From Chryseobacterium sp. (lineage in GTDB: Bacteria; Bacteroidota; Bacteroidia; Flavobacteriales; Weeksellaceae), in contig JAITMC010000040.1 of the NCBI GenBank assembly GCA_031277615.1, positions 1 to 64,000 of the forward strand: 64,000 nucleotides of DNA, given 5' to 3'. Numbering within the stretch: the first letter of the stretch is position 1; each line of letters opens with the position of its first letter. The notes under the pieces were generated by a model that searched no databases, had not been told where the DNA came from, and saw only the letters and a program-made list of their open reading frames with translations. The translations under genes were made by a program, and so were the position numbers. Of this stretch, positions 1 through 64,000 are shown in pieces.

Positions 1-109
1 AAGCGTTGAAATCGATATCATAAGTATCACCGCAAAGGCTATCTTTTTCCTATTCCTTTTTCCAATAAGGTTATTCTTAAAATTAGTTCTTTTTGATTTA
101 TTGCAAACT
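1..109 (-). other. possible 5' end of a truncated minus-strand gene
   Basis: On the minus strand a frame stays open from position 109 to the window edge and encodes a basic stretch followed by a hydrophobic segment (IAFAVILMISIST), like a signal peptide or membrane anchor. A TAAGTTTG box lies just upstream. Possible starts are GTG at 30 or ATG at 21; there is no good ATG before the basic stretch. The window cuts the gene, so no product can be named, and the frame may be chance. Confidence 0.25.
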
Positions 110-111
110 TA
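104..111 (-). promoter_or_regulatory. Bacteroidota -7 box, minus strand
   Basis: Reads TAAGTTTG on the minus strand, a full match to TAnnTTTG. It points toward the possible truncated gene at the left edge. Confidence 0.35.
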
Positions 112-307
112 CCACGCAAAGTCCTACAAATTGGACTGTTGATTTTAGGGTGCAAAGAAGGAATCAACTCCGTTGATTTGATGAAGCGTTCTTTACAATT
201 AAGATTTTTAAAGGAACTGATTGCTAAGGCTGGGATTTTATAGCATTATGTTTTAAAATTGGCAATCTATCAATCTGTGGAATCTGCGACATCTGTGGGA
301 AATCAAT
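112..307. repeat. non-coding stretch with dispersed-repeat fragments
   Basis: No supported gene. It holds the inverted repeat AATCAAC-tcc-GTTGATT (162-178), also found at 6293-6309, and a CTGTGGAATCTGCGACATCTGTGGG-type CAGAT/ATCTG stretch (about 275-300) related to the repeats at 6.3 kb and 56-57.5 kb. Confidence 0.45.
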
Positions 308-334
308 AAGAGGCTGTAAAATGTACAGCCTCTT
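308..334 (-). terminator. terminator hairpin after the GG-leader peptide gene
   Basis: An 11-bp stem (AAGAGGCTGTA with TACAGCCTCTT) and a 5-base loop lie just past the stop codon of the 345-533 gene. The T-tail is weak on the minus strand and better on the plus strand. Confidence 0.55.
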
Positions 335-344
335 TATTCTTTTC

Positions 345-533
345 TTATCTGCAGTAGCAGCATAGTGATCTGTCCGGAGTGCACATATCTCCTCTGCCGG
401 GATGGCCGGATACCACTCCTCCAGCTTCACCACACAGCGTGTAACAGTTTACGATGATCACTCTTTCGCCACCGGAAATTTTTTTCAGGGCCGCCCGGCT
501 TAATTTGCCTGCTTTTAAATTGTTTTTATTCAT
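345..533 (-). CDS. bacteriocin-like peptide with double-glycine leader
   Basis: A 62-residue peptide. The first 22 residues form a charged leader ending in LSRAALKKISGG, the double-glycine signal cleaved by peptidase-containing ABC exporters (C39 type) in many Bacteroidota. The predicted core after GG is rich in Cys and Gly and ends in a CCYCR cluster, so disulfides or other modification are plausible. No maturation or export gene is nearby. It resembles the leader type of the two peptides at 6638 and 7175, but its core is different. Product activity is unknown. Confidence 0.7.
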   Translation of the reverse strand: MNKNNLKAGKLSRAALKKISGGERVIIVNCYTLCGEAGGVVSGHPGRGDMCTPDRSLCCYCR

Positions 534-597
534 AATACTATATTTGGTATTTTAAATATATGAATAAATAATTAAACAACTCACCATCAATAGGTTA

Positions 598-637
598 AAA
601 TCAGTATAGGCTCCGCAAGCGGAGCCTATACTGATTT
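598..637 (-). terminator. perfect 19-bp palindromic terminator
   Basis: Two 19-base arms (AAATCAGTATAGGCTCCGC and its exact complement) are separated by only two bases. It lies 15 bases past the stop of the ArsC-like gene and is followed on the minus strand by a short T run. Confidence 0.75.
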
Positions 638-652
638 ATATAATGATCAGAA

Positions 653-1009
653 TTAATCTTCCAAGCCGAAAAAAGCTCTTAAAGCTTCTACATTTTTCTT
701 GTCATTTCCAACAAATATTTCGTTATCGGTAAGAAAAACCGGACGTTTCAGAAAGGTGTAATGGTCCAGAAGCAGTTCTTTAAAATCTTTTTCGCCCAAA
801 GACTTTACTTCAAGTCCTCTGGCTTTGATCTGGGTGGATTTTTTGCTGAACAGCGCTTCATAGGATTTGGTTTTTTTATACATTTCGGCCAGTTCTTCTT
901 TGGTTACCGGCTCTTTTTTAATCTCACGAAGCTCCCAGCCTGTAAGGTCGAACTGGGCTAAAATCTTTCGGCAGGTGTCACAGGTATTAAGGTAAAATAC
1001 TTTCTTCAT
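653..1009 (-). CDS. ArsC/Spx-family arsenate reductase-like protein
   Basis: A 118-residue cytoplasmic thioredoxin-fold protein of the ArsC/Spx/YffB family, the usual length. The N-terminus has the redox motif NTCDTCRK (Cys10 and Cys13). The segment LKRPVFLTDNEIFVGND matches the conserved C-terminal 'RP(I/V)...VG' region of the family. No ars operon genes are adjacent, so arsenate reduction is not supported by context; a general thiol-redox or regulatory role is equally possible. It is monocistronic, with a TACTTTTG promoter box 56 bases upstream and a strong terminator after it. Confidence 0.85.
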   Translation of the reverse strand: MKKVFYLNTCDTCRKILAQFDLTGWELREIKKEPVTKEELAEMYKKTKSYEALFSKKSTQIKARGLEVKSLGEKDFKELLLDHYTFLKRPVFLTDNEIFVGNDKKNVEALRAFFGLED

Positions 1010-1064
1010 TGTTTTTTAAATCTGTTATGGGTTAAATTCGGTCTTCATTTGAAGTTTCGCAGTT

Positions 1065-1072
1065 CAAAAGTA
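1065..1072 (-). promoter_or_regulatory. -7 promoter box for the ArsC-like gene
   Basis: TACTTTTG on the minus strand, a full TAnnTTTG match, 56 bases before the ATG at 1009. Confidence 0.5.
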
Positions 1073-1128
1073 GGATTTAATCTAAAAATCCGGAAATTAT
1101 TGAATAACTTTATTCAAATTTTATAAAG

Positions 1129-1596
1129 ATGGAGAACAAGCCTATTACTTTTCAGTTTATTTCTGAACCTTCGGATGTTAACTACGGTGGGAATGTACAT
1201 GGTGGAAGTGTCATGAAATGGATTGATCAGGCGGGTTATGCCTGTGCTACCACATGGAGCGGCAATTATTCAGTAACGGTTTATGTAGGCGGGATCCGTT
1301 TTTATGAGCCTATCAAAATCGGGGAAGTGGTGAAGGTAGATGCGCAGGTGATTTATACGGGATCATCCAGTATGCATATTGCGATCAACGTTTTTTCAAG
1401 GAACCTTAAACAGCCTACTTTTGATAAAAAAACCCACTGCATTATTGTTTTTGTTGCGGTGGATGAGAACGGAAAAAAACTTCCTGTTCCCAAATGGGTT
1501 CCCGGAACTGAAGAGGAAAAGCAGCAGGAACAATATGCCAAACGGCTGATGGAGCTGAGGACGCAGATAGAGGATGAGATGAAGCCGTTTTTGTAA
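1129..1596 (+). CDS. acyl-CoA thioesterase, hotdog fold
   Basis: A 155-residue single hotdog-domain protein of the YciA-like acyl-CoA hydrolase group, which cleaves acyl-CoA to free acid and CoA in the cytoplasm. The motif NYGGNVHGGSVMKWIDQAG contains the catalytic Asn and Asp positions typical of the family; the later VGGIRFYEPIKIGEVV and SSMHIAINVFSRN segments also match. The C-terminus is charged and helical. It stands alone between a divergent ArsC-like gene and a GLPGLI gene, so substrate range cannot be inferred from context. Confidence 0.88.
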   Translation: MENKPITFQFISEPSDVNYGGNVHGGSVMKWIDQAGYACATTWSGNYSVTVYVGGIRFYEPIKIGEVVKVDAQVIYTGSSSMHIAINVFSRNLKQPTFDKKTHCIIVFVAVDENGKKLPVPKWVPGTEEEKQQEQYAKRLMELRTQIEDEMKPFL

Positions 1597-1740
1597 GGCT
1601 GGATGAGGGAAGATGGAAGAAGGGTGTTATGAATATCCTAAAGGATAAGGGTTTATTTTATCCTAACGATCCATAAAAACTCTTCAAAGGAACTTAATCT
1701 CTTATTCTGAACCCAAGATAAATAGTAAAAAAGTTAATTT

Positions 1741-2577
1741 ATGAAAAATATTTTCACATTCATTATTTTTTTCTGGGCTGTTTATATCTCATCACAGACC
1801 CATCGTTTTGTTTACCAGCTTCAGTATAAAATGGATTCAACGGAAGCGGGGTATGAAAAACTTAATATGATTCTGGATATCGGCCCGAAAGAAGTTAAAT
1901 TTTACGGGCAAAACCTTCTGGTTACCGATTCTTTGAATAAGAAGTTCGGTATGAATAACAGTCATACCGATATGTCCGGCCAGGTAGTCAAAAGAAGGCT
2001 CAATACCTCTGATCATGAGAATTTCATCAACATCAAAAACGGTTATTATTCGTTTAAAACAACGGATAAGATGAGCTGGTTAATCTCAGGAGAAACGAAA
2101 CAGTCTGATCATTACACTTTACAAAAAGCCACCACCACGTTCGGTGGCCGAAACTGGACCGCCTGGTTCTGCAAAGATATTCCTTTCAATGAAGGACCTT
2201 TTAAGTTTCGCGGACTCCCCGGGCTGATCTTTGAACTGTATGATTCTAAAAAGAATTTCATTTACAACCTCAGCAGCAGCCGTGAACTGCCCAACGTCTA
2301 TTCCACCGCAGATTTTATAGAATCCAATTTCGGGAATAAAGCTGTTCCGATCAATGAAAAGCAGAAGTATAAACTGATCATGGAGTTTTATAATGATCCG
2401 TTTGCGTTTGAAAGGAATAATTTCAGCAAATCCAATACGGATTTAAAGATCAATATCAATGGAAAAGAGATCCGTACCGTAGACGAGCTGAACACCCAGA
2501 CGAAAAGTATGCAGGAAGTGATCCGGAAATATAACAACCCGATCGAGATCGATAAGGCAATTCATTATAAAGAATAG
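1741..2577 (+). CDS. GLPGLI family secreted protein
   Basis: A 278-residue protein with an N-terminal signal peptide (about residues 1-19, ending near SSQ) and the family-defining motif RGLPGLIFELYD in the middle, preceded by the usual WTAWFCKDIPFNEGPFKF. GLPGLI proteins are widespread in Bacteroidota, exported, often in paralogous sets, and of unknown function; some lie next to TonB-dependent receptors, but none is here. The preceding 140 bases have only GATGG-type repeats and a short hairpin, with no clear TAnnTTTG box. Confidence 0.88.
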   Translation: MKNIFTFIIFFWAVYISSQTHRFVYQLQYKMDSTEAGYEKLNMILDIGPKEVKFYGQNLLVTDSLNKKFGMNNSHTDMSGQVVKRRLNTSDHENFINIKNGYYSFKTTDKMSWLISGETKQSDHYTLQKATTTFGGRNWTAWFCKDIPFNEGPFKFRGLPGLIFELYDSKKNFIYNLSSSRELPNVYSTADFIESNFGNKAVPINEKQKYKLIMEFYNDPFAFERNNFSKSNTDLKININGKEIRTVDELNTQTKSMQEVIRKYNNPIEIDKAIHYKE

Positions 2578-2610
2578 CCTGTAATTTTTGCGGAACTCTA
2601 TTCTTATTGT

Positions 2611-2618
2611 TATATTTG
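2611..2618 (+). promoter_or_regulatory. promoter for the riboswitch-controlled CLC gene
   Basis: TATATTTG (-7) with a TTG at 2588-2590 in the -33 position, 20 bases apart. Transcription would start a few bases before the riboswitch aptamer. Confidence 0.6.
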
Positions 2619-2625
2619 CAGTATC

Positions 2626-2713
2626 AAAAGGAAATGGTGCTCTTCCTTACCCAACCGCTTTACAGAAGCTGATGACGCCTGATTAAGAGATTATTAACCA
2701 ATAATTAATCAGG
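2626..2713 (+). promoter_or_regulatory. fluoride riboswitch (crcB motif) with translational switch hairpin
   Basis: The aptamer (about 2626-2682) has the hallmarks of the crcB/fluoride motif: an AAGGAA/TTCCTT stem enclosing ATGGTGCTC, then AACCGCTT, a short stem with AAGCT, and the highly conserved GATGACGCCT end. The expression platform is a perfect inverted repeat CCTGATTAA (2678-2686) with TTAATCAGG (2705-2713). It overlaps both the last bases of the aptamer and the AGGA just before the start codon at 2720. So fluoride binding should hold the CGCCT in the aptamer and free the ribosome-binding region. This is an ON switch by inference; the aptamer itself is a clear motif match. Confidence 0.88.
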
Positions 2714-2719
2714 ATAAGC

Positions 2720-4027
2720 ATGTCAAAAAAACAACGTCAATTTAACAGAAAAGCAGTTTTTCATTTTCGATTTTTCTTCAGGAAATATCCTGCTCTCCCT
2801 TATATTTTAAAGTGGCTATCTATCAGTATAATCCTCGGAGCGCTGGCAGGCACGGCTTCAGCAGGTTTTTTACAATCACTGGAATGGGCTACCGATTTCA
2901 GGGAAACTCATCTCTGGCTGATCGCTTTTCTTCCTGTTGCAGGTTTTCTCATCGGTCTTTTGTATTATTATTTCGGTAAAGATGTGGAAGCCGGTAATAA
3001 TTTACTGATTGAGAATATTCATGATCCGAAGAAGATTATTCCGTTCCGTATGGCACCTTTTGTTTATCTGGGAACCATTGTCACTCATTTTTTCGGGGGA
3101 TCTGCCGGCCGTGAGGGAACTGCTCTTCAAATGGCAGGTGCTATTGCCGACCAACTTACCGGACCCTTCCAACTGGATAAGAATGAACGCAGAATTCTGC
3201 TTATTGCAGCTGTTGCCGCCGGATTCGGATCGGTTTTCGGAACGCCCCTGGCCGGTGCCGTATTCGGACTCGAAGTTTTCCTGATCGGAAGGATCCGTTA
3301 TAATGCTATTTTCCCTGCTTTTGCATCTGCAGTTTTAGCCGACCTGACCACTAATCTCTGGAACGTAAAACATACGCATTACGCTATTGACTTTATCCCT
3401 AAACTGCAATTTCTCCCTGTTCTGTACAGCATTCTGGCAGGTATTGTTTTTGGAATCTGTGCTGCCGGTTTCAGCAGACTCATTCACTGGGCCGGCTCTG
3501 TTTTTAAATCCAGGATTCAATATCCCCCATTCCGTCCTGTAGTGGGAGGAATTCTTATAGCTCTTGCCGTTTTTGCAATGGGAACCACGCGCTATATTGG
3601 TTTGGGAGTGCCCGTTATTGTGGAGTCTTTTGAAAAGCAGCTTCCGTTTTATGATTTTGCCCTGAAGATGATCTTCACGATCGTTACCCTTTCTGCCGGA
3701 TTTAAAGGGGGTGAGGTAACGCCTTTATTTTTTATCGGAGCAACTTTGGGGAGTGCTTTATCCCTGTTTATTCCGTTGCCGTTCGGGCTGCTTGCCGGGA
3801 TGGGGTTTGTAGCCGTATTTGCGGGAGCCACCAATACTCCTTTGGCCTGTATGCTGATGGGAATTGAGCTTTTCGGGGCAGAATCCGGGGTTTACATTGC
3901 CATTGCCTGTGTAGTTTCTTATTTACTTTCCGGCCACAACAGTATCTATACCCAACAGAAGATCGGGGAAGCGAAGAACAGAAGATATTCAAGCCAGGAG
4001 GATAAGTCGGTTTCGGAGTTTTTGTAA
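2720..4027 (+). CDS. CLC-F type fluoride/proton antiporter
   Basis: A 435-residue polytopic inner-membrane protein of the voltage-gated chloride channel (CLC) family. GREGT at residues 130-134 carries the gating glutamate Glu132. The chloride-selectivity motif GSGIP is replaced by GNNLL (92-96), as expected of the fluoride-specific CLC-F clade. With the fluoride riboswitch directly upstream, the likely job is fluoride export coupled to proton uptake. The CxxGAxFG-like AAGFGSVFGTPLAGAVFGLE and the GGEVTPLFFIGATLG segment are also typical. SD-like AGGA lies five bases before the ATG, inside the switch hairpin. A chloride transporter is the alternative but is disfavoured by the leader. Confidence 0.88.
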   Translation: MSKKQRQFNRKAVFHFRFFFRKYPALPYILKWLSISIILGALAGTASAGFLQSLEWATDFRETHLWLIAFLPVAGFLIGLLYYYFGKDVEAGNNLLIENIHDPKKIIPFRMAPFVYLGTIVTHFFGGSAGREGTALQMAGAIADQLTGPFQLDKNERRILLIAAVAAGFGSVFGTPLAGAVFGLEVFLIGRIRYNAIFPAFASAVLADLTTNLWNVKHTHYAIDFIPKLQFLPVLYSILAGIVFGICAAGFSRLIHWAGSVFKSRIQYPPFRPVVGGILIALAVFAMGTTRYIGLGVPVIVESFEKQLPFYDFALKMIFTIVTLSAGFKGGEVTPLFFIGATLGSALSLFIPLPFGLLAGMGFVAVFAGATNTPLACMLMGIELFGAESGVYIAIACVVSYLLSGHNSIYTQQKIGEAKNRRYSSQEDKSVSEFL

Positions 4028-4145
4028 AATATGAATCTTCAATTTTGCTATACCTATCAATAGTGAACGGTCCATTCCCCGGGAAACCAATTCACCTTTC
4101 TCACTTCCTTGTCTATCATCTATCCGTCTTTCTCAAAAAATTCAT

Positions 4146-4153
4146 TAAGTTTG
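4146..4153 (+). promoter_or_regulatory. -7 promoter box for the LysR gene
   Basis: TAAGTTTG, a full match, 17 bases before the ATG at 4171, giving a short leader. Confidence 0.5.
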
Positions 4154-4170
4154 CCCCATAATTCCACAGC

Positions 4171-5046
4171 ATGTTTGATTACAGGTTAAAAGTTTTCCAT
4201 ACGGCCGCTTCCAGACTGAGTTTTACCAAAGCTTCAGAAGAGCTTTACATTTCCCAGCCGGCAGTAACCAAACACATTAAGGAAATCGAAAATCAACTGG
4301 GTACCAAACTTTTTGACCGGAAAGGAACTTCTGTGCAGCTCACCCAAAGCGGCAGAATCTTATATCAGTATGCCGAAAAGATCCGGAATATTTACCGGGA
4401 TCTGGAGTTTGAGATCAGCCAGATTAATGAACAGCATAAAGGAAAGCTGATCATCGGGGCGAGTACAACTGTTGCTCAATATGTTCTGCCTGAAATCCTG
4501 GCCAGATTCAACACTTATTATAAGGATATCAAGATTGAGCTGATTGCGCATAATACTGAAATCATTTCCGATCTTCTCAAAGAGGGTAAAATAGATCTTG
4601 GCATTATTGAGGGGGAATCTCAGTCTTCTTTTTTCGACTATCAATCTTTTAAAGCAGACGAAATTGTTCTTACCGCAAAGGCTGATCATTCTTTAGCTCA
4701 TAAAACTTTACACCTGAAGGACCTTTATCAGCTTGATTTTATTTTCCGCGAGCAAGGCTCCGGCACTCTGGAATTTATTCATAACCGACTGAAAGATAAA
4801 GGGATTAATCCTGAAGAACTACATACGGTTATTCAGTTAGGAAGCAGTGAAAGTATCAAAAATTACCTTCTGCATTCGGATTGTATGGCATTTTTATCCA
4901 TCAGTACCATTCTCAATGAACTGAAAAACAACACGCTTACCGTTGTGGACATCAAAGGTTTCAGCATTGAAAGAAATTTTCATTTTATTCTTCCGAAGGG
5001 CGAACAATCGGAGCTGATCAGACTGTTTCTGAGGTTTGTCAGTTGA
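4171..5046 (+). CDS. LysR-family regulator (YeiE/CysB-like)
   Basis: A 291-residue LysR-type transcription factor. Residues 1-60 form the winged helix-turn-helix (AASRLSFTKASEELYISQPAVTKHIKEIE in part), followed by the linker helix and a periplasmic-binding-like effector domain (KLIIGASTTVAQYVLPEIL onward). It lies directly upstream of, and in line with, a yeiH-type exporter gene. The same LysR-YeiH pairing (yeiE-yeiH) is known in enteric bacteria, where YeiE responds to sulfite. It is therefore inferred to control the next gene, through the inverted repeats at 5116-5166. Confidence 0.88.
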   Translation: MFDYRLKVFHTAASRLSFTKASEELYISQPAVTKHIKEIENQLGTKLFDRKGTSVQLTQSGRILYQYAEKIRNIYRDLEFEISQINEQHKGKLIIGASTTVAQYVLPEILARFNTYYKDIKIELIAHNTEIISDLLKEGKIDLGIIEGESQSSFFDYQSFKADEIVLTAKADHSLAHKTLHLKDLYQLDFIFREQGSGTLEFIHNRLKDKGINPEELHTVIQLGSSESIKNYLLHSDCMAFLSISTILNELKNNTLTVVDIKGFSIERNFHFILPKGEQSELIRLFLRFVS

Positions 5047-5115
5047 TTCTGATGCATTCGGATAGACATGGTTATTCAGGTTTCACATCTGAAGGATTAA
5101 ATCCCGCCTCATGTT

Positions 5116-5166
5116 ATAACTAAAAGTTATCTTATATAACAAAATACGATTTACTTTGTAATCGTA
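5116..5166 (+). promoter_or_regulatory. candidate LysR operator and promoter for yeiH
   Basis: Two perfect inverted repeats lie in the gap between the LysR gene and yeiH: ATAACT-aaa-AGTTAT (5116-5130) and TACGATT-n8-AATCGTA (5145-5166). The spacer of the second contains TACTTTG, close to a -7 box. Such dyads fit LysR binding, but the assignment is inference. Confidence 0.5.
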
Positions 5167-5205
5167 AATTGCGGAATTTTGAAGTCTGATTTCAATATTT
5201 ATTTT

Positions 5206-6141
5206 ATGAAAGATTTCATCCAAAACCATACGACACGAAAAACCGCCTTTATTATCCTTGCTGTTTTATGCCTTAGCCCCTGGGTTTCCTCTCCTATTGC
5301 CCTGGCACTGGGATTTGCTTTAGCGATTATCATTGGAAATCCTTTTGAGCAGTATTTACATCGGTATATTCATCTGCTGCTTCAGGTTTCCATTGTCGGG
5401 CTGGGATTCGGGCTTAAGCTGGACGAGGCTCTTCAGGCCGGAAAATCAGGTTTTCTATTGACCGTGGTCAGTATTATAACAGTGATGATCCTGGGGTATA
5501 TCCTCGGACGGATATTTAAGCTTGAACGAAAGCTTTCTTATCTTATTTCTGCCGGAACAGCCATCTGCGGAGGAAGTGCCATTGCCGCCGTCTCCCCGAT
5601 TATTAAGCCTGATACCAAAGAAATATCACTGGGACTTGCCATTGTTTTTACCTTGAATTCCATTGCCTTATTTATTTATCCTGCCATCGGGCATCTGCTT
5701 CACCTTTCCCAGGAACAGTTCGGGTTATGGTGCGCTGTAGGAATTCACGATACAAGTTCTGTGGTGGGTGCCGCCGGGAAATATGGATATGAAGCTTTAA
5801 AAACAGCCACCACAGTAAAGCTGGCCCGTGCCTTATGGATTATCCCGGTTTCTGTGATCACAATGTTTATTTTTAAAAGTAAAGAATCAAAAATTAAAAT
5901 TCCCTGGTTCATCGGATGGTTTGTGCTCGCTATTCTGCTGAATACTTATTTTCCGGTATTTGACCGTTTCAGTTTTGCGGTAACTTCTGTGGCTAAATCC
6001 GGATTGAATCTGACTTTATTTCTGATCGGATCCACGCTTTCACTACAGACTTTAAAAACGATAGGAATTAAACCGCTGGCCATGGCTGTAATCATTTGGG
6101 CGGCAATCAGTGTGGGGAGTTTACTTTATATCATTCATTAA
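5206..6141 (+). CDS. yeiH: YeiH-family putative sulfate/sulfonate exporter
   Basis: A 311-residue inner-membrane protein with about ten transmembrane segments, of the YeiH family (UPF0324, Cons_hypoth698). Typical family segments include LLQVSIVGLGFGLKLDEAL, AGTAICGGSAIAAVSPIIK and WCAVGIHDTSSVVGAA. Start chosen at the ATG at 5206; the frame opens 27 bases earlier at a TTG, inside the regulatory region. The family is annotated as a putative sulfate exporter, and the LysR neighbour supports a role in sulfite or organosulfur stress, but the substrate is not proven by sequence. Confidence 0.85.
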   Translation: MKDFIQNHTTRKTAFIILAVLCLSPWVSSPIALALGFALAIIIGNPFEQYLHRYIHLLLQVSIVGLGFGLKLDEALQAGKSGFLLTVVSIITVMILGYILGRIFKLERKLSYLISAGTAICGGSAIAAVSPIIKPDTKEISLGLAIVFTLNSIALFIYPAIGHLLHLSQEQFGLWCAVGIHDTSSVVGAAGKYGYEALKTATTVKLARALWIIPVSVITMFIFKSKESKIKIPWFIGWFVLAILLNTYFPVFDRFSFAVTSVAKSGLNLTLFLIGSTLSLQTLKTIGIKPLAMAVIIWAAISVGSLLYIIH

Positions 6142-6637
6142 TATTTTGAAAAAGAGATGATATCCTAATTGAGTTTTATATTTCCAATAAAAATTAACGC
6201 AGAGATTAATTAAAATGACGCTTTACTTTAGGGAGCAAAGAGTTGCGACTACGCCGCGGATGAAGATTTGCGGATATCCTATTGCTGCATCGAATCAACT
6301 CAGTTGATTTTCATTTTCTGCACACTAAAAATCGACTGAATCGTTCACAAGATTTGCGTGGCTCTTTTATTAGCTCGCAGATTTTGCAGATGACGCAGAT
6401 TTTAATCTACCAGATCTCAAAAGGCGTGTTAGAATTCTCTAATCAGCAATTTTTTAAAGAACCTGGTTAAAAAATAATCTTCCACAGGTTCCTCCAATCT
6501 ATGTCTCCATTGCAGATAGTTCAATTTTTTTGAGGCAGCCCGATACGAACCTTAAAAGCTACCTCGATCTATAAAGCACAAAAACCTTCCGGAAATCCAA
6601 AAGGCTTTTGCATATTAAATGTGGAAATGTTTATTTC
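6142..6637. repeat. non-coding stretch of dispersed-repeat fragments
   Basis: No supported gene in about 500 bases. It contains the inverted repeat AATCAAC-tca-GTTGATT (6293-6309), the counterpart of 162-178, and nearby AGGGAGCAAAG matching AGGGTGCAAAG at 148. A CGCAGATTTTGCAGATGACGCAG-like stretch (about 6376-6402) belongs to the CAGAT repeat family of 56.9-57.5 kb. Confidence 0.5.
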
Positions 6638-6817
6638 TTAAATGGCAGCATTGTCACAGTTGTATCCCTGAGTGCAGGCAATATGCTGTACACAATACCA
6701 AGGTCCTGTTACGGAACCTGAGCAGCTGCATCCGCAAAGGGATAAATCCGGATTTCCGCTTATGCCTCCTGCAATGTTTTTAAGATCTGCTTTTGTTAAT
6801 TTTTTAGCATTTTTCAT
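6638..6817 (-). CDS. bacteriocin-like peptide with double-glycine leader (59 aa)
   Basis: A 59-residue peptide below common ORF length cut-offs. The leader MKNAKKLTKADLKNIAGG (residues 1-18) is followed by a Cys-rich core with CGCSCSGSVTGPWYC and two further Cys. It is a clear paralogue of the peptide at 7175-7348: same leader, same C-x-C-x-C spacing and GP-x-YC motif, and matching promoter and leader RNA (about 50 bases from -7 box to ATG in both). No modification or export genes are adjacent. The function is unknown; an antimicrobial or signalling peptide exported by a C39-peptidase ABC transporter elsewhere is the usual assumption. Confidence 0.75.
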   Translation of the reverse strand: MKNAKKLTKADLKNIAGGISGNPDLSLCGCSCSGSVTGPWYCVQHIACTQGYNCDNAAI

Positions 6818-6866
6818 AATGGTTGTGGTTTGGTTTGAGATTAAACAATATCGTTTAGTTACCTTC

Positions 6867-6874
6867 CAAAGTTA
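6867..6874 (-). promoter_or_regulatory. -7 promoter box of the 59-aa peptide gene
   Basis: TAACTTTG on the minus strand, 50 bases before the start codon. The transcript leader shares an AACGwTATTGTTTAAT stretch with that of the 7175-7348 paralogue. Confidence 0.55.
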
Positions 6875-7127
6875 AACAAATATTAATTATTCGCAACATA
6901 ATTTAATATAAAATTTAATAATACCCTGATTTCATTAGTATTATTAGACTATTCATATCATTCTTTATCTTATTATTTATTAAACAAAGTCAGAATACAG
7001 CCTTTTTAACAAACTTTCAAACTCCAAAAAACAGCTATGCCCCCTATTATTCAGAGCATCCCTACTTTCAGTTTAAATAATGTATTAAGTAAAGTAGCTT
7101 CACAAAAATCCGGAGATATTTCAAAAT

Positions 7128-7153
7128 AAAACCTTCCAATTACTTGAAAGGTT
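7128..7153 (-). terminator. terminator after the second GG-leader peptide
   Basis: AAACCTT-CCAA pairs with TTGAAAGGTTT with one mismatch; it lies about 20 bases past the stop codon at 7175. Confidence 0.6.
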
Positions 7154-7174
7154 TCAGTCAATAAAATGCTGTTA

Positions 7175-7348
7175 TCAGCAGGTCATCACCTGCAGGCATC
7201 TTTTATACTCTTTACAATATTCCGGACCTGTTACTGCTCCTGTGCAGCTGCAGCCACATTGTGAAAGGTCTGGTGTGACCGGTCCAACTTTTATTCCTCC
7301 TGTAATGTTTTTAAGGTCTGTCTTTGTTAATTTTCTGGCATTTTTCAT
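7175..7348 (-). CDS. bacteriocin-like peptide with double-glycine leader
   Basis: A 57-residue peptide starting at the ATG at 7348; a longer frame begins ten codons upstream, but MKNARK aligns with the paralogue's start. The leader ends LKNITGG, and the core carries CGCSCTGAVTGPEYC and two C-terminal Cys. The core is shifted by a short insertion (KVGPVT) relative to the 6638-6817 paralogue. Tandem arrangement with a shared promoter design indicates duplication. No processing enzymes are seen in the window. Confidence 0.75.
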   Translation of the reverse strand: MKNARKLTKTDLKNITGGIKVGPVTPDLSQCGCSCTGAVTGPEYCKEYKRCLQVMTC

Positions 7349-7398
7349 AATGATTGAATTTGATTTTAAATTAAACAATAACGTTAAACTTATTTAAC

Positions 7399-7406
7399 CA
7401 AAAGTA
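7399..7406 (-). promoter_or_regulatory. -7 promoter box of the 57-aa peptide gene
   Basis: TACTTTTG on the minus strand, 51 bases before the ATG, the same spacing as in the paralogue. Confidence 0.55.
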
Positions 7407-7485
7407 AAGAAATAATCATTATTTTAAACCCTAAAAAATGTTAATTTATTCATTTTCTTCCACTTACACTTATCATATATTGATA

Positions 7486-8760
7486 TTATTCAATAAACTC
7501 CAGATCTTTATCATGGGTTTCTGAGATCGTCAGCGCAGAATAAAAAGCCAGCCCGAAAACCACTACTCCTACCAAAGCTGCACTCATAATGACGGAGAAA
7601 TTCCCTTTTAAAAGATCGAAAGCGAAGATCATTACCGGAACCAGTCCTCTTACCATATTGGGAACCGTAGTGGTAGCCGTATTTCTGATATTGGTTCCGA
7701 ACTGTTCTGCTGCCAGCGTAACAAACATTGCCCAATAGCCGGTACCCAATCCCAGCCATACGCAGAACATATAATATCTGGTTTCTGTATTGGTATTTCC
7801 GAAGAGCATGATGCCTACTCCAACCAATGTGAAAAGCAGCATATAGAATATCGCCATTTTACGGGATTTTAAGGCATGAGAAATAAAGCCGCTCAATAAA
7901 TCTCCCACAGAAATCCCTACATAGGCCCACATAATGGCTTTTCCGGGATTAAGGTCCTTAATTCCCAGTTCGGGAGCAAACTGGTTGGCCAGAACAGCCA
8001 GAATACCGATACAGAACCAGGTAGGAAGGCCTACAGCAATGCATTTCAGATATCTTATCAACCGGTCTTTATGGGTGAAAAAGGAAAGAAAATTTCCTTT
8101 GGAGACATTTTTATGTTCGATGTTTTTATAAATCCCCGATTCTGAAACGCTTATCCTCAGCAATAGCAGCAGTATTCCCATCACTCCGCCGATAATATAG
8201 GAAATATTCCATCCGCCGGCTAATTCCACCGTTAACTGGGCCACCACTGCCCCCATCAACCCGAATCCGGCCACAACCGAGGTACCGATCGCCCTGAGAT
8301 TCTTCGGCAGGCTTTCAGAAACGAGGGTAATTCCGGCTCCAAGCTCTCCGGCCAGCCCAACCCCTGCAATAAATCTTAAGCCGGCATATTGGTACACCAA
8401 ATGTTCTTTTGGAAAATAAGGCAGGAAGCCACAGGCAATATTCGCCAGTGAGTAGACCAGAATGGAACCGAAAAGTACGGAGAGCCGCCCTTTTTTGTCT
8501 CCGAAAATTCCCCAGAAAACGCCGCCGATCAGAAGCCCTACCATCTGGCAATTCAGAATGAATGTCCCATCGGCATCAGGATTAAGGCCTAATGCCTTTA
8601 AGCTGGGAATTCTCACAATTCCGAATAAAAGCAGGTCATAAATATCTACGAAATAGCCCAGGGCAGAAATAACAACGGGAATAGAAAAAATGTACTTCAG
8701 TTTTGAAACAGGGTCAGTTCTTGCATTTTTAAGTTTTGATAAAAATAAAAAACCTTTCAA
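7486..8760 (-). CDS. MFS transporter, sugar-porter/metabolite-H+ symporter type
   Basis: A 424-residue major facilitator with 12 predicted membrane segments. The loop 2-3 signature is GDKKGRLSVL (near residue 88), and ALGYFVDIYDLLLFGIV in helix 1 is typical of the metabolite:H+ symporter branch. Substrate unknown. The start is problematic: the only in-frame start codon is TTG at 8760, inside the rny terminator hairpin. An ATG at 8726 with an A-rich upstream is one base out of frame, and a single added base after it would give MQRTDPVSKL. So the true start, or a start-region frameshift or sequence error, is open. Confidence 0.82.
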   Translation of the reverse strand: MKGFLFLSKLKNARTDPVSKLKYIFSIPVVISALGYFVDIYDLLLFGIVRIPSLKALGLNPDADGTFILNCQMVGLLIGGVFWGIFGDKKGRLSVLFGSILVYSLANIACGFLPYFPKEHLVYQYAGLRFIAGVGLAGELGAGITLVSESLPKNLRAIGTSVVAGFGLMGAVVAQLTVELAGGWNISYIIGGVMGILLLLLRISVSESGIYKNIEHKNVSKGNFLSFFTHKDRLIRYLKCIAVGLPTWFCIGILAVLANQFAPELGIKDLNPGKAIMWAYVGISVGDLLSGFISHALKSRKMAIFYMLLFTLVGVGIMLFGNTNTETRYYMFCVWLGLGTGYWAMFVTLAAEQFGTNIRNTATTTVPNMVRGLVPVMIFAFDLLKGNFSVIMSAALVGVVVFGLAFYSALTISETHDKDLEFIE

Positions 8761-8777
8761 TTTCTTGAAAGGTTTTT
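8748..8777 (-). terminator. rny terminator
   Basis: Perfect 13-bp stem AAAAACCTTTCAA with TTGAAAGGTTTTT and a 4-base loop, about 20 bases past the rny stop codon and with a T run. It overlaps the first codons of the MFS frame. Confidence 0.8.
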
Positions 8778-8798
8778 ATTAAATATCTTGATCTGTTG

Positions 8799-10367
8799 TT
8801 ATCTTGCAATATTCACAGCTCTTGTTTCTCTGATCACGGTTACTTTTACCTGTCCCGGATAAGTAAGTTCGTTCTGGATTTTTTCTGAAATGTCATAAGA
8901 CAGCTGAGAAGCTACTTCGTCATTTACTTTTCCACTTTCTACCATCACTCTCAGTTCTCTACCTGCCTGGATGGCATAGGCGCTGGATACCCCGTCGAAG
9001 CTTAATGCCGCAGATTCAAGATCTTTCAGTCTCTGGATGTAAGATTCCAGTACCTGACGTCTTGCTCCCGGTCTTGCCCCTGAGATAGCATCGGCTACCT
9101 GGATGATTGGGGATAAAAGCGATTTCATTTCAATTTCGTCGTGGTGAGCTCCGATGGCATTAACCACTTCAGGGTTTTCACCGTATTTTTCAGCCCACTG
9201 CATTCCCAGTAAAGCGTGAGGAAGTTCAGATTCCTGTTCAGGAACTTTTCCGATATCGTGTAAAAGACCTGCTCTCTTAGCCAATTTAACGTTTAATCCC
9301 AGCTCAGCAGCCATTGTTGCTGCAATATTCGCTACTTCTCTTGAGTGTTGCAGCAGGTTCTGTCCGTAAGAAGAACGGTACTTCATTCTCCCTACAATCT
9401 TGATCAGCTCAGGGTGTAATCCGTGGATTCCCAGATCAATGATCGTTCTTTTTCCTACTTCAATAATCTCCTCTTCAATCTGTTTTCTTGTCTTTTCTAC
9501 CACTTCTTCAATCCTTGCCGGGTGTATTCTACCGTCTGTTACCAGTCTGTGAAGGGATAATCTTGCAATTTCTCTTCTTACCGGATCGAAACATGAAAGA
9601 AGGATGGCTTCAGGAGTATCATCAACGATAATTTCCACTCCTGTTACAGCTTCCAAAGCACGGATATTTCTACCTTCCCTACCGATAATTCTACCTTTTA
9701 CCTCATCAGATTCTATGTTGAAAACAGATACTGAGTTTTCGATAGCCTGCTCGGTTCCGATTCTCTGGATCGTCTGAATAACGATTTTTCTGGCTTCATT
9801 TTTAGCGTTCATCTGTGCTTCTTCCATGATGCCCTGAACGTGTGCCTGAGCTCTTGTCTTCGCTTCAGCTTTCATGGTTTCCACCAGTTCTGCTTTAGCT
9901 TCCTCAGCGGTATAGTTGGAGATCTTTTCAAGGATTTCCACCTTTTTAGCCGTAGCCGTATCCAGTTCATGCTGCTTTTTATCTAAGATTTCGTTTTTCT
10001 TAGCGTAATCAGCAATCTGTCTGTCCAGATCTTTTTCAAGCTTTCCAACTTTGCTCAGCTCGTCATTCAGCTTGTGCTCTTTGTCTTTCGTTCTTTTTTC
10101 TGTTTCCTGCATTTTCTTTTCACGGACCTGAATATCTGCATCATGCTGCGATTTCAGCTCCAGGAATTTTTCTTTTGCCTGAAGGTTTTTTTCTTTCTTT
10201 ATGGATTCAGCTTGAACGGTTGCTTTTTCTATAAGGTTTTCGGCATTTTTCTTTGCATCATCTATAATAAATTTTGCTTTGGTATTCAGCGAGCTTCTGG
10301 AGAAAAACATCCCTATTACTGCTCCTACGACTAAACAAATAACGCCGACTATAATGGCTGTTGTCAT
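8799..10367 (-). CDS. rny: ribonuclease Y
   Basis: A 522-residue membrane-anchored endoribonuclease that starts mRNA decay. Order: N-terminal transmembrane helix (residues about 3-22), a long charged coiled coil (about 25-200), a KH domain ([20 protein letters not shown]), and an HD domain with HDIGKVPEQ and the following GAHHDE. Length and architecture are standard. Downstream of zapA and the 6S-like RNA on the same strand; a strong terminator follows. Confidence 0.97.
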
Positions 10368-10404
10368 AATATATATTGAGTTTTAATTGTCTTCATATCT
10401 GAAT

Positions 10405-10574
10405 AAAAAAAGCCTACAACAATTCAAAGATTGAGAGTAAACTCCTAATCAACACGATTTGAACTGATTTCTGCTGTCTGTAATCCGGACAGGCCGGCAC
10501 GCCATTCAGCGGACATTTGTTCGGTAATTGTTTAGCGTTGAGTTTACCTTTAATGTGTTAGAATTATTGTAGGC
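10405..10574 (-). ncRNA. ssrS: 6S RNA (flavobacterial type)
   Basis: The roughly 170-base gap between zapA and rny folds end to end. The closing stem pairs GCCTACAACAATTC (10412-10425) with GAATTATTGTAGGC (10561-10574), and an inner stem pairs TAAACTC with GAGTTTA. A central open region contains small hairpins such as TGTC-n-GACA. On the minus strand the molecule ends in a T7 run, like an intrinsic terminator. This rod shape, and the position next to zapA, match 6S RNA, which binds RNA polymerase and mimics an open promoter. A 6S-Flavo candidate class is known in this phylum; identity with it is from memory and not tested. Confidence 0.8.
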
Positions 10575-10594
10575 AGTTCTGCGGGAAAAAAAAT

Positions 10595-10882
10595 CTATTT
10601 CCCGATTTCATTCAGCGACTGATTAATTTTGGCTAATCTTTCGTTGGTAGAATTTATATTTTTTTCGTAGTTAAGAGATACTACTTCTGCGTTGGTTCCC
10701 AGTTTAAGGGCGCACATCGCCAAAGCATCCTGTTTATCTCTTACATCGAAGTTCTGTTCAAAATCTTTAATCATATTTTCAATCTGCTTCCCTACCTTAC
10801 GCAAAGTCTCTTCCTCTGCGGCCGGTACGTTCAGCGGATACACTCTTCCTGCAATGTTTACGGTTATTCTTCTTACCTCCAT
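10595..10882 (-). CDS. zapA: cell division protein ZapA
   Basis: A 95-residue ZapA protein, which bundles FtsZ filaments at the division ring. The N-terminus has the family's RRITVNIAGRVYPLNVPAAEEETLRK, and the C-terminal half is a coiled coil for dimerisation. Its ATG shares one base with the stop codon of the upstream coiled-coil gene (TAATG), so the two are translationally coupled. The 6S-like RNA follows. Confidence 0.93.
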   Translation of the reverse strand: MEVRRITVNIAGRVYPLNVPAAEEETLRKVGKQIENMIKDFEQNFDVRDKQDALAMCALKLGTNAEVVSLNYEKNINSTNERLAKINQSLNEIGK

Positions 10883-11184
10883 TATAATCCACTGTTTTGA
10901 AGCTGTGCAATACAGAAATCTATTTCCTTCACCAGTCTGTTGATATGATTTTTCATCAGTCTGTTATGTTCCGGGTTTCCTGATATTGCTGAATAAAGTT
11001 TTATATTTTTTTGTTCTTCTGCTAATACCTGATTTTTCCTCCTCTCCTCGTCGTATTTCCTTTTCAGTTCTTCATGCTCTTTATTTAGTTCTGATAAATT
11101 TTCAGCAAGATTTTTATAATTCTTTTGTAAATTCAAAATCTTTTTCTCTAATTCTGAAAAATTGTTTTCTAAATCTTGAAGCAT
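10882..11184 (-). CDS. coiled-coil protein coupled to ZapA
   Basis: A 100-residue, highly charged, almost wholly coiled-coil protein (residues about 5-75) with no enzymatic motif. It resembles the small ZapB-like or DUF-type partner often upstream of zapA in Bacteroidota. The stop codon overlaps the zapA start by one base (TAATG), which points to a joint role in division. The assignment to ZapB itself cannot be made from sequence alone. Confidence 0.7.
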   Translation of the reverse strand: MLQDLENNFSELEKKILNLQKNYKNLAENLSELNKEHEELKRKYDEERRKNQVLAEEQKNIKLYSAISGNPEHNRLMKNHINRLVKEIDFCIAQLQNSGL

Positions 11185-11212
11185 TTCAGGTTTTGTATAT
11201 TCTAACTAATAG

Positions 11213-11220
11213 CAAAAATA
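11213..11220 (-). promoter_or_regulatory. -7 promoter box of the zapA operon
   Basis: TATTTTTG on the minus strand, 28 bases before the coiled-coil gene's ATG. Confidence 0.5.
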
Positions 11221-11277
11221 AAAAAATATTGACATTAACAAAAATAAATGTCCCTATATTTTGATCTGTTCGCAAAA

Positions 11278-11301
11278 AAGGAGACGCAAATGCATCTCCT
11301 T
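11278..11301 (-). terminator. terminator of the porT operon
   Basis: AAGGAGA pairs with TCTCCTT, with an inner GCA/TGC pair; on the minus strand a T6 run follows. It lies 25 bases past the porT stop. Confidence 0.75.
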
Positions 11302-11325
11302 CTGTATTTTTACGAGTTATTTTTT

Positions 11326-12108
11326 TTATTCGAACTTCAAAACGAACATTACAGCTCTTGTCTGAAGGGTAGACATGGCCGTTGCCCAGTAAGGAGGTGT
11401 ATTCGCATTATCTGCCACTTTTTCATTATTCATGAAGAAAGTTCCTCTGATAGCCGGTGTCAGTTTAAATTTATTAAAGTAGAACTGGATTCCCATTTCA
11501 GCAGACCACGCAAAGTTGTGGGTGGTGGATCTGAATACCTGCTGAAGGTTATCATCCTCAGCTGAAGAATTAGACTGAAGGTTCACCACATAGTTTACCC
11601 CAGCAGCAACATATGGTCTTGAATTGTACCATCTCTGGCCATGAAGTTCAAGCAATACAGGAATATCAATTAAAGTGGATTTCACTTCTCTTGTTCTGTC
11701 TTTATCAGTTAAAGGAAAAGGGGTAAATGCAGGGTTTGTACGGGTTCCGGCCGCATATTGATCATTGGATTGTGTATCAAAGAGCAATTGCCTCTGAGCA
11801 AATTGTAAGCCTGGTTCCAATCTTAAATCCAAATAATCGTTCAGTCTCCATTTGGCGATAAGTCCTGCGCCGAAACTGTAACTTTCTTTGGAGGTAACAA
11901 GATTCTTATTCCCATCCATACCGTATGTGGGGTGAAGAACGATACGGTAGTCTAGTCTGTTGCCATTCAAGTAAAAACCCCAGCTGAACTTCTGTTCGTC
12001 AAAGTCTTCCAACTTATCCATCCTGTTACGGGTTCTGAATTGTGCGTCTGCAAAAACAGCGATATTTACTGAGGCTAAAACCAGTGCTCTTAATAAAAAT
12101 TTATTCAT
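11326..12108 (-). CDS. porT: PorT/SprT, type IX secretion outer-membrane protein
   Basis: A 260-residue outer-membrane beta-barrel protein with an N-terminal signal peptide (cleavage near ADA-QF). It has alternating amphipathic strands and ends in a typical beta-strand (AVMFVLKFE). It belongs to the PorT family, required for type IX protein secretion and gliding motility in Bacteroidota. The position directly behind ubiE, with a three-base gap, is a recurrent flavobacterial arrangement. The exact molecular role in the secretion machine is not defined. The family call rests on length, barrel pattern and context. Confidence 0.8.
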   Translation of the reverse strand: MNKFLLRALVLASVNIAVFADAQFRTRNRMDKLEDFDEQKFSWGFYLNGNRLDYRIVLHPTYGMDGNKNLVTSKESYSFGAGLIAKWRLNDYLDLRLEPGLQFAQRQLLFDTQSNDQYAAGTRTNPAFTPFPLTDKDRTREVKSTLIDIPVLLELHGQRWYNSRPYVAAGVNYVVNLQSNSSAEDDNLQQVFRSTTHNFAWSAEMGIQFYFNKFKLTPAIRGTFFMNNEKVADNANTPPYWATAMSTLQTRAVMFVLKFE

Positions 12109-12111
12109 AGG

Positions 12112-12843
12112 TTACTTTGTTGCTTTATAAATTGTGGCTATACCTAAACTTAGTTTTTTATATTCTACTTTCTTAAATCCTGTATCTAAAAGAATTTGTT
12201 TCATCTTTTCCCCGAAAGGAAAAGCATTTACAGAATCCGGAAGGTACGTATATGCCCTATTATCTTTGGAAACCAGTCTGCCGATGGCAGGTAATACATT
12301 TTTAAAATAAAACATATAAAGCGGTCCTAAGAAACCCTCAACCTTTGAAAACTCCAGTATATAAACACTTTTGTTATCTTTAACTACTCTTCTTAATTCT
12401 GCCAAACCTTTGGTAAGGTTCTCAAAATTCCTCACTCCAAATGCAACGGAAACCGCATCAAATCTGTTTTCCTCGAAAGGTAAGTTCTCTGCATCTCCTT
12501 TTTGCATGGAAATTTTGCCGTCTAATTTAAGTTTTTTTATTTTAATAACGCCAACATTTAGCATTTGTTGTGATAAATCCAAACCAATTACTTTTGCACC
12601 GGTTCCTTTTTCAATGGTGATTGCCAGATCTCCCGTTCCTGTAGCCACATCCAGCACTTCCTGCGGGTTATCATTTTTCATCATTTTCACCAGCGTATTT
12701 CTCCACAAAACATCAATTTTCATAGATAAAACATGATTCAGAAGGTCATACTTCGGTGCAATATTGTCGAACATATCCTCTACCTGGCTTTTCTTTGTAG
12801 CCTCAGAATTGTAGGGCGTAACTTTGGTAATATCTTTTGTCAA
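12112..12843 (-). CDS. ubiE: demethylmenaquinone methyltransferase
   Basis: A 243-residue SAM-dependent methyltransferase of the UbiE/MenG family; in this phylum it performs the last step of menaquinone synthesis. Motifs: VEDMFDNIAPKYDLLNHVLS at the N-terminus, the SAM-binding VLDVATGTGDLAI, and FDAVSVAFGVRNFEN. Full length. Three bases separate it from porT and three from the upstream unknown gene, so the three genes form one operon. Confidence 0.95.
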   Translation of the reverse strand: MTKDITKVTPYNSEATKKSQVEDMFDNIAPKYDLLNHVLSMKIDVLWRNTLVKMMKNDNPQEVLDVATGTGDLAITIEKGTGAKVIGLDLSQQMLNVGVIKIKKLKLDGKISMQKGDAENLPFEENRFDAVSVAFGVRNFENLTKGLAELRRVVKDNKSVYILEFSKVEGFLGPLYMFYFKNVLPAIGRLVSKDNRAYTYLPDSVNAFPFGEKMKQILLDTGFKKVEYKKLSLGIATIYKATK

Positions 12844-12846
12844 AAC

Positions 12847-13416
12847 TTAAAACTTGTAATATTCTTTATAATAATTAAGGTAATCCTGCTTTCTGAAGAT
12901 TTTTGATCTGGATTCCACTTTCTGGATATTCTTGATCAGCTGATCATAATCTTCATTCACATTGTAATAAAAATCGTCCGTATACAGTTTGTTGAAGTGC
13001 TTTGCCCCTCCAAAATACTCTTTACCGTCGATAGTGGTCTTCCCCAGCACCATAAGCAGTGAATCTTTTTTAAGATTATAGCCGTAGTACTGGTCATTGA
13101 TATAATAATCCTGATGCGCAATATTGATCAGGCCCCGGATTTTATTCACTTCAAATGCAGAATCATACAGCATTTTTTTATTCTTATCGAAAACTTTGAT
13201 TGAGTTTTTTCCTTTATTCAGATCAACTTTTACAAACTGCCCTGCCGAAATGATGCCTTCGGAGCCGTTATTGATCTTAAAGTAATACGTATCGGGGGTA
13301 GGATTGTCTACTACATAATAGTTTTTCTTCGCCAAAAAAAAGAAGTAGATCCCAAAGGCAACGATAAACGCCACAGCTGCAATGAGTAAGCCTTTTAAGG
13401 ACGGGTTGTTTTTCAT
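12847..13416 (-). CDS. single-pass membrane protein of unknown function
   Basis: A 189-residue protein with one N-terminal transmembrane helix (LLIAAVAFIVAFGIYFFFLA, about 10-29) and a Tyr/Asp/Lys-rich extracytoplasmic domain. No motif recognised. First gene of the operon with ubiE and porT (three-base gap), which suggests an envelope role, but this is only context. Confidence 0.8.
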   Translation of the reverse strand: MKNNPSLKGLLIAAVAFIVAFGIYFFFLAKKNYYVVDNPTPDTYYFKINNGSEGIISAGQFVKVDLNKGKNSIKVFDKNKKMLYDSAFEVNKIRGLINIAHQDYYINDQYYGYNLKKDSLLMVLGKTTIDGKEYFGGAKHFNKLYTDDFYYNVNEDYDQLIKNIQKVESRSKIFRKQDYLNYYKEYYKF

Positions 13417-13438
13417 AGACTGTAAAGTACAATTTTTG

Positions 13439-13491
13439 CAAATTTAATAATATTTTTAATTCTCCGTTATTAATATTAATTATTAACTTTG
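13439..13491. promoter_or_regulatory. divergent promoters between the porT operon and the FabH-like gene
   Basis: TAAATTTG on the minus strand (13439-13446), 23 bases before the operon's first ATG, and TAACTTTG on the plus strand (13484-13491), 27 bases before the ATG at 13519. Both are full TAnnTTTG matches. Confidence 0.6.
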
Positions 13492-13518
13492 CATCTTTAA
13501 AAAAAATCATATAAACGA

Positions 13519-14586
13519 ATGCCGAATACGATCATTATTGGTTCCGGATCCTATATTCCTAACAGAGTTATTGGTAGAGACTATTTCATGGATTCTGAGT
13601 TCTACACGGAAGACGGGGTGAAGATTGAAAAGCCTGCAGAAGAAACTATTGCAAAGTTTGTAGAAATCACAGAAATAGAAAACAGAAGATTTATTGAGGA
13701 CGATCTTTCCAATTCACAGATTGGTTACGAAGCCGCAAAAAAGGCTCTTGAAGATGCACAAATAGACGGTGAAGAACTTGATTATATCATTTATGCAAGC
13801 AATTTTGGGGAGGTTACTCAAAACGGATATGCTGATTTTATGCCAACAATGGCTGCAAGGGTAAAAAATAAATTAGGCATCAGAAACAGAAAATGTGTTA
13901 CCTATGATATGCTTTTCGGATGCCCGGGATGGGTAGAAGCCATGATCCTTGCCAACAACCTGATCAAAGCTAAAACGGCAAAAACAATCCTGATCATCGG
14001 AGGGGAAACTTTAAGCAGGGTTACCGATCCTTACGACAGAAACAGAATGATCTTTGCTGACGGTGCCGGTGCTGTAGTGGTAAAAGCTACGGATGATGAA
14101 AACGTAGGCATCATTGCCCACAACACCATCTGCGACAACGGACCTGAGCTTAATTACCTGGCTAACGGGCCTTCCATTAACAAAGATGCTGACCAGAGCC
14201 GTATTTTCGTAAGAATGCAGGGAAGAAAAATCTATGAATACGCCCTGAAAAATGTTCCTGTAGCCATCAAAGAAACTATTGACGAAGCCGGCCTTTCTAT
14301 TGAAGACATCGATAAGATCCTGATCCACCAGGCCAATGCCAAGATGGATTATGCCATGATTGAAAGACTTCATAAGCTTTATGACGTGAAAGACTATGAT
14401 CACTCGATCTCTCCTATGACGATCCAGGATCTTGGAAACACGTCTGTTGCAACGATTCCTACCATGTATGATTTAATAATTAAAGGAAAAATGGAGGGTC
14501 AATCGTTTAAAGATAAGGGTAACATTGTGATGACTTCGGTAGGTGCCGGAATGAATATCAATGCTATCGTTTACAGATTTCCTTAA
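13519..14586 (+). CDS. FabH-like 3-oxoacyl-ACP synthase III family protein
   Basis: A 355-residue thiolase-fold condensing enzyme. The triad is visible: Cys135 in MLFGCPGW, His270 in LIHQANAKMD, and Asn307 in LGNTSVA. Slightly longer than housekeeping FabH (about 320-330), with an N-terminal insertion around residues 25-45, so it may be a secondary paralogue acting on another acyl donor rather than the fatty-acid initiation enzyme. It stands alone between its own promoter and a strong terminator. Confidence 0.9.
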   Translation: MPNTIIIGSGSYIPNRVIGRDYFMDSEFYTEDGVKIEKPAEETIAKFVEITEIENRRFIEDDLSNSQIGYEAAKKALEDAQIDGEELDYIIYASNFGEVTQNGYADFMPTMAARVKNKLGIRNRKCVTYDMLFGCPGWVEAMILANNLIKAKTAKTILIIGGETLSRVTDPYDRNRMIFADGAGAVVVKATDDENVGIIAHNTICDNGPELNYLANGPSINKDADQSRIFVRMQGRKIYEYALKNVPVAIKETIDEAGLSIEDIDKILIHQANAKMDYAMIERLHKLYDVKDYDHSISPMTIQDLGNTSVATIPTMYDLIIKGKMEGQSFKDKGNIVMTSVGAGMNINAIVYRFP

Positions 14587-14610
14587 TACTGAATTTTAAT
14601 TAAAAATATA

Positions 14611-14640
14611 AAAGCACAAAGGAAGTCTTCTTTGTGCTTT
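14611..14640 (+). terminator. terminator of the FabH-like gene
   Basis: AAAGCACAAAG pairs with CTTTGTGCTTT around an 8-base loop, followed by a run of T. It ends 14 bases before the next ATG. Confidence 0.85.
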
Positions 14641-14653
14641 TTTTATCTGATTT

Positions 14654-15856
14654 ATGAAAAATTTTTTAATTGTTGCCGCCATCTTCTTATTTTTAGAAGT
14701 ATATATTTACCAGGCAATAAGAACATTAACCGACAATTTCTGGGCCCGGCTCGGCTATTGGGTGGTATCATTAGCGGTTTACGGATTTTTCGCCTATGAA
14801 ATTTCCCATTTCCAGAAGTCAGACAGGACATCAATGAGAGCTCAGATCGCCATTTCGCTCTTTCTTATTTTTATTCTGCCTAAAATTTTCATTGTTCTGT
14901 TTTTATTCATTGATGATATTTTCAGAACCGGAAGCTATCTTGTGGGTTTAACGCAGCCGAAAGAAAACTTTTTCCCGGAAAGGAGGAAGTTCCTGAGCCT
15001 GGTAGGATTAGGCCTCGGAGGAGTGCTTTCCGCACTTTTCATCGATGGGATTACTTTTGGAAAATACAGGCATAAGGTAAGAAAAATCAAATTGAAGATC
15101 CCGGGTCTTGGTAAAAGCTTCAAAGGTTATAAAGTGATTCAGATCTCGGATGTGCACAGCGGAAGCTTTGCCGACCCCGGCAAATTACAACATGCCATCG
15201 ACCTGATCAATGAGCAGAAACCTGATCTCGTTCTCTTCACAGGAGACATGGTCAACAATGTAGCGGATGAGTTTAAACCTTTCATCCCATTGTTTTCAAA
15301 AATCAAAGCGAAAGACGGAAAATTGGCCGTATTGGGAAATCATGATTACGGTGATTATGTTACCTGGACTTCTCTGGACGCTAAAAAGAAAAACCTCGAT
15401 ACCCTTATTGATTATGAAAAACAGGCAGGATTTGATATGCTGAGAAACGAGCACCGGATCATTGAAAAAAACGGTGAGAAGCTTTATATTTTGGGAGTCG
15501 AAAACTGGGGACTGAAACCTTTTCCCCAATTCGGAAGAATTGACGACGCTTTAAAAGGAGTTCCTGAATCTGCTCCGAAAATCCTGATGAGCCATGACCC
15601 TACCCATTTTGATTACGTTGTAAAAAAACACTCTGGAAATATCCATTTAACCCTTTCAGGACACACGCACGGAATGCAATTCGGGCTTGATCTTAAAAAT
15701 GTAAAATGGTCTCCGGTACAGTACCGTTATCCGAAGTGGGCGGATTTATATGAAAGTGAAGGCAAGCTGCTGTACGTCAACAGAGGGTTCGGAGTACTGG
15801 GCTATCCGGGAAGAGTCGGAGTTTTACCCGAAATTACGCTTTTTGAACTCTCTTAA
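14654..15856 (+). CDS. membrane-anchored metallophosphoesterase
   Basis: A 400-residue protein: N-terminal membrane segments (about residues 2-150, three to four helices), then a calcineurin-like phosphoesterase domain. Metal-binding motifs occur in order: ISDVHSGS (near 163), GDMVNN, GNHDYGDY, SHDPTHF and SGHTHGMQFG. It is of the YkuE/YaeI type; these can act on phospholipid headgroups such as UDP-diacylglucosamine, but the substrate is not deducible here. Monocistronic on the plus strand. Confidence 0.9.
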   Translation: MKNFLIVAAIFLFLEVYIYQAIRTLTDNFWARLGYWVVSLAVYGFFAYEISHFQKSDRTSMRAQIAISLFLIFILPKIFIVLFLFIDDIFRTGSYLVGLTQPKENFFPERRKFLSLVGLGLGGVLSALFIDGITFGKYRHKVRKIKLKIPGLGKSFKGYKVIQISDVHSGSFADPGKLQHAIDLINEQKPDLVLFTGDMVNNVADEFKPFIPLFSKIKAKDGKLAVLGNHDYGDYVTWTSLDAKKKNLDTLIDYEKQAGFDMLRNEHRIIEKNGEKLYILGVENWGLKPFPQFGRIDDALKGVPESAPKILMSHDPTHFDYVVKKHSGNIHLTLSGHTHGMQFGLDLKNVKWSPVQYRYPKWADLYESEGKLLYVNRGFGVLGYPGRVGVLPEITLFELS

Positions 15857-15927
15857 AAAGGATCTCGCAGATTCAACTGATCAGGCAGATGATTGCGTAC
15901 ACTTTATAAAAATCTACAGAAATCTGT

Positions 15928-16680
15928 TTAAAAAATATAATCTTTCATACGGGAAGTAGCCAGTTCTTTCTCGTTGATCCAGGTAAGGAGGGCATCTAAT
16001 TTGTCCTCCATTTTTTTGCCTGAAAACAGCCTGCGGTAGAAAGGAATATCGAACCGGTACTTTTTAAAATCGGTAAACTGCCAGGAATTCAGGTAAATGA
16101 GCACGAAATCATCATTTTTCAGAGTTTCAAATACCATATTCTGATAATACTTCATCGGCAGGATCTGGAATACGAAATCATTATAAGGCAGCTGACTGTA
16201 GGGTGAAATGCTTTCCGGCACAATACTCAGTCCGTCTTCTTCTGAGATCTCCGTATCTCTTTTCAGTCTTTTGAACGGAAAAAGAATATCCGCATTATCG
16301 ATATTGGAGACATAATTAAACTCCAGCATCTTCAGATTTTCATGCGGTTCTTTGTGATCTTTCTGCCGGATTCCGCGAATCTGTTTTTCCAGAAGATCCT
16401 GAATATTTTTCTTTGCTTCTTCAATTTCCTGAAGATCAGAGTGCTTATTATAAAAAGCAATTTCATGCCCCTGGGATGAAATTGCTTTTATTAAATGCTG
16501 AAGTTTTCCGGCAATGGAAACCTCCACAAAAAAACTTGCTTTGATGTCGTGAATATCTAAAATTCTCAACAATGCTTTGGTATTGTCTTCTGTAATTTTC
16601 AGCCTTTCATCATTGGAGATCTGAGCCTCCTTTTGGGCTTCAGCTTCAATATTCAGGATGTTAAAAGTCAACAATATCAT
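15928..16680 (-). CDS. polysaccharide-deacetylase-like protein with lost active-site residues
   Basis: A 250-residue cytoplasmic NodB-homology protein. The opening MILLTFNILNIE aligns with the flavobacterial deacetylase start MILLTFDIEEFD, but the metal/catalytic Asp of TFD is Asn here (residue 7). The later H-x3-H metal motif is reduced to GHEIAFYNKHSDL (His72, His80). The fold elements (ASFFVEVSIAGKLQHLIKAI, KYRFDIPFYRRLF) remain. The active site is therefore probably inactive or altered. Its neighbours are a convergent phosphoesterase gene and tdh. Confidence 0.7.
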   Translation of the reverse strand: MILLTFNILNIEAEAQKEAQISNDERLKITEDNTKALLRILDIHDIKASFFVEVSIAGKLQHLIKAISSQGHEIAFYNKHSDLQEIEEAKKNIQDLLEKQIRGIRQKDHKEPHENLKMLEFNYVSNIDNADILFPFKRLKRDTEISEEDGLSIVPESISPYSQLPYNDFVFQILPMKYYQNMVFETLKNDDFVLIYLNSWQFTDFKKYRFDIPFYRRLFSGKKMEDKLDALLTWINEKELATSRMKDYIF

Positions 16681-16764
16681 ATCAATTAAATTTTAGATAA
16701 ATTTCACAACCAATTAAAAACCAGATGTTAAATAAATTTTCAATTAAACTTTAACTTGAAGTAA

Positions 16765-17730
16765 TTAATTTTTATTTAATTTCACCTTAAGATTCTTAAT
16801 CATATCTTTTGTCATTTCAGAAATTCCGAAATCGTAGGTCAGTCCCCAGTCTTTTTTAGCTACAGAATCATCAATGGAAGCCGGCCATGAATCTGCAATA
16901 GCCTGTCTGAAATCCGGCTTATAATCAATGGTAAAATCCGGGATTTCTTTTTTGATTTCTTCTGCCAGTTCTTTCGGGGTAAATGACATTCCTCCCAGAT
17001 TATATGAAGAACGAACGGTCAGACTTTCTTTCGGAGCTTCCATCAGTTTCAATGTTGCATTGATGGCGTCATCCATATACAGCATCGGCATTCCTGTATC
17101 TTCGGAAATAAAACTCGTATAGGTTCCGTTTTCTATGGCTTTGTAAAAAATTTCCACTGCATAATCCGTGGTCCCGCCTCCCGCAGGTGTCTTCCATGAA
17201 ATCAATCCAGGGTAACGGATACTTCTTACGTCTACTCCGTGTTTATCAAAATAATATTCACACCATTTTTCTCCGGCCATTTTAGAAATTCCATATACGG
17301 TGGTTGGGTTCAGAACAACCTCCTGCCCCACATTTTCTTTTGGGATTCCTTTTCCGAATACGGCAATTGAACTTGGCCAGAAAATCTTTCTGATCAGTCC
17401 TTCTTTTGCCATTTCACAGAAGTGAAGAAGCGGCTCCAGATTCAGTTTCCAGGCAAAAACAGGCTGCTTTTCCGAGGTTCCGGATAAAAGTGAAGCCAGG
17501 TGATAGACAGTCGTGATATCATAATCTTTAACAATCTGTCTTACCAGTTGGGTATTGGTAACGTCCATTCTTTCATAATGCCCCGCAGAGGTAATTCCCT
17601 CCTGCCATCGGTCAAGTCCTGAAGCAACAACATTGTCCGCTCCGTGAATTTCAACAAGTCTGTTGGTGAGTTCGGTGCCTATTTGCCCCAGGGCACCTGT
17701 AATCAGTATTCTTTCCGTATAGGATTCCAT
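16765..17730 (-). CDS. tdh: L-threonine 3-dehydrogenase, SDR type
   Basis: A 321-residue extended short-chain dehydrogenase of the bacterial/animal SDR-type threonine dehydrogenase family. It oxidises L-threonine to 2-amino-3-oxobutyrate with NAD. Motifs: NAD-binding ITGALGQIGTELT, YHLASLLSG, the catalytic WPSSIAVFG and YGISK, and the family's RYPGLISWKTPAGGGTTDYAVE. Full length. A -7 box is just upstream. No kbl (glycine C-acetyltransferase) is adjacent in this window. Confidence 0.93.
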   Translation of the reverse strand: MESYTERILITGALGQIGTELTNRLVEIHGADNVVASGLDRWQEGITSAGHYERMDVTNTQLVRQIVKDYDITTVYHLASLLSGTSEKQPVFAWKLNLEPLLHFCEMAKEGLIRKIFWPSSIAVFGKGIPKENVGQEVVLNPTTVYGISKMAGEKWCEYYFDKHGVDVRSIRYPGLISWKTPAGGGTTDYAVEIFYKAIENGTYTSFISEDTGMPMLYMDDAINATLKLMEAPKESLTVRSSYNLGGMSFTPKELAEEIKKEIPDFTIDYKPDFRQAIADSWPASIDDSVAKKDWGLTYDFGISEMTKDMIKNLKVKLNKN

Positions 17731-17753
17731 TTAAATATTTTTTTAGAGTTGTA

Positions 17754-17761
17754 CAAAAGTA
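17754..17761 (-). promoter_or_regulatory. -7 promoter box of tdh
   Basis: TACTTTTG on the minus strand, 24 bases before the tdh ATG. Confidence 0.55.
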
Positions 17762-17990
17762 AAAAAATCATGCATATCATAATAAAAAAGCAGGCGGTAA
17801 AAACATCTTCCATCAGCTTAATTGAAAAAAATAATCTCATCAGCATTGATTATCAGGAAATCAATCATATTTATTATTTAATATCAACTCAATATCAATA
17901 GGCGGCATTCCCCTGTGATTATTGATTTACAGTGGCTACTCCTCCATTTCTATTTGTTTAGAGGGCAGTGATTTACATGAAAAAAATATC

Positions 17991-17998
17991 TACTTTTG
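17991..17998 (+). promoter_or_regulatory. -7 promoter box of ggt
   Basis: TACTTTTG, 16 bases before the ggt ATG, so the transcript leader would be about ten bases. Confidence 0.5.
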
Positions 17999-18014
17999 TT
18001 GTAAAGAAAATCCT

Positions 18015-19703
18015 ATGAAGAAGTTTTTTATGGCAACAGTACTGCTGGCCGCTCATTTTTACCAGGCCCAGTTTACTGATATCAGCATTGTAAAGGAGGT
18101 AAAAGTAAAGAATAAGGGCGTTGTGGTATCTGCGCACCCTTTAGCCAGTGAAGCCGGCGCAAAAGTGCTTAAAATGGGCGGAAACGCTTACGATGCCGTT
18201 GTTGCCACCCAATATGCTTTAGCCGTAGTTTATCCTCAGGCCGGAAACATCGGCGGTGGCGGATTTTTAGTCGGGGTTAAAAGCAATGGGGAAAAGTTCA
18301 CACTGGACTACAGGGAAACAGCTCCTTCAAAGGCTTCAAGGGATATGTACCTCGATAAAAAAGGAAAAGCCGATACCGATCTTTCTCAAAACGGAAGACT
18401 GGCAGTAGGCATCCCGGGAAGTGTGGCCGGTTTTTTTGCCACCTTAAAACACTGTAAGCTTCCTATGGAAAAAATCATTCAGCCTGCCATTGATCTGGCA
18501 GAACAGGGATTTTCAATCACAGAGCAGGAAGCTGACATGCTCAATAACAACAGAGAATACTTCAAAAAACACAATACTTCTTCTATTGTTTTTGTAAAGG
18601 ATGCTCCCTGGAAGGCCGGAGATATTCTCGTTCAGAAAGAACTGGCTGCCACCTTAAAGCTGATTCAGAAGTTGGGAGCCAAAGGATTTTATGAAGGAAA
18701 AACAGCGCAACTTCTGATTGCAGAAATGAAGAAAGGCAACGGAATCATTACACTGGAAGATCTTAAAAACTATAAGGTTGCAGAAAGAAAGGCCTTGGAA
18801 TTTGAATATAAAGGAAATCATGTGGTCTCTATGCCTCTTCCTTCAAGTGGCGGGGTTCTTCTGGCCCAGATGCTCAGAATGGCCAGTTTTGAAAATCTGG
18901 AGAAATACCAGCAGAACTCCACAAAGGCTGTTCAGATCATGACCGAAGCGGAAAGAAGAGCATTTGCCGACAGAGCGGAATATATGGGAGATCCGGATTT
19001 TATTCAGGATAAAACCGCTTACCTGATCTCTGATGACTACCTGAAAGGCAGATGGAAAAGCTTCAGCTTTAATAAGGCCACTCCAAGTTCGGAAGTCGGA
19101 AAGATTATTCCTCAACCAAAAGAATCTACCCAAACCACTCATATCTCGGTTCTCGACAAAGACGGCAATGCAGCTTCCGTGACGACCACACTCAACGGAT
19201 ATTACGGCAGCAAGGTTGTGGTTTCAGGAGCGGGATTCTTTTTAAATAATGAAATGGATGACTTTTCCATCAAACCCGGAGTTCCCAATATGTTCGGAGC
19301 AGTGGGCGGCGAGGCCAATTCCATTCAGCCTAATAAAAGAATGCTGTCTTCTATGACGCCTACGATACTTCTGAAAAACGGCAAACCTTATATGGTGGTC
19401 GGAACGCCGGGAGGAACAACAATTCCCACATCCGTTTACCAATCGATTGTAAATGTTGTAGATTTTAAGCTGAATGCCAATATCTCAGTGAATGCTCCTA
19501 AATTCCATCATCAGTGGCTTCCGGAAACCATAAAAGTGGAAAATAATTTCCCTGAAAGCACCATTTCTGAGCTGCAAAGCAAAAATTATGTGATTGAAAA
19601 GGTAAAACAGATCGGAAAAACAGAAATGATCGTCCTTGATGATAACGGTAACATCCATGCGGTAGCAGATGGCCGCGGGGATGACTCAGTTGCGGTTGAG
19701 TAA
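18015..19703 (+). CDS. ggt: gamma-glutamyltransferase precursor
   Basis: A 563-residue exported N-terminal-nucleophile enzyme that cleaves glutathione and other gamma-glutamyl compounds. Signal peptide about residues 1-18 (to FYQA). The autocleavage site is QTTHISVLDKDGNAASVTTTLN, where Thr374 should become the N-terminus of the small subunit. Other family motifs: NIGGGGFLVG, DYRETAP, and LSSMTPTILLKNGKP with VGTPGG. The start was set at the ATG at 18015, since the longer frame lacks a signal peptide. Periplasmic, monocistronic. Confidence 0.95.
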   Translation: MKKFFMATVLLAAHFYQAQFTDISIVKEVKVKNKGVVVSAHPLASEAGAKVLKMGGNAYDAVVATQYALAVVYPQAGNIGGGGFLVGVKSNGEKFTLDYRETAPSKASRDMYLDKKGKADTDLSQNGRLAVGIPGSVAGFFATLKHCKLPMEKIIQPAIDLAEQGFSITEQEADMLNNNREYFKKHNTSSIVFVKDAPWKAGDILVQKELAATLKLIQKLGAKGFYEGKTAQLLIAEMKKGNGIITLEDLKNYKVAERKALEFEYKGNHVVSMPLPSSGGVLLAQMLRMASFENLEKYQQNSTKAVQIMTEAERRAFADRAEYMGDPDFIQDKTAYLISDDYLKGRWKSFSFNKATPSSEVGKIIPQPKESTQTTHISVLDKDGNAASVTTTLNGYYGSKVVVSGAGFFLNNEMDDFSIKPGVPNMFGAVGGEANSIQPNKRMLSSMTPTILLKNGKPYMVVGTPGGTTIPTSVYQSIVNVVDFKLNANISVNAPKFHHQWLPETIKVENNFPESTISELQSKNYVIEKVKQIGKTEMIVLDDNGNIHAVADGRGDDSVAVE

Positions 19704-19972
19704 TTTGTTGAGTGATGGGTGATGGATGATGGATGGTCATGACAGCCTTAAAGATAACCTGTCTCATTAATTCAATAGCTACGGCGGTTCAAAAGCAACC
19801 GGCAAAAGACAGCTGCAATACCGTCCGGATCATCCTGCCGAGATTGAGAAAAAAAATGTCGGGGTGAGAATATGAAGAAGGATGATGGGTGTTTATTTGG
19901 TCAAAGTTTTAATTTACTGTACAGAAACCATGTTACTCTGATCAATAACACGATCAGATCACTTATCAAACA

Positions 19973-20824
19973 TTAAACCAGGATATTTAAGCTTGCAGGA
20001 AGTACTTTCACGTGAATCGGGGATTTTATTTTATTGAATTCACCATCGAGATGCCAGTTTTTGGTATTCACTGAAAATGAAATTTCGGAAACGGGAAGAT
20101 AGGTTACATATTCGTCATCTTTCAGCCTTTTCGTGAACATTCTGAAGGCGAAAAGCGCAGAATAGGTCAGCGGAAATTTTTTCACCAGCACCATATCGAC
20201 AAGTCCGTCACTTTTGCTTGCATTGGGAGCGATATAGGCATTGTTTCCAAACTGGCGGGTATTGGCAATATTCAGCATCAGGTATTTCCCGTTGTACTGC
20301 TGGTATTTTTCGTCAGAGAACTTGACTTTGATCGGCTTATAATTGAAGAATGTTTTAAGGGAAACTTTAATATAGTTTTTAAATCCGCGGCTTGTTTTTT
20401 CAAATTCTTTCACCACTTTACCGTCAAAACCTGTACCGGATACATTAATGGAAAGCCTTTCATTCACCATAAAGGTATCGATCTTCCTCGATTTTTCTGC
20501 TTTAATTTTCGCCAAAAGCTCATCAAGGTTTTTGTTGAAGCGGGTTTCATTGGAAAAACCATTCCCGGATCCTGCCGGAAATATCGCGAGAATCTTATCT
20601 GTATTGATCAGATTTTTGGCCACCGTAGAAATTGTCCCGTCCCCTCCGATGGCCACAAAGATATCTACCTGATCAAAATGGGTTCTGATGAAATCATCTG
20701 TTCCCGGAATAGATTCAGAGATGTAATATAAAGGATTATCGACCTTTTTTTTAAGTTCATTCAGGAACGGCTGATAATTCTTTTTGGCCGAAAAGGGATT
20801 GATGATAAAAGCTGCTTTTTCCAT
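19973..20824 (-). CDS. diacylglycerol kinase-like lipid kinase (YegS/BmrU family)
   Basis: A 283-residue lipid kinase with the DAGK catalytic domain: INPFSAKK near the N-terminus, the ATP-binding GGDGT at residues 60-64, and GSGNGFSNE. The C-terminal half is the all-beta domain of the YegS fold (NIANTRQFGNNAYIAPNASKSDGLVDMVLV). It phosphorylates diacylglycerol, sphingosine-like bases or similar; flavobacteria make sphingolipids, but specificity is open. The ATG at 20824 follows a terminator hairpin, so the longer frame (to 20863) is rejected. Confidence 0.9.
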   Translation of the reverse strand: MEKAAFIINPFSAKKNYQPFLNELKKKVDNPLYYISESIPGTDDFIRTHFDQVDIFVAIGGDGTISTVAKNLINTDKILAIFPAGSGNGFSNETRFNKNLDELLAKIKAEKSRKIDTFMVNERLSINVSGTGFDGKVVKEFEKTSRGFKNYIKVSLKTFFNYKPIKVKFSDEKYQQYNGKYLMLNIANTRQFGNNAYIAPNASKSDGLVDMVLVKKFPLTYSALFAFRMFTKRLKDDEYVTYLPVSEISFSVNTKNWHLDGEFNKIKSPIHVKVLPASLNILV

Positions 20825-20840
20825 TACCGCAAAAATAGAA

Positions 20841-20863
20841 AATGCTTCCTGATCGGGAAGCAT
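20841..20863 (-). terminator. terminator between the lipoprotein and lipid kinase genes
   Basis: AATGCTTCC pairs with GGGAAGCATT across TGATC, followed on the minus strand by a T-rich tail. It lies right after the 20869 stop. Confidence 0.65.
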
Positions 20864-20868
20864 TTTAT

Positions 20869-21696
20869 TTATTTTATTTTCATTCTTTCTTTAAACTCGG
20901 GAACCAATGTATCATTAAGCTCCTCCCAGGAAACCGGAATTATGATATCGCCTGCTGCAAAAGCGGTGATTTCATAAGGACTGTAATGGAAATATAGGTT
21001 TTTCTGGTCAAAATAGAAGTTTTGTGATACCGGAATCACTTCCACAAGCAGCATTTCAGAGTTTTTCACTTCTCCTTTATCGTCTGTAGCTCCGTTGGGC
21101 ACTTTATCCACGTTCTTCATCAGAAGAGCCTCAAGTTTGGCTGTAGGAATGGTGGTGATATCTTTAAGTAACAGTCTCCGATTCTTTTTAAGGTCAAAAA
21201 CCCTTTCTGCGAATGCATATTGATCATGAGCTCCTCCTATGTATGAGCTTTGCGCATATTGCAGATGCATATAATCGCTGATATTGGAAATCAGTTTCAT
21301 CCGTGAATCGGTATACCAGCTTTGAGCAAAGGTAATATCGGAAAGGATATCTTTACTTTCATTTTTCACAGAACTGAAATACTGATCTTTCTGATCATTC
21401 AGATAAGCCTCCAGTCCTTTTTTGGAAAAGTCTTGGATGCCGTTATGATAAAGATAAATACTGTCCAGCAGTGGTTTGCTTTTTAGTTCAGGGAACACCA
21501 GCATTCTGGAAGAGAAAAGCGCTGAGAGGGAATCGCCGATCTTTACAGAATCGGATACGTGTACCGAATCTACCGTTAGTTTTACAAGAGCAGAGGAATC
21601 TGTTTTATCTGCAGACGTTTCATTTTTTTGCTCTTTCTTACAGGAAGAAAAAGCCAGAAAAGAAAAAACCGCCAGAGCAGCCATATAGTTTTTCAT
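20869..21696 (-). CDS. DUF3298/RsiV-like lipoprotein
   Basis: A 275-residue protein starting at the ATG at 21696, with a lipoprotein signal (FLAFSSC, Cys near residue 19), a Ser/Thr/Asp-rich linker, and a DUF4163-DUF3298 type domain. The domain end carries FYFDQKNLYFHYSPYEITAFAAGDIIIPVSW, characteristic of the RsiV/DUF3298 fold. Function unknown; the family includes lysozyme-binding anti-sigma factors, but no sigma gene is adjacent. Expected at a membrane facing the periplasm. Confidence 0.8.
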   Translation of the reverse strand: MKNYMAALAVFSFLAFSSCKKEQKNETSADKTDSSALVKLTVDSVHVSDSVKIGDSLSALFSSRMLVFPELKSKPLLDSIYLYHNGIQDFSKKGLEAYLNDQKDQYFSSVKNESKDILSDITFAQSWYTDSRMKLISNISDYMHLQYAQSSYIGGAHDQYAFAERVFDLKKNRRLLLKDITTIPTAKLEALLMKNVDKVPNGATDDKGEVKNSEMLLVEVIPVSQNFYFDQKNLYFHYSPYEITAFAAGDIIIPVSWEELNDTLVPEFKERMKIK

Positions 21697-21721
21697 AATT
21701 ATAATTTTCCTTAGCAATGCA

Positions 21722-21749
21722 AAAACCATTCAAAAAGATGAATGGTTTT
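21722..21749 (-). terminator. terminator after the first DUF3857 gene
   Basis: AAAACCATTC pairs perfectly with GAATGGTTTT over an 8-base loop, 38 bases past the stop at 21787. Confidence 0.7.
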
Positions 21750-21786
21750 GAAAAAAATTTATATTTTTTTTATTGAAATCTGATTT

Positions 21787-23721
21787 TTAAGACTTTTTTA
21801 CCAGGCTGATAACCTGGTTTTCACTTTTTGAGGCGGTGTTCCAGATTTGTCTGAAGGCAGGATAATATTCTTTTGGGTAATCCGGGCTTGCAACCTTTAT
21901 GGTGGAAGTAATCTCTAACTTATTTCCCTTCAGTTCAGCAATATAATTATATTCAATTTCTTTATTATCGGTAATAATCTTCTTGCTTTTCGGCATTTCT
22001 TCAATGGTATATCCTTCCGGGATTTCTAAAGTAATTTTTTTCACCTTTGTAAAAGCAGATACCAGTTCAATAGGATGTTTCCGAGCTTCTATCTGATCAA
22101 ATTCACTGGAACTTTTACCCAGAAAAAGCATGGGATTGATGATCATTTTTTTTCCAATTCTGTCGATCAGATTTTCAGAAGAAAACTTCATGGTACTTTC
22201 AAATTCTCCATTTTCCAGAACCTTACAATCAATATCTGTAAAATCTATTGAGAAGTTTTCTTTATACTGCTTTTTGTATTTTTCAGCATTTTCATCATAG
22301 CTTTCTTTAACGAACATCCCAAAAGAACCTGTATCTCTATCTGAATAGGTGCCGGAGATACTGCCATCTGCATTGATCTTAGCCTGTGCTGTAAGATAAT
22401 TATAGCTGGTTGTAGCATTGGCCATCTGCATCTGTAATACTTTTTCTTTTGCCAGCAAAATTCCATACCCATTCCAGTCTCTAGGCGGAAGGTTATCCAT
22501 TGAAGACTGTTTAGAAGTAGCATCAAAGAGGCTGTACCGATCTTTATTTCCTACAACAGCCAATACAAAATTGGTACTCATAAGGCTGGGATAGGCCAGA
22601 TTAATCAACCCGTGATCTACTGTGGAAATAAGAAGCGGATCTGCTTTTAAGCCGGCTTCCCTAAGCATCATTACTAGAAAAAGATTGATTTCAGCGGCAT
22701 TTCCTGTTTTGGTTTCCACTAATTTTTTCAATCCGTCTTCGGTGTAGATTCCCCGGTCATTATTCCAGGTAAATGTATTTTTTACGTAATCAAAAATAGC
22801 ATTGGCCTTCTCTACCTCTGTTTTTAATCCGGCGACGGCAGCAGGCATATTTTCTTTTGCCAGTTTTGTTTTTTTCAGTTCCTCTCCAAAATCTTCGTCC
22901 TTATACAATTTTTCTTTTATCTCTTCCCACGATGACGAATGCATTTTCAGCTGTCCGAAATTGGAGGAATGAACTTCAGCACTTATTTTTGTACGGTAAT
23001 TCCGGTCATTTTTCACATATTTTTCAGTTTTGAACCCTTTTACATTTTCAAAACCTAATCGATAGGTCTTATAATCGGCACCAAATAAGACTTTATCTTC
23101 AACAGACTTGTATTTTGGCATTAAAGATCCGGTATAATTAAGGTTATATGCAATATTAACAGGACTATCCAGTACATATTCCGTATACAGCGAAGGAGTA
23201 TCCAGCTCTATCAGTATTTCGGGTATTGAATATAGAAACGGTGATAAAATCTCATACTGGTATTCTATTACAGAACCATTTTTCACATTGGGAAAGGCAA
23301 ATTTTGTAACGCTGGTATATTTGCTTTCCTTACTTTTATATTTCGAGCTTTTATCCACTTTTGTAGAAACAGCAGTGCCGTTTTCAAGATTATAGGTAAA
23401 TGCTTTTATTTTGTTCAGGGTTTCTCTGGCGCCAGAACTTTGATGGAGTGGAATTTCAAGATTAAGCCAATCTTCTGCTTTATCTTTATCGTAAATTTTC
23501 ACTCGACAAAAAACATTTTTGTGGAACTCCCCTTTCGATCCATCAATATTATAATGCACCGAACGATACAAAATTTCAGCGGGTGCATTTTCGTCCAGAG
23601 CAGATTTAACCTTATTCAGATCTTCATTATTAAATTTAGGAGGGTCTAAAAATTCATGTTTCTGACCGTTTATTAACACCAGATTACAATAGCAAAAAGC
23701 CAGTAAAAGGACTTTCTTCAT
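21787..23721 (-). CDS. DUF3857/transglutaminase-like protein lacking the catalytic Cys
   Basis: A 644-residue exported protein: signal peptide (about 1-19), DUF3857 beta-rich domain, then a transglutaminase-like region. The usual GDCK motif, present in the upstream paralogue, is replaced by TGNAAEIN (near residue 345), so the nucleophile Cys is gone, while the ISTVDHG histidine region remains. Ten bases separate it from the paralogue at 23731, so the two form an operon ending in a terminator. Probably a binding or structural partner rather than an enzyme. Confidence 0.82.
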   Translation of the reverse strand: MKKVLLLAFCYCNLVLINGQKHEFLDPPKFNNEDLNKVKSALDENAPAEILYRSVHYNIDGSKGEFHKNVFCRVKIYDKDKAEDWLNLEIPLHQSSGARETLNKIKAFTYNLENGTAVSTKVDKSSKYKSKESKYTSVTKFAFPNVKNGSVIEYQYEILSPFLYSIPEILIELDTPSLYTEYVLDSPVNIAYNLNYTGSLMPKYKSVEDKVLFGADYKTYRLGFENVKGFKTEKYVKNDRNYRTKISAEVHSSNFGQLKMHSSSWEEIKEKLYKDEDFGEELKKTKLAKENMPAAVAGLKTEVEKANAIFDYVKNTFTWNNDRGIYTEDGLKKLVETKTGNAAEINLFLVMMLREAGLKADPLLISTVDHGLINLAYPSLMSTNFVLAVVGNKDRYSLFDATSKQSSMDNLPPRDWNGYGILLAKEKVLQMQMANATTSYNYLTAQAKINADGSISGTYSDRDTGSFGMFVKESYDENAEKYKKQYKENFSIDFTDIDCKVLENGEFESTMKFSSENLIDRIGKKMIINPMLFLGKSSSEFDQIEARKHPIELVSAFTKVKKITLEIPEGYTIEEMPKSKKIITDNKEIEYNYIAELKGNKLEITSTIKVASPDYPKEYYPAFRQIWNTASKSENQVISLVKKS

Positions 23722-23730
23722 GGTTATGTT

Positions 23731-25623
23731 TTATATTTTTGTTACTAGAATTTTTGAATTGTCAGCGTTGAGCGTTTTTTTTCTGAAGCTGATATAATCA
23801 TTGTATTTTTCCTTCGGGAATATACCTTTATTAACTTTCATTAGTCTCCGGACTTTTACTTCACTGCCATTGGGGGTAAAATTCAGCTGGTAGGTTCCGA
23901 ATTCAGAACTGACCAGCACATTATCCGGAATCTCATCAATTTTATAGTTTTTGGGAAGGATAAAGCTGATCTCATAGTCATCTTCAAACGACTGCCCTAT
24001 TTCAAAAGGGAGTTCCCTTTTTTCATCCGTTTTATAATTATAATTACTGAAAACCGGCACCGATCTGAATATGAACCCATTTCCTATGCTTTTGGAATAG
24101 TTTCCGGCCTTGAAATCTATATCGAACATTATTGCTGCCTGATCTTTATCATTGACAAAGTTTTTCATATCAACTTTTTCAAAATTCAGCACATCAAACC
24201 GTTTTTTTAGCGTTTCGGTTTTTTCCTGTGGAGATTTATAGACATAAGGAAGGTTATAATCATACTGGCTGCCGGTATACCTCAACTGGGCTTCACCGGT
24301 AATACCGGTATCTTCATTGAGGTGAATCTTCATCGTCTGTTTTTCACTATTCTGCTGAGCTGTATAGGACGGGGTATTCACCAGTTCGATTCCTTTTTTC
24401 GTAACAGCAAGCACATTCCTGTCTGTAGTATCATAGCTCAAGTGGTTGAAAGCCATCTGTTGGGACGTATTTTCCAGCCATATATTTCCTTTTTCGGACG
24501 GTACCATAAGAATCACATGATTTCCCCCCATCGTTGGAAAATCAGGATCGAAAGAAACCTGGGATGAACTGGAGTTGATCACACAATAATGAGAAGGGAT
24601 TCCTGCTTCATTCAACAGGGTTTTCATATAATTGGTAAGACCTTTACAGTCTCCGTAACCTTTTTTCTGAACCTCATCCGGAAGCATGGGAAGCCAGCCC
24701 CCAATCCCCAGCCCTACAAATATGTAACGGGTTTTTGACTGCATATGCTGGTAAAGTGCCTTCACTTTTTCTTCTGTGGAGCCTGATAACTTCAGCGCTT
24801 CAACTTCAGCTTTAATGGAGGGAGTAGACACCGAAACAGGTTCTACCAGATTATTATAGTACCAGGTTCCGAAATCTGTCCAGTTATTTAAAGTACCCTG
24901 CTTTCCCTGCAAGTTGAATTGGGTTAAGGCAAAGCTCACCCTGGGCAAAATTTTCACCGGTTGCGGCAGCATTAATACATCATCGATAGCCGGAATATTT
25001 TTATAGGAATATATCTTTTCAACCCCGGTATCATTCAATGAGACTGAGGCATAATCATATTTTGAAGGATAAGTTTTAGTTCTCAGCTCAATTCCTGATG
25101 TATTGATGATTTTCAACTGGCTTTCCTCTAAAGAGGTGTTTGTTCCAGAAAACGGCACAAAATCGGGAATGAAAATAGTATTTTCCAATTCAATGCCATA
25201 GGAGAAGTCAATCGTATAAGGATATTGGACCGGCGTATATGATAGTGCTAAAACTCTGCTGTCTGAATAAAATACCCCTTGCCTGTTATTGGCAAAATCT
25301 CCAAAATCCGATTTTGAAAAACTTTTCAGCTTCTTGCCGGATGCATCATAAACGGTAACTTTGATATCAGAAATGCGGTCTCCTTTTTTATAAGGAATAT
25401 ATATTGCGGTTTTAGAATCGCCTTCTTTGTTCAGAACAGTTGTTACAGTATTGGTGAGATACTGTATTTCATCAATTTTATTAATCTGAATGGTTGTAAA
25501 ATCTTTTCGGATCACAACATCGGCATTCTTTTTTAAGTTTTCAGGAATTGCAGAAACCGGATAGGTCTGGGCAAAATATAATGAGGCTGTAGAAAGTGCC
25601 CCCAGAATCAAAAATTTCATCAT
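23731..25623 (-). CDS. DUF3857 and transglutaminase domain protein
   Basis: A 630-residue exported protein with a signal peptide (about 1-19), DUF3857 domain (about 40-260) and transglutaminase-like domain. The active-site motif KKGYGDCKGLTNYMKTLL (Cys near residue 325) and the following GGNHVILMVP histidine are intact. A C-terminal beta-rich region follows. Members are common and uncharacterised in Bacteroidota; proteolysis or crosslinking activity is possible. It is the first gene of a two-gene operon with a degenerate paralogue. Confidence 0.87.
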   Translation of the reverse strand: MMKFLILGALSTASLYFAQTYPVSAIPENLKKNADVVIRKDFTTIQINKIDEIQYLTNTVTTVLNKEGDSKTAIYIPYKKGDRISDIKVTVYDASGKKLKSFSKSDFGDFANNRQGVFYSDSRVLALSYTPVQYPYTIDFSYGIELENTIFIPDFVPFSGTNTSLEESQLKIINTSGIELRTKTYPSKYDYASVSLNDTGVEKIYSYKNIPAIDDVLMLPQPVKILPRVSFALTQFNLQGKQGTLNNWTDFGTWYYNNLVEPVSVSTPSIKAEVEALKLSGSTEEKVKALYQHMQSKTRYIFVGLGIGGWLPMLPDEVQKKGYGDCKGLTNYMKTLLNEAGIPSHYCVINSSSSQVSFDPDFPTMGGNHVILMVPSEKGNIWLENTSQQMAFNHLSYDTTDRNVLAVTKKGIELVNTPSYTAQQNSEKQTMKIHLNEDTGITGEAQLRYTGSQYDYNLPYVYKSPQEKTETLKKRFDVLNFEKVDMKNFVNDKDQAAIMFDIDFKAGNYSKSIGNGFIFRSVPVFSNYNYKTDEKRELPFEIGQSFEDDYEISFILPKNYKIDEIPDNVLVSSEFGTYQLNFTPNGSEVKVRRLMKVNKGIFPKEKYNDYISFRKKTLNADNSKILVTKI

Positions 25624-25639
25624 AGTTATTAAATGGAGA

Positions 25640-25647
25640 CAAAAATA
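25640..25647 (-). promoter_or_regulatory. -7 promoter box of the DUF3857 operon
   Basis: TATTTTTG on the minus strand, 16 bases before the ATG. Confidence 0.5.
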
Positions 25648-25704
25648 CTAAAATCTTATAACTGTTAAATTTTTTATTTTAATCCTGAAAGATATTGATC
25701 AAAA

Positions 25705-25726
25705 AAGGCCTCAGTGATGAGGCCTT
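25705..25726 (-). terminator. gyrB terminator
   Basis: AAGGCCTCA pairs with TGAGGCCTT over GTGA, followed on the minus strand by a T6 run; 22 bases past the gyrB stop. Confidence 0.85.
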
Positions 25727-25748
25727 CCAGGTTTATATTTTCAACAAA

Positions 25749-28225
<2,477 letters not shown>

Positions 28226-29569
28226 ATGGATGATTTTATTGCTGCCCGTGCCCAGATGGCTCTGTCTCTGGGCTTCCATATCATTTTCTCCTGTGTGGGT
28301 ATGGTCATGCCTTTTCTGATGGCCTTTGCCCACTGGAAATACCTTAAGACCAAAAATGAAGTTTATAAAGGACTTACCAAAGCCTGGAGCAAAGGGGTTG
28401 CGATCCTGTTTGCCACCGGGGCGGTTTCCGGGACGATGCTGTCTTTTGAACTGGGGCTGTTGTGGCCGGGATTTATGAAGCATGCAGGACCTATATTCGG
28501 GATGCCGTTTTCTTTAGAGGGAACTGCATTTTTTATTGAAGCGATTGCCATCGGGTTCTTTTTATATGGCTGGGAAAGGTTCAATAAATGGTTCCACTGG
28601 TTTTGCGGATTTCTGGTTGGATTAAGCGGTCTGGCATCCGGGATTCTTGTGGTTGCCGCCAATGCCTGGATGAATTCACCTGCCGGCTTCGATTATATCA
28701 ACGGACAGTATCTGAATATTGATCCTATCAAAGCGATGTTTAATGAAGCCTGGTTTCCGCAGGCGCTCCATATGAGTGTAGCCGCATTCTGTGCGACCGG
28801 ATTTGCCGTAGCGGGAGTACATGCTTTTTTAATGATGAAAGGAAAGAATGTGGAGTTTCATACCAAAGCTTTCAGAATTGCAGCCGGTTTTGCCTTAATC
28901 GGGGCATTCGGGGCTCCTTTCAGCGGTGATGTAGCGGCTAAATCCGTGGCCAAAAGACAACCTATTAAACTTGCCGCAATGGAAGCCCACTTTGAAACAG
29001 AGAAAGGAGCAGCATTCGTTATCGGCGGTATTCCTGATGAAGAAAAGGGGGAAATAAAATATGCCTTAAAGATTCCCAAAGTACTCAGTTTCCTGGTAAG
29101 CAATGATTTTAATACTGAAGTAAAAGGACTGAATGATTTTCCAAGAGATGAATGGCCTCCTGTTGCGGTTACGCATTATGCATTTCAGATTATGATTTTC
29201 TTCGGGGTGGTAATGATTGCTATCGGAGGGGTTTATCTGTATGCTTTGTTTTTCCGGAAAGAATGGCTGAGTCAGCGCTGGCTTTTAAAAACCTTCCTGA
29301 TTGCCACTCCTTTTGGGTATATTGCCCTGGAAGCCGGATGGACGGTGACGGAAGTAGGACGTCAGCCCTGGATTATTTACGGCGTAATGAGAACGATAGA
29401 CGCCGTAACGCCCATGCCGGGCATACAGTATTCCTTCTATTTCTTTACGGCTATTTTCGTGTCGCTGTCCCTCATCATCATCTTCCTTCTCAGAAGGCAG
29501 ATCCAGATGGTTCCGAAGCTTTATGATCCTACCGATCCTCAGTTTAACGATAAAAACAAAAAATCATGA
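28226..29569 (+). CDS. cydA: cytochrome bd oxidase subunit I
   Basis: A 447-residue, roughly nine-helix inner-membrane quinol oxidase subunit of the short Q-loop type. His18 (SLGFHIIFS) and the LHMSVAAF histidine are haem ligands of the family. The motif EVGRQPWIIYGVMRT is the conserved quinol-oxidase signature. The start is the ATG at 28226; the frame opens three codons earlier at TTG. It reduces oxygen to water with high affinity. It overlaps cydB by four bases (ATGA). Confidence 0.95.
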   Translation: MDDFIAARAQMALSLGFHIIFSCVGMVMPFLMAFAHWKYLKTKNEVYKGLTKAWSKGVAILFATGAVSGTMLSFELGLLWPGFMKHAGPIFGMPFSLEGTAFFIEAIAIGFFLYGWERFNKWFHWFCGFLVGLSGLASGILVVAANAWMNSPAGFDYINGQYLNIDPIKAMFNEAWFPQALHMSVAAFCATGFAVAGVHAFLMMKGKNVEFHTKAFRIAAGFALIGAFGAPFSGDVAAKSVAKRQPIKLAAMEAHFETEKGAAFVIGGIPDEEKGEIKYALKIPKVLSFLVSNDFNTEVKGLNDFPRDEWPPVAVTHYAFQIMIFFGVVMIAIGGVYLYALFFRKEWLSQRWLLKTFLIATPFGYIALEAGWTVTEVGRQPWIIYGVMRTIDAVTPMPGIQYSFYFFTAIFVSLSLIIIFLLRRQIQMVPKLYDPTDPQFNDKNKKS

Positions 29570-30570
29570 TCTACATTGTTATAGGTTTTCTCTGGCTTTC
29601 GATCTGTCTTTATATTATTTTGGGCGGTGCTGATTTCGGGGCCGGAATTGTGGAACTTTTTACGAATAAAAAAGCCCGTCACAAAACGAAAGAGATCATG
29701 TACGAATCGATTGCTCCGGTTTGGGAAGCCAATCATATGTGGCTGATTATTGCGATTGTGATTCTTTTCGTAGGATTTCCTGAAATTTACACCACGATGT
29801 CTACTTATCTTCATATTCCTCTCGTGCTGATGCTCTTAGGAATCATTGCAAGAGGAACGGCTTTCACTTTCAGGCATTATGATGCGGTAAAAGACAACTG
29901 GCAGGTATTATATACCCTGATATTCTATTATGCAAGCCTTCTGACGCCATTTTTTCTTGGCCTGATCGCGGCTGCCACAGTTTCGCATTCCATTAATCCT
30001 GATGCAGTCGGTTTTTTGGATCTTTACATATTCAGCTGGCTGAACTGGTTCGGGGTTTCTGTCGGATTGTTTACGGTAGCGCTTTGTGCCTATCTGGCTT
30101 CAATCTTTTCATTAAGAGAAACAAGAGATAAAGTTGATCTGATGCTGATGATCAGAAAATCCAAGCAAACGATGATCTTTGTGGTGATAACAGGTATTCT
30201 GGTTTTTTTTACAGCTTATATTTCAGATATCCCTCTTCTGATGTGGGTATTTTCAAAACCTTTGGGCATTATGGCCATTTCTTTTGCGACCATTGCGCTG
30301 TTCCTGATTCTCAGAGCGATGAACCGTCAGAAGCTGCTTCCGGTAAGGGCTCTTGCAGGTTTCCAGATGGTGATGATCCTTGTTGCCGCGACCTATCAGC
30401 ATAATCCGGATATTATATTATTAGGAAACGGACAGCATTTATCGTTACTGGTTCATACGGCTCCTCCCAAAACTATTGCAGCACTGGGATGGGCTCTGAT
30501 GCTGGGCTCCCTGTTTATTCTGCCGTTTTTATTTTACCTGATGGCATCCTTCAGCAGACAGAGAAAATAG
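29566..30570 (+). CDS. cydB: cytochrome bd oxidase subunit II
   Basis: A 334-residue inner-membrane protein with eight to nine helices. The N-terminal LYIILGGADFGAGIVELF and VWEANHMWLIIAIVILFVGFP are CydB signatures. Its ATG overlaps the cydA stop (ATGA), so the subunits are translationally coupled. No cydX-like or cydCD genes follow in the window. Confidence 0.95.
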   Translation: MIYIVIGFLWLSICLYIILGGADFGAGIVELFTNKKARHKTKEIMYESIAPVWEANHMWLIIAIVILFVGFPEIYTTMSTYLHIPLVLMLLGIIARGTAFTFRHYDAVKDNWQVLYTLIFYYASLLTPFFLGLIAAATVSHSINPDAVGFLDLYIFSWLNWFGVSVGLFTVALCAYLASIFSLRETRDKVDLMLMIRKSKQTMIFVVITGILVFFTAYISDIPLLMWVFSKPLGIMAISFATIALFLILRAMNRQKLLPVRALAGFQMVMILVAATYQHNPDIILLGNGQHLSLLVHTAPPKTIAALGWALMLGSLFILPFLFYLMASFSRQRK

Positions 30571-30603
30571 AGCATTCCTATTTCAGTATTTGAATGATAA
30601 AAA

Positions 30604-30683
30604 AGAGGTTGGAAGGAAGAGTCCTGGGAAAAAAGACTTATTTAATCACTTAAATGGGGAACAAGTATATGCTTCCAACCTCT
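30604..30683. other. 80-base structured element of unknown kind
   Basis: Perfect 12-bp arms AGAGGTTGGAAG (30604-30615) and CTTCCAACCTCT (30672-30683) enclose a loop with a second perfect hairpin, ATTTAA-tcac-TTAAAT. On the minus strand a T-run follows the element; on the plus strand an A-run does. It could be a terminator for the 30899 gene, a small RNA, or a small mobile repeat. The rest of 30571-30898 shows nothing recognisable. Confidence 0.5.
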
Positions 30684-30898
30684 AAAAAAAACACCAAAAT
30701 ATTATTATGCAGTCACAATTAGGTTAAGAAATTACTATTAAAAGCTGTCAGAAAGAATGCCGGGGGATTAATGTTAGTTATCATTAATGATTATTACCAA
30801 TCCATTAAAAAAGATAGCAATTACTTTCTACTGCTCTCAAAGCTTCGATCTTCTATTATCAAACCTTTTTGAATTCTAAACTGTATTCAGAATTCAGC

Positions 30899-31222
30899 TT
30901 ATTTAATCAATTTCTTCTTCCAGCTCAGCAGAGTTGTTCTGCTCAAATTGAAATGGCGGGCCGCTGCGCTGTTATTAAGCTTATTCTTTTTCTGATACTC
31001 CAGAATTCCAAGAATATCAGACTTGCTGTAACAACGAAATCGGGCATTCATATTTCTGTTTTCCGGATTATCTCCAAAAATCAGTTCATTAAGCTCAAGG
31101 ATATCCATGAAAGAAAAATCAGACTTTTCTAATAAATCATGGCATATTTCCATTTTTTCAGGGCATTTTTTAGTGAGAATATCGGTGTAGATGATTTTGT
31201 ATTTAGGTTCATTCGTTTTCAT
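30899..31222 (-). CDS. small helix-turn-helix protein
   Basis: A 107-residue protein. The C-terminal 50 residues form a helix-turn-helix of the transposase-orfA/Fis type (YSKSDILGILEYQKKNKLNNSAAARHFNLSRTTLLSWKKKL). The N-terminal half has no recognised domain. No catalytic transposase part follows, and no terminal repeats are seen, so it is more likely a stand-alone DNA-binding protein than an insertion sequence. A second gene of similar design lies 209 bases upstream on the same strand. Confidence 0.65.
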   Translation of the reverse strand: MKTNEPKYKIIYTDILTKKCPEKMEICHDLLEKSDFSFMDILELNELIFGDNPENRNMNARFRCYSKSDILGILEYQKKNKLNNSAAARHFNLSRTTLLSWKKKLIK

Positions 31223-31254
31223 ATTCTGTATTTTTAGAATTTATTTCTGAGTTT

Positions 31255-31431
31255 GTAAAGGGCTGGAAGCTGGAAGAAAGGGTGCTGGAAGTTACGGTTA
31301 GTTATCATGAAGACAGTTACCCTATATTACCATTACAAATTCAAGCCCATAACAAGGTATCTTTTTACGACGATCAAAAACACCCATCTTCCATCTTCCA
31401 TCTTCCATCATCCAATCTGCATTCCCATTCT
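31255..31431. repeat. GATGG/CCATC-rich dispersed repeat
   Basis: Contains GGAAGCTGGAAG-type and CATCTTCCATCTTCCATC-type runs in opposite orientation at its two ends, like similar runs near 1600, 4100, 19710, 37130 and 53720-54030. Confidence 0.5.
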
Positions 31432-31851
31432 TCAATACTTATAAATCCATCCGTGAATGGTGGCTCTTGGAATTCCATAACGTTCCATTATTTGGGTGAT
31501 GGTCATTCCGGAACGAAACTGCTCAAGGATAAAATCAATAATTTCCTGGGTATAAATACTTTTACGGAATTGGGGTAATGTTGAGCTCTTTCTTTTCCTG
31601 ATTTTACGCTCCGCTCCTACAATCGGAGCATAAAGGATAAGATGCTGAGAATAGATTCTGAAAAGATCATATTCCAGAATTTTGCTCCAGCGCAATAAAA
31701 TGTCAGCATCAAGACTTTTAGACTGGTACATGTTCATGAGCTCTATTTCTGTACATGCAATAAAGTTACAGATACGGGACATTTCTATATGACGCTTTTT
31801 CACTTCTTTTTCAATCATATGTCCCACATGGATGTTTTTTAGATTATTCAT
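31432..31851 (-). CDS. helix-turn-helix protein with conserved N-terminal domain
   Basis: A 139-residue protein. Residues 1-75 form a conserved N-terminal module seen in flavobacterial HTH proteins (HVGHMIEKEVKKRHIEMSRI and onward to ILEYDLFRIYSQHLILYAP). Residues about 95-139 form a transposase-like helix-turn-helix ending MERYGIPRATIHGWIYKY. The N-terminal module, with its two-helix repeat, resembles a Cro/C1-like DNA-binding domain in outline. No DDE domain or terminal repeats. Likely a regulator; target unknown. Confidence 0.65.
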   Translation of the reverse strand: MNNLKNIHVGHMIEKEVKKRHIEMSRICNFIACTEIELMNMYQSKSLDADILLRWSKILEYDLFRIYSQHLILYAPIVGAERKIRKRKSSTLPQFRKSIYTQEIIDFILEQFRSGMTITQIMERYGIPRATIHGWIYKY

Positions 31852-32041
31852 TTTTTTCTCCTGTTAAAGTTTCTTCTACAAATGTGAATCAAATCCATAT
31901 TTATCAGAAAAAACAATCATTACATTTCATTACATAAGGAATTACAGCGTATTACCATCCATAAAAAGCTTTAATCAGAGGGAAATTTTTCAAATAATGT
32001 TTTTAATTTTTCTTTGTAATTATGTAACATATATAAAAAAG

Positions 32042-33730
32042 ATGTATAAAAGATCTATCCTTTTAGTGATTCTATGTTTCTCACAGATCTGCTTTTCACA
32101 AACCGATCGTAACCAGAAATTTCAGCAGATTTATGCCATGCTGTTTGCCAGAGAATATGAAAAAGCAAAACAGCAGATCGATTTTGAACTGATTGCATCA
32201 AAAAACGAGACCGAACAAATCCTGGGTTATGTTGCTTTGAGCTATTACCTGTCTTTACAACATGAAAAAAACACTCCCTACCAGCAGATCAAAGTGGCTG
32301 AAAAGATAGAACAGCTGGCTGAAAAAGGAAATAATCCCTGTTATAAAGCCTATGCAGAGTATGCCCATGTTTTATTGTATAAAAGCTTACATAAAAAAAA
32401 GCTTTTTATAGAATCTTTCAACCGCACACTGAATATACTAAATCAATATGCTGATGAAAACTTCCTGTTCTGCAATTTATACTTTATAAAAAACGGATGT
32501 ACATTAGCCGAGATTGATCAAAAGAAGGAGTATCAGGATTTTATAAGGAACCTGAAATATGCTAAAAAATCTAAAAACCCAGTGAATATTAATACAGCAA
32601 TCAATGATTTAGCAAAATTCCATGGGTATGAATATGGAACTGAAGTAAATAAAAAATCACTTGATTCTGTTAATTTTTATCTGCAACAATATTACCAAAA
32701 TATTGCAAAAGTCAAATATTTACCCGCTCAAAAAATGATGTTTCTTACCTATGAAACTAATCATGCTACAACATTAGTCTATGAACAGAAAAACGGCGAA
32801 GCAATAAAGAATCTAAAGAAGATACTGGAAGAAAACAAGAATAATCCCGATATGATAGATATGCTATTCATACTATACAATAATATAGGGCGAATTTATC
32901 AGTTAAATGAGGATTACGAACAGGCACTCAGTTATTATTTAAAAGCCTATGCACTTAAGGACAGCAAAAGAATCCCGACTTATGGCTTAATCCCGTTACT
33001 AAACAATATTTCAATCATCTATAAAAATTCCGGAAAATATAAAGAAGCCCTACAGTTTGAAACGGAAAAAGCAATGCTGATTAAAAAGGGTGCTGAAGAT
33101 GATAATGAAATTCTTGAAGCCTTTCATCAATCCGAAAAAAGAAAGAGTATTCTTGAAGGAAAAAATAGAGATCTAAGGGGAGAAAGGTATTTCTACATAG
33201 GTATTGTTATTTTTTCTACGCTTATCATTATTCTTTTAGCACTTTTAATTCGATACCGGAGAAAGATTAATAAACAGAAAAACGCGCTGTTAGAAACCGA
33301 ACATATTCGCATGGAAGCGGAACAGGAGCTCACGAAGAAAAAATACATGATCGCTGAGTTACAACTTTCGCATAAAAATTCTGTCCTTACAGAAATAAAA
33401 GGAAAAACAAAAGAACATGATATTGATAAACTTTTGAAAGAAGAACACCTTCAGGATCAAAATTTTAATACCATACAAAACACTATTATTAATATTCATC
33501 CCGATTTTTTTAACCAATTAAAAATATTGTCGAAAAACAAATTAACCCCATTGGAAATAAAATATGCTTCCTTTATTTATCTTCATATGGATAATCACCA
33601 GATCTCAAGCTACACCAAATCTGACCTGAATGCAGTAAGGGTGGCCAAACACCGACTGAAAAAGAAATTAGGCATCGGAAAGGAAGAAAGCATCGAAGAT
33701 TTTATACAAAACATTAAAATAAAACCCTGA
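32042..33730 (+). CDS. membrane-anchored TPR regulator with C-terminal helix-turn-helix
   Basis: A 562-residue protein starting at the ATG at 32042, with a signal peptide (to about residue 20). Tetratricopeptide repeats run from about 30 to 350 (for example NNIGRIYQLNEDYEQALSYYLKAY). One transmembrane helix (about 383-405) is followed by a cytoplasmic coiled coil and a LuxR/GerE-like helix-turn-helix at the C-terminus (LTPLEIKYASFIYLHMDNHQI to AKHRLKKKLGIG). This design is common in Bacteroidota for one-component signalling across the inner membrane. The signal and targets are unknown; it may control the neighbouring genes, but nothing shows it. Confidence 0.82.
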   Translation: MYKRSILLVILCFSQICFSQTDRNQKFQQIYAMLFAREYEKAKQQIDFELIASKNETEQILGYVALSYYLSLQHEKNTPYQQIKVAEKIEQLAEKGNNPCYKAYAEYAHVLLYKSLHKKKLFIESFNRTLNILNQYADENFLFCNLYFIKNGCTLAEIDQKKEYQDFIRNLKYAKKSKNPVNINTAINDLAKFHGYEYGTEVNKKSLDSVNFYLQQYYQNIAKVKYLPAQKMMFLTYETNHATTLVYEQKNGEAIKNLKKILEENKNNPDMIDMLFILYNNIGRIYQLNEDYEQALSYYLKAYALKDSKRIPTYGLIPLLNNISIIYKNSGKYKEALQFETEKAMLIKKGAEDDNEILEAFHQSEKRKSILEGKNRDLRGERYFYIGIVIFSTLIIILLALLIRYRRKINKQKNALLETEHIRMEAEQELTKKKYMIAELQLSHKNSVLTEIKGKTKEHDIDKLLKEEHLQDQNFNTIQNTIINIHPDFFNQLKILSKNKLTPLEIKYASFIYLHMDNHQISSYTKSDLNAVRVAKHRLKKKLGIGKEESIEDFIQNIKIKP

Positions 33731-33931
33731 TATTATATCGCTCAACACGAATCCGGCCTAAGTGATATTAATAATTGAATGTCTTTATTTTTAAATCTTA
33801 AAAAATTTCATCATCCGGGCATCAGAGACCATTTATTTCCTTCTTTCTTGCTATCTTGCAGTATTTTAATCCATTACTTAATGAATTGAATATCAAATTC
33901 TTTTCGAGATACCAACCATTTAAAAACTACG

Positions 33932-34447
33932 ATGCAGGAATATAAAAATAAAACCGATCTGATCACAGAACTCAGGAACCGATATCAGCTTTATGATCTG
34001 GAGTTTGATGATATAAAGGAAGAAGAAAAAAACCTGATAAAAACAGGAATAGATAAGAATCCTTCTCAAAACCTCTCCTATCAGCTGGGCTGGACTGCTC
34101 TTCTTCTGCAGTGGGAAGCTGACGAACAGAAAGGTCTCGAAGTAAAAACCCCGGCAGCGGGTTACAAATGGAATAATTTAAAAGGGCTTTACGAATCTTT
34201 TTATGAAAAATATGGCTCCTACACCCTTCAGCAGCAAAGAGATCTGCTGAAAAAGCAGGTAGAAGAAATTATTCTCTGGGTAGAAAATATGGATGATAAA
34301 AGTCTGTTTGTCCCGGAACAGCGAAAATGGGCAACCACTCCTGCAAAATGGCCGGTGTGGAAATGGATTCATATCAATACAGTGGCCCCTTTTAAGAATT
34401 TCAGGGCACAGATCCGGAAGTGGAAGAAGGAAGCAGTTGTAAATTGA
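33932..34447 (+). CDS. ClbS/DfsB family four-helix bundle protein
   Basis: A 171-residue DinB-like four-helix bundle protein of the ClbS/DfsB (DUF1706) family. Typical features are the start YKNKTDLITELRNRYQLYD, the SYQLGWTALLLQWE helix, and the AAGYKWNNLKGLYESFYEKYG segment. ClbS itself protects against the genotoxin colibactin, but most family members are uncharacterised, and no toxin pathway is present here. Monocistronic. Confidence 0.85.
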   Translation: MQEYKNKTDLITELRNRYQLYDLEFDDIKEEEKNLIKTGIDKNPSQNLSYQLGWTALLLQWEADEQKGLEVKTPAAGYKWNNLKGLYESFYEKYGSYTLQQQRDLLKKQVEEIILWVENMDDKSLFVPEQRKWATTPAKWPVWKWIHINTVAPFKNFRAQIRKWKKEAVVN

Positions 34448-34490
34448 GTCACCGGTATTTTTTAAACACCAATCTGAGATGGTTTTACTT

Positions 34491-35231
34491 TCAAAAACGT
34501 TTTCTTATATTATGAAAAATCATATTAAATAATGCCAGAAAAAACTTTATAAAAACCACAATTACAGCAGTAATAATAAGGGCAGGAACAGCAAGAATTG
34601 GCCCTGTAATTGTTCTTCCCGTGTCTATTAATGCGTAGAAACTCCCTCCCGTAATGCCTAAAACAACCACAGCTGCCACAATAATTATCCACCAGTTTCT
34701 GGTCTCATAATAAGTAACATCTGACAAAATATAGCCCAGTTTTTTACCATATAAAACTTCCAGAAACATCCCTTTTTCACTGGTAATCACAATCTCTTCT
34801 CCACTGGCAAAAATTCTTTTAGAAACATCCACAGTAGATTTATTATAATATAGATTGACATATACTTCCTTTTGGGCTTGATCATAAATCCTTTTCATTT
34901 GTACGGATTCCTGATTCATATCTTCGAGTTGATGAGGGGTAAATACATCATGAAAGTCGTAATCTTCAGCCGTTTTTGATTCAAAGAACACTACAGTACA
35001 GGCATCATCAATGAGTTTCGCTTTTTTTAGAATATACATTTTGGAAAAATCTTTTTTTATATAACTTTTCTTTCCCTGTAAATAGATTTCCATCCAATTA
35101 ATTCCATTTCGTCTTTTTTCGCGGTTAAATTCAACAATGTTATTTCTATATAGAAAAGTTGCTGTTTTTGAACTTTCATCAGAGGCAGAAAATACCGATA
35201 CCGTTTGATTGATTTTGATTCTTCCTGACAT
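34491..35231 (-). CDS. membrane protein with SH3-like N-terminal part, unknown
   Basis: A 246-residue protein. The cytoplasmic or exported N-terminal part (1-175) contains two beta-rich segments resembling SH3-like repeats (SVFSASDESSKTATFLYRN; YVNLYYNKSTVDVSKRIFASGE). Two to three C-terminal transmembrane helices follow (WWIIIVAAVVVLGITGG, ITGPILAVPALIITAVIVVFI). No family recognised. It lacks a signal peptide, so topology is uncertain. Downstream of lysS on the same strand, but separated by the lysS promoter/terminator arrangement. Confidence 0.65.
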   Translation of the reverse strand: MSGRIKINQTVSVFSASDESSKTATFLYRNNIVEFNREKRRNGINWMEIYLQGKKSYIKKDFSKMYILKKAKLIDDACTVVFFESKTAEDYDFHDVFTPHQLEDMNQESVQMKRIYDQAQKEVYVNLYYNKSTVDVSKRIFASGEEIVITSEKGMFLEVLYGKKLGYILSDVTYYETRNWWIIIVAAVVVLGITGGSFYALIDTGRTITGPILAVPALIITAVIVVFIKFFLALFNMIFHNIRKRF

Positions 35232-35296
35232 ATTTTGTGTTTTTCAGTTAAGGCGAATATACAACAAACAAAGCTTCGTTTACCATAAGATAAAAA

Positions 35297-35323
35297 AATA
35301 AGGCTACCATTGGCAGCCTTATT
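35297..35323 (-). terminator. lysS terminator
   Basis: AATAAGGCT pairs with AGCCTTATT over a 9-base loop, with a T-run on the minus strand; 22 bases past the lysS stop. Confidence 0.8.
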
Positions 35324-35345
35324 AATATATATGTTCTGATGATTA

Positions 35346-37043
35346 CTAAACCAGTTTCATCAAAAGATTTTCTTCAATCTTTTCCACTTTAACCAGGTTA
35401 TTTTTGGTTAAAGTTTTAGATGCTTTATCCCATTTTTTCCCTGAAAGCTGGCTTCTGTCTTTTACTTCAGCCAAAGCCATTGGCTCTTCCTGCGAATTAA
35501 GGATTTCAAGGATTACTTTTTCATCTTCACCCAATTCAATCTGGGGAACCGTTTTTTCCGGTCTCATCTGAGGGAAGAATAATACTTCCTGGATCGATGC
35601 GTTGTTCGTTAAGAACATGATCAGTCGGTCCATTCCGATTCCTAATCCTGAAGTTGGCGGCATCCCGTATTCAAGAGCTCTCAGGAAGTCCTGATCGATG
35701 AACATAGCTTCATCATCCCCTCTTTCCGAAAGGGCCATCTGCGCTTCAAAACGCTCTCTCTGGTCAATCGGATCGTTAAGCTCAGAATAGGCATTAGCGA
35801 TTTCCTTACCACAAACCATCAATTCAAAACGCTCCGTTAAGCCTTCTTTGCTTCTGTGTTTTTTAGTCAGTGGCGACATCTCGATCGGATAATCCGTAAT
35901 GAAAGTCGGCTGAATAAAGTTTCCTTCACATTTTTCGCCGAAGATCTCATCAATTAATTTTCCTTTCCCCATCGTTTCATTCACTTCAATACCGATAGAT
36001 TTAGCGAAATCATATAATTCCTGCTCAGTTTTTCCGGTGATATCGAACCCTGTAAATTTCAGGATTGCCTCCGTCATAGAGACTCTTGGATAAGGCGCTT
36101 TGAAATCCACTTCATGCTCACCAAAAGTAGCTTTTGTAGTTCCATTGACCTGAACAGCACAGAATTCCAATAATTTTTCAGTGAAATCCATCATCCAGTT
36201 GTAATCCTTGTACGCTACATAGATTTCCATCGCGGTAAACTCAGGATTATGCGTTCTGTCCATTCCTTCATTTCTAAAGTTTTTAGAAAACTCATAAACA
36301 CCGTCAAATCCACCAACGATCAGTCTTTTCAGGTATAATTCGTTAGCAATTCTTAAATATAAAGGAATATCCAGTGCATTATGGTGGGTGATAAACGGTT
36401 TTGCAGCTGCTCCCCCTGGAATCGACTGTAAAATAGGCGTTTCCACTTCAAAGTATCCGGCATCGTTGAAGAAAGTTCTCATGGCATTGAACAGTTTTGT
36501 TCTTTTTACGAAAATTTCCTTCACCTGTGGGTTTACAGTTAAATCCACATAACGCTGTCTGTATCTTAGTTCCGGATCTGTAAATCCGTCGTGCACCACT
36601 CCATTGTCATCTGTTTTAGCCTGAGGAAGCGGGCGTAGAGCCTTTGTAAGTAGCGTAAAGTTTTTTACCAAAACGGTCTTCTCGCCTACCTGAGTGGTAA
36701 ACAGTTCGCCTTCAATACCGATAATATCACCGATATCCAAAAGGTGTTTGTATACTTCGTTGTATAATTCTTTATCTTCTCCCGGACAGATTTCGTCTCT
36801 GTTGAAGTAAACCTGGATCTTTCCTTTAGAGTCCTGCAATTCCGCAAAAGAAGCCTTTCCCTGAATTCTGCGGGACATCAGCCTACCAGCAATCTTCACC
36901 TGTTTACTCTCAGAAAAATCCTGTTTTATAGATTCTGTAGTATCTGTGATGGTATACTCGTCCGCAGGGAAAGCATTAATCCCCATTTCAGTAAGCTTGT
37001 TCAGCTTTTCTCTTCTAATGATTTCTTGTTCTGATAATTGCAT
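35346..37043 (-). CDS. lysS: lysyl-tRNA synthetase, class II
   Basis: A 565-residue aminoacyl-tRNA synthetase. N-terminal OB-fold anticodon-binding domain (KQVKIAGRLMSRRIQGKASFAELQD), then the class II catalytic core: motif 1 at FNDAGYFEVETPILQSIPGGAAAKPF, motif 2 at FRNEGMDRTHNPEFTAMEIY, and motif 3 at GLGIGMDRLIMFLTN. About 65 residues longer than the usual 500 owing to a C-terminal extension (from about 500) with a winged-helix look, seen in some Bacteroidota. The -7 box TAAATTTG lies 23 bases upstream. Confidence 0.96.
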   Translation of the reverse strand: MQLSEQEIIRREKLNKLTEMGINAFPADEYTITDTTESIKQDFSESKQVKIAGRLMSRRIQGKASFAELQDSKGKIQVYFNRDEICPGEDKELYNEVYKHLLDIGDIIGIEGELFTTQVGEKTVLVKNFTLLTKALRPLPQAKTDDNGVVHDGFTDPELRYRQRYVDLTVNPQVKEIFVKRTKLFNAMRTFFNDAGYFEVETPILQSIPGGAAAKPFITHHNALDIPLYLRIANELYLKRLIVGGFDGVYEFSKNFRNEGMDRTHNPEFTAMEIYVAYKDYNWMMDFTEKLLEFCAVQVNGTTKATFGEHEVDFKAPYPRVSMTEAILKFTGFDITGKTEQELYDFAKSIGIEVNETMGKGKLIDEIFGEKCEGNFIQPTFITDYPIEMSPLTKKHRSKEGLTERFELMVCGKEIANAYSELNDPIDQRERFEAQMALSERGDDEAMFIDQDFLRALEYGMPPTSGLGIGMDRLIMFLTNNASIQEVLFFPQMRPEKTVPQIELGEDEKVILEILNSQEEPMALAEVKDRSQLSGKKWDKASKTLTKNNLVKVEKIEENLLMKLV

Positions 37044-37065
37044 TTCTTATTTTTCTAAAAGCGTA

Positions 37066-37073
37066 CAAATTTA
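37066..37073 (-). promoter_or_regulatory. -7 promoter box of lysS
   Basis: TAAATTTG on the minus strand, a full TAnnTTTG match. Confidence 0.55.
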
Positions 37074-37227
37074 GGCATTTTTGAGCTGACCGTCAATGTC
37101 TTTTATCAGAAATTTATTAATTGGAGGAAGACGGAGAGATAACAGACGGATAGATGAGAGACAAGGAAGTTTGAAAAGGGCAATTGTCAATTGGTTTCAC
37201 TGTGAATTTTTGGAATATTGCAGTGGC

Positions 37228-38163
37228 TCACGATTGCCTTTTAAACGATGTTCTATCCTTTTGAGGAATAAATGTCCAGGCTAATATTCTGCTGATTTTC
37301 TGGCCCTGAGCCATTTCAATGATTCTGAAATCAACGGCTTTTACTTTCCGGATGAGGGCTTTTAACGGATAAAGGTTCTCACCTTTTGAAACCAGGCAGG
37401 TAAACCATAAAACCTGTGATGAAAAAGCAGAACTTTCTGTAATCATGTTTGAGATAAAGGCAAGCTCTCCTCCTTCACACCATAATTCGGACTGCTGACC
37501 ACCAAAATTGAACACCGGCTTTTTGGATTTTGTCTGCCCCAGATTTTTCCTTTTCCTGAAATTTCCCTTTAAAGCGGCTTCCTCGGAATCATGAAAAGGA
37601 GGATTGCACATCGAAAACATATACTTTTCCCCGGAATCCAGAATATTTTTGAATATATGACGGGAGTCGGGCTGATGTTTTAACTGAATCACCGGTAAAA
37701 GATCAGGATTCTGATCTACAATACGTTGTGCATTGTCCAGAGAATCCCTGTTAATATCGGTTCCGGTCATTTTCCACCCGTAAGACCGGTTTGCAAGCAA
37801 AGGATAAACAAGATTGGCGCCTGTTCCGATATCCAGGCCGTTTACGGAAGTACCTGTAGGAACAGCAGGCAGATGTTCTGCCAGTAAATCGGCAAGATAA
37901 TGGATGTAATCTGCTCTTCCCGGAATAGGCGGACACAAATTAGCTTCCGGAATATCCCAGTTTCTGACCTGATAAAAATGTAAAAGCAGTGCTTTGTTGA
38001 GTAATTTCACCGCCTTAGGAAGGCTGAAATTGATAGTTGCCGTTTGATAGGCATTCACAAATACATAATGTTTCAGTTCTGGCACACAGGAAATGAGCTG
38101 CTCAAAATCATAGGGATCACGATGCAGATTTCTTGTGTGCAGACTGAATTTTTCATTGGCCAT
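37228..38163 (-). CDS. rlmF: 23S rRNA (adenine-N6)-methyltransferase RlmF
   Basis: A 311-residue SAM-dependent methyltransferase of the RlmF (YbiN) family, which modifies A1618 of 23S rRNA in E. coli. The family start (LHTRNLHRDPYDFEQLI), the SAM-binding GLDIGTGANLVYPLLA, and the catalytic MCNPPFHDSEEAA are clear. Length is standard. It lies three bases after the cytochrome c gene on the same strand, so they share a transcript, probably without functional link. Confidence 0.95.
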   Translation of the reverse strand: MANEKFSLHTRNLHRDPYDFEQLISCVPELKHYVFVNAYQTATINFSLPKAVKLLNKALLLHFYQVRNWDIPEANLCPPIPGRADYIHYLADLLAEHLPAVPTGTSVNGLDIGTGANLVYPLLANRSYGWKMTGTDINRDSLDNAQRIVDQNPDLLPVIQLKHQPDSRHIFKNILDSGEKYMFSMCNPPFHDSEEAALKGNFRKRKNLGQTKSKKPVFNFGGQQSELWCEGGELAFISNMITESSAFSSQVLWFTCLVSKGENLYPLKALIRKVKAVDFRIIEMAQGQKISRILAWTFIPQKDRTSFKRQS

Positions 38164-38166
38164 ATT

Positions 38167-38541
38167 TTATTTCTTCTGGCTTAAAATATAGGCAACCATT
38201 TTTTTGGCTTCTTCTTTAGAGACCTGTGGATGGGGCGCCATCGGAACGCTTCCCCAAACTCCGCTTCCGCCTTCTATAATCTTGGAAGCCAGCAGTTCAA
38301 TATCCTTTTCAGAATACTTTTCTGCAATTTCCTTATAAGAAGGTCCTATCATTCTCTCATTAACGGCATGGCATCCCGAACAGTCCAATGTTCCGATAAT
38401 CTGTTCGCCGGAAAGATCAGCCTTTGCCGGTTCCGAAGCCGCAGCGGTTTCAGAAGGCAGGCTTTCCACAGCCGCATTTTCTTTTTTAGAACAGGAAAGG
38501 ATCAGAAATCCCGTCATCCCTGCTAAAAGTAATTTTTTCAT
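38167..38541 (-). CDS. small c-type cytochrome lipoprotein
   Basis: A 124-residue protein with a lipoprotein signal (LILSC, Cys17), an Ala/Glu-rich linker and a class I cytochrome c domain. The haem motif is CSGCH (Cys54, Cys57, His58), with Met101 in VPMAPHP as the likely sixth ligand. It should shuttle electrons at a periplasm-facing membrane. The start ATG shares one base with the stop of the upstream 73-residue lipoprotein gene (TAATG). Confidence 0.9.
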   Translation of the reverse strand: MKKLLLAGMTGFLILSCSKKENAAVESLPSETAAASEPAKADLSGEQIIGTLDCSGCHAVNERMIGPSYKEIAEKYSEKDIELLASKIIEGGSGVWGSVPMAPHPQVSKEEAKKMVAYILSQKK

Positions 38542-38762
38542 TATTTCTTTGCTGTAGAATCTGTTTTAGCAGCTTCAGGAGCAGCCGTTGCAGGAGCGGC
38601 AGCCGGTGTTGCAGCAGGTTTAGCCGTAGAGTCAGCAGCTACAGTTGGAGCCTCAGGTTCAGGGAGCATAGTATTGCTGTCCTGTAATGAATGATCTGGT
38701 TTTTTAGAGCAGCTTACAGCTAATAAACCTCCGATAAATGCGATTGCTAATACTTTTTTCAT
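38541..38762 (-). CDS. small low-complexity lipoprotein
   Basis: A 73-residue lipoprotein: signal with lipobox LAVSC (Cys18), then a Pro/Ala/Thr-rich disordered tail. No domain. Its stop codon overlaps the start of the cytochrome gene, and both have similar lipoprotein leaders and Ala-rich linkers. It may act as a partner or spacer for the cytochrome; this rests only on coupling. Confidence 0.75.
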   Translation of the reverse strand: MKKVLAIAFIGGLLAVSCSKKPDHSLQDSNTMLPEPEAPTVAADSTAKPAATPAAAPATAAPEAAKTDSTAKK

Positions 38763-38784
38763 TATTTTTTCTATAAAATTTAGA

Positions 38785-38792
38785 CAAAAATA
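38785..38792 (-). promoter_or_regulatory. -7 promoter box of the cytochrome/rlmF transcript
   Basis: TATTTTTG on the minus strand, 22 bases before the ATG at 38762. Confidence 0.5.
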
Positions 38793-39072
38793 TAAAAAAT
38801 AAGTGTTTTAGCTCATGACATCTGCCCACAATGATCATATTTTATTTTAAAATCATCCGCTACATACTGTTTTTATATCTGCAAACATTTTCCCGGCTTA
38901 TTTGTTTGCCATCAATATGGTTTCATGATCATTCAATTTTTTTCTCTAATTTGGTCTTTAGAAACGAGGATTGAACGATGAAATCAGGTATTTTATAACT
39001 CAATTGCCTTTAATTACTAAAAAAAACAAAAACCCATTGAAAATAGATTATTATATAGAAAGGAAATCCAAC

Positions 39073-39612
39073 ATGAAAATGATCTGGATCTGCTTCATTT
39101 CGGGTTTCATCCTCTTATTTTTCACTATTAAAATCTCCATTACTGCATTCACAAGTCCGGATAAGACCGTAGAAATAAAAGGGGTTTTAAAAGAAGATAT
39201 TACAATCAGAAAAGGAAGAAGAGGAAGCAGAACCTTAGTGATTCTGTTAAAAGAATATCCGGAAATTAAATTTGAAATTGGCAATATTGCGACAGGGAAA
39301 ACCTATGTTGATGAGTTAATGTCTGAAAAAAAAGCGAATGACAGCCTCCATTTTTCTATTGAAAATAAAGAATTTAAAAGTAAAATTTTAAAATCAGAAA
39401 AAGTTCCTTTTCCAGACAATTATCTCCGGAAAAATACCATCGATATTCTGGCCGTTCATCAAGGAAGTCTTCAGTACCTGACTTTGGAAGATTACCACGA
39501 GGTGCATCAGAAGAACCGGTATTTAATGATTTCTTTTTTTGGAGGTTTAGCACTTCTTATGCTGTTTGCAGGAATCAAAGGAGCGCAATATTACAAAAAC
39601 CACTATCGGTAG
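39073..39612 (+). CDS. two-helix membrane protein, unknown
   Basis: A 179-residue protein from the ATG at 39073 (the frame extends to a TTG at 38971, but the added 34 residues look non-coding). One transmembrane helix at each end (WICFISGFILLFFTIKISI; MISFFGGLALLMLFAGI) with a soluble Lys-rich region between, a layout similar to DUF3592 proteins. Function unknown. It ends just before the trp promoter. Confidence 0.65.
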   Translation: MKMIWICFISGFILLFFTIKISITAFTSPDKTVEIKGVLKEDITIRKGRRGSRTLVILLKEYPEIKFEIGNIATGKTYVDELMSEKKANDSLHFSIENKEFKSKILKSEKVPFPDNYLRKNTIDILAVHQGSLQYLTLEDYHEVHQKNRYLMISFFGGLALLMLFAGIKGAQYYKNHYR

Positions 39613-39661
39613 AAAATATATTAAATTTTCAGTTTTTTATTTCCGTATCAAAAAAAATCTC

Positions 39662-39669
39662 TACATTTG
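39662..39669 (+). promoter_or_regulatory. trp operon promoter -7 box
   Basis: TACATTTG, a full match. It ends five bases before the first ATG of the leader peptide, so that ATG would be at or next to the transcription start. No clear -33 TTG is seen. Confidence 0.6.
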
Positions 39670-39673
39670 TCCC

Positions 39674-39751
39674 ATGTTAAATATCAACAACAATATGTGG
39701 TGGTGGCTTTCAAACTCTTCGTCGGGTCTGGAAGTATTGTCATGTTGTTAG
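39674..39751 (+). CDS. trpL: trp operon leader peptide
   Basis: A 25-codon frame with three adjacent Trp codons (MWWWLSN at residues 8-14), between the trp promoter and an attenuator terminator ahead of trpE. This is the ribosome-mediated attenuation design: stalling at the Trp codons when tryptophan is scarce prevents the terminator from folding. Since the first ATG almost touches the predicted transcription start, the peptide may be read from a leaderless mRNA, or from the second ATG at 39695, right before the Trp codons. A trp-leader RNA class has been described computationally in Bacteroidetes. Confidence 0.85.
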   Translation: MLNINNNMWWWLSNSSSGLEVLSCC

Positions 39752-39783
39752 TTTTACAGCAGAAATAAGCAAAAACAATATAG

Positions 39784-39816
39784 AGGCTTTGACGGATTCC
39801 GTTGAAGCCTTTTTTT
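39784..39816 (+). terminator. trpL: trp attenuator terminator
   Basis: AGGCTTTGACGG pairs along its full 12 bases with CCGTTGAAGCCT (two G-U pairs), with a 3-base loop and a T7 run. It stands 33 bases before trpE. An alternative weak pairing of 39718-39726 with 39788-39796 might serve as antiterminator. Confidence 0.85.
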
Positions 39817-39849
39817 ATGATTTAATCTAAATACAAAATAAAACAGCAA

Positions 39850-41274
39850 ATGTCTATTCAAAAAATTAAAATAAAGACCATTTCCAGGAAAATGCTGGGA
39901 GATCTTCATACTCCGATGAATATGTATCTTCAGATCAGGGATCGGTTCCGGGATACGATTTTACTGGAAAGTTCGGATTCTAAAAATATCGACCATAACT
40001 TTTCGTTTATTGCCGTGAATGCCGTTGCCGGAATAGAAGTGAAAAACCTCAGCGAGTTTGAAATCAAACTTCCGGATTCTGCTCCTGTGAAACAATTGAT
40101 CGGAGAGAGAAATATCACTGAAATATTTGAAGATTTCCGGACGGCTTTTGAGTGTGAGCCTTCAACTGATCCTGTTGAGCAGACTGCCCAGAGTCTTTTC
40201 GGATATACCAGTTTTGAGGCCGTACAGTTTTTTGAAAATATCAGCCTGAAGCCACAAAGCCCCGAAGTAGAAATTCCGATCCTCCGTTACAGATTATACC
40301 AGTATGTTATTGCCATCAATCACTATAATGATGAAATGCATATCATTGAAAACCTGATTGGTGGTGTAAAATCAGAGGTATATTTACTGGAAAGCCTGAT
40401 CAATAATCAGAATACACCGGTCTACCCTTTCGAAAAAACCAGCGATGAAACCTCCAATCTTACTGATGAAGAATATATAGAACTGGTAAAAACAGCACAG
40501 AAACACTGTATGCGGGGCGATGTATTTCAGCTGGTTTTAAGCAGAAGATTCGAGCAGAAGTTTAAAGGCGATGAATTCAATGTATACCGCGCTTTAAGGA
40601 ATATCAACCCTTCACCCTATCTTTTCTTTTTTGATTACGGAAATTATAAATTATTCGGGTCCAGCCCGGAAAGCCAACTGATCATTAAAGACGGAAAAGC
40701 CATCATCCATCCTATTGCCGGAACTTTTAAAAGAACGGGAGATTTTGAAACCGACCTTCAGTCCGTTGAAGCTTTAAAAAATGATCCGAAAGAAAACGCG
40801 GAACATACCATGCTGGTCGATCTGGCGAGAAACGACCTCGGTAAACTGGGTAAGAATGTAACGGTTACCAAGCTGAAAGAAATCCAGTTTTTTTCCCACG
40901 TTATTCATATGGTGAGTGAAGTCACCGCAGAACTTCAGGACAACATCAATCCTCTGGATATGGTTTCGGCTACCTTTCCTCAGGGAACCTTAAGCGGTGC
41001 TCCCAAACATAAAGCCCTTCAGCTGATCAATCAATATGAAAAAGATTCCCGTGGCTATTACGGAGGCTGCATCGGCATGATCGGGTTAAACGGAACCTGT
41101 AATCAGGCCATTATGATCCGTACATTTCTGAGCAGAAACAATACCCTGTACTACCAGGCCGGAGCAGGACTTGTTGCTAAATCTGTCCCTGAAAATGAGC
41201 TGCAGGAAGTCAACAATAAACTGAATGCCCTGAAAAAAGCGGTAGATAAAGCAGATAAGCTGGTCAAAATCTAA
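39850..41274 (+). CDS. trpE: anthranilate synthase component I
   Basis: A 474-residue chorismate-binding enzyme; with TrpG it makes anthranilate from chorismate and glutamine. Signatures: GSSPESQLI, HPIAGTFKRTGD, LVDLARNDLGK, FPQGTLSGAPKHKAL and GGCIGMIGLNG. Typical TrpE length. First structural gene of the operon after the attenuator; 36 bases separate it from trpG. Confidence 0.95.
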   Translation: MSIQKIKIKTISRKMLGDLHTPMNMYLQIRDRFRDTILLESSDSKNIDHNFSFIAVNAVAGIEVKNLSEFEIKLPDSAPVKQLIGERNITEIFEDFRTAFECEPSTDPVEQTAQSLFGYTSFEAVQFFENISLKPQSPEVEIPILRYRLYQYVIAINHYNDEMHIIENLIGGVKSEVYLLESLINNQNTPVYPFEKTSDETSNLTDEEYIELVKTAQKHCMRGDVFQLVLSRRFEQKFKGDEFNVYRALRNINPSPYLFFFDYGNYKLFGSSPESQLIIKDGKAIIHPIAGTFKRTGDFETDLQSVEALKNDPKENAEHTMLVDLARNDLGKLGKNVTVTKLKEIQFFSHVIHMVSEVTAELQDNINPLDMVSATFPQGTLSGAPKHKALQLINQYEKDSRGYYGGCIGMIGLNGTCNQAIMIRTFLSRNNTLYYQAGAGLVAKSVPENELQEVNNKLNALKKAVDKADKLVKI

Positions 41275-41310
41275 GATTAACAGAAATCCATTATTATTAA
41301 AATTAAAAAA

Positions 41311-41922
41311 ATGAACAATACTACAGATATAAAAACAGATCAGACCTCTCCGGTTAAAGTGCTCGTTTTTGATAATTATGACAGCTTTACCTACAATCTT
41401 GTTCAGATCATTGAACGGATTCTGGGGGAAAAAGTAGATGTTGTACGAAATGATGAAATTACCCTGGAAGAAATCGGAAAATATGATAAAATCGTTCTTT
41501 CCCCAGGACCGGGAATTCCTGAGGAAGCAGGAATTTTACTGGATCTGATCAAAGAATATGCTTCCAGTAAAAGTATTTTGGGAGTATGTCTGGGTCAGCA
41601 GGCGATTGCGGAAGCTTTCGGAGGAAACCTGATCAATCTGTCAGAAATCTTCCATGGCGTAGCCACTTCAGCAGAACTGGTAAAAGAAAATACCAAGCTT
41701 TTCAGGAACCTTTCCAGTGGACTTGAAGTCGGCAGATACCACAGCTGGGCCGTTAATCCTGAAGGTTTCCCGGAGGAACTGGAAATTACTGCCGTAGATA
41801 AAGACGGTATGATCATGGCCCTGCAGCACAAAACCTATGATGTGCACGGGGTACAGTTTCACCCGGAAAGTATCTTAACCCCTGATGGAGAAGTCATTAT
41901 CCGAAATTTTTTAAATCCCTAA
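41311..41922 (+). CDS. trpG: anthranilate synthase component II (glutamine amidotransferase)
   Basis: A 203-residue class I amidotransferase that supplies ammonia to TrpE. The triad lies in LGVCLGQQAIAEAFGG (Cys) and VQFHPESIL (His, Glu). The N-terminus has a roughly 15-residue Thr-rich extension before VLVFDNYDSFTYNL; a later start is not obvious. Close spacing on both sides within the trp operon. pabA-like dual use is possible but not shown. Confidence 0.94.
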   Translation: MNNTTDIKTDQTSPVKVLVFDNYDSFTYNLVQIIERILGEKVDVVRNDEITLEEIGKYDKIVLSPGPGIPEEAGILLDLIKEYASSKSILGVCLGQQAIAEAFGGNLINLSEIFHGVATSAELVKENTKLFRNLSSGLEVGRYHSWAVNPEGFPEELEITAVDKDGMIMALQHKTYDVHGVQFHPESILTPDGEVIIRNFLNP

Positions 41923-41960
41923 AATGAAAACCTCATCTTCAACCTCTATAAAACACACAG

Positions 41961-42950
41961 ATGAAAGAAATTCTTCAATACCTGTTTAATCACCATACTT
42001 TGTCTAAATCTGAGGCCAAAGCAATCATGATTGAAATTGCCCAAAATAAATTTAATTCCGCGGAAGTCACTGCTTTTATCAGTGTATTCCTGATGCGCAA
42101 TATCACGCTGCATGAGCTGGAAGGTTTCAGAGAAGCTTTGCTGCAGATGGCTGTTCCCGTAGAGCTTTATACCCACAACACCATGGATATCGTAGGAACG
42201 GGTGGTGACGGAAAAAATACCATTAATATTTCAACACTGGCAAGCTTTATCGTAGCCGGAGCAGGACAAAAGGTAGCCAAGCACGGAAACTACGGAGCAT
42301 CAGCCACTACCGGATCATCCAATGTCATGGAAGAGCTGGGCTACCGTTTTAAAAGTGACTCCGACTCCCTGAATGAAGATCTTGAAAAAGCCAATATATG
42401 CTTTCTTCATGCTCCGTTTTTTCATCCTGCCCTGCAATCGGTGGGCGCCTTAAGGAAGTCTCTGGGACTGAGAACATTCTTTAATCTTCTGGGGCCTCTG
42501 GTGAATCCTGCGAAACCTCACTATTCGGTTATTGGTGTTTATAATCTGGAAATTGCGAGGATCTATCAATACTTACTCCAGAAAGAAAACCGGGAGTTTA
42601 TTCTCCTTCACGGACTGGATGGCTATGATGAAATCAGCCTTACTCATGACAGTAAAATAATCACCAAAAACAGTGAGGAAATTTATTCAGCTGAGGATCT
42701 TGGTTTTCATCCGGTAAGTCCTGAAAGTATCAAAGGAGGTGACACTCCTGCAGCATCGGCGCAAATCTTCAGAAATATACTGGAAGGCAAAGGTACGGAG
42801 GCTCAGAATTCGGTAGTTTTAGCCAATGCGGCTACCGCACTTTATCACACCGGTAAATCCGGCACGTATACTGAGAGCCTCGAACTGGCCCGCGAAAGCC
42901 TGTACAGCGGAAAAGCACTGAAAAGCCTGGAATTGCTGGTCAACCGTTAG
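41961..42950 (+). CDS. trpD: anthranilate phosphoribosyltransferase
   Basis: A 329-residue enzyme transferring the phosphoribosyl group to anthranilate. Key motifs: DIVGTGGDGKNTINISTLAS (PRPP-binding), KHGNYGASATTGSSNVMEELG, and the NPAKPHYSVIGVY region. Full length, in operon order after trpG. Confidence 0.95.
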   Translation: MKEILQYLFNHHTLSKSEAKAIMIEIAQNKFNSAEVTAFISVFLMRNITLHELEGFREALLQMAVPVELYTHNTMDIVGTGGDGKNTINISTLASFIVAGAGQKVAKHGNYGASATTGSSNVMEELGYRFKSDSDSLNEDLEKANICFLHAPFFHPALQSVGALRKSLGLRTFFNLLGPLVNPAKPHYSVIGVYNLEIARIYQYLLQKENREFILLHGLDGYDEISLTHDSKIITKNSEEIYSAEDLGFHPVSPESIKGGDTPAASAQIFRNILEGKGTEAQNSVVLANAATALYHTGKSGTYTESLELARESLYSGKALKSLELLVNR

Positions 42951-42997
42951 TGCTCTCATTCAATTCATCTTATATGCTTCATTAAAAAAGAAAAAAC

Positions 42998-43774
42998 ATG
43001 ACGATACTGGATACCATTATTGCGAGAAAAAAAGAGAAAGTTACTGCATCCAAAGCAAAAATTTCGATAGAACACCTGAAAAATTCAGAATTTTTTGGAA
43101 GAAAAAGTCTCTCCCTGAAAGAATCCATCCATCATAAAAATGGAATTATTGCTGAATTTAAAAGAAAATCTCCATCCAAAGGAATCATCAATGATCAGGT
43201 ACAGCCACTAGATGTGGCGACCGCATACGAAAAGTATGGCGCTTCCGGAATTTCAGTTCTTACGGATCATGATTTTTTCGGGGGAAGCTTTGATGATATT
43301 CTGACCGTCAGAAACCACGTTCATATTCCTGTTCTCAGAAAAGATTTTATGATTGATGAATATCAGTTTTACGAAGCGAAAAGTATTGGAGCAGATGCCG
43401 TTCTATTGATTGCAGCCTGTCTTTCACCGTTACAGGTTCAGGAATTCACGGACCTTGCCCATGAACTGGGGCTGGAAGTGCTGCTGGAAATTCATACTGA
43501 AGAAGAGCTTCAGCATTTTAATCCTGAAATTGACCTCGTTGGGATCAATAACCGGAATTTAAAAGATTTTAAGGTAGATCTTCAGCATTCAGTACAGTTA
43601 AAAGAACTGCTTCCAAAAGATACCCTGTCTGTAGCGGAAAGCGGCATCTACAGTTTGGAGGATTTTCAGTATTTAAAGGATAAAGGGTTCGACGGTTTTC
43701 TGATGGGAGAATATTTTATGAAAAATGAAGACCCCATGAAAGCATTTGAAGAATTCAGCCTGCAAATAAAATAA
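42998..43774 (+). CDS. trpC: indole-3-glycerol phosphate synthase
   Basis: A 258-residue TIM-barrel enzyme that cyclises the phosphoribosyl-anthranilate product. Signatures: IIAEFKRKSPSKGII, VPVLRKDFMIDEYQ, LVGINNRNLKDF and SVAESGIYS. Separate from TrpF here, not fused. In frame within the operon, 47 bases after trpD. Confidence 0.95.
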   Translation: MTILDTIIARKKEKVTASKAKISIEHLKNSEFFGRKSLSLKESIHHKNGIIAEFKRKSPSKGIINDQVQPLDVATAYEKYGASGISVLTDHDFFGGSFDDILTVRNHVHIPVLRKDFMIDEYQFYEAKSIGADAVLLIAACLSPLQVQEFTDLAHELGLEVLLEIHTEEELQHFNPEIDLVGINNRNLKDFKVDLQHSVQLKELLPKDTLSVAESGIYSLEDFQYLKDKGFDGFLMGEYFMKNEDPMKAFEEFSLQIK

Positions 43775-43800
43775 CCTGATCTCTATTTTTAATAGCTATA

Positions 43801-44481
43801 ATGAATATAACAATGATCAACCTTTCCTCCAAACTTAAAGTCTGCGGCCTGACGCAACCTGATCAGATCAAGGAACTTATTTCAATGAAAATCGATTTCC
43901 TGGGGTTTATATTTTATGAAAAATCACCAAGATATGTGCTTCATCATCTGTCCTTAAAAGATATTTCTGAGATTGATCATCCCGGAAAAACAGGTGTTTT
44001 CGTTAATGAAGAAACAGACCGGATTGTGGAATCTGCAACCACAGCAGGTCTTCATTTTATTCAGCTGCATGGCGATGAAAATAAAGATTTCGTCCATCAT
44101 TTAAAAGAAAAGCTTCCACCGAAAACTGAAATCATAAAGGTCATACGGATCGGAAATCATGATCAGGAAGCCAGACATACAATACAGAACCTCCTGAACG
44201 ATTTCTGCACGTCGATAAGCTATTTTCTTTTCGATACAGACAGTTCTGCATTCGGAGGAACAGGAAAACAGTTTGAATGGTCTCTATTAAATGAACTGGA
44301 AATCCCCCTTCCCTATTTTCTGAGCGGCGGTATTTCCGAAGATCATTTTGAAAATATTCAACATCTCAAACAAAAGCCATTCGCAATAGATATCAACTCA
44401 AAATTTGAAACCTCTCCGGGACATAAAGATGTAAAAAAAATAAAAAAACTATTCCGGGAGAGTCCCGAAGGGACGATTTAA
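43801..44481 (+). CDS. trpF: phosphoribosylanthranilate isomerase, C-terminus from a REP repeat
   Basis: A 226-residue TIM-barrel isomerase. Motifs: KVCGLTQPDQI (catalytic Cys), GVFVNEETD, QLHGDE, LFDTDSSAFGGTGKQFEW and FLSGGISEDHF. The barrel ends near residue 213; the last residues FRESPEGTI and the stop codon lie inside a copy of the REP-type repeat (44450-44511). The REP insertion therefore replaced the original 3' end of the gene while keeping it in frame. A start at the fifth codon (MINLSS) is also possible. Confidence 0.93.
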   Translation: MNITMINLSSKLKVCGLTQPDQIKELISMKIDFLGFIFYEKSPRYVLHHLSLKDISEIDHPGKTGVFVNEETDRIVESATTAGLHFIQLHGDENKDFVHHLKEKLPPKTEIIKVIRIGNHDQEARHTIQNLLNDFCTSISYFLFDTDSSAFGGTGKQFEWSLLNELEIPLPYFLSGGISEDHFENIQHLKQKPFAIDINSKFETSPGHKDVKKIKKLFRESPEGTI

Positions 44482-44511
44482 CAAAGAATCGGATAACGTC
44501 CGATTAGATTG
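44450..44511 (+). repeat. REP-type repeat, copy 1
   Basis: Identical over 62 bases to 44555-44616, 105 bases apart. Contains two perfect hairpins: GTCCC-gaa-GGGAC and AATCGGA-taacg-TCCGATT. Its first 32 bases overlap the end of trpF. Confidence 0.85.
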
Positions 44512-44554
44512 AGCACAAAACCAAATAACAATCCGATTAAAAAAAAATAAAAAT

Positions 44555-44616
44555 TATTCCGGGAGAGTCCCGAAGGGACGATTTAACAAAGAATCGGATA
44601 ACGTCCGATTAGATTG
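44555..44616 (+). repeat. REP-type repeat, copy 2
   Basis: Exact 62-base copy of 44450-44511. The A-rich sequence before it also resembles that of copy 1, so a tandem duplication of about 105 bases is likely. Confidence 0.85.
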
Positions 44617-44678
44617 TACAGAGAATCGGATAACATCCGATTAAATTAAACACAAAAAAAACACAAAAAACACAAAAA

Positions 44679-45131
44679 ATGCCACAATCATTAGTAAAAA
44701 ATTATCTTCATCTGGTTTTCAGCACCAAATACCGGGAAGATTTCATTGATGAAGCCATAGAAAAAGAACTGTTTTCCTATATTGCTGTTCTGTGCCGGGA
44801 TTTTGAAAGCAAAGCATTACAGATCGGAGGAACAGATGATCATATTCATATTCTGTGTCTGCTTTCACGAAAGATTGCTTTAATGAAGCTGGTTCAGGAA
44901 GTTAAGTCTCATTCATCAAAGTGGATCAAAACCAAAGGACCGAAGTATGAGAACTTTTTCTGGCAGGACGGATATGCTGCATTTTCGGTAAGCAGAAAAG
45001 AAGTTCGTGCAATCACTGATTATATAAAAAATCAGCGTCTTCATCATCAGAAACAGAAATTTAAAGATGAAGTGATTGAATTACTGGATCAGCACGAGAT
45101 TGAATATGATGAAAAATACCTTTGGGACTAA
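44679..45131 (+). CDS. IS200/IS605-like Y1 transposase, REP-associated (RAYT)
   Basis: A 150-residue HUH-type single-strand transposase. The metal-binding motif is DDHIHIL (His55, His57), and the catalytic tyrosine is Tyr115 in AITDYIKNQRLHH. The start LHLVFSTKYREDFI and the segment FFWQDGYAAFSVS are typical of TnpA_REP proteins. All catalytic residues are present, so it may be active, perhaps on REP sequences. No TnpB is adjacent. It lies within the trp operon and reads in the same direction. Confidence 0.92.
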   Translation: MPQSLVKNYLHLVFSTKYREDFIDEAIEKELFSYIAVLCRDFESKALQIGGTDDHIHILCLLSRKIALMKLVQEVKSHSSKWIKTKGPKYENFFWQDGYAAFSVSRKEVRAITDYIKNQRLHHQKQKFKDEVIELLDQHEIEYDEKYLWD

Positions 45132-45205
45132 TCACTGAAACAAAGATGAAAATCTGACGACAGATGATGATACCCCGCAAAGGACTCCATCCTTTGCGCC
45201 GAAAA

Positions 45206-45228
45206 TTAAATCGTCCCTTCGGGACTCT
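45206..45228 (-). repeat. REP-type repeat, inverted copy
   Basis: Exact inverse of the first REP hairpin region (AGAGTCCCGAAGGGACGATT followed by TAA), closing the cassette on the right. Confidence 0.85.
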
Positions 45229-45246
45229 CTAAAAAAAAACAAATAA

Positions 45247-45783
45247 ATGATGAATATCCATCAATTAAAAAAAACATTTTATAAAACACTCTTTCCGCCG
45301 AAATTCGGAAATGAGAAAATACAGGCTCTGTACAATTTTGTTTCACAGAATGACAGAGATGTGGAATACTGGACTATAGACGGGCCTCTTCTTGAGTTCA
45401 TCAACATCATTAAAAGTTTTGAAGAAAGTGATGTTCAGTATTTCTTTGAAAGGATTCACTTATGGAACAGTTATTATCTGGTGATTATTTCTGATAAATT
45501 TTTAGACAGCCATGTTAAGGCCAATGTGAAATATGATTTGGGAAAAATATATGCTAAGGTTTTTCTGCTTTATGAAGATTCTGATCCGTATTTTTTAATT
45601 GATAATCTGGAAATTGCGGTCACTTTATATGATTCAAAAATAGATGTAGCCACCTGGATTGACCTGGCGAATAAAGTTGAACTTCTTTATCACAAAAAAC
45701 TGATTCCTGTGCAGCAATACAAGTATAATCAAGACTTTATCAATAAATTTATCCATGAATTACTTGATCAGAAAAACGGATGA
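45247..45783 (+). CDS. hypothetical protein in the trp operon
   Basis: A 178-residue, mostly helical, soluble protein with many Tyr, Asp and Phe. No family recognised; it may be a helical-repeat protein. It begins 18 bases after the right REP copy and overlaps the next gene (acetyltransferase) by 29 bases, so these two are translationally linked. It may have arrived with, or been carried by, the mobile cassette, or be an old part of the operon. Confidence 0.65.
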   Translation: MMNIHQLKKTFYKTLFPPKFGNEKIQALYNFVSQNDRDVEYWTIDGPLLEFINIIKSFEESDVQYFFERIHLWNSYYLVIISDKFLDSHVKANVKYDLGKIYAKVFLLYEDSDPYFLIDNLEIAVTLYDSKIDVATWIDLANKVELLYHKKLIPVQQYKYNQDFINKFIHELLDQKNG

Positions 45784-46300
45784 GCTGAGCGGCTCTGAGA
45801 TCGGTCTCATCCTGAAGCTTTGGAATATTCCCGGGTGGGCTGGAATGAATCCGTCGGAATTTCGGAATTCCTTTGAACATTCCGAGTTTCATTTCCTTTT
45901 GGGAGCTGATGATCAAATAATGGCTTTGGGACGGATCAATTTGGATTTCATTCTTAAGATCTCCGGAAAGCTGTATGGATTTGCTGAAATCGTAGGTTTG
46001 GTTTCTGCTGAGAAAGGAAAAGGGTATGGCCGTCTTTTGGTACAGCTTTTAAGAGAAAATACAGAACAGAGATGTCTGGAAGCGATAGGCTTCTGCCTAA
46101 GGGAACTGCGTCCGTTTTACAGGAAATGCTCTGTCCGGATTATGGAAAATAAAGCTAAAAATATCATGGAAAATAATGATTCGGAATGGATGCCTTCAGA
46201 GGATGATGATATTTTAGTCTTTTATTTATCAGAAGAAAGAAAAAAAGTGCTGGAAATGCTCAGCCATGAACAAAAAGCATATTTAATCAACAAGGAATAA
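45755..46300 (+). CDS. GNAT family N-acetyltransferase
   Basis: A 181-residue GCN5-type acetyltransferase. The CoA-binding motif A is VSAEKGKGYGRLLVQLL (QxxGxG/A type). The start overlaps the preceding gene by 29 bases; the stop is 12 bases before trpB. The substrate is unknown. Position inside the trp operon does not by itself show a role in tryptophan metabolism. Confidence 0.8.
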   Translation: MNYLIRKTDELSGSEIGLILKLWNIPGWAGMNPSEFRNSFEHSEFHFLLGADDQIMALGRINLDFILKISGKLYGFAEIVGLVSAEKGKGYGRLLVQLLRENTEQRCLEAIGFCLRELRPFYRKCSVRIMENKAKNIMENNDSEWMPSEDDDILVFYLSEERKKVLEMLSHEQKAYLINKE

Positions 46301-46312
46301 AAAAATATTAAA

Positions 46313-47500
46313 ATGAGTTATAGAAATCCCGATGACCACGGATATTATGGAGAATTTGGGGGCGCTTTCATTCCTGAAATGCTGTATCCTAATGTAAAAG
46401 AACTTCAGGAAAATTACCTCACCATCATTGAGTCTGAAGAATTTCAGTCAGAATACCAGGATCTGCTTAAAAATTATGTAGGGCGGGCTACTCCGCTTTA
46501 TTTTTCTAAAAATTTAAGTAACAAATACAACACCCGGATTTACCTGAAAAGAGAAGATCTCAACCATACCGGAGCACACAAGATCAACAATGCTTTAGGG
46601 CAGGTTCTTTTGGCCAAACGTTTAGGAAAAACCAGAATTATCGCCGAAACAGGTGCCGGACAGCATGGTGTGGCTACCGCTACAGCCTGTGCCCTTTTAG
46701 GGATGGAATGCATCGTTTATATGGGGGAAATTGATATTCAGAGGCAGGCTCCGAATGTGGCCAGGATGAAAATGCTGGGGGCACAGGTGATAGCTGCTAC
46801 ATCCGGTTCAAAAACACTTAAAGACGCTGTAAATGAAGCTTTAAGGGATTGGATCAATCATCCGGTAACCACGCATTATGTCATCGGAAGCGTTGTAGGA
46901 CCTCATCCTTTTCCTGATCTTGTGGCAAGATTTCAGAGTATTATTTCAAAAGAGATCCGGGAACAGCTTCTGGAGCAGACCGGAAGGAAAAATCCGGATT
47001 ACGTAATCGCCTGTGTAGGGGGCGGAAGCAATGCAGCCGGAACGTTCTATCATTTTGTGGATGAAAAAGAGGTGAAAATTATAGCTGCCGAAGCTGGTGG
47101 CTATGGTATTGATTCCGGTAAATCGGCTGCCACAACCTTTCTGGGAACTTCAGGAGTGCTTCACGGAAGCAAAAGCCTGGTGATGCAGACGGAAGACGGG
47201 CAGGTTATTGAGCCCCACTCTATTTCCGCCGGACTTGATTATCCGGGAATCGGGCCGTTCCATGCCCATCTGTTTAAAGAAAAAAGAGCTGAGTTTTTCA
47301 GCATCAATGATGATGAAGCTCTTAAAGCGGCGTTTGAGCTCACAAGACTTGAGGGAATCATTCCTGCTCTGGAAAGCTCACATGCCCTGGCGGTTTTGGA
47401 CCAAAAGAAATTCACTGAAAATGATATTGTGGTGATCTGCCTGAGCGGACGCGGTGATAAAGACATGGAAACCTATTTAAAGCACATCGGGAATGAGTAA
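46313..47500 (+). CDS. trpB: tryptophan synthase beta subunit
   Basis: A 395-residue PLP enzyme condensing indole with serine. The PLP lysine is in [18 protein letters not shown]; other signatures are [36 protein letters not shown], and [13 protein letters not shown]. Full length. Its 3' end overlaps the DoxX-like gene by eight bases. Confidence 0.97.
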
Positions 47501-48035
47501 AAAATACCTGTCCGGCATACTGGAATGGTCTTTTGTAGTATTTGTAGCCTTTAACATGGCTATTTACGGAAGTGCGAAATATGTACAGTTCGGGGATATT
47601 TCCCAATACACAAGACCTCTTTTTTCTTACGACGGAATGAATTTAATGTGGGCTTTTTATGCATATTCCCAAAGCTACTCCGTTATTCTGGGCATATTTG
47701 AAATTCTTGGCGCATTGCTTTTGCTGATTCCCAAAACAAGACTGATAGGATGCTTTGTTTTATCCAGTATTCTTATTAATATTATTTTACAGGATTACTT
47801 TTATGGAGTCCACCGTGGAGCCTTGGCCAATGCCGTTTTTTATCAGCTCCTTGTTATGGGAGTACTTTGGTTCAACAGGGAAAAATTAATGCTTATGATT
47901 AAAAGTGCAGCCATTGAGTTCAATATTCCGGGTACCCGGAAAATTTTGAGTATCTTATTCATTCTTGGACTTTTTGTAGTATTAGCCGTACTTCAGGAAG
48001 CGCTGGGCTCTTTATTAAAATTTTTAAAAATATGA
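47493..48035 (+). CDS. DoxX-like membrane protein between trpB and trpA
   Basis: A 180-residue inner-membrane protein with four to five helices, DoxX/MauE-like in overall design (for example [46 protein letters not shown]). It overlaps trpB by 8 bases and trpA by 4 (ATGA), so it is translationally coupled to both. A membrane protein between the two subunits of a soluble complex is odd; a link to indole or amino-acid flux would be speculation. Confidence 0.75.
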
Positions 48036-48766
48036 AAAAACTAAATATATACTTTACGGCAGGTATTCCACAGCTGGAAGATACTGCGGATATCATAAAA
48101 CTGATTCAGGATTCCGGTGCGGAGATGATTGAGATCGGGATGCCTTATTCTGATCCTGTAGCAGATGGACCGGTGATACAGCAGGCTCATGAACAGGCTC
48201 TGAAAAATGGGATGACCATTGAAAAACTCTTTTCCCAGCTGAAAACCATTAAAAATGAAATCAGAATTCCGGTGATTCTGATGGGGTATATCAATCCGGT
48301 TTTGAGTTTCGGATTTGAAAAATTCTGTCGTGAATGCTCGGAAAGCGGTGTTTCAGGATTGATCATTCCGGACCTTCCTCCTATTGAATTCGAGAAAAAT
48401 TATCAGCAGATCTTAAAAAAATACAATCTGAATTTCACTTTTCTGGTGACTCCCGAAACTTCAGACGAAAGAATCAGGTATCTGGATTCTTTAAGTTCCG
48501 GATTCCTGTATGCCGTAAGCTCCTCATCTACAACCGGTAACGACAACACGGTTTTGAAAAACGAGAGCTATCTGGCTAAGCTGGCGTCACTTCCCCTTCA
48601 GAATCCTGTAATGATCGGGTTCGGTATCAAATCGAAAGAAGACTTTGAAAATGTGACGGAAAAAGCAGCCGGAGGAATCATAGGAACTGCTTTTGTGAAT
48701 ATTCTGCTGCACCATAAAGACTGGAAGAATGCTGCCATAGATTTTATCCATGCTGTAAAAGCTTAA
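48032..48766 (+). CDS. trpA: tryptophan synthase alpha subunit
   Basis: A 244-residue TIM barrel cleaving indole-3-glycerol phosphate to indole for TrpB. Motifs: FTAGIPQLEDT, IEIGMPYSDPVADGPVIQQA (catalytic Glu/Asp), GLIIPDLPP, YAVSSSSTTGND and VMIGFGIKSKEDF. Slightly shorter than the usual 265 but complete. Last trp gene; lipB follows with its own promoter box. Confidence 0.95.
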   Translation: MKKLNIYFTAGIPQLEDTADIIKLIQDSGAEMIEIGMPYSDPVADGPVIQQAHEQALKNGMTIEKLFSQLKTIKNEIRIPVILMGYINPVLSFGFEKFCRECSESGVSGLIIPDLPPIEFEKNYQQILKKYNLNFTFLVTPETSDERIRYLDSLSSGFLYAVSSSSTTGNDNTVLKNESYLAKLASLPLQNPVMIGFGIKSKEDFENVTEKAAGGIIGTAFVNILLHHKDWKNAAIDFIHAVKA

Positions 48767-48773
48767 AATTCAT

Positions 48774-48781
48774 TAAATTTG
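48774..48781 (+). promoter_or_regulatory. -7 promoter box of lipB
   Basis: TAAATTTG, a full match, right after the trpA stop and 60 bases before the lipB ATG. Confidence 0.5.
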
Positions 48782-48841
48782 TACGTCAGAAAATGGAATG
48801 AACGAGCATTCATCCTATTAAAAGAAAAGAGGCATCAGCAT

Positions 48842-49570
48842 ATGAATACAAATCAGAATAAAGCAGTAGAATTTGAGGATCTTGGCATTAAAGAATATCA
48901 GCCTGCCTGGGATTACCAGGAAAGCCTGATGAAGAATATCATCGATACCAAAATTAAAAACAGAGATCTACCTGCAGAACAGCATATTACCACACCCAAC
49001 CATCTCCTTTTTGTAGAACACCCTCACGTCTATACTTTGGGGAAAAGCGGGCACGAAGAGAATATGCTTGCCGGAATCGATAAGCTGAAGGAAATAGAGG
49101 CTACTTTCGTAAAGACCAACCGCGGCGGTGATATCACTTACCACGGGTACGGACAAATTGTAGGATATCCGGTGCTGGACCTTGAAAATTTCTTTACAGA
49201 CATTCACCTGTATATGAGAAACCTGGAAGAAGTGATCATCAGAACCATTGGAGAATATGGGCTGAAAGGAGAACGTTCCCAGGGAGAAACCGGTGTCTGG
49301 CTGGATGTCGGCAAGCCCTATGCCCGAAAAATCTGTGCCATGGGCGTAAAAGCATCCCGTTGGGTTACCCTTCATGGTTTCGCACTGAATGTGAATACGG
49401 ATATGAGGTATTTTGAATATATTATTCCATGCGGGATCAGAGACAAGCAGGTAACTTCCCTGAAAAGAGAGCTTGAAAGAGAACTTACCCCTCAGGAAAT
49501 GGAAGACTTAAAAGCCAGGATCAGAAAGCACTTTGCAGATGTATTCCAGGCAGAAATCCTTTATAAATAA
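48842..49570 (+). CDS. lipB: octanoyltransferase LipB
   Basis: A 242-residue enzyme moving octanoyl from acyl carrier protein to lipoyl domains. The start was set at the ATG at 48842, because the longer frame begins at a TTG inside the promoter. Motifs: RGGDITYHGYGQ (residues 94-105; the family usually has HGPGQ), the lysine in AMGVKASRWVT, and the catalytic Cys in IIPCGI. Full length. A strong terminator follows. Confidence 0.93.
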   Translation: MNTNQNKAVEFEDLGIKEYQPAWDYQESLMKNIIDTKIKNRDLPAEQHITTPNHLLFVEHPHVYTLGKSGHEENMLAGIDKLKEIEATFVKTNRGGDITYHGYGQIVGYPVLDLENFFTDIHLYMRNLEEVIIRTIGEYGLKGERSQGETGVWLDVGKPYARKICAMGVKASRWVTLHGFALNVNTDMRYFEYIIPCGIRDKQVTSLKRELERELTPQEMEDLKARIRKHFADVFQAEILYK

Positions 49571-49589
49571 AACGATTTTAATACCATAT

Positions 49590-49622
49590 AATCCCTATGC
49601 ATCTTCATTTTGCATAGGGATT
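49590..49622 (+). terminator. terminator of the trp-lipB transcript
   Basis: Perfect 12-bp stem AATCCCTATGCA with TGCATAGGGATT, 9-base loop, T-rich tail. Confidence 0.85.
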
Positions 49623-49968
49623 ATTCTATTGAATAACCATAACGAAAACATGAGAAAATAGATTTGTTTCCTTATTGAACAAACAGGAAACCTTTTTCTT
49701 CGCTATTGATGTTATAATTTCTCCTGAAGAATTCACAAATTGCCGAAGTCGCCCACACCATTGATTTTCAAACATTTTTAAACAGACAACGTTTCACTTT
49801 TTTCATTTTTTTTGAAAATAAACTTGTACACATTTTATTTTTTTTTAACTTTAATATCACATTAAAGTGAACTATTTTAACACAACCATTTTTTTTAAAA
49901 ATAAGTCAGGTCACTGAAATGGAAAGCAAAAAAATACACCAATAAATATATTTTTAAACCACAAAATC
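49623..49968 (+). promoter_or_regulatory. upstream region of the first protein-glutaminase gene
   Basis: About 345 AT-rich bases without a gene. A perfect dyad ACTTTAAT-atcac-ATTAAAGT (49848-49868) lies 100 bases before the ATG and may be an operator. No full TAnnTTTG box is placed with confidence. Confidence 0.4.
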
Positions 49969-50937
49969 ATGAGAATTATGAAAAACTTTTTCTTGTCAAT
50001 GATGGCATTCGTGAGTGTTCTGTCACTCAGTGCCTGCGCTGACTCCGGCGCCAATCAGGATCTGACTTCCAAAGAAAACCTGGAAACAGGTAATATTACT
50101 TTGAAAGACTTCGGAAAAACTATTCCCGTAGGAATTGAAGAAGATGGAAACGGAACATTAAGGGTTTCCTTCATCATCAGGGCACAGTTCTTTACCATAA
50201 GACCTACCAAAGAAAATGAAAGCACTGTTGAAATGATCCGACAGGCCGTGAAAAATGAGACTCCGATTCATGTTTTCATTAAGCCGGGGACTACAGAAAT
50301 TGCAAAGGTTGAAAAAGTGAATGAGGAAGACCTTCGTTACTTCAAATCTCTTTTAACAAAAGAAATAAAAACTGAGGCGAATAAACTGACCAGTGTACTT
50401 CCGAACGTTACCACTTTAAACAATATGTTTACCCTGATCAAAAACCAGGCATGTGGTACCTCAACAGCATCCTCACCCTGCATTACCTTCAGATATCCTG
50501 TTGACGGCTGCTATGCAAGGGCTCATAAAATGAGACAAATCCTCATCAGCAACGGATACGACTGTGAAAAGCAGTTTGTTTACGGTAATTTAAGAGCTTC
50601 CACCGGAACCTGTTGTGTAAGATGGAATTACCATGTTGCGATTCTGGTAAGCTATAAAAATGCGTCAGGAGTTACCGAGAAAAGAATTATAGATCCTTCC
50701 CTTTTCCCTGGCGGACCGGTAACAGATGCAGCATGGAGAGCGGCATGTACCAATTCTACCTGTGGGTCGGTATCGGTAAGTTCTTATGCCAATACAGCAG
50801 GAAATGTGTATTACAGAAACCCTGCAGGTTCTGTGATATACGACAACAGCTATGCTGATACCAATTGTACATTAACCACTTTTGCTCCTCTGTCGGGATG
50901 TTCACCTTCCCCTGCACCGGATACTTACTGTCCTTAA
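49969..50937 (+). CDS. protein-glutaminase precursor (protein deamidase), first copy
   Basis: A 322-residue prepro-enzyme closely resembling the protein-glutaminase of Chryseobacterium proteolyticum, which deamidates glutamine side chains in proteins. Layout: signal with lipobox LSAC (Cys23), propeptide (about 40-138, KDFGKTIPVGIEE onward), and a mature domain from about LTSVLPNV. The triad is Cys181 in VDGCYARAHKM, His222 in YHVAILVSY and Asp242 in IIDPSLF; many paired Cys. The propeptide should block the active site until removed. The start may be M1 or M4. A second copy lies 800 bases downstream, with a propeptide-like lipoprotein gene between. Confidence 0.92.
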   Translation: MRIMKNFFLSMMAFVSVLSLSACADSGANQDLTSKENLETGNITLKDFGKTIPVGIEEDGNGTLRVSFIIRAQFFTIRPTKENESTVEMIRQAVKNETPIHVFIKPGTTEIAKVEKVNEEDLRYFKSLLTKEIKTEANKLTSVLPNVTTLNNMFTLIKNQACGTSTASSPCITFRYPVDGCYARAHKMRQILISNGYDCEKQFVYGNLRASTGTCCVRWNYHVAILVSYKNASGVTEKRIIDPSLFPGGPVTDAAWRAACTNSTCGSVSVSSYANTAGNVYYRNPAGSVIYDNSYADTNCTLTTFAPLSGCSPSPAPDTYCP

Positions 50938-51006
50938 CTTAATCTGATGGATTCCGCATTTATTTTTATTATAAATTGCAGGAACCTTTTAATCACTCAA
51001 AAGCCT

Positions 51007-51324
51007 ATGAAAACCTGGACTTATTTCTTTTTATTACTTGTTATGATCACTTCATGTTCCGGCCATTCAGCCCCGAAAAACCTTACATGGTATAAAAATG
51101 CAACCATCAGTGATGTTACTGAAGATCCGGATCATCCTGAAACGGTCATGCGGGTAGCCATCGGAATCAGCCAACAGGTATTTTACGTATCTAAAAAAAA
51201 TGAGGACCGTATGATTCTAAATAAAGTTAACCAAAGCTTTAAAAGCGGAAAAGCATTTGATATAGGCATTGAAAATAATACCAATATCATTAAAGAAATG
51301 AGAGAGGTGAAAAATACACCATAG
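51007..51324 (+). CDS. propeptide-like lipoprotein between the two protein-glutaminases
   Basis: A 105-residue lipoprotein (lipobox MITSC, Cys17; start at the ATG at 51007). Residues about 33-101 align by eye with the propeptides of both flanking enzymes. Shared features are the D/E-rich stretch before MRV (LRV in copy 1), AIGISQQVFYVSKKNED against SFIIRAQFFTIRPTKEN, a middle amphipathic helix, and NTNIIKEMREV against TTEIAKVEKV. No catalytic domain follows. It may inhibit or chaperone the deamidases at the membrane. Homology is inferred from pattern only and identity is low. Confidence 0.65.
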   Translation: MKTWTYFFLLLVMITSCSGHSAPKNLTWYKNATISDVTEDPDHPETVMRVAIGISQQVFYVSKKNEDRMILNKVNQSFKSGKAFDIGIENNTNIIKEMREVKNTP

Positions 51325-51398
51325 CCTTCCTCTTTTTATAAGTTTCGATTAAAAAATTGATTTCAAAAACAGACTGCTTTTTCTGCAGGCTGTCCTTA

Positions 51399-51432
51399 AA
51401 AGGATTCCGCCCGGTTCTCGGCGGGATCCTTT
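51399..51432 (+). terminator. terminator after the propeptide-like gene
   Basis: AAAGGATTCCGCC pairs with GGCGGGATCCTTT (13 bp, one G-U pair), followed by GTTTTT. It separates the first two cassette genes from the second enzyme gene. Confidence 0.85.
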
Positions 51433-51737
51433 GTTTTTATCAGTGAAAGCTATTTCTGTGTTGTTTCACTATTTTGCAAATCTATAATCTGTAAGTTTAT
51501 ACCCCCTATTAAAATCAATCCCAAAACTTTGTAAACGCTGCAGGTTATATTTTTCAATTCAATTCTCTAAAACGTGAAAAATTCATCAGTTCAACAGCCC
51601 TATTTTTCATAATTTCACATATTTCACCAATTTTCACCAATAATAACTTGCAATTATTTCAAAAATTAACAAGTTTTACTGATACTAAATCACGAAATGC
51701 TTATTTGAAATAACTCACCCACAACCTATAACAAATT
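51433..51737 (+). promoter_or_regulatory. upstream region of the second protein-glutaminase gene
   Basis: About 300 AT-rich bases with no gene. Contains a TTTCACATATTTCACCAATTTTCACCAAT run of short direct repeats (about 51613-51642), possibly a regulator site. Promoter not clearly placed. Confidence 0.35.
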
Positions 51738-52697
51738 ATGAAAAAATTCATGTTTTCTATGATGGCATGTATAATACTACTGTCATCTAATGCCTGTTCA
51801 GACTCCAATATGAACCCAACAGCCCATCCTGACTTGAAAGAATCCGGAGAAATAACTGTAAAAGACTTCGGAAAGACCATACCGGTAGGAATCGATAAAG
51901 AAAATGATACCTTCAGAGTTTCATTAATGATCAGAGCCCAGCCTTTTAAAATAAAAGATACGAAAGAAAACACGGTTTTTATTTCAATGATCAGGCAGGC
52001 TATAAGGGACAAGTTCCCTTTACATATTTTTATTAAAGCCGGCACACCTGAAATTGTCAGAGTAGAAAAGGTAACCGAGGAAGATCTGCGGTATTTTAAG
52101 TCTGCCTTATCTGAAAGAGCAAAAAAGGAAACAATAAATACATTATCCAGGGTGATTCCTAATGTAAATCTATTGAACAGCTTATTTGCTCAAATCAAAA
52201 ACCTGTCCTGCGAAACATCTCCCGCTTCTCCCTGTATCACATTCAGGTATCCTATAGATGGCTGCTATGCAAGAGCACACAAAATGAGAGAAATACTGAA
52301 TCAGGCAGGGTATGAATGTGAAAAACAGTTTGTATATGGTAATCTAAAAGCATCTACCGGTACATGCTGTGTAGCCTGGGCATTCCACGTTGCGATTCTC
52401 GTAAGTTTTAAAAATGCTTCAGGAGTGATTGAAAAAAGAATTATAGATCCTTCATTATTTTCCAACGGACCTGTACCTGATGCGGTATGGAGAGATGCCT
52501 GCGTTAATTCTTTATGTGGATCTTCTTCTGTCTCTTCTTTTGTAAATACTGCCGGAGATGTTTATTACAGAGATCCAACCGGCTCTTTATTCCTCTACGA
52601 TGATCACCTCATCAGTACCAATTGTACTTTAAATACCTATTATCCTTTATCCGGATGCAATACTTATGTACTTAATGAATGTCCTGTATTTAACTAA
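51738..52697 (+). CDS. protein-glutaminase precursor (protein deamidase), second copy
   Basis: A 319-residue prepro-enzyme, paralogue of the 49969 gene. Lipobox SNAC (Cys20), propeptide with VKDFGKTIPVGIDK, mature domain from about LSRVIPNV. The triad is conserved: Cys176 (IDGCYARAHKM), His217 (AFHVAILVSF), Asp237 (IIDPSLF). Differences cluster near the active site (AWAFHV against RWNYHV) and at the C-terminus. It has its own upstream region after a terminator, so the copies may be expressed differently. Confidence 0.92.
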   Translation: MKKFMFSMMACIILLSSNACSDSNMNPTAHPDLKESGEITVKDFGKTIPVGIDKENDTFRVSLMIRAQPFKIKDTKENTVFISMIRQAIRDKFPLHIFIKAGTPEIVRVEKVTEEDLRYFKSALSERAKKETINTLSRVIPNVNLLNSLFAQIKNLSCETSPASPCITFRYPIDGCYARAHKMREILNQAGYECEKQFVYGNLKASTGTCCVAWAFHVAILVSFKNASGVIEKRIIDPSLFSNGPVPDAVWRDACVNSLCGSSSVSSFVNTAGDVYYRDPTGSLFLYDDHLISTNCTLNTYYPLSGCNTYVLNECPVFN

Positions 52698-52705
52698 TTT
52701 TTATA

Positions 52706-52738
52706 AAGCTCCTGCAATACCCATCACTGCAGGAGCTT
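52706..52738 (+). terminator. terminator of the second protein-glutaminase gene
   Basis: AAGCTCCTGCA pairs perfectly with TGCAGGAGCTT over 11 bases, followed by ATTTT; nine bases past the stop. Confidence 0.85.
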
Positions 52739-52882
52739 ATTTTAATTAATATTTTATATGATCCGGTACCGTCTTTGTGGTGTTCTGATAAAAGGTGGCC
52801 GGAACTGTAGAAAAGTATTGAATACTGATACCGGAAAAAAATACAGAATATGGTCAGGCAATACAACCGAATCATAAAGTGC

Positions 52883-53635
52883 TTATCTTATGACGGATAT
52901 TCCTGCGTCTACTTTTATTTCCGCTCCATGAATATAAGAAGCCTCATCTGAAGCCAGGAACAATACGGTATTGGCGATCTCTTCCGGGTTCCCTTGTCTT
53001 CTAAAGGGGATGGTAGGAATAATGTCGGTTACTGCCTGCCCGATCTGTTCTTCCGTAAGCCCTGTGTTATGGAAAATATTGGTTTTGATATGTCCCGGAC
53101 TTACTGCATTTACCCTTATTCCGCGATCCGTTAATTCTACCGCAAAGGTTTTCACAAAAGACTGTACTGCCGATTTGGCTGCCGAATATATGGAAAAGCT
53201 GGGCATCGCTATTTCTGTAGCCATTGAAGTATTAAAGACAACTGAACTCCCTCTTTTCATCAACGGCAGGATCTGCTGAACGGTAAAGAAAGGACCTTTC
53301 ACCAGCATATTGAAAAGCTCATTAAAATGCCCTTCATCTACATTTTCAATCGGGGAAAACCGGCCATACCCTGCATTCGGGAAGACTAAATCAAGTGTTT
53401 CCGCATAATTCATTACCTGCTCACGAAGCTGCATCACGTCTTTCATGTTTCCGGCATCGGAAACCATTCCAAAGGCATTTTCACCTAATTTTCTCAAAGC
53501 TTTGTTTACGGTTTCCTCACTTCTTCCGGTAATTACCACCTTTCCGCCCTCACGGATAAACTGTTCTGCTGTTGCAAAGCCCATTCCGTTGGTTCCTCCA
53601 GTGATCAGAGCCGTTTTGTCTTTAAATCTTTCCAT
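52883..53635 (-). CDS. SDR family oxidoreductase
   Basis: A 250-residue classical short-chain dehydrogenase. NAD(P)-binding TGGTNGMGFATAEQ, the NAG motif as VFPNAGYG, the catalytic Ser in FNTSMATE, YxxxK as YSAAKSA, and SPGHIKTN. The Arg in VVITGRSEE suggests NADP preference. Start at the ATG at 53635. Substrate unknown; such genes are often annotated as 3-oxoacyl-ACP or glucose dehydrogenases without proof. Confidence 0.92.
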   Translation of the reverse strand: MERFKDKTALITGGTNGMGFATAEQFIREGGKVVITGRSEETVNKALRKLGENAFGMVSDAGNMKDVMQLREQVMNYAETLDLVFPNAGYGRFSPIENVDEGHFNELFNMLVKGPFFTVQQILPLMKRGSSVVFNTSMATEIAMPSFSIYSAAKSAVQSFVKTFAVELTDRGIRVNAVSPGHIKTNIFHNTGLTEEQIGQAVTDIIPTIPFRRQGNPEEIANTVLFLASDEASYIHGAEIKVDAGISVIR

Positions 53636-53699
53636 TGTTTTAAGTTTAAAATTCATCTGCAAAGATTGGAATACAGATGTGTACAAAAAATCCGTTTCC

Positions 53700-54045
53700 T
53701 GCGGTAAATTTTTTAAGAGATGGAAGATGGATGAAAGGAAGATGGATGTTAAATGTAATTATCATGATGAAGCATCGTCATTCAATAAATAAAAAAAATG
53801 AAAAGCAGATGAATAACCATCTTTTTATAACGCTCAAAATACCCATCTCCCATCTCCCATCATCCATCACCTATCATCCAACCTATAAACTGTCATCCGG
53901 TTAAAAACAGATAAACAATCAACATTTTATAACCGTCAAACACCCATCACCCATCATCCAACCTATAAACTGTCATCCGGTTAAAAACAGATGAACAATC
54001 ACCATTTTATAACCCTCAAAACACCCATCACTCAACCTTATCTAA
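53700..54045. repeat. GATGG/CCATC-rich and 80-bp tandem repeat region
   Basis: No gene. A GATGGAAGATGGATG-type run on the left faces CCATCTCCCATC-type runs on the right. From about 53871 to 54030 an 80-base unit (containing ACCTATAAACTGTCATCCGG at 53881 and 53961) is repeated twice, plus a degenerate third tail at about 53815-53850. Confidence 0.75.
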
Positions 54046-54064
54046 ACCATCATTATGCAAAGCA

Positions 54065-54117
54065 CAATTAAATTTTCTAAAATTAAATTGCACACAATAT
54101 AATTGTTCGTATATTTG
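54065..54117 (+). promoter_or_regulatory. promoter and likely OhrR operator for the nitroreductase-ohrR-ohr group
   Basis: -33 TTG (54088-54090) and -7 TATATTTG (54110-54117), 19 bases apart. Over and next to them lie CAATTAAATT (54065), AATTAAATTG (54081-54090) and CAATATAATTG (54095-54105). These resemble the AATTAAATTG-type dyads bound by OhrR in Bacillus. Binding here would block the promoter. Confidence 0.6.
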
Positions 54118-54183
54118 CTTAGTCAATTTTCGGAAACAACCGGAAATATGCGTTGGAAAAGTTTAATTTAAAAAAAATAAAAA

Positions 54184-54816
54184 ATGTCATTAATAGAAGA
54201 CCTGAACTGGAGACATGCTGTAAAAGCATATGACCCCAATAAAAAAGTATCTGAAGAGGATTTAAACAAAATTTTAGAAGCTATCCGATTGGCACCTACC
54301 TCTTCCGGACTGCAGCCCTTCCGTATTATTGTAGTGGAAAATCAGGAATTAAAAAATAAAATGGTAGCCGGAGCCTTAAACCCTGAGGTCATGAGAGATT
54401 CTTCTCACGTACTGGTATTTGCCGCTTGGGACAGCTACTCTGATGAAAAAATCGACAAAGTATACGATTATCATACCGATGTAAGGGATTTACCGAGAGG
54501 ACGCTTCGGAAGCTATACGGATAAGATCAAAACAATGTACGGTGCCCAGAGTCCGGAAGAACATTTCGCCCATACTGCACGCCAGACGTATATTGCATTG
54601 GGAATGGCTCTTGCGCAGGCAGCAGAATTAAAAATCGACAGTACCCCGGCAGAAGGATTCAGCAATCAGGTGGTAGACGAAATTCTTGGCTTAAAAGAAC
54701 AGGGATTGAAAAGTGTAAGCCTTTTATATCTGGGATACAGAGATGAAGAGAATGACTGGCTGGCTTCTATGAAGAAAGTAAGGGTTCCTATGGAGGAATT
54801 TATCATAAAAAAGTAA
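54184..54816 (+). CDS. NAD(P)H-dependent nitroreductase family protein
   Basis: A 210-residue FMN flavoprotein of the NfsB-like nitroreductase family. LNWRHAVKAYDPNKKVSEEDL is the family N-terminus, RLAPTSSGLQPFRIIVVE the FMN-binding segment, and HTARQTYIALGMALAQAAE the core helix. It begins a group with ohrR and ohr (31-base gap) behind an OhrR-like operator. It may detoxify quinones or peroxide products; this is context inference. Confidence 0.88.
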   Translation: MSLIEDLNWRHAVKAYDPNKKVSEEDLNKILEAIRLAPTSSGLQPFRIIVVENQELKNKMVAGALNPEVMRDSSHVLVFAAWDSYSDEKIDKVYDYHTDVRDLPRGRFGSYTDKIKTMYGAQSPEEHFAHTARQTYIALGMALAQAAELKIDSTPAEGFSNQVVDEILGLKEQGLKSVSLLYLGYRDEENDWLASMKKVRVPMEEFIIKK

Positions 54817-54847
54817 TATCTTCATCATTTCTTTCACGTTCAGCCTT

Positions 54848-55282
54848 ATGGAAAATTCAAAACCGCCTAAATTAGATAACCAGATCTGCTTCCCACTGTA
54901 TGTCATTGCCAAAGAGATCACAGGTCTTTACCGTCCTTTTCTTGATGAGCTCGATATTACCTATCCCCAGTATCTCGTCATGATGGTGCTGTGGGAAAAT
55001 GACGGGGTTACAGTAAGCCACATCGGGGATAAACTGTATCTGGACAGCGGAACCTTAACTCCTCTTCTCAAAAGACTGGAGAGCAAGGACTATATTATCC
55101 GGAAAAGGAAAATAGAGGATGAAAGGGTCGTTGAAGTATTTTTAACAGAAACCGGCAAACAGCTCCAGGAAAAAGCCTGTGAAATTCCGGTAAAAATTCA
55201 GAATAAGATCGGGGTACAGCCTGAAGATCTTCTGCATCTGAAAGACACGATTTTAAAAATATTAAACAAAATAGAAAAATAA
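54848..55282 (+). CDS. ohrR: MarR/OhrR-type peroxide-sensing repressor
   Basis: A 144-residue MarR-family winged-helix protein. The N-terminal Cys in LDNQICFPLYVIAKE is at the reactive Cys position of OhrR, whose oxidation by organic hydroperoxides releases DNA. The DNA-binding part is TVSHIGDKLYLDSGTLTPLLKRLESKDYI. Its stop overlaps the ohr start by one base (TAATG). Confidence 0.88.
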   Translation: MENSKPPKLDNQICFPLYVIAKEITGLYRPFLDELDITYPQYLVMMVLWENDGVTVSHIGDKLYLDSGTLTPLLKRLESKDYIIRKRKIEDERVVEVFLTETGKQLQEKACEIPVKIQNKIGVQPEDLLHLKDTILKILNKIEK

Positions 55283-55704
55283 TGAAAACCTTATATACAA
55301 CAAAAGTAACTGCACAGGGCGGAAGAAACGGCCATGTAAAAAGTGAAAACGGAGTTTTGAACCTTGACGTAAGAATGCCTAAAGCACTAGGCGGCGGGAA
55401 TGATGACTTTACCAACCCTGAAATGCTTTTTGCAGCCGGTTATTCAGCGTGTTTCGACAGTGCTTTAAACCGTGTGATCAGTCTTTCCAAAATAAAAACC
55501 GGAGAAACAACCGTTACAGCACAGGTAAGTATAGGACAGCTTGAAAACGGAGGATTCGGGCTGGCAGCGAAACTGGATGTAAATATTCCGGATGTTTCTA
55601 TTGAAGAAGCTCAGGCGCTTACGGAAAAAGCACACGAAATCTGCCCATATTCCAATGCAACAAGAAACAATATGGAAGTAAAACTTTCTGTAACGAATAA
55701 TTAA
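55282..55704 (+). CDS. ohr: organic hydroperoxide resistance protein
   Basis: A 140-residue Ohr/OsmC-family thiol peroxidase reducing organic hydroperoxides. Both catalytic cysteines are present, in AGYSACFDSAL and EICPYSNATRNN. Translationally coupled to ohrR. A terminator follows. Confidence 0.95.
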   Translation: MKTLYTTKVTAQGGRNGHVKSENGVLNLDVRMPKALGGGNDDFTNPEMLFAAGYSACFDSALNRVISLSKIKTGETTVTAQVSIGQLENGGFGLAAKLDVNIPDVSIEEAQALTEKAHEICPYSNATRNNMEVKLSVTNN

Positions 55705-55721
55705 TAATGCACTATATTTAT

Positions 55722-55753
55722 AAAACATCTTATTTTTTTAAGTAAGATGTTTT
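55722..55753 (+). terminator. terminator of the ohr operon
   Basis: AAAACATCTTA pairs with TAAGATGTTTT over 11 bases, with a T-run. Confidence 0.85.
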
Positions 55754-56245
55754 TTTATGCTCAAAATTCGCCCTCAACAGATCAGATAATGGAAATAGGT
55801 AAAGGTTCGTTTTCCCACTTTAAAAACCTGCGTCAATCTGTGGGAAACTTTTTTAACCACAAAAGAAATACAAAAGGACATCTTTAAGTTTAATGTTCCG
55901 TGCATAGAAGCTCACAAAAGAATAAAAATCAAAGATTTTTATGGGTGAAATTTTAAATCTGCGGGATCAGCTCAATCAGCCGAGACCATAAAAACATAAG
56001 ATCTGTGCCAATCTGTTGGAAACAGAAACACTTTAGTTCAGGTAAGCCATCACCTTGTGCAAATAAAGTACACTTTAGTTTCTGAAAATCTTTAATTTTC
56101 TCCTACGCGTACTTTTTTTATGCGGTCTCATTTTAACTTCTAAAGTGCACTAAAGTGTTCAAGAAATCTGCATAATCAGCGAAATCCGCGAGATCATAAA
56201 AATATAAGATCTGTGCCAATCTGTGAAATCTGTTGGAAACAGAAA
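55754..56245. repeat. non-coding stretch of CAGAT/ATCTG dispersed repeats
   Basis: No gene. Two related copies of AAGATCTGTGCCAATCTG followed by TTGGAAACAG occur at about 55999-56030 and 56207-56242. An inner stretch starts and ends with ACTTTAG/CTAAAGTG sequences. Related to the tandem array at 56939. Confidence 0.6.
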
Positions 56246-56875
56246 TTATCTTCTCTTCAAATCACTTTTCTGATAAGCATCCACTTTTCTGTAAGCATCA
56301 TTTTTTTCCCGTTCTTTTTTATCTGAAATCAGGATTCCGAAAAGATGATCGATTTCATGTTGAAATATCACTGCTGTAAAACCTTCTACAATTTCAGTAT
56401 ATTTCTGTCCTTTCAAATCAACATATTCTAACTGAATGACTTTGCTTCTGTAAAACTGATCTCTGAAATCCGGAATGGAAAGATCTCCTTCAGGGCCCAG
56501 GTTCTGTATATCTGATTTCCAGACAATCACGGGGTTGATGAAATATTCAAGGGGCTCTCCGTCTTTATCAAAACGCTGTACCCAGATCACTCTCCTGTTG
56601 ATCCCAACCTGAGGAGCCGCGATACCCACTCCTCCATCTGTTGACAGCAGCGATTCTTTCATCCTTTTGACTAAAACGGCTGTATGAGGATCTGTAGCCT
56701 CAATTTCTGAAGAGGGACTTAAGAGTGTTTTATGCTGATGTTCATCGGTAGTCTGATAAATCGGAAGTGCGGTGGTACGATCACCCTGATTGATAATGGA
56801 AATTTCAGCCGGTGTAAATTTCTGGGCATTCACGATTCCCATCAACAAAACAAACAGAAAGGATATTTTTTTCAT
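56246..56875 (-). CDS. exported peptide-deformylase-like protein with altered metal motif
   Basis: A 209-residue protein with a signal peptide (residues 1-17, to VNA) and a deformylase domain. Motif 1 is GVGIAAPQVG (82-91), motif 3 is QHEIDHLFG (His173, Glu174, His177). Motif 2, normally EGCLS, is EGDLS here, so the third metal ligand is Asp131 instead of Cys. Cytosolic deformylase removes formyl from nascent proteins; an exported form with a changed ligand may be a different metallohydrolase. Start at the ATG at 56875. Confidence 0.85.
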   Translation of the reverse strand: MKKISFLFVLLMGIVNAQKFTPAEISIINQGDRTTALPIYQTTDEHQHKTLLSPSSEIEATDPHTAVLVKRMKESLLSTDGGVGIAAPQVGINRRVIWVQRFDKDGEPLEYFINPVIVWKSDIQNLGPEGDLSIPDFRDQFYRSKVIQLEYVDLKGQKYTEIVEGFTAVIFQHEIDHLFGILISDKKEREKNDAYRKVDAYQKSDLKRR

Positions 56876-56892
56876 TGGTACTGAATATGGTA

Positions 56893-56900
56893 CAAAGATA
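56893..56900 (-). promoter_or_regulatory. -7 promoter box of the deformylase-like gene
   Basis: TATCTTTG on the minus strand, a full match, 17 bases before the ATG. Confidence 0.5.
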
Positions 56901-56938
56901 GATGAATATTGATAATTTTCAGACCTGGTGAATTCATA

Positions 56939-57480
56939 TATTTGGGTTCTCACAGATGCCACAAATAACACAGATTTTAATAGCAGAGCGATATCTATTA
57001 TATATTACAGAGCGAATATCTGCGAAATCTGTGCGATCTGTGGAAAAATAAAAAATGGCTACATCTGATCTAAGCTATAATATTTTGGTTCCCACAGATT
57101 TCCCAGATGACACAGATCTTAATAGCAGAATGCTATCTATTATATATTACAGAGCGAATATCTGCGATATCTGTGTGATCTGCGGGAAAATAAAAAATGT
57201 CTGCATCTGATCGAAGTTATAATATTTTGGTTCCCACAGATTTCTCAGATGATACAGATTTTAATAGCAGAACGCTATCTATTATATATATTACAGAGCA
57301 AATATCTGCGATATCTGTGTGATCTGCGGGAAAATAAAAAATGTCTACATCTGATCGAAGTTATAATATTTTGGTTCCCACAGATTTCCCAGATGACACA
57401 GATTTTAATAGCAGAACGTTATCTATTATATATTACAGAGCGAATATCTGCGAAATCTGTGTGATCTGCGGGAAAATAAA
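56939..57480. repeat. tandem array of four 142-bp units
   Basis: Four units of 142-144 bases start near 56939, 57081, 57223 and 57367. Each begins TTTTGGTTCCCACAGAT, has CAGAT-rich left arms, a centre with CTATCTATTATATATTACAG, and ATCTGTGTGATCTGCGGGAA-like right arms; the two arms are imperfect inverse complements, so each unit can form a long hairpin. Confidence 0.85.
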
Positions 57481-57502
57481 AAAACAGACCGGAGCCTGTT
57501 TT
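57481..57502 (-). terminator. chaN terminator
   Basis: AAAACAG pairs with CTGTTTT over an 8-base GC-rich loop, with a T-run on the minus strand; 24 bases past the stop. Confidence 0.7.
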
Positions 57503-57525
57503 CATTTATAATAGCCTGAACATGA

Positions 57526-58398
57526 TTAAAAAGTCTTCGTCATATCCGCAGGAATGATCAGATTGAAATCTGTTGGAATATAATCCTTTGCAGGCACCTT
57601 CAGTTCCGGATCTTCAGATTCAAAAACAGAGATGACCGCCATTTTAAGGTTTGGGTTTTTCTGTTTGATGTACCAGTAGATACCACCGAATTCTTTGCTG
57701 TGATAATTTCCGTTGTAATGGATAAACGTTTTTCCGGCCTGGATATTTTTCAGGATCGATTCAGCCATCGTGGCATCTTTTACCGCCTGGGCTGAGATAA
57801 AGTTCATCACTTTTGTGCCTTCGGCATGGTCACCCATCATGGCTTTCATTTCGGGATATCCGGGAGTGTCCAGGGTTACTTTGATCGGCAGCTGGGCTAT
57901 GTAGTTTTTTTCCTGTGCACTTAGCTTATTTAACGATTCTATACCTTCTTTAGCGGTTTGTGATGCATATCTCCTGGGAATATTGGTGGCAATAAAGCTC
58001 AGTTTTTTCTGTTTTGCGAAATCTACCAGCGGCTTATAATCCGTGGCATAATTGTTCCACAAGCGGGCTGAGTCTTTCAGGGTTTTGGCATCAAATTTTC
58101 CGCTCAGATAGTTGTTCAGCTGGGACTGGTTGTCTCTTTCAAACATTTCGGCTCCCAGGATGATCTGTCCGTTTTTCTTTTCGGATACCGCTTCCGTTAT
58201 TTTCAGCTGAAGCCAGTGATTGACGGAACTATTATGATTTTCGCCAAAGAAAACCACATCATATTCTGCCAGTTCTTTAACGAGTTTATCGGTCTTTACT
58301 TCTTTTCCTTTTTTATCATAAAACTGATAGGCTTTAAAATCCTGTGCGTTGAGTTTACAGAATCCGGCCAGCAATACGGCGATGAAAATATTCTTCAT
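57526..58398 (-). CDS. chaN: ChaN-family haem-binding protein
   Basis: A 290-residue exported protein (signal peptide 1-18) of the ChaN/DUF399 family. Motifs: VVFFGENHNSSVNHWLQ, ILGAEMFERDNQ, and FIHYNGNYHSKEFGG. ChaN-type proteins bind haem or iron at the cell surface. The signal lacks a clear lipobox, unlike many relatives. It follows the hmu genes on the same strand but behind a terminator, so it is partly separate. Confidence 0.9.
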   Translation of the reverse strand: MKNIFIAVLLAGFCKLNAQDFKAYQFYDKKGKEVKTDKLVKELAEYDVVFFGENHNSSVNHWLQLKITEAVSEKKNGQIILGAEMFERDNQSQLNNYLSGKFDAKTLKDSARLWNNYATDYKPLVDFAKQKKLSFIATNIPRRYASQTAKEGIESLNKLSAQEKNYIAQLPIKVTLDTPGYPEMKAMMGDHAEGTKVMNFISAQAVKDATMAESILKNIQAGKTFIHYNGNYHSKEFGGIYWYIKQKNPNLKMAVISVFESEDPELKVPAKDYIPTDFNLIIPADMTKTF

Positions 58399-58468
58399 TT
58401 CCTTTTATTTAATTATAATCACAAATTACATTTTTTTGAGAATCCGTCTGCGAATCCATTCAAAAAAA

Positions 58469-58499
58469 AGCCGCCTTGAATTAAAAAAACAAAACGGCT
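58469..58499 (-). terminator. terminator of the hmu operon
   Basis: AGCCGTTTTG pairs with CAAGGCGGCT on the minus strand (two G-U pairs), followed by a T8 run; just past the hmuS stop. Confidence 0.7.
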
Positions 58500-58519
58500 C
58501 ATTCAAAATCATCTAATTA

Positions 58520-59548
58520 TTATTTTTCCAGTTCTGCTACAAGGTCTTTCCACTCCTGCAGTTCAGGGATTCCCGGTTTTCTTTTTCCAAAGAACTGAAC
58601 GATGAAATCACCTTCCTTATTGAAGACTTCAATCGCCGTTACTTCCCCGTCTTCCGTAGGTTTTTTAACGATCCATGCTTCTGCAATCTTCGTAACATCC
58701 ATATGCAGGTTGAAATCAGGATCCATTACATTAAACCACTGTTGGTGCCAAAGGGTTTTCTTCACATTTCCGGTATGGATCTGGATGATTCCTCTGTTGC
58801 CTACAAATACCATGATCGGAATATTTTTTTCTGAAGCATCCTCCAGTACATTCACAACTTTAGCGTTGTCGATTTTCTTTGTAAAGCCTTCCGGAGCTAA
58901 TCTTAAAGCCTGTGTTCTGCTTACTCCGAATTTTCTGGTCATCATAAAGAAGTCATGGGTATCTTTTAATTCGGTCCATGCTTTTTTAAATCCTTCGGCA
59001 TCTATTTCAGAATCCGGCTTTTCGGCGGCTTTTGGAGCGACTGCTTCAAAAACTAAAGCTTCGTTCTGATCGTCTGCCTTATATTTTTCAGCAATAGTAT
59101 CGAAAGCAGCTTCATTACTGTTTTTCGTTAGGTAGATTTTATGCATGGCAAGACCGTCTTTTCCGAAGAACTGAAGGCTTTTTTTGTCTCCTTCCACGAC
59201 AGCAAATGCAAACTTCCAGTGGTTCAGGAAGATTCTGAGGTCGATATCTTCGCCTACAAAAAGCTGTGCATGTGGACTGCTGAAGTCTCCGTTCTGATAA
59301 GTCCCTTTTCTTTCATGTACGCATTCGTCATTACGGGTAAGAGCCATTACTTTTCCAAGCTGTTCTGCTTCTGTAAGGATATTCTGAAATTCAGGCTTCA
59401 GAACCGTTACTCCCTCTCCTATGCTTGTTGCCAGTAGTTCCGCTTCGCTTACTTCCAGCTGTGCTGCTGCATTTCTTATTCTGATGTGTGGGTTTTCTGC
59501 TTTCAGAGCTTCCCATTTTTCCTTCAGATCATGTACTAATGTGCTCAT
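58520..59548 (-). CDS. hmuS: haemin-degrading factor HmuS/HemS
   Basis: A 342-residue cytoplasmic haem-handling protein built of two related halves (HemS/ChuS type). The first half includes VMALTRNDECVHERKGTY (with the haem-ligand region) and the second half VMVFVGNRGIIQIHTGNVKK. Such proteins sequester or open imported haem. Five bases after the methyltransferase gene in the operon. Confidence 0.9.
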   Translation of the reverse strand: MSTLVHDLKEKWEALKAENPHIRIRNAAAQLEVSEAELLATSIGEGVTVLKPEFQNILTEAEQLGKVMALTRNDECVHERKGTYQNGDFSSPHAQLFVGEDIDLRIFLNHWKFAFAVVEGDKKSLQFFGKDGLAMHKIYLTKNSNEAAFDTIAEKYKADDQNEALVFEAVAPKAAEKPDSEIDAEGFKKAWTELKDTHDFFMMTRKFGVSRTQALRLAPEGFTKKIDNAKVVNVLEDASEKNIPIMVFVGNRGIIQIHTGNVKKTLWHQQWFNVMDPDFNLHMDVTKIAEAWIVKKPTEDGEVTAIEVFNKEGDFIVQFFGKRKPGIPELQEWKDLVAELEK

Positions 59549-59552
59549 TATT

Positions 59553-60203
59553 TTATTTTTTTATGGTTAAAACTGTGTAAATTCTTTTGATTGTTTCGTC
59601 TCCTGTTTTACTTTTTATTTCTTCTTCTTTTTCGGAGATTTTCATTCTTTTGAAATGGCTTCTGGAGACCAGTTCTTCCATTTCATCGTTATTATAGAGG
59701 GTAAAATTGTATTCCGTAAATGGCAGCTTCTCCATGAAATCCTTCTGTCCGAATGTGATTGCTACGGTTCCCTCATTTTTCAGGACTCTGTATATTTCAT
59801 TCAGAAAATCCACCGGTTCCTCCCAGAAGTACAGGGTATTGACGGTGAATATTTTATCAAAGGTTTTATCTTCAAAAGGAAGTTTTTTTCCTTCATACAA
59901 AACAAATTCCGCCTGACCATCGAATTCTTTATTAAGCTTTTTAGCTTCCCGGTGCATGGTTTCGGAAATATCAATGCCTGTATATTTAAGGTGCGCGGCT
60001 CTGCTGAAGATTTCTCTCAGATGTCCGGCGTTTCCGTGTCCTATTTCCAGAATATGCTCATGATCTTCTATGGCCAGAGTTCTGATGCTTTCCAGCGTCA
60101 TTCCGATATTGGTAGCATTCATCATTTCACCGATCTCTATTCCTTTTTCGCCCTGAGGATTGGCGAGATGCTGTGCGAGGATCTTTAAATCGTCTTTTTC
60201 CAT
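59553..60203 (-). CDS. SAM-dependent methyltransferase in the haem operon
   Basis: A 216-residue class I methyltransferase. SAM-binding motif ILEIGHGNAGHLREIF, then GIDISETM and FDKIFTVNTLYFWEEP. Two bases from hmuV and four from hmuS, so surely co-transcribed with haem uptake genes. Radical or other methyltransferases act in some haem-breakdown pathways, but this type has no known haem role to my knowledge; substrate unknown. Confidence 0.88.
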   Translation of the reverse strand: MEKDDLKILAQHLANPQGEKGIEIGEMMNATNIGMTLESIRTLAIEDHEHILEIGHGNAGHLREIFSRAAHLKYTGIDISETMHREAKKLNKEFDGQAEFVLYEGKKLPFEDKTFDKIFTVNTLYFWEEPVDFLNEIYRVLKNEGTVAITFGQKDFMEKLPFTEYNFTLYNNDEMEELVSRSHFKRMKISEKEEEIKSKTGDETIKRIYTVLTIKK

Positions 60204-60205
60204 GG

Positions 60206-60976
60206 TTATCCAAAAATGATCATAGGGTTATTGGTAATCGGGTGTCCGCAAATGGTGCACGGGAAGTTGTAGGCATTGCTGATATTTTCAGCGGTAAAAA
60301 CTTCCTCCGGGGTTCCGTATGCGGAGACTTTCCCTGATTTCATTAATAAAATTTTGTCTGCAAACTGTGCGGCGAGGTTCAGGTCATGAAGTACTACAAT
60401 GGCGCTGTTGGCTTTTTGGGTAAAGTTTTTAATGATCTCCAAAGCTTTGTACTGATGTCTGATATCCAGGTTATTAAGCGGTTCATCCAGAAAAACCAGT
60501 TTATGGGCAATATCATTCTGCAGCTGTGCCATTACTCTTGACAGGTGGACACGCTGTTTCTCGCCTCCTGAAAGGGTATTGTATTCCCGGTCTTTAAGGT
60601 GTAATATATCGGTTTCATGCATCATTCCTTCCGTGGCATCCACGTCTTCTTTTCCCGGCTGGGCATCGAAATACGGATATCTGCCCATCATGATCACATC
60701 TTTTACTTCAAGAGGAATGTCGTTGCTGTTGTGTTGGGAAAACTTCGCTTTATGTTTTGAAAGTTCCATAACATTCCATTCGCTGATCGCCTTATCTTTG
60801 AAGAGTACTTTCTGTCTGTTCTTCACTTCATTGGCAAGAACACTCAGCAAACTTGATTTTCCGGCTCCGTTAGGTCCTACAATGGCAAGAAATTCACCAT
60901 ATTCCACGGAAACATCCACGCCGTCCAGAATATGAAATTCTTTGTGTTTATAGCTGATCTGATGTGCCTTTATCAT
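60206..60976 (-). CDS. hmuV: haem ABC transporter ATPase
   Basis: A 256-residue ABC ATPase of the HmuV/FecE class. Walker A GPNGAGKSSLL, signature LSGGEKQRVHLSR, Walker B LVFLDEPLNNLD. Start shares a base with the permease stop (TAATG). Energises haem import with HmuU and HmuT. Confidence 0.95.
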   Translation of the reverse strand: MIKAHQISYKHKEFHILDGVDVSVEYGEFLAIVGPNGAGKSSLLSVLANEVKNRQKVLFKDKAISEWNVMELSKHKAKFSQHNSNDIPLEVKDVIMMGRYPYFDAQPGKEDVDATEGMMHETDILHLKDREYNTLSGGEKQRVHLSRVMAQLQNDIAHKLVFLDEPLNNLDIRHQYKALEIIKNFTQKANSAIVVLHDLNLAAQFADKILLMKSGKVSAYGTPEEVFTAENISNAYNFPCTICGHPITNNPMIIFG

Positions 60977-62016
60977 TACAGTGATTTTTTGAATTTAACT
61001 AAAATAGCAATAAAAATAGGACCTCCCATCAATGCTGTAAGAATCCCGATCGGCAGTTCCGAAGGTTCCACAATGCTTCTGCTGAAGGTATCTGCAGTAA
61101 GAAGCAGGATACTTCCGCATGATGCTGACAGAGGCAGGATAAACGTATAATTGGATTTGAACAGCAGCCTTAAAATGTAAGGGACGATGAGTCCTACAAA
61201 GCCTATTGTTCCTGAAAATGCCACACATATTCCCACCATAAGGGCCACGGTAATGATGATCTGTTTTTTCAGTTTTTCCACGTTTATTCCAAGGTGCTGG
61301 GCATCTTTTTCTCCCAGCATCATGGCATTGAGTGCTTTTCCTTTCGGAAGCAGGATGATGTAGGAAATGATCAGCACAATAGCTAAAATAATATTCTTCG
61401 TCCAGGTTGCCGCAGCAAGGCTTCCCAAGTTCCAGAATGTCAGATCACGGAGCTGCTCATCTTTGGCGATGTAGATCAGAAAACCTGTGATAGAAAAACC
61501 GATGGCGGTAATGGCGACTCCTGTAAGAAGCATCATCACAACATTGGTTTTCCCTCCGTTGGTTGAGATCCTGTATACCAGCATCATGGATAAAAAAGAT
61601 CCTATAAAAGCAGCGATACCTACCAGTGAAAACTGTACGGCTTCAGGAAGATACTCTTTGAAATGTCCTCCTAAAACAATAGCAATGGCCGCCAGCAATG
61701 TAGCGCCCGATGTAAGTCCTATTAAATCTCCTGTTGCCAGAGGATTTTTGAAAAGTCCCTGCAGGCTTGTTCCTGACACCGCCAGCATGCTCCCTACCAA
61801 AACAGCCATCACGATCCTGGCTGCCCTTACATCCCAGATCACATACTGATCGCTTAAAGATAATCCCGGTTCTCCTTTTATATACTGCCACAAAACTTTG
61901 AAGGGTGAATTTCCTCCAAAATCATAGACGCCTGTATTAAGCGACAGTACTGCAATGATGATCAGCAGTACTGTGCTTATTGTTAAATAAAAGTATAGTT
62001 TACTTTGTGTTCTCAA
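60976..62016 (-). CDS. hmuU: haem ABC transporter permease
   Basis: A 346-residue FecCD-family permease with about ten helices. LNTGVYDFG, VRAARIVMAVLVGSMLAVSGTSLQGLFKNPLA, and VAFSGTIGFVGLIVPYILR are signatures. It overlaps hmuT by 17 bases and hmuV by one. Confidence 0.95.
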   Translation of the reverse strand: MRTQSKLYFYLTISTVLLIIIAVLSLNTGVYDFGGNSPFKVLWQYIKGEPGLSLSDQYVIWDVRAARIVMAVLVGSMLAVSGTSLQGLFKNPLATGDLIGLTSGATLLAAIAIVLGGHFKEYLPEAVQFSLVGIAAFIGSFLSMMLVYRISTNGGKTNVVMMLLTGVAITAIGFSITGFLIYIAKDEQLRDLTFWNLGSLAAATWTKNIILAIVLIISYIILLPKGKALNAMMLGEKDAQHLGINVEKLKKQIIITVALMVGICVAFSGTIGFVGLIVPYILRLLFKSNYTFILPLSASCGSILLLTADTFSRSIVEPSELPIGILTALMGGPIFIAILVKFKKSL

Positions 62017-62878
62017 TTAAAAGTTTGTTTAATCCTAATACTGCTTCTCCTAGTCTCGGTCCGAAACCTGAAACCAATCCTCCGTCCATTGCGATGATCT
62101 TCTTATTTTTCCCGGCATTGGTCTGGGAAACTCCCGGCATCTTAAGGGCTCCTTCATTTCCTCCGGCACCCTGAAGTCCGGTTGCAAAGAAGAACAATAC
62201 ATCCGGGTTAGCTTTTACAACGGCTTCCGGTGTTAAAGGTTTGAAATCCTCAAAATCATTAACGGCATTTTCTCCGCCTGCAAGGCTGATCAGGGAAGCC
62301 ATTGGGGTATTTTTCCCGGCTACCATCAGCATATTTCCTCTGGCATAGATGAACAGTACTTTTGGTTTTTTCTCAATAGGCTGTACCTGCTTCAGATCAG
62401 CATCAATCTTATCATTTAACTTCTGATAGTCTGTATTTCCTACTGCTTTAGCAACATCAGCGATAAGCTTTTTGGTTCCGTCCACCGTGTATTCCTGCTT
62501 AAATACTTCAGTTTTGATTCCGGAAGCTTTGATTTTTCCCATCAATTCCGGATTGATGTCTTTATCAGATGCCAGGATCAGAGTAGGGCTTACCGCCATG
62601 ATCGGCTCAATCGTTATAGATCTTACGTGCCCCAGATTTTTTGCGGTGGCTTTTAAGCTTTCCGGATAGGTACTGGTTACATCGGTTCCAACGATTTCTT
62701 TTTCGTGCCCCAATGCGCTTACAATTTCGGTAATTCCTCCATTCAGGGTTACAATTTTATTATTGCTTTTCGGAGCCTCGGAAGAGGTTTCTGTGGTATT
62801 TTCTTTTTTAGCACCCTCTTCTTTTTTGCAGGAATATACTGCCATTAAGATAGAAGCGGCCAGAATGAATTTTTTCAT
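62000..62878 (-). CDS. hmuT: haem ABC transporter substrate-binding lipoprotein
   Basis: A 292-residue class III periplasmic-binding protein with lipobox VYSC (Cys16). VTLNGGITEIVSALGHEKEIVGTD is the standard N-lobe start for HmuT-like haem binders, and FLFFATGLQGAGGNEGALKMPGV lies in the C-lobe. It delivers haem to HmuUV. The downstream end overlaps hmuU by 17 bases. Confidence 0.92.
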   Translation of the reverse strand: MKKFILAASILMAVYSCKKEEGAKKENTTETSSEAPKSNNKIVTLNGGITEIVSALGHEKEIVGTDVTSTYPESLKATAKNLGHVRSITIEPIMAVSPTLILASDKDINPELMGKIKASGIKTEVFKQEYTVDGTKKLIADVAKAVGNTDYQKLNDKIDADLKQVQPIEKKPKVLFIYARGNMLMVAGKNTPMASLISLAGGENAVNDFEDFKPLTPEAVVKANPDVLFFFATGLQGAGGNEGALKMPGVSQTNAGKNKKIIAMDGGLVSGFGPRLGEAVLGLNKLLIENTK

Positions 62879-62895
62879 GATATACTATTATTTGA

Positions 62896-63999
62896 TTATT
62901 TTAATGCTTTATACTGGAAAGCGGAATGTCCTCTTACACCTTCATCACTGGTAAGTCTGGTAAATCTCAGTTTATAGTACGTTCCTTCTGCATCCTTAAT
63001 AATATAGAATACATTCCCCATCACCTGATATCCTGAAGGTCCTACTTCTCTCCATCCACCTCCGATTACTCTCTGATCATTATAAACCAGCTTGGAGTCT
63101 ACCACATCCGTTTTCTCGAATTTATTAAAAGCCTCAATCGTAGAACCCGAGGCCACTTTTACTTCATAAGCTCCTACTTTACCCATCGTATTGGTAAGCA
63201 CGAAATCGGCATAACTATAGCTTCCCGCACCTTCAATCAGATTGGTAAATACTGAAAAACTGATATCCCATTTATTTTTTTCAGGCTGAATGATGACTTC
63301 CTTCCCGCTTTTTAAGCTGAAAAAAGAATAATTGTAATTACCTGACTTATTAATGGTGGCCTCTTTCATGGTGGTATCATTAAGACCACCATACTTTATT
63401 TTGTATCCGTTACCGCTTCTTACCACCTGTATTTTCATCCATCCTCGTTCTGCTCCTCCTGTAGATACAGATCCCAGGGCAACGTTTCCTACATAAAGCT
63501 CTCTTCCCATATTCACGAGATACACTCCATTTTCAGCATCAGTTGCTTTGATGTCTTCTATAGCCGTATATCCGGAAGGGAAATTTCCTGTTACATCATC
63601 AACATAGATTGAGTTGGCAGGATTGTAGTTGCCTACTTTCACTTTGGCTTTCAAGGCAGTTAAATCCGAGTCTTTTACCGTTGTAATATCTGTTGCATTC
63701 GGGATTTTTGCAGCGGCCATTGTAATGGATGAATTTAAGACCACTTTAAACCCGTCATTTCCTGAATAAAACGCCAGGTCCCAGTCTGTTCTCTGATTAA
63801 CCGTCTGTTTGGGATCTCCGTCAGCATTCACATCACTAAGGTCTATCCAAACCTGATTAGGCTCTGTGTCACCTCCTATAAAAGGATCCACAATCCTTCC
63901 CTGTGAGGGCGGAACAGCTACAGGATCTTCATTATCATTGATACATGACTGTGCAATAAATGATGAACCTACCAGAAGATAAAATAGTATTTTTTTCAT
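62896..63999 (-). CDS. hmuY: HmuY-like haemophore lipoprotein
   Basis: A 367-residue surface lipoprotein (signal to Cys19 in AQSC) of the HmuY family, which takes haem from host or environmental proteins. Two segments look alike: TDWDLAFYSGNDGFKVVLNSS and KWDISFSVFTNL, as in HmuY relatives made of repeated beta units. Starts with ATG at 63999, at the very edge of the window, so the promoter and any TonB receptor lie outside. The single His in RGHSAFQY and several Met may ligate haem. Confidence 0.82.
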   Translation of the reverse strand: MKKILFYLLVGSSFIAQSCINDNEDPVAVPPSQGRIVDPFIGGDTEPNQVWIDLSDVNADGDPKQTVNQRTDWDLAFYSGNDGFKVVLNSSITMAAAKIPNATDITTVKDSDLTALKAKVKVGNYNPANSIYVDDVTGNFPSGYTAIEDIKATDAENGVYLVNMGRELYVGNVALGSVSTGGAERGWMKIQVVRSGNGYKIKYGGLNDTTMKEATINKSGNYNYSFFSLKSGKEVIIQPEKNKWDISFSVFTNLIEGAGSYSYADFVLTNTMGKVGAYEVKVASGSTIEAFNKFEKTDVVDSKLVYNDQRVIGGGWREVGPSGYQVMGNVFYIIKDAEGTYYKLRFTRLTSDEGVRGHSAFQYKALK

Positions 64000-64000
64000 T

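Follow-up and report, generated by a model that had tools for sequence, protein, structure and literature searches.

Gene content of the locus

Three neighbouring genes and the features between them are described here, all on the forward strand of the window, the 64,000-nucleotide stretch of Chryseobacterium DNA that was analysed. The first gene, E1 (49969..50937, 322 aa), encodes the pre-pro-enzyme of a protein-glutaminase (PG) and is the genus-wide orthologue. Its propeptide (50041..50385, residues 25–139) was delimited by alignment to the structures 3a56 and 2zk9 and contains the active-site loop RAQF (50179..50190), which includes the pair Ala47-Gln48 in 3a54/3a56 numbering. The mature deamidase domain follows (50386..50934), with triad codons at 50509–50511 (Cys181), 50632–50634 (His222), and 50692–50694 (Asp242). 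Downstream of E1 lies a weak copy (50945..50995, −10.1 kcal/mol) of an intergenic hairpin that is strong and terminator-like in relatives. The second gene, SL (51007..51324), encodes a propeptide-like, stand-alone predicted lipoprotein of 105 aa; its start was set at 51007, the start kept in relatives, and the mechanical open reading frame (ORF) starts at 50947. The lipobox residue Cys17 (51055..51057) is Cys in all 99 aligned SL sequences, and SL residues 52–60, IGISQQVFY (51160..51186), form the counterpart of the active-site loop, with Gln56 at the Ala47 position. A terminator-like hairpin lies 3' of SL (51399..51432). The third gene, E2 (51738..52697, 319 aa), is a second, divergent protein-glutaminase without an SL of its own, followed by a strong hairpin (52708..52736; −18.7 kcal/mol for the stretch) whose sequence is of the type seen in relatives between PG and SL. 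Genes named by eye as trpB-, trpA- and lipB-like lie upstream of E1, and an SDR-like gene, also named by eye, lies downstream of E2 on the opposite strand.

Two protein-glutaminases

E1 and E2 are both protein-glutamine glutaminases according to NF040782 (428.7 and 401.4 bits, respectively; curated cut-off 250), match PF18626 with 96.3 and 91.0 bits (cut-off 25), and are 64% identical to each other. The first-pass annotation ascribed an intact Cys-His-Asp triad to both enzymes, which is borne out: all 101 aligned PGs, E1 and E2 among them, have the same residue in each of the columns C181, H222, and D242 (numbered as in E1). The E1 pro-enzyme aligns over its full length with 3a56/3a54 of C. 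proteolyticum; in the chain alignment, 3a56 begins at E1 residue 25 and the mature chains 2ksv and 2zk9 begin at residue 140. Phylogenetically, E1 groups as sister to the PG gene of another genome (G053; support 100/98), and E2 sits apart on a long branch (0.91) with unsure placement. The length of this branch and the failure to join E1 rule out E2 as a recent E1 copy. E2 is a fast-evolving second gene outside the conserved PG-SL unit; it could be an ancient duplicate or have been imported. Another genome (G089) has nine NF040782 matches, scattered or clustered, with one above the cut-off, and no SL was found in it.

A stand-alone relative of the PG propeptide

Pairwise BLASTP of SL against E1 and E2 gives no significant match (E 0.13 and 0.71), so the likeness of SL to the propeptide could be due to chance when judged on single sequences. 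Profile comparisons with controls, together with a fold match, speak against chance despite the BLASTP miss. NF040782 matches SL with E 0.0038 and 16.5 bits (cut-off 250) over profile positions 16–112, which represent the signal and propeptide part; the match is restricted to these positions, and no catalytic domain is present in the 105 aa of SL. HHalign comparison of the 99 SL sequences (signal removed) with PG propeptides yields 55 ungapped columns with E 5.5e-4 and a score of 25.4, at a probability of 30% with both profiles shallow. None of 200 column shuffles reaches this score (best 22.8), and the reversed SL and the mature domain score 8.25 and 8.17, respectively. When a propeptide HMM was run against 1234 distinct ORFs of at least 60 aa, the best 45 matches outside its own set were 37 SL, recognised by the motif QVFY, QIFY or QIFF, and eight further PG-family proteins or pieces, and unrelated ORFs were absent. 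In most of the SL matches, profile positions 31–90 align with SL 42–102. Searching in the other direction, with an SL HMM, gave a weaker result that would not convince by itself: PGs are not cleanly separated from unrelated ORFs. A membrane protein (L153 of G060, E 5.5e-6) outranks every PG (best PG E 0.012), and the best 45 matches include eight ORFs, this protein among them, that belong to neither PG nor SL. The membrane protein, which may resemble DUF3592, may share the beta-alpha-beta arrangement. Those PGs that the SL HMM matches do so in one register (profile about 25–85 on PG 51–113).

The predicted structure of SL matches C. proteolyticum pro-PG (3a54, 3a55, 3a56) in the propeptide fold. 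The first-pass annotation had read SL as a propeptide pattern without an enzyme domain and had proposed a structural comparison; the HHalign result, the propeptide HMM, and the fold search with the SL model all agree with that reading. Homology of SL to the PG propeptide, in the same register and with the same predicted fold, is thus supported. A Pfam scan of SL up to E 1 returned DTC alone (0.11) and no I29 match. A staphostatin entry is absent among the 50 fold matches listed for SL, which proves nothing. Eleven weak SL-like matches (E 0.002–0.009) in proteins of 280–286 aa were rejected; the lipoprotein signal is what they have in common with SL, to which they otherwise seem unrelated. The genes for these proteins adjoin a gene that appears by eye to be nucleotidyltransferase-like.

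Similarity between SL and the propeptide extends to the loop. Residues 52–60 are the most conserved of 76 nine-residue stretches in 48 non-redundant SL sequences, and residues 53–58 fall between strands 3 and 4 in the predicted model. The ungapped profile alignment places SL residue 56 opposite Ala47 and residue 57 opposite Gln48 of pro-PG. In the pro-PG structure, the active site reportedly lies under the S2-S3 loop, and Ala47 sits over the pocket. Both the Ala47 and Gln48 columns are invariant in PGs (101/101). SL position 57 is Gln in 99 of 99 sequences, and position 56 is Ala in 65, Pro in 26, and Gln in eight. The chain in 3a54/3a55 differs from that in 3a56 in having Gln at 47.

Distribution, linkage, and selection

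NF040782 matches occur in 105 of 173 Chryseobacterium genomes. A strong SL occurs in 100, always together with PG and downstream of it on the same strand. The SL count was reduced from 103 because three genomes (G029, G088, G115) had solely weak unrelated matches; it includes a frameshifted SL (G147) that was excluded from the 99 aligned sequences. Five genomes have PG without SL, none has SL without PG, and 68 have neither (Fisher 1e-42, kinship ignored). The distance from PG stop to SL start is 51–80 nt at the 97 loci measured, which leave out G085, G124, and G129, where the PG gene itself is in pieces. Gene order in other Chryseobacterium genomes, to which the first-pass annotation had pointed as a check, thus speaks for a conserved SL gene beside PG (100 of 105 PG genomes). 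Its picture of two enzymes flanking a lipoprotein holds for this locus and fails for the genus: the conserved cassette is PG then SL, and a side-by-side pair of NF040782 genes, with E2 beside E1, is peculiar to this genome among the 173.

In the family, PF18626 was detected in 107 of 320 genomes, including two outside the genus. In one of these (G197, a second genus), the gene immediately after PG encodes SL fused to an Ig-like domain of the Big_14 type (29.1 bits against a cut-off of 27); no SL was found in the other (G244). The family-wide SL count is 102, down from 104 once the unrelated matches in G060 and G174 had been removed, and includes the pseudogene in G126 and the fused SL in G197. 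Among 395 genomes sampled from the phylum, none beyond the genus matched SL. PF18626 is present in 28 of 395 genomes of the order, of which three (genus g35) have no propeptide-like or SL-like match. The 64 loci from named relatives are from Chryseobacterium, save one Weeksellaceae MAG. Two genomes (G090, G091) have a PG propeptide in agreement with that of the crystallised chain from C. proteolyticum, and SL is present in both.

SL decays in one clade, where it is a pseudogene in G126, is frameshifted in G147, was not found in G048 and G157, and is retained in G137 and G154. PG genes are open in the four genomes with lost or broken SL. Such decay beside an intact PG argues against SL being an essential guard or an obligate folding factor; these four genomes all belong to one clade, so SL is dispensable at least there. 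Divergent PGs without SL are found in G064 and G244.

SL is under purifying selection. Over 150 filtered pairs (mature dS 0.05–0.8, other dS 0.02–2), SL has a median dN/dS of 0.073, compared with 0.095 in the propeptide and 0.022 in the mature domain. Stronger constraint on SL than on the propeptide is unsupported because the quartiles overlap (SL 0.056–0.100, propeptide 0.066–0.141). SL of this genome and its nearest SL relative, in G053, differ with dN 0.155 and dS 1.02.

Envelope location and transcription

Majority residues at positions +2 to +5 behind the SL lipobox Cys are S, G/S, N/S, and S, with no acidic consensus; the +6 residue is S in 49, E in 22, and G in 20 of 99 sequences. Surface-exported lipoproteins of other Bacteroidota genera are reported to have acidic signals after the Cys, such as QKDDE, SDDFE, and SDDDD (PMC5080379), and this surface-export (LES) consensus from other genera may not be that of Chryseobacterium. 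The lack of an acidic consensus makes a periplasm-facing anchor likelier, and the Glu at +6 in some sequences keeps this from being certain. From these sequence signals, SL is most likely lipidated, tethered in the envelope, and periplasm-facing. The PG signal peptide ends in an invariant Cys (101/101), with Asn at −2 in 99 and Asp or Glu at +3 in all, which suggests that pro-PG may also be a lipoprotein that is freed by maturation. Bacteroides C10 zymogens are described as predicted lipoproteins, and release of the enzyme by maturation has been proposed (PMC2873492). A published PG description gives a putative signal peptide of 21 residues (PMC6132073).

The stem of the PG-SL intergenic hairpin follows the pattern AGCTCCTGCA / TGCAGGAGCT and commonly has T after it. 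Compared with base-shuffled sequence, its median z is −5.0 over 99 loci, and paired changes that preserve pairing occur in 11 of 12 stem pairs among 47 non-redundant loci. The hairpin looks like a leaky terminator, and SL would be made from the same transcription unit as PG or from a coupled one. If the hairpin truly lowers SL production, SL cannot titrate all PG. The copy at this locus has z −1.0, which is the second weakest of the 99, and the hairpin 3' of E2 is strong.

Proposed function and alternatives

Pro-PG is reported to be inactive until its propeptide is removed (PMC12542772, PMC13139226), and a propeptide-sized band co-purifies with mature Bacteroides PG, as is also cited for the Chryseobacterium enzyme (PMC13139226). 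Given these two observations, a free propeptide-like protein would be expected to bind PG in trans. Bacteroides pro-PG is described as active with the propeptide still attached, at a level 17-fold below that of the mature form (PMC13139226), which means that in the PG family the propeptide does not always inhibit fully. The best-supported reading of the locus is a deamidase plus inhibitor cassette, with the inhibition being what we infer. We favour a guard over an activator: SL would be an envelope-anchored, stand-alone propeptide that inhibits prematurely matured PG, to which we assign a probability of roughly 0.58. Pro-PG would cross the inner membrane in an inactive state, with the propeptide loop (Ala47-Gln48) over the catalytic Cys, and other proteases would later remove the propeptide. 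Where PG matures too early, envelope-tethered SL, with the same OB-like fold and loop, would occupy the active site and thus spare the cell's own envelope proteins from deamidation. Exported mature PG would be beyond its reach. The intergenic hairpin would hold SL below PG, at a level sufficient for guarding and too low to silence the secreted enzyme.

Propeptides often assist the folding of their enzymes, and SL could be chiefly a steric chaperone that acts on PG in trans. SL has the propeptide fold, its gene adjoins PG, and the small amount that the hairpin would allow should suffice for a catalyst-like helper. The aligned PGs, however, have their own propeptide, which would make a second one superfluous for folding; SL has been lost where PG is retained; and the most conserved part of SL is the counterpart of the active-site loop, which folding alone does not require. 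We consider this role unlikely. Retention of mature PG on the envelope, with SL gripping it at the propeptide site until release, is an unlikely role as well. It accords with the lipobox, the propeptide fold, and the propeptide-sized band that reportedly remains with mature PG (PMC13139226), but a grip through the active-site loop would block the enzyme too, and the hairpin suggests that SL is too scarce for bulk retention. From the shared fold and register, SL should have the same binding site as the enzyme's own propeptide, so that it might displace the cleaved propeptide and speed release of active PG. SL would then fill the site itself, and the PGs that lack SL in one clade look intact; such activation by exchange is very improbable.

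If SL were a neutral remnant left by partial duplication of PG, its decay in one clade would be explained. The median dN/dS of 0.07 already refutes this explanation for most of the genus, and the presence of SL in 100 of 105 PG genomes and in a second genus, joined there to a Big_14 domain, is also at odds with it; what chance it keeps is extremely small. A further scenario, which we regard as speculative and improbable, would make SL with Gln56 a substrate trap and timer. PG would bind such an SL, deamidate Gln56 to Glu, and be released, so that the guard would wear out; the Ala and Pro forms would be lasting inhibitors. At this locus, the Gln56 form would be paired with a second PG gene and with a hairpin that is weakened, and hence with more SL.

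Relation to known systems and significance

The closest parallels come from C10 proteases. In Streptococcus pyogenes, Spi is a propeptide analogue of SpeB that is encoded by a gene transcriptionally coupled to speB, and it is thought to act in the cytoplasm (PMC2873492, PMC3462683). Spi and SL are alike, as far as the published descriptions go, in being small stand-alone propeptide relatives with genes beside that of the enzyme. They differ in target, which here is a glutamine deamidase (PF18626 / NF040782) and not a C10 cysteine protease, and SL, a putative inhibitor, has export and lipoprotein signals. The Bacteroides C10 proteases in the Bfp-Bfi and Btp-Bti pairs resemble PG-SL in occurring in Bacteroidota with small adjacent genes, which are reported to be co-transcribed and in several cases to encode predicted lipoproteins (PMC2873492, PMC3462683). 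Published work likens Bfi to staphostatins and reports no significant identity between it and either propeptides or Spi (PMC2873492); on that description it is unlike SL, which is propeptide-related.

Stand-alone propeptide relatives that inhibit proteases include the I29-type proteins CTLA-2alpha, crammer, and BCPI, and a propeptide-like inhibitor of Plasmodium SUB1 (PMC4089206, PMC3551606, PMC6993865). These are eukaryotic and have protease targets, unlike SL. To our knowledge, they also have other folds and do not share an operon with their target. SL has the fold of the C. proteolyticum pro-PG propeptide (3a54, 3a55, 3a56), and profile alignment shows agreement in register and loop as well; the propeptide there is within the enzyme chain, whereas SL is separate. 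Among the passages and matches listed from the open-access literature, none mentions a PG inhibitor, a PG partner gene, or a stand-alone deamidase propeptide.

PG is a commercial food enzyme, and its production in Bacillus subtilis is described as inefficient (PMC12542772). SL is a PG partner gene that is kept by most PG-bearing Chryseobacterium species. Should SL prove to inhibit PG in trans, it would be the first case known to us of a free-standing propeptide that inhibits a deamidase. It would also show how a deamidating cell shields its envelope, and would provide a ready tool for PG production or for switching PG off.

Intergenic hairpins and the second enzyme gene

The intergenic region between the protein-glutaminase (PG) gene and the stand-alone propeptide-like lipoprotein gene (SL) contains a covarying, terminator-like hairpin that is present at nearly all loci of the genus (e.g., loci L011, L081 and L092). 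In the window genome, this hairpin is weak in the gap between the first PG gene, E1, and SL (50945–50995), and a strong hairpin lies behind the second PG gene, E2 (52708–52736). E2 (51738–52697) is evolving fast and may be an old copy or an import; a side-by-side pair of NF040782 genes above the cut-off was found in no other genome among the 173 compared.

Related genes in other genomes

Genome G089 has nine PG-like matches (loci L065, L066 and L067, with L066 at G089:C2:202500–219000), some of which lack the propeptide; they are interspersed with three papain-like protease genes, named by eye, that have a similar signal peptide, and no SL was found in this genome. A divergent second PF18626 match (G054:C118:30588–30908; E = 2.1e-17) occurs in genome G054, which also has the usual PG–SL pair. 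In G197, from another genus, a gene directly downstream of PG (L152:1937–2557) fuses the SL domain to a C-terminal Big_14 Ig-like domain, and the hairpin is absent from the 38-nt stretch at this locus. The SL HMM also matches segment 149–188 of a G060 membrane protein (L153:1229–1948; E = 5.5e-6); this protein and the PG propeptide may have a beta-alpha-beta fold in common.

N-terminus of the proenzyme

The available literature passages on the PG enzyme contain no mention of a lipoprotein nature for pro-PG. An invariant Cys (101/101; Cys23 of E1, 50035–50037) ends the PG signal peptide and is followed at +3 by an acidic residue, which makes pro-PG a possible lipoprotein.
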